A stretch of DNA of 38,310 bases, taken from positions 1-38,310 of the forward strand of contig CALENB010000559.1 of NCBI GenBank assembly GCA_937910235.1. Reading direction: 5' to 3'. This stretch comes from an uncultured Myxococcales bacterium. GTDB lineage: Bacteria > Myxococcota_A > UBA9042. The position numbers and the translations under genes were made by a program. This document shows positions 1 through 38,310 of the stretch, in pieces. Below the pieces are notes generated by a model. The model did not search any database. It was not told the origin of the DNA and was given only the letters and a program-made list of their open reading frames with translations. Position 1 is the first letter of the stretch; every line of letters starts with the position of its first letter.

Positions 1-228
1 CCGGACGCCGCTCCACCCGCGCCGCCAGCGCCGGATGCAGCACCGCCTGCTCCCGACGCAGCCCCGGCGCCGCCGACGACAGGTCCGCCTCGTCCTGGTG
101 GCGGCACCTCGGGCGAGAAGAAGCCCGACCCGGCCCCTGCGCCAGCGCCGCCGGACGGCGGCGCACCCCTACCGCCGCCTCCGGGCGGTGACGAAGCCCC
201 CCCGCCTCCGCCACCCGGCAAGGCTTGA
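1..228 (+). CDS. Pro/Ala-rich protein, C-terminal end (partial)
   Basis: This frame is open from the left edge to a TGA at 226-228 and gives 75 residues. The start lies outside the window. The visible part is almost only Pro, Ala, Gly and Asp with poly-Pro runs and one GEKKPD patch, so it is an extended low-complexity tail. Such tails are common in envelope-spanning or secreted proteins of Myxococcota (TonB-like and AgmX-like proteins, for example). No domain is visible, so no function can be given. The next gene follows after 17 bases in the same direction, which suggests one operon. The strict third-position GC pattern supports this frame over the overlapping ones. Confidence 0.6.
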   Translation, partial: PDAAPPAPPAPDAAPPAPDAAPAPPTTGPPRPGGGTSGEKKPDPAPAPAPPDGGAPLPPPPGGDEAPPPPPPGKA

Positions 229-245
229 GCTAGAAGGAGCCCACC

Positions 246-560
246 ATGACCCTGCCACGCCCGCTCGTAGCGTTCTTTCTCGGCCTCGCCGCTTTGGTCA
301 TGGTGATGTCCTTCACGCCCACGGAAGCCCATGCCAAGAAGGCGAGCGCTCGTGGTAAGAACCGGATCAAAGTCGACCAGTACGCCAGTGGCAGCTCCGG
401 CGGCGCAACCGACCTTGGCGTCGCAGAGATCGAGGGTCGGATCTTCAAGCCCGCGGTCTTCTTCGTGTTGGCGCGGTCCGACTTCCAGTACCAGGCCATT
501 AAGTTCCGCAATTCGTTCGTCGAGCGCATCGTGAAGAGCGCGGTCCGGCGGCCATTCTAG
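246..560 (+). CDS. small secreted protein of unknown function
   Basis: A 104-residue protein starts at an ATG preceded by GAAGGAG with good spacing. Residues 1-30 form a signal peptide (hydrophobic run followed by EAHA), so the mature protein of about 74 residues is exported. The mature part has a Gly/Ser-rich turn, then an EIEGRI-x-KPAVFFVL segment, and ends in IVKSAVRRPF. I have an unverified impression that small proteins with this kind of ending occur next to TonB/AgmX-like genes in Myxococcota. The Pro-rich protein just upstream would fit such a context. No enzymatic motif is visible. The gene ends at a hairpin-forming repeat and converges on coaD. Confidence 0.7.
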   Translation: MTLPRPLVAFFLGLAALVMVMSFTPTEAHAKKASARGKNRIKVDQYASGSSGGATDLGVAEIEGRIFKPAVFFVLARSDFQYQAIKFRNSFVERIVKSAVRRPF

Positions 561-569
561 GTCGCTGCG

Positions 570-617
570 GTGCTGGGTCGTCGCGGCGCTGGGTCGCCGC
601 GGTGCTGGGTCGTCGCG
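570..617. repeat. three tandem 16-bp units between convergent genes
   Basis: Three consecutive 16-base units lie at 570-585, 586-601 and 602-617. The first and third are identical (GTGCTGGGTCGTCGCG); the middle one differs at two positions. They occupy most of the 77-bp gap between the stop of the small secreted protein and the stop of coaD, and they contribute one arm of the hairpin described next. Confidence 0.7.
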
Positions 618-631
618 AAATGGCGGCGACC
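592..631. terminator. candidate bidirectional terminator hairpin
   Basis: A perfect 9-bp inverted repeat (GGTCGCCGC at 592-600 and GCGGCGACC at 623-631) encloses a 22-base loop. It sits exactly between two convergent genes, where a shared terminator is expected. There is no strong T-run on either side, so intrinsic termination would be weak and this remains a candidate. Confidence 0.4.
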
Positions 632-637
632 TGTGGC

Positions 638-1129
638 CTAGGCGCCAAATCGACGCTTCAGCGCTCGGTCGACCAGCGCCGGCACTAGACCGCTCACGTC
701 GCCTCCCAAGCTCGCCACCTCGCGCACCAACTTCGACGAGACGTGGAAGTTGTCGCGTTCCGTCATCAGAAAGACCGTCTCTAGCTCTGGCAGCAGTCGC
801 TTGTTCATCGTGGCGAGCTGGAACTCGTATTCGAAGTCCGTCACCCCGCGCAGGCCGCGCAGCACGACCGGCGCGCCGGCGCTCTCAGCGGCCTTGACCA
901 TGAGCCCGGTGAACACCACGACCTCGACCTCCGGCTGGTCCTGGAAGACCTCCCGGATCATCGCCTGTCGCTCCTCCAGCGAGAACAACGCCGATTTGTC
1001 GGCGTTCTGAGCGAGGGCGATGATGACGCGATCGAAGATCTTCAGCCCGCGCTGCACGATATTGACGTGGCCGTTCGTGATGGGATCGAACGACCCCGGA
1101 TAGAACGCGACGCGTGTGTCGTTGCTCAT
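638..1129 (-). CDS. coaD: phosphopantetheine adenylyltransferase
   Basis: CoaD transfers AMP from ATP to 4'-phosphopantetheine to make dephospho-CoA, the penultimate step of coenzyme A synthesis, in the cytoplasm. The 163-residue length is normal for the bacterial hexameric family. Residues 11-21 hold the nucleotidyltransferase signature PGSFDPITNGH with the catalytic TxGH-type motif at 18-21. The second family motif, SSKLVREVA, lies near residue 131. The ATG is preceded by AGGAAG at good spacing. It is the last gene of the leftward train and lies 102 bp after the amidase gene. No separate promoter was recognised in that gap. Confidence 0.96.
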   Translation of the reverse strand: MSNDTRVAFYPGSFDPITNGHVNIVQRGLKIFDRVIIALAQNADKSALFSLEERQAMIREVFQDQPEVEVVVFTGLMVKAAESAGAPVVLRGLRGVTDFEYEFQLATMNKRLLPELETVFLMTERDNFHVSSKLVREVASLGGDVSGLVPALVDRALKRRFGA

Positions 1130-1231
1130 GATCGTACTTCCTGGTGTGCGTGACGGGTTGTCAGGTCGGCGCGGGGCTCTCGGCTGTGCATGCTGCCGGC
1201 TCGGCGGTGTCGGCTGAATGGTGTCGTGGCC

Positions 1232-3709
1232 CTAGTCTCGGCGTTCCCATTCATCAGGGAAATCACCAGCCTCCCACAGATCCTCAAGCACGCTGGTTGG
1301 ATCGGCGAGCTCATCGATCTCGTCCACAATAAACGCGTCGCCGTGGTCGTCTTCCAGCAGGTCAGGATCGATCTTGCCGCGCGCTTCCGTACGGATTCGG
1401 TCCTGCTCTTTTCGATACTTGCGCCGCTCCTTGGTGATGTCGGCTTTGTTCATCTTGGTGAAGACTTTACCTTGGGTCCGCGTCGTCTCGAACGTGATCC
1501 ACTGCAGAAAATGGATCGGATGGAAGTGGTACAGCACCCCGTCCCAAGTGTCGCCAAACTGCAGATCGATGTGTTTGGCGACCTCTTCCGTCAACCAGAC
1601 GAACGGCGTGAAACGCTGAATTTCCCGGGCGAATAGCGTCTTCAACAGATTGTTTTGGCTGTCCTGGAGCAGCTCCCGTTCGATGGCCTTGCCGACATCC
1701 TTGCCCTCCTGCGCCCCCGCTAGCACGCGATACCAGTCGACCTGGTCGCTCCACTCGCTCACGTGCCGCGTGATGCCCTTGCGCAGACGTCGCTTCAGTC
1801 GGTCCGCCTCTGGTCCGCCGTCCTCGTAGAACTCCCTGATCGTCGCCGCTTCGACACGTCGGTCCTCCGACAAAAAGTCGCCGCGTAGGACACGACTACG
1901 TTCGTCATCGTCTTGCAGCACGACGGCCCACACGTCGTCCGTGTCGATTTGCAGCGTCGGATTCGGGTCGGGGTCGTATTCAAGCCAGTGCGCGCCGTGC
2001 TGACCCACGAGGTCAACAGCGTCCCGCCAGCGGCCATCGGCGAAGATCTCGACGTGCACCGTACCTTCGCAGGATTCACCGCCGACACCGAGCAGCGGGC
2101 CGGCGTGGCCGAGGACCTTTCCGGCCTTGACGAGGATGGCTTCGGCGCCAGACCGCTCGAATAATGCGACATTCGCGCCACGCAACGCTGTGACGCCGTT
2201 GCCAACGGAGTTCGTCACGCGCGTCACATCGGCGTCGGCACACCCGACTGCGTCCTCGTCGGTCACCGGGCCGTCGATCTCACCGTCCTCGTCGTCGGCG
2301 TCTTCGTCGGTGTCGTCGCTGTCGTCATCGCGGCTGTCTTTGGCGACCTTCTTCTTCGCCTTCTTGTCCTTCTTCTTCTTGTCCTTCTTGCCCTTCTTGC
2401 CCTTCTTGCCCTTCTTGCCCTTCTTCTTCTTGCGGCCCTTGCCGTCGTCGTCCTCGTCTTCTTCTTCGGGGATCTCCTCTTCGCCCTTGTCGACCTTCGT
2501 CAACGTCGCGAACCACTCTGGCATCTGCGCCAAGTTGCCAGGGAGCACCTTCTTCTTCACTGACTCCGGGTCCATCGCGAAGCGCTGCAAGTGCATGTAG
2601 AGGGAGTAGAAGACGAACGTTCGCTCCTTGTCCTCGCGCGGATCAAAGTCGATCTCGTGCCTCAGGAGCACGAAGTTGTTGGAGCCCCCGCTGGGTACCG
2701 GGCCGTTGCGCGCGGCCACGACCGTGCCATCGAGCATCGCGCGCACGTCCGCGCCAGACCGGATCGGGAGGTGGATACCGCCGTGCCACGTCCCGTTCAG
2801 GCCGACCGGGAAGTAGCCGCCGGAGTCGTTGCCGACCTCGTTTCGCTTGAAGTACTGCGCCGCGAGGGTTTGAATCTCGCGCTTGTTGCGCCAGTTCGCG
2901 CGCGCTTGCTTGCGCGTCCACGTGACAGGAAAGGCGTTGCTGCGGCCTGTGAGTCCGCTGATGAGACGGCGCCAATCGAAGGCTGGACCCGGATCAGCCT
3001 TCTCTGGATTGACGTGCCAGTGACCGTATATGCCCACCTTCTCGGCGCGATTGCCACCATCCACATCCGGGATGAAGTGCGGCACAACCTCGCCGTCACT
3101 CGTCACCGGCACGGCGAGGTCGATCTTCGGGTACTGCTCCTTTAGCGTGCTGAGCAGGGCGATCAACGCCTCGTACTGTTCGTCGGTGTAGCCGTAGCTC
3201 ATCCACGGATGGCCCTGAATCTCCATCTGCTCGATCGGCCGCTCCCCCTGACCCTTCGGCGGATTGGAGGACTTCAAGTGATTGAAGAGCATGCAGTTCA
3301 TGTCGATGCCGATCGAACGATTGTTCCATGCGCCGGCATGCATCGTCAGGCTCGCGGTGTCGGCCCACTGGTAGATCGTGCCATCCCAATCGATGCCGAA
3401 GTGAGACGACAGCCCTCGGCTCAACAGCACGCGGTAGCAGACAGCCGAGGACTGCGTGATATCCGCGTGGATGATCACCATGTCGACGACTTCACGCACC
3501 GGCCCTGCGTCGCGCGTCCGAACGATGCCCTTGTCGGTCTTGATCTTGCGAGGTCGTGTCAGCTCACGGCCGCTTTCGGTGTTGAACTTGCTCTCGAAAC
3601 CGCTGCCGCCTTCCTGATAGTTCACGACCTTCACGTCAGGGATGAACACCTTCTCACCTGAGACGATAATGCTGCCGCCCTTGCCGACGTGCGTGCTGTT
3701 GCCGCTCAT
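1232..3709 (-). CDS. N-acetylmuramoyl-L-alanine amidase (AmpD/PGRP type) with split M23-like module
   Basis: This 825-residue protein appears to act on peptidoglycan. Residues 75-250 form an Amidase_2 domain. Candidate zinc ligands are H81 (VIIHAD), H230 (YGHWHVNPEKADP) and D239, with the family's HFGIDWDGTIYQ and HAGAWNNRSIGID segments. Residues 298-380 look like the first half of an M23/LytM fold (H309-x3-H313 where HxxxD is usual, then a G-V-V-A-A strand and FYSLYMHL). The second half (V-x-A-G-x-V-L-G, then TVHVEIF at 550-556 where HLHFE is usual) comes only after a very charged insert at about 407-487 (Glu/Asp, then Lys-Lys-Gly repeats, then Asp). Residues 560-825 are unassigned. No signal peptide is visible. 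The start at 3709 overlaps the vWA stop as ATGA. An upstream extension of the frame is rejected because it reads antisense-like sequence inside the vWA gene. Confidence 0.85.
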   Translation of the reverse strand: MSGNSTHVGKGGSIIVSGEKVFIPDVKVVNYQEGGSGFESKFNTESGRELTRPRKIKTDKGIVRTRDAGPVREVVDMVIIHADITQSSAVCYRVLLSRGLSSHFGIDWDGTIYQWADTASLTMHAGAWNNRSIGIDMNCMLFNHLKSSNPPKGQGERPIEQMEIQGHPWMSYGYTDEQYEALIALLSTLKEQYPKIDLAVPVTSDGEVVPHFIPDVDGGNRAEKVGIYGHWHVNPEKADPGPAFDWRRLISGLTGRSNAFPVTWTRKQARANWRNKREIQTLAAQYFKRNEVGNDSGGYFPVGLNGTWHGGIHLPIRSGADVRAMLDGTVVAARNGPVPSGGSNNFVLLRHEIDFDPREDKERTFVFYSLYMHLQRFAMDPESVKKKVLPGNLAQMPEWFATLTKVDKGEEEIPEEEDEDDDGKGRKKKKGKKGKKGKKGKKDKKKKDKKAKKKVAKDSRDDDSDDTDEDADDEDGEIDGPVTDEDAVGCADADVTRVTNSVGNGVTALRGANVALFERSGAEAILVKAGKVLGHAGPLLGVGGESCEGTVHVEIFADGRWRDAVDLVGQHGAHWLEYDPDPNPTLQIDTDDVWAVVLQDDDERSRVLRGDFLSEDRRVEAATIREFYEDGGPEADRLKRRLRKGITRHVSEWSDQVDWYRVLAGAQEGKDVGKAIERELLQDSQNNLLKTLFAREIQRFTPFVWLTEEVAKHIDLQFGDTWDGVLYHFHPIHFLQWITFETTRTQGKVFTKMNKADITKERRKYRKEQDRIRTEARGKIDPDLLEDDHGDAFIVDEIDELADPTSVLEDLWEAGDFPDEWERRD
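2383..2427. repeat. 9-bp tandem repeat encoding Lys-Lys-Gly units
   Basis: Four perfect copies of CCTTCTTGC (2383-2418) and one degenerate copy (2419-2427) lie inside the amidase gene. Read on the minus strand they encode KKG units in the centre of the charged insert. Neighbouring sequence is also a Lys/Asp/Glu homopolymer-like run. The unit length keeps the frame, so copy-number change would lengthen or shorten the linker without breaking the protein. Confidence 0.8.
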
Positions 3710-5430
3710 GTCTGCTCTCCACGTCGGAAGATCCGGCCTATCAGACGGAAGAAGAACCGCGCGATGAAGAAGAGGATGAGCAGGGTGATGAGCGCGGCGA
3801 TCACCAACAGCGCGACCCCGACGTAGACGTAGACCTGGTAGCCCATGGCGTCTTGCGCAGACACCGCGAGGTCCGTCACTCCGTCCACGATCGTCGCCTT
3901 GAGACCTTTGATCTCGGCGACCTGTACCTTCATCACCTTTGAGGTCTCGCTGATGTGCTTGCCCTTCTCCGTGACGCCGCGGACCTTGATGCGCAGACCA
4001 AGCTTGCCGTCGATCTCGTCCGGCTGCGGGTGGGTGAAGTCGATGACCACTTGGCCGAGCAGCTCGTTGCCTAGATCGCCGATTTTCTGGGCGAGCAGCG
4101 CCTCGTTCCGCGCTGTGCGGTACGTGCCTCCCGTTCGCTCCGACAACAAGCGCAGACGCTGCAGCTCGTCGCGTCGTGCCAAGCTGCCGATACCGAGGCT
4201 GAAGATCTTGATGTCCGCCGCCCGTGCCACTCCGAGCCACTTCACCGCTTTGGCGTGGAACATCGACTGCTCCAGCGTGATCCGGCGATCCAAGGCCTTC
4301 TTCAGGCAGGTTGTGTGATCCGCGCCGTTCGCGTCGCGGCATGGCGCCGGCGGTCGGCGTTTGCACAGCTCGATGTCGTCGAGGTAGCCATCGTGGCCAT
4401 CCGAGATCAGCACCAGGGCCTTCTGTTCGCCAGGGCGTCCATCCTGCAGCAAGATCCGTAGACCTTCGTCCATCGCCGACGTACGAAAGTCGAGCCGATC
4501 GCCCGCTTCTTCGTGTGCTTCGCGCTCTTGCATCGTGCGCTTGAGGTTCTTGGCCATCAGCGAGCCGTCACCAAACCCCTCAAGTCGATCGGTTGGAATG
4601 TCGCAGTAGCGGGTCGGGTCGTAGAAAGGTTTGCCGAGGTTGAACAGGCGCGGGAACTTGCCACGGAACGAGGTCATGGCCCGATCGCCGATGATATCGG
4701 CCAGCGCACCGGCGTCGGCCTGCAGTCCACAGAGATCGGTGCCCGGCTTGAACTCCTTGCCCTTCGGGCCAAGCGTGATCGCCTCCCCGCTGATCGCTGC
4801 CGCCCGAGCCTGCGCACACTTGGTGCGAATCGTCAGGCTCTCGATGTCTTGGAGCTCACTGCTGTAAGACGCTAATGAGACGGCGCTGCGGATTCGGTCG
4901 CTGTACCACAGCACATTGACCCGATCGGTCTTGCCAAACTGCTTGAGCAACAACGCCACCGCCTCCCGCAGCTGTGGGCCGAGGCTGCCGCGCTTCAGCG
5001 CCGGATGCTCGTGTCCCGCGACCACGATGACCGCCGCCGTACCGACCCCGGCCTTGCTCGCCGCCCAGAGCTTGCCTTCCCGGGCCTGTGGCGCTTCGAT
5101 GTCTTCGTTCTTGAGCAGCTTGCCCAGTTTGAAGGCGGCCAGCGGCGGTCCCGCTGTCGTCGTGCCGCTGCGCACCTCGAGGCTGCGAATCGCGTCCAGC
5201 TTGATGGGCCGCGTGCCCCGGCCAAGAATCGTCGCCAGGACCCGCACCTTTGGCCAAGCGCTCGTGTCGACCTGGTTGATCCTGACCTGCGGCAGGCGAA
5301 CGTTGGCCGGCCCCACGCTTTTGGCGTGCGCGGGAGTGGGGGCGAACGCAGCGGCTAGGCCGCAAGATAGGGCGACCAGCGCGACGCGTCGATAGGAGCC
5401 CCCGCGCTGTTGGCGTGCGCGCGTCCTCAT
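3706..5430 (-). CDS. membrane-anchored vWA-domain protein with degenerate MIDAS
   Basis: A 574-residue exported protein. Residues 1-36 are a signal peptide (Ala-rich, ending AHA). A von Willebrand A-like fold spans about 130-455: strand VIVVAG at 134-139, ALVLISDGHDG at 338-348, and IKIFSLGIG at 407-415. The normal DxSxS metal-binding loop is replaced by AGHEH at 138-142, although the later D344-G345 is present. There is a long insert between the first strand and the DG strand, with several Cys residues (205, 234, 276, 356, 364, 375). A transmembrane helix at about 531-561 followed by RRGEQT anchors the C-terminus, leaving the vWA domain in the periplasm. ATGA overlaps link it to the genes on both sides. 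The role is unknown; a scaffold or adhesion function is more likely than metal-dependent binding. Confidence 0.8.
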   Translation of the reverse strand: MRTRARQQRGGSYRRVALVALSCGLAAAFAPTPAHAKSVGPANVRLPQVRINQVDTSAWPKVRVLATILGRGTRPIKLDAIRSLEVRSGTTTAGPPLAAFKLGKLLKNEDIEAPQAREGKLWAASKAGVGTAAVIVVAGHEHPALKRGSLGPQLREAVALLLKQFGKTDRVNVLWYSDRIRSAVSLASYSSELQDIESLTIRTKCAQARAAAISGEAITLGPKGKEFKPGTDLCGLQADAGALADIIGDRAMTSFRGKFPRLFNLGKPFYDPTRYCDIPTDRLEGFGDGSLMAKNLKRTMQEREAHEEAGDRLDFRTSAMDEGLRILLQDGRPGEQKALVLISDGHDGYLDDIELCKRRPPAPCRDANGADHTTCLKKALDRRITLEQSMFHAKAVKWLGVARAADIKIFSLGIGSLARRDELQRLRLLSERTGGTYRTARNEALLAQKIGDLGNELLGQVVIDFTHPQPDEIDGKLGLRIKVRGVTEKGKHISETSKVMKVQVAEIKGLKATIVDGVTDLAVSAQDAMGYQVYVYVGVALLVIAALITLLILFFIARFFFRLIGRIFRRGEQT

Positions 5431-5825
5431 GCGCCGAACCGAAGCGCGGACACCGTGAGCGTGCCAACGCGCTGTTGGTCTTGCCAGCGGCCATCGGTCG
5501 TCATGGCCACGAGCTCAACGTCGTAATTGCCCGCAATCAGCTGGTCGTACGGATAGGGGAGCTCGACGCGGCGCTCTTCGCCCGGCGCTAGCGTGCACAC
5601 AGGCGCGACATGCACTGCGGCGCCGTGGCGCATGACGATGGTGACGTGGCAGGCGCCGCGCGCGTCGTCCCGCAAGCCGACGAGCAGCGGCAGGCCAGGA
5701 AAGAGCGGGGCGTTGTCGTCCCACGTCAGCATCGGGTGGGGCTGTGCGCTGGCGAGCCCGCCGATCGCGCCAGCAACCGCGCCCCCGGCCACCAGTTGCA
5801 GGAATGTGCGCCGTTCCATGGTCAT
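5427..5825 (-). CDS. small Tat-exported beta-sandwich protein
   Basis: A 132-residue protein. The N-terminus has a clear twin-arginine signal (ERRTFLQ followed by a Gly/Ala-rich hydrophobic stretch and ASA), so a folded protein would be exported through Tat. The mature part of about 105 residues alternates short beta-type strands (PLLVGLRD, CHVTIVMRHG, RRVELPYPY, NYDVELVAM, VGTLTVSAL), like an Ig-type or SoxY/SoxZ-like sandwich. No family is assigned with certainty. An in-frame ATG at 5819 is an equally possible start. Its stop overlaps the vWA start (ATGA), so it is translationally coupled with the vWA protein and the amidase. Confidence 0.75.
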   Translation of the reverse strand: MTMERRTFLQLVAGGAVAGAIGGLASAQPHPMLTWDDNAPLFPGLPLLVGLRDDARGACHVTIVMRHGAAVHVAPVCTLAPGEERRVELPYPYDQLIAGNYDVELVAMTTDGRWQDQQRVGTLTVSALRFGA

Positions 5826-5885
5826 GACGCGAGGCTAGCGGTCAGCACCTCGTTCGACAAGGCACGGCGCAGCATTGAGGCCGCG

Positions 5886-6869
5886 TCAGTCGCCGTGCAA
5901 GTAGCCCTGGGGCGGCCCAGCGAGGCGGCGACTGTCGACGTCCATCTGCACGCCCTCACCGACCTCTGCGATACCGATGGGCACCGCTGCGCATACGCCG
6001 GCAAGCGCCGCGGCCACGTCTTGCTCCCACGGCGCGGTGACTAAGAGCGCGTAGTCGTCGCCCCCAGTAGCGCAGCCATCACGCCAATCCCAGCCCAGCT
6101 CGCGGCAGAGCGTCTCCCGCTCAGGGCTCATCCAGCTTGGTCGCGGTAGTTGGATGCGCAGCGCGCAGCGGCTCTCTCCGGCCAAGCGCGCGGCATCGAG
6201 CCACAGCCCGTCTGAGACGTCGATCGCCCCGATTGGGCCGGGCAGCTCAGCGAGTCGGAGCCCCGCCGCGATGAGAGGCTGCGGTCGCAGATGAGCCTCG
6301 ATGCAGGCTCGCAGCTGCCGGTCATCGCGGCCGTGCAGCAGGGCGTGGAGCCCCAGCCCGGCGCGTCCGACGTCGCCAACGAGCCACACACGATGGCCAG
6401 GTCGGGTGCAGCTGCGTGTGAGCAGGTGACCTCGCTGCTCGCCTACGGCCGTGACGGTCCACCGCTGTGGGCCTGCGCCGATGCCGATGTCGCCGCCGAT
6501 GACCGTCACGTTGAGCGGGTCACACAACCGCGCTAGCCCAACGGCGGCCTCCAATACGTCGTCGACGTCGTCGTCGGCCCCGAGTTCGAGCGCGACCAGG
6601 AGAAAGCGCGGCACGGCGCCCATCGCAGCCAGATCGGAGAGGTTCACCGCGGCAGCGCGATGTCCGACCGCGTCCGGCGGCGTCTGGTCTGGCAGCCAGT
6701 CTTGGCCGGCGACGATGCTGTCGACGGTGAGCACGGTGTTGCCGGACAAAGCGATCACCGCGGCGTCGTCGCCTGGTCCAACGGGTAGATTGGCGCGCGG
6801 TGGTCGTCGCCAGATCTCAAGCAACTCGGCCAACAGGGCGCGCTCGCCTACGCGCGAAGCCCGCCTCAT
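5886..6869 (-). CDS. thiL: thiamine-monophosphate kinase
   Basis: ThiL phosphorylates thiamine monophosphate with ATP to thiamine diphosphate, the last step of cofactor synthesis. The 327-residue length is typical. Diagnostic segments are visible: GPGDDAAV at residues 31-38, TVDSIVAGQDW, GHRAAAVNLSDLAAMGA for nucleotide and metal binding, GGDIG, and IDVSDGLWLDA in the C-terminal half. The ATG overlaps the stop of the dnaJ-like gene (ATGA at 6866-6869), so it is coupled to the chaperone genes. The stop is 60 bp before the Tat protein start. Confidence 0.95.
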   Translation of the reverse strand: MRRASRVGERALLAELLEIWRRPPRANLPVGPGDDAAVIALSGNTVLTVDSIVAGQDWLPDQTPPDAVGHRAAAVNLSDLAAMGAVPRFLLVALELGADDDVDDVLEAAVGLARLCDPLNVTVIGGDIGIGAGPQRWTVTAVGEQRGHLLTRSCTRPGHRVWLVGDVGRAGLGLHALLHGRDDRQLRACIEAHLRPQPLIAAGLRLAELPGPIGAIDVSDGLWLDAARLAGESRCALRIQLPRPSWMSPERETLCRELGWDWRDGCATGGDDYALLVTAPWEQDVAAALAGVCAAVPIGIAEVGEGVQMDVDSRRLAGPPQGYLHGD

Positions 6870-8092
6870 GAGGCACGTCCTTTCGGCATCGGGCTCACGT
6901 CGGCACGACCGGCCTCGTCGGCTGCCTCAGCGGGGGGGGAATCGTCACCCTCGCGTCCAGCCACACGGACGCGCTCACCCGCACGGTCGTGACGATCGGC
7001 GGCGGCGACGGCGTCGAGCTGGGTCTCATACCGGGCTCGTCTCGCAAACCGCGCCATTCCGAGCTGGCTCTCGAGGCTTCGCAGCGCCGCACCGTCCGCC
7101 TCGCTGATGGCGTCCGGCACATCGACCATGATCACGTAGCGCAGGTCGCCGCGGTGCTGATCCCTGCGCAGCAACCCCTGCTGCGGCACGCGCAGCTCGC
7201 GACCGCTCCAGCTGCCGGCTGGCACGCGCAGGCGCTGCAGGCCGGCCAGCGTCGGCACGTCGCGGGTGCAGCCGCACGTCGCTTCACTCCACGACAACGG
7301 CAACTGGCAGATCAGATCGTCGCCTCGAGGCTCGAGCAGCGGGTGCTTTGCGATGTGGGTGGCCACGATCACATCGCCCGGTATCCCGCCACGCGGCGCC
7401 ATCTCGCCGGCGCCGCGGACACGCAGCGTCGCCGCAGCGCCAAGCCGAGCTGGCACATTGAACGCCACCTCCCTTCGGTCCTGCACGCGCCCCGATCCGT
7501 CGCAGGTGTCGCACGGGGCGAGCAGCACCTCGCCGCGCCCGCCGCAGAAGCCACAGACCTGTCGCTGGCGTCGCACACCCACCTTGAGGTGGCCTTCACC
7601 CATACACACATGGCAGCCCGGGTTGCGGTCCGGCTGCACGGTTCCGACACCGTCGCAGGTGGCACAGGTTGTCTCGTAGTCGACCATGACATGCCACGAG
7701 CCGCCCAACGCTGCGACAGCGAGCGGCACTTCACAGGTCACCCTCAAGTCTCTGCCCCTGGGCCGCCCCGGCAGGGCTTTGGGGCGTCGTCGCAGTCGCC
7801 CAACGATCCCGTCGATTCGGTCCAGCGCTCGCTCCGCGCGCGGATCGTCGACCATGCGCAGGGGATCCATCAGCACGAGCTTGCGGTCATAGATTTCGCG
7901 CAGACTCGCGTCGCTGAGCTCGCTGTAGGCCGCAGCAATGCGCTGAAAGCGCTCTGTCGCCAGCCGGGAACCGCCGCGCAGGTCTGGGTGATAGACGCGC
8001 GACAGCCGATGGTAGGCTTCCTTGAGTCGTCGTGCGTCAGCCCCCACCGGGACTCCGAGCACGCGGTAGTGGTCGGGCTGGTACAAGGCCAT
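6866..8092 (-). CDS. dnaJ: DnaJ-type (Hsp40) co-chaperone
   Basis: DnaJ stimulates the ATPase of DnaK and delivers substrates. The J-domain starts right at the N-terminus and contains YHPD (the HPD triad) before LRGG. After a spacer without a clear Gly/Phe region, four zinc-finger motifs follow in order: CATCDGVG, CHVCMGEG, CGFCGGRG and CDTCDGSG. A C-terminal substrate-binding beta domain and a charged tail ending PMPKGRAS complete it. In-frame starts exist at 8119 (GTG), 8104 (ATG) and 8092 (ATG); none has a strong ribosome site. I chose 8092 because it gives a normal J-domain N-terminus. The missing G/F region and the tail make it a DnaJ variant. It lies downstream of dnaK and overlaps thiL. 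Confidence 0.88.
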   Translation of the reverse strand: MALYQPDHYRVLGVPVGADARRLKEAYHRLSRVYHPDLRGGSRLATERFQRIAAAYSELSDASLREIYDRKLVLMDPLRMVDDPRAERALDRIDGIVGRLRRRPKALPGRPRGRDLRVTCEVPLAVAALGGSWHVMVDYETTCATCDGVGTVQPDRNPGCHVCMGEGHLKVGVRRQRQVCGFCGGRGEVLLAPCDTCDGSGRVQDRREVAFNVPARLGAAATLRVRGAGEMAPRGGIPGDVIVATHIAKHPLLEPRGDDLICQLPLSWSEATCGCTRDVPTLAGLQRLRVPAGSWSGRELRVPQQGLLRRDQHRGDLRYVIMVDVPDAISEADGAALRSLESQLGMARFARRARYETQLDAVAAADRHDRAGERVRVAGREGDDSPPAEAADEAGRADVSPMPKGRAS

Positions 8093-8176
8093 GATGAATC
8101 GCATTGCCGATGCCGGCACCAGCGGTTGAAGAGTCAGCGGGTCGGTGGTGACTCAGTCTGGTTTGGTCCGCTTCCC

Positions 8177-8228
8177 GCCCGTCGTCAGCGAGCTTGGCGC
8201 TCGACGCGACACGCGCCGCCCGACGGGC
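8177..8228. other. inverted repeat between dnaK and dnaJ
   Basis: GCCCGTCG (8177-8184) and CGACGGGC (8221-8228) form a perfect 8-bp stem, with a smaller CGAGC/GCTCG hairpin inside the loop. It lies in the 200-bp gap between dnaK and dnaJ. It could be an attenuator, an RNA-processing site or a weak terminator that lowers dnaJ expression relative to dnaK. No T-run follows on the transcribed strand. Confidence 0.3.
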
Positions 8229-8292
8229 AGTCAGCGTCGGCGCTGCTTTTCTCCACGGGAGCGCTTTGTTTGTCTCCGGGCGGGCGGCAAGC

Positions 8293-10101
8293 CTAGCCGA
8301 AGTCCTTGTACATGACTTCCGTGATGCGGAACGACGATCGTTCCAACTGCTTGAGCGCCTCTCGCAGCGTCTCAATATCCCCAGCCGTAGTCGTGCGTCG
8401 GGCGAGATCGAGGTCATCCCGAATCTGCACGAGCTCACCTTCGGTTAGGTAGTGCGACAGCTCGTTGAGCGAGCGTTCCGTCGTGTAGATCAAGCCGCTC
8501 AGACGCTTCACCAACTCGGCACGCTCCATCGCCTCACGGTCGGCCTCTTCGTACTGCTCTGCGTCCGTCAGAATCCGCTCGATCGCCGCCTCGCTCAACC
8601 CTGTCGTCGCCCGCACCCGCACGATGTGTTCGCGACCTGTGCCCAGATCCTTGGCCTGTACCGACAGGATACCGTTGGCGTCGATGTTGAACGTCACCTC
8701 GACCTTCGGCACGCCGCGCAACGCCGGCGGAATCCCGACCAGCTCGAACCGCGCCAAGCTTGTGTTGTCCGCGGCGATTGGACGTTCGCCCTGCAGTACA
8801 TGGATGTTGACGAGCGGCTGGTAGTCCTCCGCGGTCGTGAAGACCTCCGTGATACTCGCTGGAACCGTGGTATTGCGCGGGATCAGGCGTGTGAACACGC
8901 CGCCAGCGGTCTCAATACCGAGTGACAGCGGGGTAACGTCGAGCAGCACCACGTCGCCCACGTCACCCGACAGGATGGCTCCCTGGTACGCCGCGCCAAC
9001 TGCCACAGCCTCGTCAGGATTCACGGTTCGGTTGGGCTGTCGGCCAAAAAGCTCGGACACGGCGCGTTGCACCATGGGGATCTTGGTCATGCCGCCGACC
9101 AAGATCACGTCGCCGATGTCGGCGGTCGTGAGCCCCGCGTCCTTCAACGCGTGCTCGCAGTGGCGCAGTGTCTGATCGACGAGATCGGCGCAGAGCGCCT
9201 CCAGGTCGGGGCGTGTCATCGTGCGCTGCAGGTGCCTCGGCCCGCTGTCGTCGGACGTCAAGAACGGCAGGGAAATCTCGGTCTCTTCCAGCGTGGAGAG
9301 TTCGATCTTCGCGCGCTCCGCCGCGTCCTTTAGGCGCTGCATCGCGACAGCGTCGGTACGGAGATCGATCCCAGTCTCTTCCTCGAAGTGCTCAACGAGG
9401 TCGACCACCACGCGCGCGTCGACATCCTCGCCACCCAAGAATGTGTCGCCGTGGGTAGCTCGCACCTGAAAGACACCTTCGGAGATCTCCAGGATCGAGA
9501 TATCGAACGTGCCTCCGCCAAGGTCGTAGACCGCGATCGTGCCGCGCGATTCAGCCGTGATCCCGTAAGCCAACGCCGCGGCGGTGGGCTCGTTGATGAC
9601 ACGCAAGACGTTGAAACCGGCGATGCGGCCGGCGTCCCGTGTGGCTTGGCGCTGGGCGTCGTCGAAATAGGCCGGAACGGTGATCACGGCATCAGAGACC
9701 TTCTCTTCAAGGTATTCTTCCGCGGATCGCTTCAAGTCCTGGAGAATGAACGCAGCCACCTCCTGCGGCGTGTAGGACTTCGTCCCGACGCGCACGCTGG
9801 CGTCGCCGTTCTCGCCCTGCACGACGTCGAAAGGCGCCGTCTCTTTGACGCGCTGCATCTCCTCCGACTTGAACTTGCGTCCCATCATGCGCTTGGTGGC
9901 GTACACGGTCCGCTTAGGGTTCGTGATCGACTGCCGCTTCGCGATACCGCCGACGAGGCGCTGACCATCTTGGGTGAAGGCGACCACGGACGCAGTCGTG
10001 CGCGAGCCCTCGGAGTTCGGGATCACGATGGGTGAGTCACCCTCGTACACGACGACGCACGAGTTCGTCGTGCCCAGGTCGATGCCAATTACTTTGTCCA
10101 T
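8293..10101 (-). CDS. dnaK: Hsp70 chaperone DnaK, short form
   Basis: An ATP-dependent cytoplasmic folding chaperone of 602 residues, about 35 shorter than E. coli DnaK. The ATPase domain has [12 protein letters not shown] at the N-terminus, [22 protein letters not shown] and [13 protein letters not shown]. The substrate domain follows with the [14 protein letters not shown] linker and NTTVPAS. The C-terminal lid is shortened and ends in MYKDFG, without the acidic EEVKD-like tail. The chosen ATG is preceded by AAAGGTGG/AGCAGG and begins MDKVIGID; the 19-codon upstream extension is not DnaK-like. It is followed by the dnaJ-like gene and thiL. No grpE, CIRCE or convincing heat-shock promoter was seen. 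Confidence 0.95.
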
Positions 10102-10195
10102 CCTGCTTTCCACCTTTCGTCGTTGAGAGCCCGCGCTAGGGTCACAGGAGCCGGGCATTTGATCAAGCTCAGGCTCAGCGCGCAGTCACCTTCAC

Positions 10196-12436
10196 TCAGG
10201 TGTCGCGCAGCGCCTCGGGCTCGTCATCGTCGCCCGTGCCATCAGACGTGTAGCGGTACTGATACCGGCGACCAGCGCCGCGATAGCCGCGGCCGTAGTA
10301 GTACCCGTACCCGGTACCGCTCTGCGTCGTTCGCGAGAGCACGATGCCGAGCAACGTCGCGTTCACGTCGCGGAGCGCGCGGACTGTCGATGTCAAAGCG
10401 GTCATGCGGGTCGTCTTCGCGTGCGCGACCAGCACGACGCCGTCGGTCAGGCGCGACAACACCAGCGCGTCACTGACGATCTCCACGGGTGGTGAGTCGA
10501 AGATCACGACCTCAAAGCGTGTCTTGAGCTCGTCCACCAACGACTGAAATCGCTCGTTGTGCAAGATCCGAGAGGAATCAGGCGGCAAAGGCCCGCTCGC
10601 GAGCAGATGCAGACCCGGCACCTGCGTCGGCTGGGTCAAGGTGCCCAGGTCCGCGTTCGGGTTGAGGATGTAGCTTGTGACGCCGCTGTCGGCGCTCAGC
10701 CCGAAAACCTTGTGTAACCGGGGTTTTCGCAGGTCGGTGTCGACGATAACGCAAGATCCGCTCGAGTTGGCGAGGGCGATGGCGATGGTCGTCGATGTCG
10801 ACGTCTTGCCCTCTCGCGGGTGGGCGCTCGTGACCACCATGGAGCGCAGCGGATTGCCGGTGCGCATAAACAGCAGGTTTGTTCGAATGGAACGCGACGC
10901 CTCGGCCACGCGGGAGTTCGGTCGATAGTGGGCGTACAGGTCGACGCTCTCGACCGGGATATCTTCCGGGTCGTCCTCCTCGTCGAGCTGATAGGTCGGG
11001 ATGGCGCCGAGGTAGGCGATGCCCAGCCGCTTCTCGATCTGCAGGCGGTCTTTCACCGTGTTGTCGAGCAGCTCAGCTGAGAGCGCCGCTCCGAGTCCGA
11101 CCAGCACGGCCAGGACGAAGCCAAGGATGTAGTTCAGCCGCTTCTTTGGCCGAATGGGCTCGCGCGGCAAGATGGCTTCGTCAAGGATGCTCACGTTGTT
11201 GACCTCGACCTGACCGGTGAGGTCCGTCTCGGCGAGGCGTTTGGCGACCATCGTGTAAAATCCGCGATCCTCGTCTCGCTTGGCGGTCAGCTGCTCGAAC
11301 TTGAGCAGCGCGTTCCGAAGCGCCTCGTCTTCGTGGTACGCCGCCTTCAGCTTCGACCGGTAGACTTTCTCCGCCTCTGCGGCGCCGCGTAGCTCCTGTT
11401 TCGCGCCCATCAGCGCGCCTTGTAGGTGTTTGCGTCCGATCTTGCGCAGATGCACCAGCTGGCTCTCGATCATCTTCACCTTTGGGTGTTTGTCGAGGTA
11501 GACAGACTCCAACTCGCGCTTCTTGATCGACAGCTCCAGGAATCGTTGCTTCAGCGTCTGAGTGAGCGGGTCGCTGACCAGAGACTTGGCCCCGACCGAG
11601 AAGATGTCCCCGCCATGTTGATGTCGCGCCACGGAACGAACGCGCTGTTGCATCAACAGCCGGTCGCTCTCTGCTTTGCGCAGACTCGCCGACAGCGCGA
11701 GGATGTCTTCCTTCACCGCCGCGCGATGATTCGACGACAGATCGTGCTGCGTCTCAAAGACCAGCAACGCGTTCTCCGACGTCTTCTTCTTCGCCCCCAT
11801 GTCTTTCACGATCGTTTTGAGCTCTTTGTACGCTTCCCGCGTGGCGCGTCGCTTGGTGTTCAGGTTGCGGTCGCGGTAAGCCCGGAGCACCCAGTTGACG
11901 AGCTGCTGCGCGAACGCCGGATCCGAGTCCTCGATCGAGACACGCGCGATCATTGACGACTCGGCGAGATCGACAGAGATCCGGCCCGCTAGCGCACCCA
12001 CGGCGTCCGCGTTGAGCATGATGTCGCGCTTCTGCTCGTCGGACAGCTCGAGGCCTGGTCGATCGAGATGGAACATGTGCGGGTCGCTGGCCAAACCGTG
12101 GCGGTTGATGACGAGCTCGGCCAACTCGCGCGATCTCAAGATCTGGCGCTGGGCCTCATAGTACTGCTTGCTCCCCCAGAAGCCCTGCGCGCCGAGGTTC
12201 ACGACCTCGCTGACGCCTTTCAGCACCTCGGGCGCGCGTTGCTCAATCACCAACGATCCTGTCGCCTTGTAGATGCGCTGCTGATGTTTCGTGACGACGT
12301 ATGTCGCGGCTAGGACGGCCACAAAGGCGACCGCGAACCACCAGAACCGCTTGGCAAGCAACTCACGACCGCGCGCGAGTAGCTCACTCGGGTTCAGCTG
12401 CGGTTCGGCCGTAGGGTCTGACTTGGGATCTTGCAT
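10196..12436 (-). CDS. Wzc-like bacterial tyrosine kinase, polysaccharide co-polymerase
   Basis: A 746-residue inner-membrane protein that would control chain length and export of a secreted polysaccharide. Its N-terminal Wzz-type part has transmembrane helices at about 31-50 and 436-456, with a periplasmic coiled-coil region between and the Pro-rich PREPIRPKKR motif before helix 2. The cytoplasmic BY-kinase domain has Walker A SAHPREGKTST (K544), Walker A' VIVDTDLRK at 563-571, and Walker B VVIFDSPP at 643-650. The tail has a Tyr cluster (Y710, Y712-714, Y718, Y725, Y727, Y729), the usual autophosphorylation site. It follows the OPX gene in the same operon, which fits the Wza/Wzc arrangement. 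Kinase and co-polymerase are fused in one chain, as in Proteobacteria. Confidence 0.93.
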   Translation of the reverse strand: MQDPKSDPTAEPQLNPSELLARGRELLAKRFWWFAVAFVAVLAATYVVTKHQQRIYKATGSLVIEQRAPEVLKGVSEVVNLGAQGFWGSKQYYEAQRQILRSRELAELVINRHGLASDPHMFHLDRPGLELSDEQKRDIMLNADAVGALAGRISVDLAESSMIARVSIEDSDPAFAQQLVNWVLRAYRDRNLNTKRRATREAYKELKTIVKDMGAKKKTSENALLVFETQHDLSSNHRAAVKEDILALSASLRKAESDRLLMQQRVRSVARHQHGGDIFSVGAKSLVSDPLTQTLKQRFLELSIKKRELESVYLDKHPKVKMIESQLVHLRKIGRKHLQGALMGAKQELRGAAEAEKVYRSKLKAAYHEDEALRNALLKFEQLTAKRDEDRGFYTMVAKRLAETDLTGQVEVNNVSILDEAILPREPIRPKKRLNYILGFVLAVLVGLGAALSAELLDNTVKDRLQIEKRLGIAYLGAIPTYQLDEEDDPEDIPVESVDLYAHYRPNSRVAEASRSIRTNLLFMRTGNPLRSMVVTSAHPREGKTSTSTTIAIALANSSGSCVIVDTDLRKPRLHKVFGLSADSGVTSYILNPNADLGTLTQPTQVPGLHLLASGPLPPDSSRILHNERFQSLVDELKTRFEVVIFDSPPVEIVSDALVLSRLTDGVVLVAHAKTTRMTALTSTVRALRDVNATLLGIVLSRTTQSGTGYGYYYGRGYRGAGRRYQYRYTSDGTGDDDEPEALRDT

Positions 12437-12506
12437 GAGGTGCTTAGTGTCGGTGCGCCGCGCGCAGGATCGAAAAAATCGGTCTTTTGGTTGGAATCAG
12501 TCTGAA

Positions 12507-13112
12507 TTACAGCACGCGCTGAGGCACATAGATCAGGTCCCCTGGGCGAATGACGAAATTCGCCGCCAGACCTTGCATGATCTTCTCGACCGGCACGGGT
12601 ATGCGATGGGTGCCGCGCGTCACGATCACGTAGTTCTTCTCCGCGAGCGGACCAAATCCACCGGCCATCGTGATGGCCTCGATCACCGTCATGTTGTCGA
12701 CGTAACGGAACCGGCCAGATTTCTTCACTTGCCCGAGAACAAAAACCTTCTTCGAGTTGAAATTCAACACGGAGACGATGACGTGTGGGTCGCGAAGATA
12801 CCCGTTCAGCAGCTTTTGCCGCACTAGGCGGCTGACCTGAGTCGCCGTCAGCCCTTCGAGGGTGATGAGGCCAATCAGCGGGAAGTTGATCTGGCCAACC
12901 GGTGACAGCTCATAGTCGCCTTTCAAATCTTTGTGCAGGTAGACACGCACGCTGATGACATCACCCGGACCGAGCGTGCTCGCCTGCATCGCGCCGCGGA
13001 CGTCTCGCGCAATATCCCGGTAGTTCCCGTTGGCAGTCGTAGAGCACGCGCTCATCGCGATCGCGGCCACTAGCACGAGTCTCAGGCTGGCTGACAACGA
13101 ACCCATGGTCAT
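12507..13112 (-). CDS. short OPX polysaccharide export lipoprotein
   Basis: A 201-residue outer-membrane polysaccharide export (OPX, Wza-family) protein. Residues 1-22 are a lipoprotein signal with lipobox MSAC (C23). A poly-export domain (about 45-120) starts with LGPGDVISVRVY and contains INFPLIGLITLEG. One SLBB-type domain (about 125-200) contains KKVFVLGQVKKSGRF and VIEAITMAGGF, and the protein ends IRPGDLIYVPQRVL. E. coli Wza has 379 residues, with more domains and a C-terminal helix that crosses the outer membrane. Those are missing here, so this protein alone cannot make the pore. The ATG at 13112 is chosen for its proper lipoprotein signal; 13106 is also possible. An upstream extension to 13319 is not protein-like. 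The 216 bp before it hold no gene I can support. Confidence 0.9.
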   Translation of the reverse strand: MTMGSLSASLRLVLVAAIAMSACSTTANGNYRDIARDVRGAMQASTLGPGDVISVRVYLHKDLKGDYELSPVGQINFPLIGLITLEGLTATQVSRLVRQKLLNGYLRDPHVIVSVLNFNSKKVFVLGQVKKSGRFRYVDNMTVIEAITMAGGFGPLAEKNYVIVTRGTHRIPVPVEKIMQGLAANFVIRPGDLIYVPQRVL

Positions 13113-13328
13113 CCCGAGACGCTGAAGCGTGTGAAAGGTGACGCAGGAGGTGCCTGCTAGCCGAGGCGCGCGCAGGTGGTCGACTTCACCACGTCCTGTC
13201 GGAGTCGCTTGCCACCACAGAGACTGGTCGGCCAGGGCTCGAGGTCGGGGTCCAGATTCGGGTGGGCGTAGCGGATTGAGGCTGCGCGAGAGACCAAGCC
13301 TGCGGAGTGGTTCTGGCACTGCAGCGAC

Positions 13329-14675
13329 TCAGTACCGCAGCGAAATGCCGGCGAAAATCTCGTGAGCGATGTAGGCGCCAACATCGAGGACCGAATCGTC
13401 CACGCTCGACTGAATGCGGAAGTTCGTGATCACGCCTCGCATCGTGTAGCCAACCTGCACGCCGATGAGTCGTGACACTTCGATGGACGAGCGAATGCCT
13501 GCGTCCAGCATGTAGTCCTTGCGATTGGCCTGCGTCACCTTGGTGTTCGCGGGGATGTCGCGGAACTCACCGTAGATGCCGTACGTGAAGTTGAACCACG
13601 CCGTCACCTCCATCAGATTGCCGAAGCGCTGCTGCAGCGACAGTGAGCCGCGGTTCGCGTCGACGAAGTTGCCGTAGTAGGACTGCTGAAAATCACGCGA
13701 GTAACCGACCGCGAGGAACGTCGTGGCCGATGGCGCATAGCCGAGCGAGACGTTGCCGAGCGCGCTGTTGAACGAGGCGCCAGAGTCATGCATCGAGTTG
13801 CCCCAGCCTGCGGTCAGGCGGAACGTGACACGCGACGTCAACGCGCCGGCCAGACCACCCTGCACGCGCCAAGGCGACGAGTTCGAGGTGAATTGCGACA
13901 CCGTCCCGAAGCTGCGGAAATCCCAGCCAGCGTCGAGAATGGCCGCCGTGCGTGGCAGGAAGCGCCAGCTACCGGTCAGGCGCGAGCGGACCGTCGACGT
14001 GTCGCCGAAAGCGAAGTCTTCGAACTCATCCTTCACGTACGCACCCATCAACGAGATCTCAAGCGGGCGGCGCTCCGGCGTCTCACCGGGGTGGAACGAG
14101 ACGCGCGCGCCAACCTGGTTGTTGATCCGATTGAGTGTCGCGGTCGTCTCCCAGTTGTTGGGACGCAGCGCGCGGCTGAAATTGTTGAACACGGTCAGCG
14201 AGATGGCGCGACGCGCAGCGAAGTCCACGCCCAAGTCGGCGTTGCCACCGAAGTTGGTCAGATTATTGATGCTCTCGTTGTCTGCGACGTAGAGTCGGAT
14301 GTCGCCAGCGGCGGCGAACTTGAACTGAACTTCGGTTTCTTTGCCGTTGTTGAGCGACAGCCGCGGCGTGATGCGAACCGAGGTCGCCGTCAACGGCTTG
14401 TTGTTCTCGTCCTCGTTGCCGTTGAACACGTTGGTGTCGTAGTGACCGTCGAGCGACACGCTCGGCAGGAGCGTGAAGTCCCCGCTGCGCAGTCCGCGAT
14501 TCTTGGAGATGGAGCCCATGTCCACCCCTACACCAGCAGACGGGCGCGGGGCTCCGGCCGATGAGCCGGAAGATTGTGCGGAGGACGTCACGGGGACGCC
14601 AACAAGGCAGCAGAGGACAAATGCCCCGAGTGCGGCGCGCAGGCCGCTCACCTTGGTCTTTCTGAAGTCATGCAC
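13329..14675 (-). CDS. outer-membrane beta-barrel protein of the exopolysaccharide locus
   Basis: A 448-residue protein with a signal peptide (about 1-34). It then consists of alternating amphipathic strands ending in GISLRY, the aromatic C-terminal signature recognised by the BAM machinery. The strand count looks compatible with an 18-strand barrel (not computed). The position next to a short OPX lipoprotein and a Wzc-like kinase matches the barrel partner (EpsX/WzpX type) that forms composite OPX/beta-barrel translocons in Myxococcus. That function is inferred from context and architecture. The start is GTG, preceded by AAGGT; the nearby ATG at 14671 is out of frame. It lies 34 bp after the periplasmic protein gene. 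Confidence 0.85.
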   Translation of the reverse strand: MHDFRKTKVSGLRAALGAFVLCCLVGVPVTSSAQSSGSSAGAPRPSAGVGVDMGSISKNRGLRSGDFTLLPSVSLDGHYDTNVFNGNEDENNKPLTATSVRITPRLSLNNGKETEVQFKFAAAGDIRLYVADNESINNLTNFGGNADLGVDFAARRAISLTVFNNFSRALRPNNWETTATLNRINNQVGARVSFHPGETPERRPLEISLMGAYVKDEFEDFAFGDTSTVRSRLTGSWRFLPRTAAILDAGWDFRSFGTVSQFTSNSSPWRVQGGLAGALTSRVTFRLTAGWGNSMHDSGASFNSALGNVSLGYAPSATTFLAVGYSRDFQQSYYGNFVDANRGSLSLQQRFGNLMEVTAWFNFTYGIYGEFRDIPANTKVTQANRKDYMLDAGIRSSIEVSRLIGVQVGYTMRGVITNFRIQSSVDDSVLDVGAYIAHEIFAGISLRY

Positions 14676-14709
14676 GGTAACTTACCTTTGACAAACGTCG
14701 TCTGCTAGC

Positions 14710-15270
14710 TCAGGACCCGCTGTCGGACTCGCTGAAGAAGGGGCTCGCGGAGGAGACATACCCGGCGTCCGTGGACAGGGTCGTCGTTCCTTCCGTCGCG
14801 TCCGTGTTGGGGACGTCCTTTGAGATGTTCTTCTCGATGATCGGGCGCCCGTCAATCGTGCCGCCGGTCGCGCCGCCGCAGCCTTTGAGCTCGCCGTGGT
14901 AGGTCTCAGCCTTGCTGAGAAACACGGAGATCTTAACGTACTCGTCCTTCACCCCGCTGCCGCTCTTTCGTGCCGACGCGGACTGCAACTCTAGCAAGGA
15001 CTGCTGCGCCAACTTCACGACCGACTCAAGCATCTTCAGCGGCTCGCTGATGCAGTTCATCTTGGTCGCGTCCTGCGCCTTCATCGCTTCCGCGTAGTCC
15101 TTGTTCGCATCCTTGAGGCGGCTCTCCATCGTGTTGACGGCGGCCTTGCCCTGCTCCTCCATCTGGGTGATTTCCGCATCACTGATGGTGGCGTTGGTCT
15201 GCGCGCCAACGACGGCTGCCAGCGCAAGGCTGCAGGCTCCGATGGCTATGGCGATTAGTTGGCGTCGCAT
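14710..15270 (-). CDS. periplasmic protein of unknown function, first gene of the exopolysaccharide operon
   Basis: A 186-residue protein with a signal peptide (residues 1-24, ending VGAQ). The mature protein is mainly helical with heptad-like character (about 30-125). It has two Cys residues (C73 and C131) that could form a disulfide, and a Ser/Thr/Gly-rich tail ending SESDSGS. I do not recognise a family. It is the promoter-proximal gene of the barrel/OPX/kinase operon, so a periplasmic accessory role in export or assembly is a reasonable guess from position only. Its ATG is preceded by GGAGAC. Confidence 0.75.
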   Translation of the reverse strand: MRRQLIAIAIGACSLALAAVVGAQTNATISDAEITQMEEQGKAAVNTMESRLKDANKDYAEAMKAQDATKMNCISEPLKMLESVVKLAQQSLLELQSASARKSGSGVKDEYVKISVFLSKAETYHGELKGCGGATGGTIDGRPIIEKNISKDVPNTDATEGTTTLSTDAGYVSSASPFFSESDSGS

Positions 15271-15415
15271 CTTGTTCTGTCTCCGTCTCGGCCGCTCAGG
15301 TGTCTCTGCTGTCTTAACCGCTTAATTCCGACCTTCTGAGTCGATTCGTCAAGGTGCCGGCATCTGAGCCGCGCCGGTATGCCAGATGACTGGCCTCATC
15401 GCAAGAGTCCGGCAA

Positions 15416-15443
15416 AGTCTAGGAACCGTATCGGGGTTGTCAA
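15416..15443 (-). promoter_or_regulatory. sigma70-type promoter of the exopolysaccharide operon
   Basis: On the minus strand, a consensus -35 TTGACA (15443-15438) is followed after 16 bases by TAGACT (15421-15416), which matches the -10 box at four of six positions including the key A2 and T6. Transcription would start near 15409, giving an untranslated leader of about 140 bases before the first gene at 15270. The remainder of the 15271-15547 gap shows no other clear element and no gene. Confidence 0.5.
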
Positions 15444-15547
15444 CCAAACTCACGCCCTTTGCAATGGCACCGTCGCGTGATTTTGGCGCCGTCGCATCCC
15501 CGATGATGCGACCTCAATTGTTCCGTAGCCAAGGTCGACGTCGAGGA

Positions 15548-16621
15548 TCAACCTTCGTCGAAAAAAAATCGACTGCGGTCCCACAACCCCAGCGCTGGCG
15601 GACGCGCGCCACTGCCGCGGAGACGCGCGACCTCCTTGTTCTCGGCGTACACCACCACGTCACCCCCGTCGATCTGGACCAAGTCGCCGGCGTCGATCGC
15701 GGCGAGGACCGAGCCGCCAAAGAGCCGTTGGATGCGACTGACGACGGGGTCCGGAAAGATGTGAAGGTGTGCGTGTCGGTATCGAATCCCGGGACCCGGA
15801 CCCGGCGTGTGCGCCTCGTCCGCGGGTTCACCGTCGAAGACCAAAAAGAAGGGTATGCGCCAAAACAGCACCGGCGCGCCCAGATCTGCGCGCGCCTTGG
15901 CGGCCGACGCTGGTGCGCTCCGTTCCAGCGCGACGAGCGTGCGCTCAGCAAACGCCGCCGCCGCCGCACAGGTCGGACCACACGGATAGAACGCCAGCAG
16001 ATCGAGGTCGGAGAGGGGATCGAGGCCTGCCAAGCCAGGGCGAGCCATGGTCGCGCGAAGGAGCGCGTAGACGGCGTCGTCGTTGACCGTGTCTTGCTCG
16101 TGGCGGCTCCGCTCGAAGACGTCTGCGAACCATCTGGCGCAGCAGGGCGGAAATCCCAGCAGATCACCGGCCTCGACGATCGCGTCCGGCCTGCTGCGCT
16201 CCAACGCCCGCAGGCGTTCCCCAGCGTCATCGCGGCTGGCGTATAGAAACGTCATCGGTATCTCGCCTAGCAGCCCGGTTTTTCGGCTGCGCAGCATCAG
16301 GTAGTCCTTGTAGTAAGGCGCTCCGACGTTGAGCGTGTAGCGGGCGGCGTGGCGGCGGACGAACAGCTGAGCGCTGGGTAGCGGCAGGTCTTCGAACTTG
16401 ACCACCGCCTTGAGATTGGCCGCCAGCATGGCCAACTCGGCGGGTTTGAAGCCGCGGTAGCTCAGTCGTGTGACGCAGCGCCCGGGCCCAGCCAGACCGG
16501 CCGCTCTGGGCAGCGTGACGCCGAGCGCGCGCTCAAGAGCGGCGATCGCGGCGTCCTGATCGCCGGCGCGGGCGGCGTGGCGCAGCTCGTCATAGATCCC
16601 CTGTAGCGTATACTGCTCCAT
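15548..16621 (-). CDS. uncharacterised protein with paired Cys motifs (DUF483-like)
   Basis: A 357-residue cytoplasmic protein. The central part has GDLLGFPPCCARWF (C160, C161) and, about 50 residues later, FYPCGPTCAAA (C214, C218). This CC then PCxxxC arrangement resembles DUF483-like proteins, whose function is not known. I cannot confirm membership without a profile search. The four Cys could bind a metal or an Fe-S cluster. The N-terminus is helical and Ala-rich. The C-terminus has a histidine-containing strand (YRHAHLHIFPDP) and ends RFFFDEG. The start is the ATG with AGGAGA eight bases upstream; the 36-codon extension is rejected. It is divergent from the UPF0158 gene across 119 bp. Confidence 0.75.
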   Translation of the reverse strand: MEQYTLQGIYDELRHAARAGDQDAAIAALERALGVTLPRAAGLAGPGRCVTRLSYRGFKPAELAMLAANLKAVVKFEDLPLPSAQLFVRRHAARYTLNVGAPYYKDYLMLRSRKTGLLGEIPMTFLYASRDDAGERLRALERSRPDAIVEAGDLLGFPPCCARWFADVFERSRHEQDTVNDDAVYALLRATMARPGLAGLDPLSDLDLLAFYPCGPTCAAAAAFAERTLVALERSAPASAAKARADLGAPVLFWRIPFFLVFDGEPADEAHTPGPGPGIRYRHAHLHIFPDPVVSRIQRLFGGSVLAAIDAGDLVQIDGGDVVVYAENKEVARLRGSGARPPALGLWDRSRFFFDEG

Positions 16622-16712
16622 CGCCGCGTTCTCCTGTCGGACCTTTGGGACGTCGCGGCCGGCGGGGTTGGCGGGTCGCATGGGCAGCATGGCAGACTTC
16701 GAGGGACCCAGC

Positions 16713-16726
16713 GCGGCGGACGCCGC
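16713..16726. other. hairpin just upstream of the UPF0158 ribosome site
   Basis: GCGGCG and CGCCGC (16713-16718, 16721-16726) form a perfect 6-bp GC stem with a 2-base loop. It lies five bases before the AGGAG ribosome site of the gene at 16741. A stable stem this close could modulate translation, but a GC-rich palindrome can also occur by chance here. Confidence 0.25.
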
Positions 16727-16740
16727 CATGAGGAGCCATC

Positions 16741-17286
16741 ATGGCAGATGAGCGACGAGCAGTTGGCAAGTGGCCGGACGTGCACCGCCTCTTTCGAGAG
16801 GCTTCACCCATGACGTGTAGTCACTGGAACCCGGATACCGGGGAGATGTTCCGGGTGAAGTCGAGCAAGCGCCAGCGCCTGTTGGTGGAGGCCTTCGAAG
16901 ACCGCCTGTTCAACGAGGAGGGGTGGCACGAGGTGCCGTTCCTCGAGAGCGACGACGAGTTTGCGCTGATGGGTGACTTCGCCAAGGAGCTCGGCCGCGG
17001 CAAAGGTCGAACGGAGCTGCTCGCCGCGCTGGCGGGCGACAAGCCGTTTCGGCGCTTTCGGGAGGTGTTGCAGCGTCGACCCGGGATGGAGCGCCGCTGG
17101 CGGACGGTGGCCAACGAAGAGGCCTCCGTGCGCCTCGCGATATTCTGTTTGGGGCAGGCGTTGCGCTTCGATCATGACGAGTACCGAACCGCGGTGGATT
17201 TTGTGCGCGCCGAGTGGGAGAGCGCGGAGCGGGCCGAGGGGCTGATCGTCACATCCGGCCTCAGCCTCTCCAAGCGGATCAGATGA
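16741..17286 (+). CDS. UPF0158 family protein
   Basis: A 181-residue soluble protein that resembles the UPF0158 family: a VPFLESDDEFALMGDFAKEL segment, then KPFRRFREVLQRRPGMERRW, where family members have the conserved G-x-FRRFKD-x-L and a following Trp. The biochemical function of the family is not established. The ATG follows AGGAG at five bases. The stop overlaps the start of the next gene by ATGA (17283-17286), so the two are translationally coupled. An unrelated secreted protease-like partner is unusual for this family. Confidence 0.75.
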   Translation: MADERRAVGKWPDVHRLFREASPMTCSHWNPDTGEMFRVKSSKRQRLLVEAFEDRLFNEEGWHEVPFLESDDEFALMGDFAKELGRGKGRTELLAALAGDKPFRRFREVLQRRPGMERRWRTVANEEASVRLAIFCLGQALRFDHDEYRTAVDFVRAEWESAERAEGLIVTSGLSLSKRIR

Positions 17287-19178
17287 TTTCGTGGCGGCCG
17301 TGGCTTCTTTTTTCGGTTGGCGTTGTGCTCGGGCTACCGCTCGTGTGCGGTGGTTGCGGCGCTGAAGCAGAACCGGCGCCGTGGTTGCGCGCGGTTCATG
17401 TGGTTGGCGACGTCAGGCTCGGCACGCCCGTGATCGTCGTCGGTGATGGGTTGCGGGGGCTGCAGCTGCGTCTCGAGGGCCCGGCCGGCGCGGTCACGGT
17501 GGCGCTCAGCAGCCGCCCCGATCCCGGGATGCTGCCGGACGTCGTGGCCGCGATCACGGCGTCTTGGACCCATGGTCACGTCACTTCGGCGCCCGCTGCC
17601 CTCCCCACTGGCGCGGCCTTGACTCGCGCCTGCCTAGTGCACCCGATCGCGCTCGACGCCGATCGTCGCTGCGTGCCGATCGCGACGGTGTCCTGGCGCA
17701 GCGGCCCGCTCACGGACGGTCCGCCGCGCCTTGTCGGCGCCTCCACGGTGATCCTGACGCACGGTCGACTCGCCGGACTCGCTGGCGCCACGATCCCGCT
17801 GCCGGGGGAGGGAACAGCGACGCTTGAGGTCGAGGTGCGCCGCGCCAGCCACACCTCCACCGTGCGGCGTTCGGGCGTGCTGCCATGGCCGGTGTCGGGC
17901 GATAGAGGCGGGCGAGTGCTCGTCACGCCCGCCTTGCTCGGCACCCAGTTGGGCGCCGCAGACGTGCGGCTTCGTTTGCAGCGCGCCGTCCAAGCCGGCG
18001 CCGATAGCACGGCGTGGTCCGCGTGGCAGCCGGTGCACATCGTCCTGCCCCCGCTCGCTGCGCAGACAGGCAGCGATGTCACGCTGGAACGTGGTCAGCC
18101 CGTGCCCGGGACGCAGTCGTCGGCCTCGTGGCCGGTGGTCTGGCGGGGCGGACCGCGCCTGGTCGTCGATGGTCTTGGCCTCGGCGTCGTCGGTCAATGG
18201 CGTGACGGCCAAGGCGCGGTCGCTGCCGAGTGGGTCGCAGGTGCTGACACCGAGCGGACGCTGCCGGTTCGCGGCACGCGCGGCGCCGTCGCGGTCTTGG
18301 CCTCTACGGCTTGGTTTGTCGGAGGCTGGGACGCTCACGTCAGCCGCTCCCTTGTCGGCGAGATGCGATGGGTGCTGGTCGCGCCCGGCGACGCCGTGGT
18401 TCACGGTCCGCCCGTCGCGCTGCACGCGCGGCTGCGACACACCGTGCAGCGGGTGGCGGTACGGGTGTCGGCCTCGACGCGCGCGGGTCTTGCGCGATAC
18501 GGCCTCGCCAATCTCAACGACACGCTGGTCGAACGGGTTCGGGCGTTGGTGCAAGGCCACTTTCTGCCGTGGTCCGTCGACGTGCGGGTTCTGGCTGAGA
18601 CGCAACCGTTCATCGACGGATCGGAGCGGGTGACCATCGCGCTGCTCGACCGCGATCCGAACGGCATCGGCCTCCTCGGCAATGACCCCAGCGTTGGCAA
18701 AGACAGCGGCAACCATCGCTTGGACGAGCGCCTCGACGGCACGGTAGATTTCGGCGGTCACGCCGTCGGCCAGCCCGCCTACGGGGGCGTGTTCCTCTCG
18801 GGCTTTCTGCTGCTGTCGCCCACGTTGAATCCTGGGGGCTTGCTTGTCGATCCCGCTTTCGACCTGATTTTCTCGCCTTTTTCACCTTCGCTCGGCGGCG
18901 CGCCTGCCACTGACGCCGCCGGGACCGCGGCCGCCGCGGCGCTCGAAGCCCTGGCGCAGCTCGTCGCCGGCACGGTCAGCCACGAGCTCGGCCACACCCT
19001 CGGGCTCGCCGCTGCAGACGGGTACCATCACAGCCACGACAACCCCGGTTGGCGCATGGACGCGGGCACGGCGCGACCCTTCTCGGAGCGCGCCAACCTC
19101 CCCGGCTCGGGCGGTGAGATCTGGGGGCCAGTCGACTCTGCCTACCTGCACACGATCCTGCCCCGCGACGCCGACTGA
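17283..19178 (+). CDS. secreted zincin-like metalloprotease, probable lipoprotein
   Basis: A 631-residue exported protein. The N-terminus (residues 1-25) is a hydrophobic signal ending VCGGCG, a poor lipobox, with acylation possible at C25. The N-terminal two thirds are beta-rich and IPT/TIG-like (VHVVGDVRLGTPVIVVGDGL and related segments). Near the C-terminus, residues 567-574 read HELGHTLG, the HExxHxxG zinc signature with E568 as catalytic base. The metzincin third histidine (expected at 577) is Ala, followed by D579 and H582/H583/H585, which could supply a shifted ligand. GWRMDAG may correspond to a Met-turn. The start overlaps the UPF0158 stop (ATGA). The substrate is unknown. Confidence 0.78.
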   Translation: MISWRPWLLFSVGVVLGLPLVCGGCGAEAEPAPWLRAVHVVGDVRLGTPVIVVGDGLRGLQLRLEGPAGAVTVALSSRPDPGMLPDVVAAITASWTHGHVTSAPAALPTGAALTRACLVHPIALDADRRCVPIATVSWRSGPLTDGPPRLVGASTVILTHGRLAGLAGATIPLPGEGTATLEVEVRRASHTSTVRRSGVLPWPVSGDRGGRVLVTPALLGTQLGAADVRLRLQRAVQAGADSTAWSAWQPVHIVLPPLAAQTGSDVTLERGQPVPGTQSSASWPVVWRGGPRLVVDGLGLGVVGQWRDGQGAVAAEWVAGADTERTLPVRGTRGAVAVLASTAWFVGGWDAHVSRSLVGEMRWVLVAPGDAVVHGPPVALHARLRHTVQRVAVRVSASTRAGLARYGLANLNDTLVERVRALVQGHFLPWSVDVRVLAETQPFIDGSERVTIALLDRDPNGIGLLGNDPSVGKDSGNHRLDERLDGTVDFGGHAVGQPAYGGVFLSGFLLLSPTLNPGGLLVDPAFDLIFSPFSPSLGGAPATDAAGTAAAAALEALAQLVAGTVSHELGHTLGLAAADGYHHSHDNPGWRMDAGTARPFSERANLPGSGGEIWGPVDSAYLHTILPRDAD

Positions 19179-19222
19179 CCGGACCGCTTGCCGTTGGCCC
19201 TGCCCCCGCACACACTGCGCCA

Positions 19223-19810
19223 ATGATCGGCTCGTCTTCATTCGGAACCACCCGTCACCCCGTGCACCGGGCTGTCTCGATCGCGCGCAACGCGGCTATG
19301 GGCGTCGTCGTGGCGTCGGCGATGGTGGCCTGCACCCGCGCGGCACCGCGGCAGCCGCTCCCGCCGATGAAGCCGCAGCCAGTCGCGTCGATGCAAGCGC
19401 TCGCCAGAGCGCCGATTCCGTTGCCTGCGAGCGGGACCGTGCAGATCGACGGGCGCGCTCACGGGCCAACATTTACCGTTGAGGTCGCGACAACCGAGCG
19501 CGAGCGCAATCAGGGGCTCATGTATCGCTTGGTCTTGGGCACCGGCAAAGGCATGGTGTTCTTCATGCCACGGGACTACGACTGGGCGTTCTATATGCGC
19601 AATACTCGAATACCATTGGACATCATCTTCATAGATGCGACTTGGCGTGTCGTCGGCGTCGCCGCAAACGTGCCGCCCATGACCGAGACGCTCCGCAGCG
19701 TCGGCGCACCCTCGCGGTACGTGCTGGAGTTGGACGCCCATGAGGCGAAGCGGCACGGCATCCAAGCTGGTACGACGCTGCGATTCCAACCGATGTCGAG
19801 GGCACCGTGA
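19223..19810 (+). CDS. DUF192 family lipoprotein
   Basis: A 195-residue exported protein. The signal has a lipobox-like MVAC about residue 37; an internal ATG at 19298 would give a more normal signal length and may be the true start. Residues 70-190 match DUF192 (COG1430): VEVATTERERNQGLMYR, then GMVFFMPRDYDWAFYMRNTRIPLDIIFID, and YVLELDAHEAKRHGI. DUF192 proteins are small beta-rich exported proteins without a proven activity. It starts 44 bp after the protease stop and overlaps the next gene by four bases (GTGA). Confidence 0.88.
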   Translation: MIGSSSFGTTRHPVHRAVSIARNAAMGVVVASAMVACTRAAPRQPLPPMKPQPVASMQALARAPIPLPASGTVQIDGRAHGPTFTVEVATTERERNQGLMYRLVLGTGKGMVFFMPRDYDWAFYMRNTRIPLDIIFIDATWRVVGVAANVPPMTETLRSVGAPSRYVLELDAHEAKRHGIQAGTTLRFQPMSRAP

Positions 19811-20343
19811 GCGCCGCCCTCGTCGCGATCCTGCAGCAGGACGCAGAGCTCATCGCGGATCTGGCGCGTTTGAGACGCGGCGAGCGGGCCGATCGGCTCG
19901 CTGCGCGGCTCCTGCTAGCCCGGGTTTATGCGGTGCTGGAGCCGCCGGAGGCCGCACAGCCCACCAGCGCCGATGGCCCCGATCCGGTCGCGCTCGCGGC
20001 GATCGCCCTCGAGGCGGCCGCGCTTCGCCGCCGTCTGGCCGGGCCCGGCTGGCAGATCTTGCGACCTATCGGCGAGGTCTGGATCAGGGAGCCGTACCCG
20101 GAGTTCTTCATGCAGCCGAGCGGCGCCACCGCGGCCCAGCGACTCGCGGCCCAGCGGGAGGCGCAGTTCAGCTTGAAGCTCGCGCTGAACGATCAACGCG
20201 TCGGGTGGATGGAGAAGCGGTGCACAGCCACACAACCTGGGCTGCTGCGGCCTGTACGGACGCCAAAGACCGGAGAAGGCAACCGCCTCGGTGCAAGCGA
20301 GCTTGAGCTCTTGCGCAAGCGCGGTCGGTCGAAGTTCTCGTAG
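19807..20343 (+). CDS. hypothetical protein
   Basis: A 178-residue soluble protein that starts at a GTG overlapping the DUF192 stop (GTGA at 19807-19810). It is rich in Ala, Leu and Arg. The first 80 residues are helical. A central PIGEVWIREPYPEFFM segment is the most conserved-looking part, and the C-terminus is basic (LLRKRGRSKFS). No signal peptide, membrane helix or known motif is visible, and I do not recognise a family. Coupling to the DUF192 gene is the only functional hint. Confidence 0.6.
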   Translation: MSAALVAILQQDAELIADLARLRRGERADRLAARLLLARVYAVLEPPEAAQPTSADGPDPVALAAIALEAAALRRRLAGPGWQILRPIGEVWIREPYPEFFMQPSGATAAQRLAAQREAQFSLKLALNDQRVGWMEKRCTATQPGLLRPVRTPKTGEGNRLGASELELLRKRGRSKFS

Positions 20344-20528
20344 CGGCGCGCCGCGCAAGCCCCGGCCTCGTGTCGCCCCGGCGCCGCGTCGCCCGGCTGG
20401 GCGACCGGCCTGCCGGATCTAACATTGCGTCAGGAGTCGCCGCGCGGGTATACCCACCGGCGATGACGAGCATCCCTGCCGCCGAACGCGACCCTGCTTC
20501 CGTCATTCACCTCAGGAGGCCCACGCCA

Positions 20529-22886
20529 ATGACCACGTCGCACAACGCCCCGCGCCTTCCGCGCAGCCCCAACGTCTCGCTCGCCAGCTGGCTGTGGCTC
20601 CCGCTCTCCCTCAGCTTGCTGCTGACCGCTTGCGGAACCGAGGATGAGACGAAGCCGGACGCGGGTACCAGCGCGGACAGCGCGGGGACGGACGCGACGG
20701 CGGATGTGGGCGCGGATACCGGAGGCGCCGACGCGAGCGCGGACGTGACCGCCGACGGCGGTGTCGCCGATGCCGGCGGCTGCGGCGCCCTGCCTTCGTG
20801 CCTCAACAGCAAGGGTCAAGAAGACCTCGGGCTCTGCCCCACGCCCGCCAGCAACTACGCCTGCGTCGCCGGCTGCTGTGCGGCCAAAGTGCTCTGCAAG
20901 TCCAACGCCGACTGCACAGACAAGCTGGGCTCCTCCGTCTGCCCCGACAAGCGCTTCACCTGCGGCTGCGACCTGGGTCAGGGCGTGTGCATTCAGACCG
21001 TCTGCGGCGTCGACTCCGACTGCGCGACCGGTTCATTCTGCCTCGGCGGCGGCTGCAGCGCTTCACCGAAGGCCGCCGACTTGACGGCACACTTGCTGCG
21101 TCCGTTCTGGGTCGCTCGCCCGGGCGACAACGGCGCCGCCGGGACCCTCCTCGGTGTTCAGGCCCGGAGCGCTGCGGGGATCGTGGCGCCCGACGCGACG
21201 TTCACGTGGAAATTGGACGGCGATGGCTTCACGATCAAGGACGGCGAGCTCACCGCGACCGCCGCTGCCGGAAAGGCGACCGTCGTGGCGACCGTGGTTG
21301 GTGGCAAAGCCTCCGCGAAGGCCCAGTTGTGGAACCTCGGCCCGGTCGCCACCGGCGATGCGCTGCGCGTGGTGGTGATCGACGAGCGGGGCGCCACGCC
21401 GGTGTCTGGCAAAGTGGTCGTGGTCGGTCTCGCCGACCAAGCCACGCCGGACCAAGCTCAGGAGGCGCCCCTCAAGGACGGCGTGGTGAGCTTTAAGGCC
21501 GTGAAATGGCCCGTTGATGTGCACGTCATCGGCGACACGCATGACGCCGTCTCGGTCCTGCGCTTCACCGCGACAGGCGCCACTGGCGACCTGGTGATCG
21601 CGACGCGGCTCCAACACTTCGCGGACTTGGCGTTCGACGGCGACGGCAAGACCATCGAAAAAGACACCGAGCTGATTCATGGCGACGTCCTGTCGGGCAA
21701 GATCGCCTACAGCGGCCAGGGCGAGGCTGCGCTTGGCATCACGTCGGTCGGCGTGGGCAGCGATCTGCTGCTCTTCAACCTCGACGCGATCATCGGACCG
21801 AGCGTGAAGCGCCCGTTCGATGACAAAGCGCCGTCCATGGTCAACCCAACTCCAGGGCTGCCGCAGGACATCCCCGGTGGCGTGAGCTTTCTCCTCGGCG
21901 CGCCGGTGGTGAGCTCGTACCTGATCGCTGCCCCGCCCGGCAAGCACGTCATCTGGTCGCTCTCCGGACGTCTCGGTCTCAACGAGCTGCTGAGCCAGGT
22001 CAGCGCGATCGTCTCTGCCGTGGAGGGTGGTCTCGACGTTGGCAAGGTCGTCGGTGTGCTGCTGCCGTACCTGTCGGGTTTCTACTCGCAGGTCGTGATG
22101 GACGTGCCGTTCGCCGACAAGAACGCCGTGGGCGCCACGGTATCGGAGAAAGATCTCGCGCCTGACGTCCCGCTGGGCCTCTTCGCGACCATGACGCCAC
22201 CGAAGCTGCCGCAGGTGAAGGAGGGCGAATGGTCGGATCTGATGCTGGTGCTCGCCGGCGCGATGCTGCCGAGTGGCGAGTTGGTGCCGCTGGGTTTGTC
22301 GGCCGGCAGCGACACCGCTGAGAAGACCGAGAAAGCCGACGGCGTGGTCGACGGTGACCCTGAAACCCCCGGCAATCAGGACGTAGAGCTCACCTACGCG
22401 CCGCTGCATGGTGGCCTGCGCGTCGGCAAGAACAACCACATCTTGGTGACCGCGGCGATCACGGTCGCGGGTGGCGGCAAGAAGGAAGGCGGCTCCATCA
22501 TCTTTGGCGAGGTCGGGCCGTTGGCGACCACCCAGACGCCGGGCGAGTTCCTACCCTACCCAAAGACCTCGACCTACGATCTCAAGACGCGCGCGTTGAC
22601 CGTGAGCGAGGTGCCTGGCGCCCAGTTCTACCGCACTGTGCTGACCGGCCCGAAGGGTGTCCGCTGGCAGGTGCTCATGGCCAAGGGCATGGCGACCAAG
22701 ACGGTGACGCTGCCCGATCTCATGACGTGGGGCGCGAAAGCGGACCTCGGCAAGGCACCCAAACGGGTGTTTGTCGGCGCCTTCGAGCTGCGCACGGCGC
22801 GGACGTTTGTCGAGCTCTTCAAGCCCGATGGGTTGATCGATCTGGTCCGTCAGGTGAAGCGCACGTCCTTCATGGATGTGCACTGA
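20529..22886 (+). CDS. large surface or periplasmic lipoprotein with Asp/Ala linker and Cys-rich module
   Basis: A 785-residue lipoprotein: signal peptide with lipobox LTAC (C35), then an Asp/Ala/Gly/Thr linker (about 41-86) typical of Myxococcota surface lipoproteins. A Cys-rich module (about 87-180) has CxxC-type spacings such as CKSNADC and CGVDSDC, and is followed by an Ig-like domain (TFTWKLDGDGFTI, with Gly/Ala/Val strands). The remaining 500 residues are beta-rich and unassigned. They include a mixed helical segment (LNELLSQVSAIVSAVEGGL) and end FMDVH. The ATG has AGGAGG nine bases upstream, so the longer upstream frame is rejected. The 185-bp gap before it has no gene and only a weak promoter-like match. 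Confidence 0.8.
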   Translation: MTTSHNAPRLPRSPNVSLASWLWLPLSLSLLLTACGTEDETKPDAGTSADSAGTDATADVGADTGGADASADVTADGGVADAGGCGALPSCLNSKGQEDLGLCPTPASNYACVAGCCAAKVLCKSNADCTDKLGSSVCPDKRFTCGCDLGQGVCIQTVCGVDSDCATGSFCLGGGCSASPKAADLTAHLLRPFWVARPGDNGAAGTLLGVQARSAAGIVAPDATFTWKLDGDGFTIKDGELTATAAAGKATVVATVVGGKASAKAQLWNLGPVATGDALRVVVIDERGATPVSGKVVVVGLADQATPDQAQEAPLKDGVVSFKAVKWPVDVHVIGDTHDAVSVLRFTATGATGDLVIATRLQHFADLAFDGDGKTIEKDTELIHGDVLSGKIAYSGQGEAALGITSVGVGSDLLLFNLDAIIGPSVKRPFDDKAPSMVNPTPGLPQDIPGGVSFLLGAPVVSSYLIAAPPGKHVIWSLSGRLGLNELLSQVSAIVSAVEGGLDVGKVVGVLLPYLSGFYSQVVMDVPFADKNAVGATVSEKDLAPDVPLGLFATMTPPKLPQVKEGEWSDLMLVLAGAMLPSGELVPLGLSAGSDTAEKTEKADGVVDGDPETPGNQDVELTYAPLHGGLRVGKNNHILVTAAITVAGGGKKEGGSIIFGEVGPLATTQTPGEFLPYPKTSTYDLKTRALTVSEVPGAQFYRTVLTGPKGVRWQVLMAKGMATKTVTLPDLMTWGAKADLGKAPKRVFVGAFELRTARTFVELFKPDGLIDLVRQVKRTSFMDVH

Positions 22887-22916
22887 TCGGATCGTGGCCC
22901 CGGCCAGCTAGATCAG
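22883..22916. terminator. candidate bidirectional terminator between convergent genes
   Basis: Nested inverted repeats lie here: outer CTGATC/GATCAG (22883-22888 and 22911-22916) and inner TGGCC/GGCCA (22895-22899 and 22902-22906) with a 2-base loop. They span the 21-bp gap between the lipoprotein stop and the Nudix stop. Position and symmetry suit a shared terminator, but the stems are short and no T-run is present. Confidence 0.35.
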
Positions 22917-23780
22917 ATCGTCGCCGGCTGCTTGCCGTTGAAACCGTCCGTCGCGGAGCACAAATCGATTGCGCGCGTCAGGCGCGCCTTGTCCGCCCGG
23001 ATGCATGGGATCGTCCGGTAGCGCGATCACGTCGCCGGCTGCGGTGCCCGTCGCGTAGAACGGCAGGATGCAGGGCCCGCTGCCTTGCGCCTCCAACGTC
23101 GCGAAGACTTGCCCTGCAGCCCCAGGCAGCGTCGCGATGCGGTGCAGGGTGTGGAGCGTCGGCGGCGGGAGGTACACCTCACCACCTTGCTGGTGCGCCT
23201 GCACAGCCGCTGCGGCCGTCGCCCATCGCTCCGCCGTCGTCTCGTGGCCATCCATCGCCGCACGTTGACCGACGGGCTGCAGCGCGACGAAGAACCGTGT
23301 GTCAAAGCGACGCGGCTCCGCTACTGGCGTGACCCACCACGCGAACGGGGCGACGAGATCAAGCGCAGGTCGCAGCCCGTGGGATCGCCAGAGATCGTGT
23401 ACGGCCGCCGCGGCGATTCGATGCCCGTCGCGCAGCGAGTCCAGCTCTGCGTTGATGTGCGTGACCGCGTCGGCGCTGGGGAGCTGGCCATGTCGATCCC
23501 GCGCGAGGATGACGTGCGCCTCCTCGTGCAGCTCTCGCACCGCTGCGACAAAGCTGGCGTGCGCCGTGCGTGCGCAGTCCACCTCAAGCGCCGCGGCACA
23601 TTCGGCAGGTGAGCGGCCGCAACTCACGGCGTCCGCGTCCTGGTCGTCGACTTTTCCACCCGGAAAAACAGTCGCGCCGCCCATGAACCCGCTGTTGCCG
23701 TGACGCCGAACCAGGAACACCTCCGGCGACCCGGGCGCCGGCCGCAGCAGGATGACCGTCGCCGCAGGGGTGACACGCAT
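22908..23780 (-). CDS. Nudix hydrolase, NUDT19-like
   Basis: A 290-residue cytoplasmic hydrolase of nucleoside-diphosphate-linked compounds. The N-terminal strand is VILLRPAPGSPEVFLVRRH. The Nudix region is split: GGATVFPGGKVDD holds the first glycines, then an insert of about 20 residues with several Cys, then FVAAVRELHEEAHVIL, the RELHEE core that binds Mg2+. A long Nudix box of this shape is typical of NUDT19-like proteins, several of which cleave coenzyme A esters; that substrate is an inference. The ATG is preceded by GAGGAG. The C-terminal third contains a PPPTLHTLHRI segment also found in that group. Confidence 0.85.
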   Translation of the reverse strand: MRVTPAATVILLRPAPGSPEVFLVRRHGNSGFMGGATVFPGGKVDDQDADAVSCGRSPAECAAALEVDCARTAHASFVAAVRELHEEAHVILARDRHGQLPSADAVTHINAELDSLRDGHRIAAAAVHDLWRSHGLRPALDLVAPFAWWVTPVAEPRRFDTRFFVALQPVGQRAAMDGHETTAERWATAAAAVQAHQQGGEVYLPPPTLHTLHRIATLPGAAGQVFATLEAQGSGPCILPFYATGTAAGDVIALPDDPMHPGGQGAPDARNRFVLRDGRFQRQAAGDDLI

Positions 23781-23823
23781 GGCTCGCTCCTCGATCGCGG
23801 CGCTCGCCTCGGCGCCGCTGTCG

Positions 23824-25032
23824 CTACTTGCAGTTCTTGAACGCAACGGTGTCGACCATGCGCGCCACGTACTTCGGCAGCACCAGCGCAAAAAGCGCCT
23901 CGGGTGTGACCTCACACAGGGTCGCGGCCGCATAGGGCGCTGGCGCCATGCCGTTGCCCCAGGTCCCCTCCAGCCAGCACTGCTGACCGCCTGTGAGCCC
24001 AGCGCACGTCGCGTTGCTGAGCGGCGTCTGGCACGGCGCCATGTCATTGAGGCCAAAGTAGGGGCACGCCTTCGATTGCGCCACGGCTGACATCGCTACC
24101 CGGCTTGACCACGGCGTCGCCTGGCGATGATCGTGCCGGAATTGCAGGCGTTGATAGCGCACAGGCAACGCCTTTAGCGCCGTGGCTGGCTCGCGCAGGG
24201 ACCACCAATCGTCGGTACAGTCTTTGCCGGTCTTGGTGATGGGCCAGGCCGCCGGTGCGCATGTCACGCTGGTCGGCACCTCGCCGCGACCTGCGGGAAA
24301 CACCTCAGCCATGCTCGTGTCCTTGTCGATGTGACAAGCCGTGTCCGATGCACCTGGGCCATGGTCTGGACCGATGCCTTTGTCCGTGTCCTCGGGCGAC
24401 GCGCTGGCTGAGCAGCGATCCACTGGGCCTTCGACGTCGATCAGGAACAGCACCTCCTTGAGCGAGTTGGGCCCGAAAAGCTTGAGCGCCGCGGCCACCG
24501 GCACCAAGCCGAAGCCCAGTGAGATGTAGCCAGCTTTGGTTGCGTCAACGTAGTTACGCGTGAGCACGACGCGCATGACCTCTTTGACGGCGGTGACGTG
24601 GTAGGTGCCGCCATAGTCTTGCGTTCCCTTCGACGCGAGCCCGCCGGGGCCCGTGCCCGGAAGGTTGAAGATCGCGACCACAACCTTGGCGTTACCGGCC
24701 AGGAGCGCGGCGGGGCCGGCGTAGTTTGGCCAAGGGCTCGTGTCCCGGTCCGGCACGATCACCACCAGCGGGCACGGTGCCGCGGCGGTGCAGCTCGCCG
24801 GCCGAATCACCGCGCCGCGCACGTCGAACCCGTCGCCAAGCACGGACACGGGCACTAGGAGGTCCGAGGAGGCTGTGGCCTCCGCAGGCTCGCTGATGGT
24901 GACCTTGCTGCAGGTCGGGCCGACGGGGCCGCTCGTGGCGTCCTCCGCGGCGACCTTCAGATCGCCGCTACAGGCGGCGATCAGGCAGAGCAGTCCGACC
25001 GGCGCGGAGAGAACAGCTGGGCGTCGACGCAT
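23824..25032 (-). CDS. lipoprotein resembling an alpha/beta hydrolase without nucleophile
   Basis: A 402-residue lipoprotein (lipobox IAAC, C21; ATG with GGAGG five bases upstream). After a beta-rich part, the order of segments recalls an alpha/beta hydrolase: LVVIVPDRDTSPW, VVVAIFNLPGTG, then GYISLGFGLVPVAAAL, where GxSxG with the nucleophile Ser is expected. Here the central residue is Gly, so the usual catalytic Ser is absent. Several Cys pairs occur in the C-terminal half (CHIDKD, CTDDWW, CPYFG, CWLEG), and the chain ends FKNCK. It is either a non-catalytic binding protein of that fold or an unrelated protein. The long upstream in-frame extension is not protein-like. Confidence 0.72.
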   Translation of the reverse strand: MRRRPAVLSAPVGLLCLIAACSGDLKVAAEDATSGPVGPTCSKVTISEPAEATASSDLLVPVSVLGDGFDVRGAVIRPASCTAAAPCPLVVIVPDRDTSPWPNYAGPAALLAGNAKVVVAIFNLPGTGPGGLASKGTQDYGGTYHVTAVKEVMRVVLTRNYVDATKAGYISLGFGLVPVAAALKLFGPNSLKEVLFLIDVEGPVDRCSASASPEDTDKGIGPDHGPGASDTACHIDKDTSMAEVFPAGRGEVPTSVTCAPAAWPITKTGKDCTDDWWSLREPATALKALPVRYQRLQFRHDHRQATPWSSRVAMSAVAQSKACPYFGLNDMAPCQTPLSNATCAGLTGGQQCWLEGTWGNGMAPAPYAAATLCEVTPEALFALVLPKYVARMVDTVAFKNCK

Positions 25033-25234
25033 GGGGGCCTCCAAGTGGAGCGAGATGGTACGCGCTGCCGTCTTGGCATCAAAGCGCGTGGCAGCCGGCC
25101 TGTGGGCGGTCGCGCCCATCGTCATTCCTATCGACATCTTGGCGATGACCGTGGCCGCGTTGCAGCTGGTGGAAGCCTTGCCGCGGCCGGTGGTCCAGAT
25201 CGCCGACGATCGCTGGCGATCCGGGATCCGCTGA
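25031..25234 (+). CDS. possible small membrane protein (67 residues)
   Basis: A rightward frame in the otherwise empty gap upstream of mraZ. It starts at an ATG whose first bases overlap the divergent lipoprotein start. Residues 18-50 are mostly hydrophobic (AVAPIVIPIDILAMTVAAL), with charged ends (KWSEMVR and DDRWRSGIR). Third positions are about 85 percent G/C, like real genes here. The antisense frame shares the same wobble positions, so this alone does not prove the strand. The ribosome site is weak; a second ATG at 25055 follows GGAGCGAG. It could equally be a decayed or chance frame. Confidence 0.3.
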   Translation: MGASKWSEMVRAAVLASKRVAAGLWAVAPIVIPIDILAMTVAALQLVEALPRPVVQIADDRWRSGIR

Positions 25235-25240
25235 GATCGC

Positions 25241-25288
25241 AAGTAAATCGATAACTGATTATAAAAACACGATAAAAATTCAGTTTAC
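25241..25288. promoter_or_regulatory. AT-rich island with inverted repeat and TATAAT
   Basis: A 48-base stretch of roughly 75 percent A/T in a strongly GC-rich window. It holds AACTGA (25253-25258) and TCAGTT (25280-25285) as an inverted repeat, two TAAAAA runs, and on the minus strand a perfect TATAAT (25263-25258), which could be a -10 box for the lipoprotein at 25032. No good -35 box is seen 17 bases upstream of it. Protein-binding site, UP-like element or divergent promoter are all possible. Confidence 0.4.
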
Positions 25289-25424
25289 GTGGGCATCTGC
25301 CGGCCTCCACGTCGATCGATTGGGCATCCAACCGTCGCGCTCGCCGTCAGCCGTCGCTGGGCGGGATCTGTGCGTGGACCTTGAGGAATTCGCCAATACG
25401 CGCATTCAAACGCCACGCTAGGGG

Positions 25425-25444
25425 CGGAAACCATCGTGTTTCCG
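25425..25444. promoter_or_regulatory. perfect inverted repeat just upstream of the dcw promoter
   Basis: CGGAAAC (25425-25431) and GTTTCCG (25438-25444) form a perfect 7-bp palindrome with a 6-base spacer, ending 12 bases before the predicted -35 box. Size and place suit an operator for a dimeric regulator. The rest of 25289-25424 shows no gene and no clear element. Confidence 0.35.
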
Positions 25445-25456
25445 GGGGAATCGCCA

Positions 25457-25484
25457 TTGACACCCCCCATGGCGGCTCCATACT
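25457..25484 (+). promoter_or_regulatory. promoter of the dcw operon (Pmra)
   Basis: A consensus -35 TTGACA (25457-25462) is followed after 16 bases by CATACT (25479-25484), a 4-of-6 match to the -10 box. The predicted start at about 25491 coincides with the first MraZ box, giving an untranslated leader of about 150 bases before mraZ at 25644. Confidence 0.55.
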
Positions 25485-25490
25485 CGCAAA

Positions 25491-25530
25491 GTGGGAAGAA
25501 GTGGTCAGAAGTGGTCAGAAGTAGGAACCT
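25491..25530 (+). promoter_or_regulatory. MraZ-box array: four 10-bp direct repeats
   Basis: Four head-to-tail 10-base units lie here: GTGGGAAGAA, GTGGTCAGAA, GTGGTCAGAA and GTAGGAACCT. MraZ is known to bind G/TGGGN-type repeats with 10-bp spacing in front of its own gene. The array begins at the predicted transcription start, so bound MraZ would block initiation or early elongation. This indicates autoregulation of the operon. Confidence 0.75.
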
Positions 25531-25643
25531 CGTACCCATTCGAGGGCGTTCTGAGCCGGTCGACCAATCCTTAACCCGTTCGCACGGTTTGATCGCATCG
25601 GTCGCGCTGTCTGGTAGTCGCACTGTCTCGTAGGAGCCCCCAA

Positions 25644-26105
25644 GTGGCGTTGATGTTCCTCGGCACTCACGTGAAACGCACGGACGCAAAGTCCCGTGTC
25701 AGCGTGCCAGCGGCGTTTCGACGCCAGCTGGAGAGTGGCGGCGATCCTCGCTTGGTCTTGGTGCGCTCCCTCACTGAGCCCTGCATCACCGCCTACCCGA
25801 TGGCGAAGTGGGAAGAACGTGTCGCGCTGGTCGCGGCGTTGCCACAGAGTCACCAAGCGGTGGCGCTCGTCAAAAAGCTTCAGTTCGCCTGCGCCGCCGA
25901 GGTGGTCGCTGACGGACACGGTCGGATTCTGCTGCCGCAGGGTTTGCGCGAGTTCGCTGGGATTGAGCCGAACGCGGAGGTCGCCGCGGTCGGACAGGGC
26001 GGCACCTTCGATCTGTATGAGGTCGCGCGCTGGCACGTCGAAGACGCGCGCACTGAATCGCTCCTCGCGGAGACGTTGCCCTCTCTCGCCGATGTGGGGC
26101 TGTAG
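25644..26105 (+). CDS. mraZ: transcriptional regulator MraZ
   Basis: A 153-residue DNA-binding protein with two AbrB/SpoVT-type swapped-hairpin domains. The signature DxKSR-type loops are visible twice: DAKSRVSVPAAFR in the first and DGHGRILLPQGLR in the second. MraZ forms ring-shaped oligomers that bind tandem repeats upstream of the dcw operon and usually repress it. The GTG start is chosen because AGGAG lies seven bases upstream; the in-frame ATG at 25653 is too far from that site. The stop overlaps the rsmH GTG by one base. Confidence 0.95.
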   Translation: MALMFLGTHVKRTDAKSRVSVPAAFRRQLESGGDPRLVLVRSLTEPCITAYPMAKWEERVALVAALPQSHQAVALVKKLQFACAAEVVADGHGRILLPQGLREFAGIEPNAEVAAVGQGGTFDLYEVARWHVEDARTESLLAETLPSLADVGL

Positions 26106-27079
26106 TGAGCGATTTCCCCGAATTCTCGCACCTGACGGTGCTTCAGCAGCCGGTGGTCGATGCCCTCCAAGGTGTCCCCGCCGGCTGGGTGGTCGACTGC
26201 ACGTTGGGCGGCGGCGGGCACACGGAGGCCATGCTGCAGCAGCTGCCGCAGGTGCGCGTGCTCGGCCTCGACCGCGATGAGGAGGCCCTCGCGGCGGCGC
26301 GGCTTCGTCTCGCTGCGTTCGGCGACCGGTTTGCCGCCGTGCATGCGCCGTTCAGTGAGCTCGCGACGGTTTGCGCGGAGCGTGGTTTGTCTGAGTTGTC
26401 CGGTGTGGTCGCCGACCTCGGCGTCTCGTCTCACCAAGTGGACACCGCCGCCCGTGGCTTCTCCTTTCGGCATGATGGCCCGTTGGACATGCGCATGGAC
26501 GTCTCACGCGGCCTGCCCCTCCAGGCCCGGCTGGCTGGTGTCTCGAAGCAAGAGCTCGCCGACGTGCTCTACTATTACGGCGATATTCGGGCCTCGCGGC
26601 GCGTCGCCGATACGATCCTCGACGCTTGGCAGGACGGCGTGCAGTCCACTGCCGAGCTCGCCGCGCGGGTCACGGCGGTGTTGCCCCACGGCGGCAAGAC
26701 GCACCCGGCGACGCTGGTTTTTCAGGCCCTACGCATGTGGGTCAACGACGAGCTGGGTGAGCTGGAGACGCTGCTCGCGACCGCACCCGACCTGTTGGCA
26801 CCCGGAGGGGTCCTGGCCGTGATCTCGTTCCACAGCGGCGAGGATCGCGCGGTCAAACAGGTGTTCCGCGATCGGGCTCCGCGCAAGGATTCGGCTTTCG
26901 TCCGCCCATCTCGCAAGCCCCAGGCACCGAGCGACGCAGAGACGCGCGCCAACCCGCGGGCGCGCAGCGCAAAGCTGCGTGTCCTGCGACGCCCAGGCGC
27001 GGACGACGTCGTCGTCTCCAAGTTCGACCGCCGCGCTGAGAAGGCCGCTCAACGCGGTCGTGGAGGACGCCAGCCATGA
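26105..27079 (+). CDS. rsmH: 16S rRNA (cytosine-1402 N4)-methyltransferase
   Basis: RsmH (MraW) methylates C1402 of 16S rRNA in the ribosomal P site with S-adenosylmethionine. The 324 residues show the family order: VVDCTLGGGGHTEAML for SAM binding, LGLDRDEEAL, ADLGVSSHQVD, GFSFRHDGPLDMRMD, a variable helical insert, THPATLVFQALRMWVNDEL, and AVISFHSGEDRAVKQ. The C-terminal tail is basic. It starts at a GTG that overlaps the mraZ stop by one base and ends in an ATGA overlap with ftsL. Confidence 0.97.
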   Translation: MSDFPEFSHLTVLQQPVVDALQGVPAGWVVDCTLGGGGHTEAMLQQLPQVRVLGLDRDEEALAAARLRLAAFGDRFAAVHAPFSELATVCAERGLSELSGVVADLGVSSHQVDTAARGFSFRHDGPLDMRMDVSRGLPLQARLAGVSKQELADVLYYYGDIRASRRVADTILDAWQDGVQSTAELAARVTAVLPHGGKTHPATLVFQALRMWVNDELGELETLLATAPDLLAPGGVLAVISFHSGEDRAVKQVFRDRAPRKDSAFVRPSRKPQAPSDAETRANPRARSAKLRVLRRPGADDVVVSKFDRRAEKAAQRGRGGRQP

Positions 27080-27432
27080 ACCCGCACGCGACCCCACGAG
27101 ATCAGCTACGCGCCGACGCCATGATGCGGTCGGCCATCGCGCGCGCTGACGCGTCCGAGCGCTTCTTCTGGTGGCGCGTGGCGGCCTTGCTGGTCGTGAG
27201 CACCTGCGTGGCGTGGCTTGGTATCTCGCATGTTGAGCATCGCTCGGCGGGCGTCCGCACGGCCCACCAGCTCGCTTTGGTCCACGATCAACTGCGCGAG
27301 CAGGTCGAGGTCAACCGTCGCCTCGGCGCCCAGCTCACTGGCAAGAAGGACCCGGTCCAGCTCGCACAGGAAGCGCAGCAGAAACTGAAGATGAAGAGCC
27401 CAGAGCCCGGCGTTCAGGTGGACGTGCGATGA
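27076..27432 (+). CDS. ftsL: cell division protein FtsL
   Basis: A 118-residue bitopic protein: a charged cytoplasmic N-terminus (1-30), one transmembrane helix (about 31-50, FWWRVAALLVVSTCVAWL), then a periplasmic coiled coil (about 58-105) ending in a Lys/Pro-rich tail. This architecture and its place between rsmH and ftsI identify FtsL, although its sequence is poorly conserved. FtsL joins FtsQ and FtsB to activate septal synthesis by FtsW/FtsI. ATGA overlaps link it to both neighbours. Confidence 0.85.
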   Translation: MNPHATPRDQLRADAMMRSAIARADASERFFWWRVAALLVVSTCVAWLGISHVEHRSAGVRTAHQLALVHDQLREQVEVNRRLGAQLTGKKDPVQLAQEAQQKLKMKSPEPGVQVDVR

Positions 27433-28259
27433 GCTGTGTCGCGCCGAACCGCACCCGCATGCCGCCAGCGCTGTCGGCCACGATCGTGATGCGCCGCCAG
27501 GTTTCCGCGCTCGTCGTGATCGCCGCGCTCATGGCGGGGTGCGGCGCCACGCAGCTGGAGACCAAGAAGCGCCAGGAGAAGGCCGACTTTCACTACAAGC
27601 TCGCGGCCGGCTACTTCCACGCCCACAGCGTCGATCTCGCGATCCGGGAGTTGATGCAGTCCTTTCAATTCGACGAGGACTATCCGGAGAGCCGCTACCT
27701 GTTTGGGTTCATTCTCTTCGGTCGAAAGCGCCACGAGGAGGCGGTCCTCAACTTCAAGCGGGCGCTCAAGCGCAAACCCAAGTTCTTCGCCGCGCGCAAT
27801 CACCTCGGCGTGACGTATCTGGAGTTGGAGCGCTGGCAGGACGCCATCGACGTGCTCAAGCCCCTGCTCAAAGAGCCGACCTACACGACGCCGTACCTGC
27901 CCTACAACAACATCGGGTGGGCCTACATGAAGATGGGGCAGCTGAACCAGGCCGGCAAACACCTGCGAATGGCGGTCTTTGTGAACCCAAAATTTTGCCA
28001 GGGACACCGCAACCTCGGCCTTCTAGCGGAGAAGCGTGGAGACCCTCAGGGCGCGGAGCGACATCTCGAGGACGCGACACGTCGCTGCCCGAAGGTTGCG
28101 ACGTTTCACTTCTCTCTCGGCGATCTCTACTGCCGCGCTCACAACGACGCCAAGGCAGAGGCCGCCTACAAGCGCTGCAGCGAGCTCGCTGGAAGCACGC
28201 TGCTGGGCCGGCGCTGCGCCGCGCGTGTCGATCTGGCTCACAACGGGGGCTGCCAATGA
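27429..28259 (+). CDS. TPR-repeat lipoprotein (Tgl/PilF-like) inside the dcw operon
   Basis: A 276-residue outer-membrane-type lipoprotein: signal peptide with MAGC (C38), then about six tetratricopeptide repeats (about 50-265), for example YLFGFILFGRKRHEEAVLNF, AARNHLGVTYLELERWQDAI and YNNIGWAYMKMGQLNQAGKH. The layout resembles PilF/PilW/Tgl pilotins, which help assemble the type IV pilus secretin. No pilus gene is present here, so a division or septal-wall role is as likely. The start at 27429 overlaps the ftsL stop (ATGA); an ATG at 27489 would give a more ordinary signal length. Its own stop overlaps the ftsI start. Confidence 0.82.
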   Translation: MSCVAPNRTRMPPALSATIVMRRQVSALVVIAALMAGCGATQLETKKRQEKADFHYKLAAGYFHAHSVDLAIRELMQSFQFDEDYPESRYLFGFILFGRKRHEEAVLNFKRALKRKPKFFAARNHLGVTYLELERWQDAIDVLKPLLKEPTYTTPYLPYNNIGWAYMKMGQLNQAGKHLRMAVFVNPKFCQGHRNLGLLAEKRGDPQGAERHLEDATRRCPKVATFHFSLGDLYCRAHNDAKAEAAYKRCSELAGSTLLGRRCAARVDLAHNGGCQ

Positions 28260-30463
28260 GCCTGTCGCTTCCTCGCCGCCGCATCGCGCTCGTCGACCGT
28301 GACGGACCGTCGCCGAGCGCGCGCTACGTACGAACGCGCCGTCGCGCCCTCGTAGTCCTGCTGATCTGCTCCGGTTGGCTACTGGCATGTGTCGCGACGG
28401 CGGCCTGGCACGTGGTCCACGTCGATGAAGTCCGTCGCTACGCCGAGCAGAACTCCACCTATCACCGCAAGGTCCGCACCCGCCGAGGCGATGTGCGGGA
28501 TCGCAACGGCGTCACGCTGGCCGCCGATGTGCGCACCGAACACCTCACGTGTGACCCGCGTTGGGTGCGGCCGACGCATCCAGAGGCGCGAAAGCTCAAG
28601 GTGAACGATCCCGAGGTGCGCAAGGTGCGCCACGACGTCGCCGATCTGCTGCACAAGGTCACCGGCGCGAGACGGGCGGACCTGCTCGGACGCCTCAGTC
28701 GCAAGGGCGCGTTCGCCTACCTTGTCAAGAACCTGACGATCGAGCAGAGCCGCAAGATCAGGGCCTTGATGTTCGATCAGAAGCTCCCGGGCGTGCAGAT
28801 CGAGCAGGGCTTCGCGCGGTACTTCCCCAACCACAAACTCGCCGGATCGCTCATCGGTCGGCGCAACTGGTCGGGCAACGTCGAGCGCTCGTTCGATACG
28901 CAGCTGCGCGGCCAGATCGTCGAGATTCGCGGCCACAAGAACGGCGCCGCGGAGCGCATCTACTTCGATGGCGCCCCGGATTCCAGCCATTTTGGCGGGC
29001 GATCGCTGTCGCTGACGATCGATGAGAAGATCCAGGCCGTCGCGGAGCACCAGCTCGTGGCGGGCGTGCGCGACGGCCACGCGAAGTTCGGTATCGCCAT
29101 CGTCATGGACGTCGCCACCGGCGAGATCCTCGCCATGGCGCAGACACCGCAGGTCGACCCAAACGAGACCAGGAACGTCGCCGCGGCGGCGATGCGCAAT
29201 CGCAGCGTCTCAGAGCAGTTCGAGCCCGGCAGCACCCTCAAAGTGCTGACCTACGCCGCCGCGCTCCAGGAGGGCAAGGTCACCCCCGGCGCCCACTTCA
29301 GCGCCGCTGGTGGCTTCCGTGTTCCAGGCAAGCTGATCACCGACAGCCACGCCCACGGCGACCTCACGGCGACGGAGTGCATCAAAGTCTCGTCCAACGT
29401 GTGTCTCGCAAAAATCGCCTGGCGGCTCGGTCGCACCAAGCTGGAGGCGTATTTGCGGGACTTTGGTCTAGGCCGCCGCACGGACGTCGGGCTGATCGGC
29501 GAAATCGCAGGTCAGCTCTCGGACTCGGCTTCGTGGCGCCCGGTGAAGTTTGCCAACATCGCGTTTGGCCAAGGCATCGCGGTCACAGGCCTCCAGATCG
29601 TCAACGCGTTCGCTGTAATCGGCAATGGCGGCGTGTTTCGGCGGCCCCGGCTCTTGCGCGATGTGGTCGCCGCTGACGGCACGGTGGTGCAGCCTTTTGA
29701 GTTGGAGCGGGGTCGGCGAATCCTGAGTAGCAAGGTGGCGCGTCAGGTGGTGGATGCCATGGCGACCGTCTGCGAGAAGGGCGGTACGGCTCGACGCGCG
29801 CGGCTCGACAACTACAAAATGGCCGGAAAAACCGGCACGGCGCAGCAGTACGATCCGAAGGGCGGCTACTCGAAGACCCACTGGGTGGCGAGCTTTATCG
29901 GCTTGGTTCCGGCTGAGAAGCCGAGGCTCGCGATCTTTGTGGCGATCGACACGCCGATGAAGCGTCACAAGAAGTACCCCAGCATCATCTTGCGCACAGG
30001 CGGCGAGATCGCGGCGCCTGTCGTCCGTGAGATCGCGCGCTTCTCGCTACCCTACCTCGGCGTGCCCTCGAGCCCCGGCGCGCCGTATCTGGCGTACGAC
30101 GACCCAGTGGTGGCGCGTGAGCGTCACGAGAAGCGTCGTGCCCTCGCGCTGGCCAAGCTGGCGCGCAAAGCCAAGGTCGACGTCGCGGAGGGTGAGGCCG
30201 TTGGCGAGCCGCCGCCGCGCCTGACGGTTGTGCGCCCCGGCCGCATGCGGGTGCCAGATCTGCGTGGGCTGCCGCTGCGAAAGGCGATCGACCAGCTGTC
30301 CCACGCCGGTCTCGCGGTGGAAGCGAAGGGTTCGGGCGTCGTGCTGTCGCAGCGTCCTGCCGCCGGCGTGATGGTCACCAACGGCGATCGCGTTCGCCTG
30401 CGTTTGGCCCGGATCAGCGCCCTGGCAGCGGCCGAGCGCTACGACGAGGGAGGCGCACCATGA
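28256..30463 (+). CDS. ftsI: septal transpeptidase FtsI (PBP3) with C-terminal PASTA domain
   Basis: FtsI cross-links septal peptidoglycan together with FtsW. The 735 residues contain a basic cytoplasmic N-terminus, one transmembrane helix (about 31-53), the dimerisation domain (RGDVRDRNGVTLA), and a transpeptidase domain with S326-TLK (PGSTLK), S379-x-N381 (SSN) and K525-TGT. A PASTA domain follows at about 664-717 (MRVPDLRGLPLRKAIDQL to RVRLRL). PASTA domains are usual in Gram-positive PBPs and occur in some Gram-negative division PBPs. A Lys/Arg/Ala-rich stretch separates it from the catalytic domain. The start at 28256 forms ATGA with the TPR gene; a much longer upstream frame is rejected. 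Confidence 0.95.
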   Translation: MSLSLPRRRIALVDRDGPSPSARYVRTRRRALVVLLICSGWLLACVATAAWHVVHVDEVRRYAEQNSTYHRKVRTRRGDVRDRNGVTLAADVRTEHLTCDPRWVRPTHPEARKLKVNDPEVRKVRHDVADLLHKVTGARRADLLGRLSRKGAFAYLVKNLTIEQSRKIRALMFDQKLPGVQIEQGFARYFPNHKLAGSLIGRRNWSGNVERSFDTQLRGQIVEIRGHKNGAAERIYFDGAPDSSHFGGRSLSLTIDEKIQAVAEHQLVAGVRDGHAKFGIAIVMDVATGEILAMAQTPQVDPNETRNVAAAAMRNRSVSEQFEPGSTLKVLTYAAALQEGKVTPGAHFSAAGGFRVPGKLITDSHAHGDLTATECIKVSSNVCLAKIAWRLGRTKLEAYLRDFGLGRRTDVGLIGEIAGQLSDSASWRPVKFANIAFGQGIAVTGLQIVNAFAVIGNGGVFRRPRLLRDVVAADGTVVQPFELERGRRILSSKVARQVVDAMATVCEKGGTARRARLDNYKMAGKTGTAQQYDPKGGYSKTHWVASFIGLVPAEKPRLAIFVAIDTPMKRHKKYPSIILRTGGEIAAPVVREIARFSLPYLGVPSSPGAPYLAYDDPVVARERHEKRRALALAKLARKAKVDVAEGEAVGEPPPRLTVVRPGRMRVPDLRGLPLRKAIDQLSHAGLAVEAKGSGVVLSQRPAAGVMVTNGDRVRLRLARISALAAAERYDEGGAP

Positions 30464-33400
30464 GGCTGCACTCCCTCCTTCGCTCCGCCGGGTTGACCGA
30501 CGCGCCTGACGCCGCGGCCGTGGACATCAGCGCCGTGGACATCAGCGCCGTCGACATCAGCGCCGTGGACATCAGCGCCGTGCACTCCGATTCGCGTCGC
30601 GTCACGCCGGGCGCGCTGTTTGTCGCTTGTGACGGGCTGCGCACACGCGGGCTCGACTTCGTGCCGGCGGCGGCGCGGGCCGGCGCGGCGGCCATCGTCA
30701 TCGCTGCGGACGCCGAGCTCGACCTCACCGGCCTCGACGCCGCCACGATCGAGCGACTCGCCCAGATCCCGATCGTGCGGGTCGACTCGCCGCGTCAGGC
30801 GCTCGGGCCGCTCGCAAGCGCCAGCTTTGATCACCCGAGTCATCAGCTCGCGGTCCTCGCCGTCACCGGCACCAACGGCAAGACCACCACCGCCACGCTG
30901 ATCGCGCAGCTGCTCTGTGCCTGCGGCCAGCGCGCCGCGGCCTTGGGCACGCTCGGCCTGTGGACCGAAGCAGGCGTTGAACCCGGCGGACTCACCACGC
31001 CCGACGCGGTCGATCTGCAGGCCCGCCTCGCGACGCTGCGCGACCGGGGGTTCACCGTGGTCGTGCTCGAAGCCAGCTCCCACGCGCTCGACCAAGCGCG
31101 TCTGCTAGGCACCCGTCTTCGCGTCGTCGGCTGGACGAATCTCAGCCGCGATCACCTGGATTATCACGGCGACGTCGCCAGCTACACCGCGGCCAAGCTG
31201 CGCCTCTTCACAGAGCTGCTGCCACGCGATGGCACGGGGTGGGTCAACAGCGATGACCCCGCCGCGGCGCTCGCGCTGGGGACTCCGGGCGTGCGCGGGT
31301 TCAGCTTCGGCGCCCGGCCAGACGCCGACGCGCAAGTCGCCGGTCTGCAGCTCTCGGCGGAGGGCTTGGCGTTGCGGCTGCACCTGCGCGACGACCCGCG
31401 GCCGTTGGACCTGCGAGCGCCGCTGCTCGGTCGTCACAACGCGCAGAACTTGGTGCTCGCGGCGCTGATGTGCCGCGATCTAGGGCTCGAAGCGGAGGCG
31501 ATCGAAGCGGCCGCCCGCACGCTGACGGCGCCACCCGGGCGACTGCAGCCCGTCGCCAACGGCCTCGGCGGTCTCATCTTGGTGGACTACGCCCACACCC
31601 CCGACGCGCTGGCCCAGGTGCTCGCGGTCGGTCATGAGCTGCTGGGCGCCGCGGGCCAACTCATGGTCGTGTTCGGCTGCGGCGGTGATCGTGACGCCGG
31701 CAAACGTGCGCCCATGGGCCACGCCGCCGGCGCGATCGCTGACGTCAGCGTCGCTACGTCGGATAATCCCCGGACGGAAGACCCCGCCGCGATTCTTCGC
31801 CCGGTCACCGCTGGACTGCTCGCCGCAGGCGCGCGTCGGGTCGACCGCTTTGTCCCGTCGTCGACGGCGCAGTACCCCGGCGATCGCATCTTCTGCGTTG
31901 AGCCAGATCGCGACGCGGCCATTCGGCGGGCCATCGGCCTAGTCGGCCCGGGCGATGTGCTCATTATCGCGGGCAAGGGCCACGAGACGACACAGACTAT
32001 CGGCGGTGAGGCGAGGTCTTTCGACGACGTCGCCGTCGCCAAACGCTGGCTGTCGCAACGCAAGACCCGCGCCGCTGCGCCCAAAGCGGCGGCGACGGAG
32101 CTCGCGGCCTTCGCTTTCGACGCCAACGACGCGGCGGCCGCGACGGGGGGCACCGCCGTCGTCTCCCAGGCCGCATCTGCGGGCGAATCGCTGACCACCA
32201 CGCTCAGCACCGACAGCCGTGCCGTGCCGACCGGCGCCCTCTTTGTGCCGCTGATCGGTCCGCAGTTCGATGGTCACGCCTACCTCGCCGCCGCCTTCGC
32301 CAGCGGTGCCCATGGCGCCCTGTGCGCCGCCGCTCGCCGGGACGTCGGCTTGGCCGCCCTGGCCGACCACGCCGCCTGGCTGTGCGAGGTGCCCGACACC
32401 CTGATCGGTTTGGGCGACCTGGCGCGCGCCCACCGGCGGCGCTTCGGCGGCGCGGTCATCTGCATCACCGGCAGCAACGGCAAAACCAGCACCAAAGAGC
32501 TGACCGCGCTCGCGCTAGGCGCCGCCGGTCCGGTGCTGGCCACCTATCGGAATCACAACAATCGCATCGGTGTGCCGCAGACGCTCGCGCGGCTGCGAGC
32601 CGCCCACCAGTTCGCCGTCGTTGAGTGTGGCATGAGCATCCCCGGCGAGATCGCCGAGCTCGGTCGCATCGCCGAGCCCGACATCGCAGTGCTGACCAAC
32701 GTCTCCGCTGCCCATCTCGAAGGGTTGGGCAGCGTCGAAGGCGTCGCGGCCGAGAAGACCGACCTGCTGCGTGCGCTCGGTCGTGGCAGAGATCCCGCGT
32801 CGGCAGTCGCCATCGTGCCGGCCGACGAACCGCTGATTGAACCCCATCTCGCCGCCCTCACCTGCCGCATCGTGCGTGTCGGCGACCACCCTAGCGCCGA
32901 CGTGTGTGTGGTGGGCGAGGTCTCCGTCTCGGGCCTGTCGCAGCGCTTCGTGGCCGATGTGTGTGGCCAGCGGGTGAGCGTCGTGCTCCCTGCGATTGGC
33001 CTGCATATGGTCCGCAACGCCCTCACCGCCCTCGCCGTCGCCGACGTGCTGGGCGTCAACCTGACGGCCGCGGCGTGGGCTCTCGCGCAGTTCTCTCCCG
33101 TCGGCCAGCGCATGCGGCCGCTGCAGCTCGGGGACACGCTGGTGCTGGAGGATTGCTATAACGCCAACCCAGCCTCGGTCGCCGTCGCGCTCAGCACGCT
33201 CGTTGGGCTGCCTGGTCCACATGTCGCGGTCCTCGGCGACATGCTGGAGCTTGGCGAACGATCAGCGCGGCTCCACGCGGCGTCTGGCGCTGCCGCTGCG
33301 GCCGCCGGGGTGTCGCTCCTCCTCGCGCGCGGCACCTTCGCCGGAGACACCATCCGCGGCGCGCGGCAAGCCGGTTTGACGGCCGCGTACGTCTTCACAA

Positions 33401-33621
33401 CCGACGCTGAGGGCGCCGCCCAGGTGCTGGCCAGCGGCGCCGCGACGGTCCTGGTCAAGGGGTCCCGGGGCGCCCGCATGGAGGGCGTCATCGACGCGCT
33501 GCAGGCCGCCGCGTCGCAGCCTGCACAACCGCCTGCGCCGGCCGCCGCGCCCAACGTCTCAACTTCGCAACCCGGCACAGCCGATGACCCGGAGGCCGAT
33601 CGTGTTCCTGTGGCTCTCTGA
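30460..33621 (+). CDS. murE/murF: MurE-MurF fusion (UDP-MurNAc-tripeptide synthetase and D-Ala-D-Ala ligase)
   Basis: A single 1053-residue frame encodes two successive cytoplasmic ligases. The MurE half (about 1-530) adds meso-diaminopimelate: DSR near residue 45, the P-loop VTGTNGKTT at 135-143 (K141), and D435-NPR, the diaminopimelate-selecting motif. The MurF half (about 575-1025) adds D-Ala-D-Ala: STDSRAVPTGALFVP, the P-loop TGSNGKTST (K675), the NHNNRIGVPQTL segment, and D898-CYNANP. An Ala-rich linker joins them, and no stop or frameshift separates them. A Pro/Ala tail ends the protein. A 15-bp repeat near the N-terminus adds VDISA units. The ATG overlaps the ftsI stop by four bases, and the end overlaps mraY by 20. 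Confidence 0.95.
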   Translation: MRLHSLLRSAGLTDAPDAAAVDISAVDISAVDISAVDISAVHSDSRRVTPGALFVACDGLRTRGLDFVPAAARAGAAAIVIAADAELDLTGLDAATIERLAQIPIVRVDSPRQALGPLASASFDHPSHQLAVLAVTGTNGKTTTATLIAQLLCACGQRAAALGTLGLWTEAGVEPGGLTTPDAVDLQARLATLRDRGFTVVVLEASSHALDQARLLGTRLRVVGWTNLSRDHLDYHGDVASYTAAKLRLFTELLPRDGTGWVNSDDPAAALALGTPGVRGFSFGARPDADAQVAGLQLSAEGLALRLHLRDDPRPLDLRAPLLGRHNAQNLVLAALMCRDLGLEAEAIEAAARTLTAPPGRLQPVANGLGGLILVDYAHTPDALAQVLAVGHELLGAAGQLMVVFGCGGDRDAGKRAPMGHAAGAIADVSVATSDNPRTEDPAAILRPVTAGLLAAGARRVDRFVPSSTAQYPGDRIFCVEPDRDAAIRRAIGLVGPGDVLIIAGKGHETTQTIGGEARSFDDVAVAKRWLSQRKTRAAAPKAAATELAAFAFDANDAAAATGGTAVVSQAASAGESLTTTLSTDSRAVPTGALFVPLIGPQFDGHAYLAAAFASGAHGALCAAARRDVGLAALADHAAWLCEVPDTLIGLGDLARAHRRRFGGAVICITGSNGKTSTKELTALALGAAGPVLATYRNHNNRIGVPQTLARLRAAHQFAVVECGMSIPGEIAELGRIAEPDIAVLTNVSAAHLEGLGSVEGVAAEKTDLLRALGRGRDPASAVAIVPADEPLIEPHLAALTCRIVRVGDHPSADVCVVGEVSVSGLSQRFVADVCGQRVSVVLPAIGLHMVRNALTALAVADVLGVNLTAAAWALAQFSPVGQRMRPLQLGDTLVLEDCYNANPASVAVALSTLVGLPGPHVAVLGDMLELGERSARLHAASGAAAAAAGVSLLLARGTFAGDTIRGARQAGLTAAYVFTTDAEGAAQVLASGAATVLVKGSRGARMEGVIDALQAAASQPAQPPAPAAAPNVSTSQPGTADDPEADRVPVAL
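30520..30579 (+). repeat. four in-frame 15-bp tandem repeats in murE
   Basis: The 15-base unit GTGGACATCAGCGCC occurs four times in a row (30520-30534, 30535-30549, 30550-30564, 30565-30579), with a single synonymous change (GTC for GTG) in the third. It encodes (VDISA)4 directly before the VHSDSR motif of the MurE substrate-binding domain. Near-identity at DNA level points to recent slippage expansion, and the unit keeps the frame. Confidence 0.92.
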
Positions 33622-34735
33622 AATTCTCCGCGACGACTTCGGTCCCCTGAACGTCTTTCGCTACGTCACGTTCCGCACGATCGGCGCGATGGGCACCGCG
33701 TTGTTCATCGCGTTGGCGCTGTATCCGTGGTTCATCCGTCGTCTCCAGGCCCGACAAATCGGGCAGGTCGTGCGTGAAGACGGGCCGGCGAGCCACTTCT
33801 CCAAAGCCGGCACCCCGACCATGGGCGGCGTGCTGATCTTGGTCGCGCTCGCCGTCTCCGTCGGGCTGTGGGGCGATGTACGCAGCCCCTTTGTGTGGCT
33901 GACGATGATCCCGACGCTCGCGTACGGCCTGCTGGGCTTTGTCGACGACTACTGGAAGATTCGCCACCAGAACTCCAAGGGCGTCACCGGCAAGCAGAAG
34001 CTCGCGGTGCAGTTCGCGGTCGCTGGTGGCGTGTGCTGGATGATGTACAGCGGCTTGCTCGGTCCCCAGCTCGCCGACACCCACATGTACATTCCGTTTG
34101 TCAGCACCCAGGCCTTCAGTCTGCTGGTCCCGGCGTGGCTCTATGGCATCGGCGCCGCGATCGGCGTGGTGGGTCTCTCCAACGCCGTCAATCTCACCGA
34201 CGGTCTCGACGGACTGGCCATCGTCCCGGTCATGGTCGCGAGCGCCACCTTCGCCGTGCTCTGCTACCTCAGCGGCGGCAGCATCGGTCTTGAGGTCAAC
34301 GGCGCCGTGCATCGCTTTGTGATGAGCGATTACCTCATGATCCCGAGCGTCCCTGGCGCCCAAGAGCTGGCCGTTGTCGCCGCCGCGGTCATCGGCGCTG
34401 GCGTCGGCTTCCTCTGGTACAACACGTTTCCAGCGCAGGTCTTCATGGGGGACGTCGGCGCGCTCGCCCTCGGCGGCACCCTCGGCATGTTCGCGATCCT
34501 CTCCAAGAACGAGCTGCTGACCTTGATCATCGGCGGAATCTTCGTCGTCGAGGCCCTCAGCGTCATCACCCAGACCGCCTCCTTCAAGCTCACCGGCAAG
34601 CGGGTGTTCCGCATGGCGCCAATCCACCACCACTTCGAGAAGAAGGGCTGGCCGGAGCCGCGCGTCACCGTTCGGTTCTGGATCATCTCCATCATCCTGG
34701 CCTTGGTCGCTCTCGCCAGCCTCAAGTTGAGGTAA
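33602..34735 (+). CDS. mraY: phospho-N-acetylmuramoyl-pentapeptide transferase MraY
   Basis: MraY moves phospho-MurNAc-pentapeptide from UDP to undecaprenyl phosphate, making lipid I in the inner membrane. The 377 residues carry about ten transmembrane helices with the family motifs TPTMGG, GFVDDYWK (catalytic Asp pair), GLSNAVNLTDGLDGLA, FMGDVGALALGG and MAPIHHHFEKKGWPE. The GTG start at 33602 is chosen because GGAGG lies six bases upstream and the N-terminus FLWLSEIL matches MraY; an in-frame ATG at 33584 is the alternative. It overlaps murE/murF by 20 bp. Confidence 0.96.
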   Translation: MFLWLSEILRDDFGPLNVFRYVTFRTIGAMGTALFIALALYPWFIRRLQARQIGQVVREDGPASHFSKAGTPTMGGVLILVALAVSVGLWGDVRSPFVWLTMIPTLAYGLLGFVDDYWKIRHQNSKGVTGKQKLAVQFAVAGGVCWMMYSGLLGPQLADTHMYIPFVSTQAFSLLVPAWLYGIGAAIGVVGLSNAVNLTDGLDGLAIVPVMVASATFAVLCYLSGGSIGLEVNGAVHRFVMSDYLMIPSVPGAQELAVVAAAVIGAGVGFLWYNTFPAQVFMGDVGALALGGTLGMFAILSKNELLTLIIGGIFVVEALSVITQTASFKLTGKRVFRMAPIHHHFEKKGWPEPRVTVRFWIISIILALVALASLKLR

Positions 34736-34737
34736 TC

Positions 34738-36096
34738 GTGTCCCTCGTCACCCCCGATCACGACAGCCCGCTCAGCGCAGCGCCCACGGAATCAGCCGAT
34801 CCGTCACGTCCACGCGTGCGGCAGCTGGGCGACGATGACCTGGGCGCCTTCTCCGGCCCCACCCTTGTGTCGCAGCAGGCGCCGGTCATGACGGTCAGCG
34901 ACGACGACTTGGTACGCCACCCCGTCGGGATGGACTGGTGGCTGCTGAGCACCGTCGCCGCCCTCGCGGTTATGGGGGTCGTGATGGCCTTCTCGGCGTC
35001 CTACTACCTAGCGGTGCATCGCTTCAACGACGAACACCTCTTCCTAGTCAGGCACCTGCGCTTCCTCGGTATCGCGACGTTCACGCTGCTGCTCTTCGCC
35101 AACGTGCCCTACCAAGTCTGGAAGAAGCTCGCCTACCCCGCCATGTTCTGTGCCCTGTTGGCGCTGATGGCCGTGCCGTTTTTTGGCATAACGCGCAACC
35201 GCGCCACCCGTTGGCTCGCGCTCGGCCCCGTCATGTTTCAGCCCGCAGAGCTCGCCAAGGTCGTCTTTGTCGCCTACCTCGCTCGCTCGCTCTCCAAGAA
35301 AGCGCAGCGCAACTCCATCCAGACCTTCCACGTCGGCCTCGCCCCGCACTTCCTCGTCTGGGCGGTGTTGGGTCTGCTCTGTATGAAACAGCCCGATCTG
35401 GGCACCACGCTGGTGTTGGCGGTGTTGCTCTTCGCGATGACCTTCATGGCCGGGGCTCGCGTCGCGCCCCTGCTGTTCATCGGTCTCACCGGGCTGGGCA
35501 TCCTCGGCGCATTTCTTGTTCACAACCCCATGCGGAGCCGCAGAATCACCGCGTTCATCGACAACTTCGCCCACCGCGCCGACGTCGGCTATCAGCTCTG
35601 GAACTCCAAGCTCGCCGTCGCGATGGGCGGCTTTTTCGGCCGCGGATTGGGCGCCTCGCATCAGAAGCTCGGCTTTGTGCCTGAGGCGCACACGGACTTT
35701 GTGCTGGCGATCATCGGTGAAGAGCTGGGGCTCGTCGGCATCATGTTCATCGCGGTGTGTTTCATCTTCCTCGTCTGGCGTGGGCTGCGCATCGCGATGT
35801 CGGCGCGTGATGAGTTCGGCCGCCTGTTCGCGCTCGGGCTGACGGTGCTGTTCGGTGTGCAAGCAGCGGTGAACTTCGGCGTCGTGCTGGGGTTGCTGCC
35901 CACCAAGGGGCTGACGCTGCCTTTCGTCAGCTATGGCGGCACCTCGCTCATCGTCATGGCGATGGCCGCTGGGATCCTGCTCAACATCGGTCGCGGCGGA
36001 AATCCGGACGTTGTGCTGCCGGCGCTGCCGAGCCTGCGTCAGCGACCGTCGGGCAATACACGCGTCAGGACGCCCGCGCACGAGGGCGCACGCTGA
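34738..36096 (+). CDS. ftsW: septal glycosyltransferase FtsW (SEDS family)
   Basis: FtsW polymerises lipid II at the septum with FtsI. The 452 residues begin with a hydrophilic cytoplasmic extension of about 64 residues that contains two DDDL motifs (GDDDLGAF and SDDDLVRH). About ten transmembrane helices follow, with family segments NRATRWLALGP, QPAELAKV, QPDLGTT, GYQLWNSKLAVAMGGFFGRGLG, PEAHTDFVLAIIGEELG, PTKGLTLPFVSYGGTSL. The Asp of the QPDLG loop family and the FVSYGGTS end are diagnostic. GTG start with GAGG five bases upstream. It follows mraY directly; murD, usual at this junction, is absent. Confidence 0.95.
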   Translation: MSLVTPDHDSPLSAAPTESADPSRPRVRQLGDDDLGAFSGPTLVSQQAPVMTVSDDDLVRHPVGMDWWLLSTVAALAVMGVVMAFSASYYLAVHRFNDEHLFLVRHLRFLGIATFTLLLFANVPYQVWKKLAYPAMFCALLALMAVPFFGITRNRATRWLALGPVMFQPAELAKVVFVAYLARSLSKKAQRNSIQTFHVGLAPHFLVWAVLGLLCMKQPDLGTTLVLAVLLFAMTFMAGARVAPLLFIGLTGLGILGAFLVHNPMRSRRITAFIDNFAHRADVGYQLWNSKLAVAMGGFFGRGLGASHQKLGFVPEAHTDFVLAIIGEELGLVGIMFIAVCFIFLVWRGLRIAMSARDEFGRLFALGLTVLFGVQAAVNFGVVLGLLPTKGLTLPFVSYGGTSLIVMAMAAGILLNIGRGGNPDVVLPALPSLRQRPSGNTRVRTPAHEGAR

Positions 36097-37232
36097 TGTC
36101 GACATCACCCCCACAGGCCCTCGCGGGCGCGCCGTGCGTCGTTATCGCTGGAGGCGGCACCGGCGGCCACGTCAACCCAGCGCTGGCTATCGCCGATGCG
36201 TTTGTCGCGGCTCATCCGGGGACGAAGCTGCTCTTCATCGGCACGGCGAAGGGCCTGGAGGCGCGTCTTGTGCCCGCGCGCGGCTACCGGCTTGAGCTGG
36301 TCGACGGTTCGCGCCTCGTCGGTGCGGGCTTGATGGGAAAACTGCGCGGCGTCGTCGCGTTGTGGCGCGGCGTGCTGCAGGCGCGCCGATTGCTTCGCGC
36401 GGAAGGCGCCCAGCTTGTCATCGGCGTCGGTGGCTACGCGTCCGGCGCGGCGCTGTTGGCCGCGAAGACCCTGCGTGTGCGCACCGCGGTCCACGAGAGC
36501 AACGCGGTGCCGGGGATGACCAACAAGGTCCTGGGCCGGTTGGTGGATCGCGTCTATCTCGGCTTTGAGGCCGCAAGTTCGGCGTTTCCGCAGCGAAAAG
36601 TGCGCGTCACCGGCAATCCAGTGCGCCGGGAGATCGCCGCCGTTGCGCGTGCCGCGAACGAGGAGGCCCCCGTCGTGCGCCACGTGCTGGTGGTCGGCGG
36701 CAGCCAAGGCGCGCTGTTTCTCAACGAGAACGTGCCGGCGCTGCTGGCGACCCTCGCGCCCAAGCTGCTGGAAGCCGGGCTGACGCTGAACGTGCGGCAC
36801 CAGGTCGGCAAGCTCGACGTGGCCCCAGTTCAGCAGGCCTACGCCGACGCCAAGATTCAAGCAGAGGTGCTGTCCTACGTCGACGACATGGCCGCAGCCC
36901 TGGCCTGGGCCGACTTCGGTGTCACGCGGTCCGGCTCCGGGACGGTGTCCGAGCTCGCCGCGGCTGGCCTGCCTGCGTTGTTGGTGCCGTTCCCCTTCGC
37001 CGCCGGAGACCACCAAGCCGCGAACGCCGCGGCCTTCTGCGCCTCGAACGGCGGCTTCTGGAGTCGGCAGGCGGACTGGAATGGCGAAAAACTGGCGCAA
37101 CAGATCGCGGCGGTGTTGACTGATAATACGGCGCTGAAACGAGCCTCAGAAGGGGCTCGAAAAGTCGCACGACCCGACGCAGCCGAAGCCGTTGTCACCG
37201 ACTGCGACGCGCTCATGGAGGGGACCTGGTGA
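36096..37232 (+). CDS. murG: UDP-GlcNAc transferase MurG (lipid II synthesis)
   Basis: MurG adds GlcNAc to lipid I at the inner face of the membrane. The 378-residue GT-B enzyme shows IAGGGTGGHVNPALA near residue 18, GLEARLVP, GVGGYASGAALLAA, HESNAVPGMTNK, the second-domain VVGGSQGALFLN, RSGSGTVSEL (usually R-x-G-A/S-x-T) and PFPFAAGDHQAANA. The ATG overlaps the ftsW stop by one base (TGATG). Its stop overlaps the ftsQ GTG (GTGA). Confidence 0.96.
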   Translation: MSTSPPQALAGAPCVVIAGGGTGGHVNPALAIADAFVAAHPGTKLLFIGTAKGLEARLVPARGYRLELVDGSRLVGAGLMGKLRGVVALWRGVLQARRLLRAEGAQLVIGVGGYASGAALLAAKTLRVRTAVHESNAVPGMTNKVLGRLVDRVYLGFEAASSAFPQRKVRVTGNPVRREIAAVARAANEEAPVVRHVLVVGGSQGALFLNENVPALLATLAPKLLEAGLTLNVRHQVGKLDVAPVQQAYADAKIQAEVLSYVDDMAAALAWADFGVTRSGSGTVSELAAAGLPALLVPFPFAAGDHQAANAAAFCASNGGFWSRQADWNGEKLAQQIAAVLTDNTALKRASEGARKVARPDAAEAVVTDCDALMEGTW

Positions 37233-38310
37233 GCACGCCCACGAACCGTCGCAATAGTCGCAACAGCCGTCGCGCACCCGAGCGATTCGGGCTGGTGGCG
37301 TGGTTTACCCGTGTGCGCCGGCGTCTGCTGCGTCGCGGGACGGCGCGGCGAGACCCCACCAACGCCCGCCCCGAGCGTGCGCCTGCCGCGGAGATCGACG
37401 ACGGCATGGTCATCGCGCCACGGGTGCTGTTCGCGCGAATCGGCGCGACGGTGGCGGCTGGTGTGTGCATCGCGTTGATCCTGGGCGTCGCGCTCTCCAT
37501 GGACAGCTACTCGTCGCGCACCAAGCAGTTCAAGCTGCGCAACTTCGAGGTCTCAGGGCTCCTGCGTACGGAGGAGTCGGCGCTGCTGACCGCGTCTGGC
37601 TTGCGCGTCGGCTCGCCGCTGCTCGACGTCTCCATCCGCAACGTGCGCGTCGCCATCGAAGCGTTGCCCTGGGTGCGCCGCGCCGACGTACGCATCGAGA
37701 TGCCAGGGACGGTGTTTCTCCATGTTGAAGAGCACGTACCCGCCGCGATGGTGGTGGACGGCCCCGTCGCGCTCGTCGACACCGGCGGCAACCTGATTAA
37801 GCGGCTCGACGTTGGCGGCAGCCACGAGCTGCCCGTGATCACGGGCGTCTCCGTCGACGCGTTGCGCTGCAAGGGCGCCGAGACGGGCTCTGCCGCGCGC
37901 CAACGCGCTGCGCACTGCGCGCTGGCGCGGCGGACGCTGCTACGGATGCTCAGCGTCGTCGCGCGGTGGCAAGAGACCTCCGTCGCGCAGCGGTTTCCGG
38001 TCGGCGAGGTGAACTGGGACGCTGTGCTCGGCGTGACGGTCATGTCTGCGCGCGACGGTGCGGAGGTCCGGATCGGTCACCGCGACGGCGAGGATCTGTC
38101 GCGTGTGATCGCCCAACTCGATCGTCTCCTGACCACGCTCGACGGGCGCGGCGAGCGCCTGCGCTACGCGCTCATGGATGACGAAACTAGCCCCGAGCGC
38201 GCCATCATCGATGCGGTCGCCGCAGCGAAGTGGGTCGCGGTGCCGACGCTGCATCGTGCCGCAGGTCCAGCGCACGCGCGCTTGCCGACCGCGGCCGTGG
38301 CGCCGCGCCC
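37229..38310 (+). CDS. ftsQ: cell division protein FtsQ (partial, cut by window edge)
   Basis: The frame starts at GTG 37229 (GTGA overlap with murG) and stays open to the right edge for 360 codons. A long Arg/Asn-rich cytoplasmic N-terminus (about 1-68) precedes one transmembrane helix (about 69-91, ATVAAGVCIALILGVAL). A POTRA domain follows (FKLRNFEVSGLL, then ASGLRVGSPLLDV, ALPWVRRADVRIEMPGTVFLHVEEH). The second part corresponds to the FtsQ/DivIB beta domain (VALVDTGGNLIKRL, GHRDGEDLSRVIAQLDRLL). It already exceeds E. coli FtsQ (276), partly because of the long N-terminus. murC and murB/ddl, which often precede ftsQ, are missing. Confidence 0.9.
   Translation, partial: MSTPTNRRNSRNSRRAPERFGLVAWFTRVRRRLLRRGTARRDPTNARPERAPAAEIDDGMVIAPRVLFARIGATVAAGVCIALILGVALSMDSYSSRTKQFKLRNFEVSGLLRTEESALLTASGLRVGSPLLDVSIRNVRVAIEALPWVRRADVRIEMPGTVFLHVEEHVPAAMVVDGPVALVDTGGNLIKRLDVGGSHELPVITGVSVDALRCKGAETGSAARQRAAHCALARRTLLRMLSVVARWQETSVAQRFPVGEVNWDAVLGVTVMSARDGAEVRIGHRDGEDLSRVIAQLDRLLTTLDGRGERLRYALMDDETSPERAIIDAVAAAKWVAVPTLHRAAGPAHARLPTAAVAPR

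Follow-up and report, generated by a model that had tools for sequence, protein, structure and literature searches.

A conserved amidase-WHIX protein without signal peptide and its co-occurrence with an eCIS in uncultured Myxococcota

WHIX is a bipartite domain that was described in 2025 as T6SS-specific and that is sufficient for export by this system; a single AmpD-like amidase-WHIX protein (WP_044238255.1) is found among 4,434 (PMC12135965). When present on its own in the periplasm of E. coli, WHIX showed no toxicity, and the genes with a signal peptide that flank T6SS WHIX loci are thought to encode immunity proteins (PMC12135965). The N-terminal domain TseP-N of Aeromonas contains an HxxxH pattern and is a reported zinc-dependent amidase, whose activity is lowered upon mutation of those histidines (PMC11893102).

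The window analyzed here (the whole stretch of DNA under study, 38,310 nucleotides, from an uncultured Myxococcales bacterium) contains a locus between thiL and coaD in which a small gene with a twin-arginine (Tat) signal and a vWA/transmembrane gene precede an amidase-WHIX gene. The same gene order is seen again in relatives. The amidase-WHIX gene (1232..3709, minus strand), present in one copy in its own genome, encodes a protein of 825 aa with an Amidase_2 and a WHIX domain and without signal peptide, as deduced from its ORF, Pfam and profile comparison. The start codon, an ATG at position 3709, shares bases with the stop codon of the preceding gene (ATGA), and the ribosome-binding-like sequence GGAGAG is located about 8 nt before it. 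A longer, GTG-started ORF (1232-4366) was set aside as mechanical, since it falls within the vWA gene.

Searches recovered relatives from Myxococcales and related MAGs as well as from further classes of this phylum; 46 out of 53 related genomes gave a match (E ≤ 0.001), a few of these matches being amidase-only. To judge from these sequences, the amidase-WHIX proteins form an orthologous, single-copy family across the Myxococcota-type phylum; residue conservation was counted over 49 diverse full-length members. MAG CALGHC01 contains both a copy near-identical to that of the window and a 39 % identical homologue (L002 and L005), and may thus combine sequences from two species. A role in anti-phage defence was rejected, as PADLOC gave no match and the vertical, syntenic conservation speaks against a defence island. 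A phage origin was likewise rejected: a search of 50,697 phage records with the full protein gave no match, viral contigs match the M23 part only, and viral fold matches are mostly amidase or lysin proteins.

Domain organization of the amidase-WHIX protein

The Amidase_2 (AmpD-like) domain spans residues 75-242 (2984..3487, minus strand; Pfam E-value 1.2e-15) and is present in all 49 relatives. Its zinc triad (H81, H230, and D239), originally predicted to form an intact AmpD-type site, is indeed invariant (49/49). The position of D136 is always D or E and that of K237 always K or R (both 49/49); by position, these residues correspond to E116 and K162 of AmpD. In a PDB fold search AmpD-type amidases rank first, with AmpD, LysC, and AmiD as the closest folds to Amidase_2. 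A second Amidase_2 protein is encoded in the same genome. Paralogues from this Amidase_2 subfamily with amidase domains only are encoded at further loci (L057-L060, e.g., L059 6401-7462); some of their N-termini are lipoprotein-like, and one protein contains two tandem amidase domains.

The amidase is followed by the first WHIX region, which corresponds to the first half of an M23-like fold (residues 297-377; 2579..2821, minus strand; profile alignments and AlphaFold2) and carries the WHGGIH motif (residues 308-313; 2771..2788, minus strand) that matches, in the alignment of 49 sequences, the WHxxxH motif as defined for WHIX (PMC12135965). A variable spacer (residues 378-502; 2204..2578, minus strand), with a charged core at about 409-488 and predicted to be disordered from the alignment and AlphaFold2, separates it from the M23-like part of the second WHIX region (residues 503-572; 1994..2203, minus strand; alignments and AlphaFold2) with its V-H552-x-E554 motif. 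The Peptidase_M23 match in Pfam covers the first half (309-380) with an E-value of 7e-5, which is under the Pfam cut-off. When the family profile is compared to lysostaphin, both pieces align in register as one M23 domain, and the M23 hydrolase 9gy1 appears at rank 41 of the PDB fold search. AlphaFold2, run on the alignment of 49 sequences, reached an overall pLDDT of 73.9, the two halves lying mostly at about 85-95 and the greater part of 410-488 under 50; this run superseded a first one with 18 sequences, which was too weak (pLDDT 55).

The original prediction of an M23-like fold in two pieces is thus borne out by the lysostaphin alignment and by the confident modeling of both halves, and the altered zinc motifs that it described recur throughout the family. 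In the M23-like site H309 is found in 48, H373 in 49, and H552 in 46 of the 49 relatives. Residue 313 is His in every one of them and never the usual M23 Asp, and the first His of HxH (position 550) is lost in all 49, so that both motifs of a classical Peptidase M23 (HxxxD and HxH) are altered in 49/49. Because the altered residues are conserved across relatives, they do not represent random decay. The fold had further been described as split by an 80-residue charged insert. This description is right for the charged core and for the two halves around it, but the whole variable stretch is about 125 residues long here, and what had been overlooked is that it is the natural spacer of a bipartite WHIX. 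Since the spacer ranges from 31 to 153 aa among the 49 relatives, with length and charge differing by lineage, the charged insert is best read from the alignment as a lineage-specific expansion of a WHIX spacer common to all members.

The second WHIX region continues with a SEW...HFHPI part (residues 621-745; 1475..1849, minus strand; alignment and profile comparison), in which E652, W653, and P731 are conserved in 49/49 relatives. An hhalign comparison of the full-length family profile (A5) with a WHIX profile (A8), built from T6SS-locus proteins bearing WHIX marks, gave a probability of 99.8 % and an E-value of 1.6e-27, with 307 aligned columns between WHGG and FHP; the C-terminal profile by itself matches WHIX weakly (21 %), and the claim rests on the full-length comparison. 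The WHxxxH motif is present in 48 out of 49 relatives (WNxxxH in the remaining one), a second region follows after a variable spacer, and the fused peptidoglycan-targeting enzyme, Amidase_2, is never missing (49/49). As sole query, the C-terminal region retrieved no Pfam or PDB family and, against plasmids, nothing, whereas a distant full-length relative did match there; a weak Vpr match of this region (E 0.6) was dismissed as chance. When a distant member was used as tblastn query, Proteobacterial records gave matches to proteins in their M23 part. Several of these proteins belong to T6SS loci, where they follow hcp-tssH-vgrG in Pantoea and Lelliottia and adjoin VgrG/PAAR in Caballeronia; they share the WHxxxH, YMHL, xxHFE, and SEW...FHP marks with the family and likewise have a variable spacer. 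At the level of sequence we regard the identity of the two M23-like halves and the following SEW...HFHPI region as WHIX, the bipartite WHxxxH domain, as solid. The region after the second M23-like half (about 600-745), which the original prediction missed, belongs to this domain as well. WHIX may serve here for docking on the spike alone, or it may contribute a zinc-amidase activity of its own. On the original suggestion that the M23-like fold binds peptidoglycan without cutting it, the published findings point both ways: TseP-N, which has the same HxxxH pattern, is a reported amidase, whereas WHIX by itself was reported as non-toxic.

Two loci met in these searches deserve mention. In Caballeronia (L156 6965-9193) the WHIX gene is annotated as three separate ORFs, has VgrG and a pair of PAAR genes as neighbors, and is probably a broken copy. 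On the E. coli plasmid pRHB39-C14_4 (6.7 kb; L159 2462-5125), the gene for a WHIX-like protein precedes a small gene with a signal peptide, a pair that looks like a plasmid-borne effector with its immunity.

Partner genes and the missing export signal

The vWA partner (3706..5430, minus strand) has a signal peptide, a vWA-like domain without DxSxS, a C-terminal transmembrane helix (about 3760-3816), and a basic cytosolic tail. Where a vWA gene was found, it lies at most 60 nt from the amidase-WHIX gene in 41 out of 45 relatives, and the DxSxS metal site is almost never present in these partners. In other classes the vWA partners (L101, L094, and L110) end in a C-terminal FHA domain (E-values between 1e-13 and 6e-18); elsewhere there are weak zinc-ribbon matches, with a weak double-zinc-ribbon in L103. 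An FHA domain or zinc-ribbon at this end fits the cytosolic tail of the vWA partner. We take the combination of FHA and vWA to be reminiscent of the phospho-regulation of T6SS. The small partner (5427..5825, minus strand) has a twin-arginine (RRTFL) signal. About 30 modules, from several classes, have a small protein with such a signal. The small proteins usually terminate in a motif of the aromatic-F-G/S-A/C type. No small Tat gene was found beside the modules of families f36, f38, and f58. In part of family f1 (L017 4547-7825, L019 3184-6428), two extra genes are located between the vWA and amidase-WHIX genes.

These two signals agree with the periplasmic partners that had been predicted. 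The lack of an export signal on the amidase-WHIX protein itself, also noted originally, is confirmed: none of the 49 relatives has a signal peptide. Within their first 45 aa, the most hydrophobic 12-residue stretch has a median hydropathy of 0.9 and reaches 1.7 at most, compared to 2.3-3.1 in the vWA partners. Given their conservation and the cytosolic FHA/zinc tails, we consider a docking or regulatory role of the vWA and small partners to be at least as likely as immunity.

A protein without signal peptide next to a Tat substrate might also be a hitchhiker. The amidase-WHIX protein would then fold in the cytoplasm and be exported bound to the small Tat protein encoded two genes upstream, to join the membrane-bound vWA protein in its own periplasm in a complex that remodels the wall. 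The precedent is established for HybOC and PaoABC (PMC4273604), and both the recurrence of the twin-arginine signal and the presence of TatC in 49 out of 53 relatives agree with it. Nevertheless, we find this route unlikely, as the amidase is still signal-less in the f36, f38, and f58 modules without adjacent Tat gene, four module-positive genomes gave no TatC match, and both the WHIX homology and the co-occurrence with eCIS would be left unexplained.

Co-occurrence with eCIS

No TssB (PF05591), on which the presence of a T6SS was judged, was found in the own genome, which is 100 % complete. One of its contigs (C176; L118) harbors a cluster of eCIS type, in which two sheath genes are accompanied by tube, LysM, baseplate, and ATPase-like genes, the roles other than sheath being read from sequence. 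The shorter sheath has about 390 aa, and its counterparts throughout the class are 84-92 % identical to this own copy; the second sheath is longer (about 590 aa). PAAR motifs in this genome are located on unrelated contigs. A Myxococcota eCIS, mostly in class UBA796, has been reported to be highly expressed in seawater (PMC11937823).

Co-occurrence was surveyed over 379 genomes for one eCIS sheath lineage, with p-values that ignore phylogeny. Within the class, the sheath is present in 40 out of 42 module-positive genomes versus two out of ten module-negative ones (p 2.5e-6). Outside the class, an unbiased C-terminal probe found both in 22 genomes, the module only in four, the sheath only in nine, and neither in 292 (p 3e-23), i.e., the module in 22/31 sheath-positive and 4/296 sheath-negative genomes; this probe missed divergent members (family f30), which makes the module-negative count outside the class an upper limit. 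Follow-up revealed the full protein in seven of the nine sheath-only genomes, raising the count to 29 out of 31 sheath-positive genomes. At the family level the counts are 15/3/1/41, where the total of 60 families is an estimate from the labels seen. Within family f5 both are present in ten genomes and neither in three (p 0.0035), and family f8 lacks both (module 0/4, sheath 0/4), which argues for repeated joint loss. Discordant genomes are G022, G193, and G336 (module without sheath) and G299 and G198 (sheath without module). As module and eCIS are largely inherited vertically, part of the correlation reflects shared ancestry. TatC gave no comparable correlation.

Delivery by contractile injection or type VI loading, originally put forward as a guess, thus gains two independent supports, WHIX homology and eCIS sheath co-occurrence. 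Injection-system genes lie near several of the Proteobacterial WHIX proteins. The module was never within 20 kb of the eCIS cluster in the loci examined, and none of these loci contains both the amidase family and the sheath.

We put the probability at roughly 60 % that the amidase-WHIX protein is a cargo or tip-loaded wall opener of the eCIS and that the flanking genes encode its membrane and periplasmic partners. The protein would stay in the cytoplasm, having no signal peptide, and WHIX would serve to load it on a contractile injection system, which in this case is an eCIS and not a T6SS. Firing would carry the amidase across the membranes of a presumed target cell to the peptidoglycan, where Amidase_2 is predicted to cut the MurNAc-L-Ala bond. 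The vWA/transmembrane protein and the Tat-exported small protein may provide a docking or firing platform or may protect the producer's own wall. Loading on the eCIS is favored by the WHIX homology, by the missing signal on a protein whose neighbors have one, by the co-occurrence, and by the absence of TssB. Points against cargo are the lack of linkage to the eCIS cluster, the discordant genomes, and the fact that WHIX effectors are typically polymorphic and accompanied by immunity genes, while this family is single-copy and conserved. More tentatively, WHIX could be a general loading domain of contractile machines rather than one specific to T6SS, with the Tat, vWA, and amidase-WHIX proteins forming an unlinked device for docking and for opening the wall, by which predatory Myxococcota would fire an eCIS assembled in the cytoplasm through the envelope.

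eCIS particles assemble in the cytoplasm, and the amidase could instead accumulate there and open the producer's own wall to free them, with the vWA protein as regulator and without being cargo. Such a lysis or release module would be consistent with the co-occurrence and with the single-copy, non-polymorphic conservation, yet no holin-like exit from the cytoplasm was identified and the WHIX homology suggests spike loading, which renders it improbable. Cytoplasmic recycling, in which an AmpD-like amidase acts on imported muropeptides and the remainder of the protein is regulatory, was also raised originally and agrees with the missing signal peptide and the proximity to AmpD, LysC, and AmiD, but it is very improbable given that the M23-like fold and C-terminal region constitute an injection-machine domain, that the conserved partners are periplasmic (one of them a periplasm-facing membrane protein), that a second Amidase_2 protein is available in the genome, and that the amidase-only paralogues are lipoprotein-like.

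Comparison with known systems

Should loading on the eCIS be correct, the WHIX principle would extend from T6SS to another class of contractile machine, uncultured Myxococcota would gain a wall-cutting candidate eCIS cargo with candidate membrane partners, and the question of how eCIS particles cross or open the cell wall would become directly testable. In the literature searched we found no description of an orthologous single-copy amidase-WHIX family tied to eCIS. The domain and the type of hydrolase are known; what is new is their context, a family of single-copy orthologues whose phylogenetic profile links it to eCIS instead of T6SS.

The closest systems are the T6SS effectors of WHIX subclass II (Fridman et al., 2025, PMC12135965), which share the bipartite WHxxxH domain with variable spacer, the N-terminal hydrolase, and an effector without signal peptide whose neighbors have export signals. 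The family described here differs by the lack of detectable TssB (own genome), its orthologous single-copy presence across the phylum, the eCIS co-occurrence, the conserved vWA (and usually also Tat) partners, and the absence of a C-terminal hydrolase. TseP-N of Aeromonas dhakensis is T6SS-delivered and has an HxxxH motif (H19, H23) in an M23-like zinc site that was superposed on 3SLU (PMC11893102). Its residue pattern fits H309, H313, H373, and H552 here, a mapping made by pattern and not by alignment; unlike in our protein, a lysozyme domain follows and an immunity protein (TsiP) inhibits it. The degenerate LytM/M23 amidase activators EnvC, NlpD, and ActS likewise show an altered M23 fold tied to amidases. 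These activators are exported proteins that work in trans, with enzymes of the Amidase_3 type as their targets, whereas the fold described here is part of WHIX, is cis-fused to Amidase_2, and has kept its conserved histidines. As to the vWA partner, a functional model is CisA of the cytoplasmic CIS of Streptomyces, a bitopic membrane protein required for firing (PMC12237407). The likeness is a functional one; CisA is encoded within the CIS gene cluster and the vWA gene outside of it.
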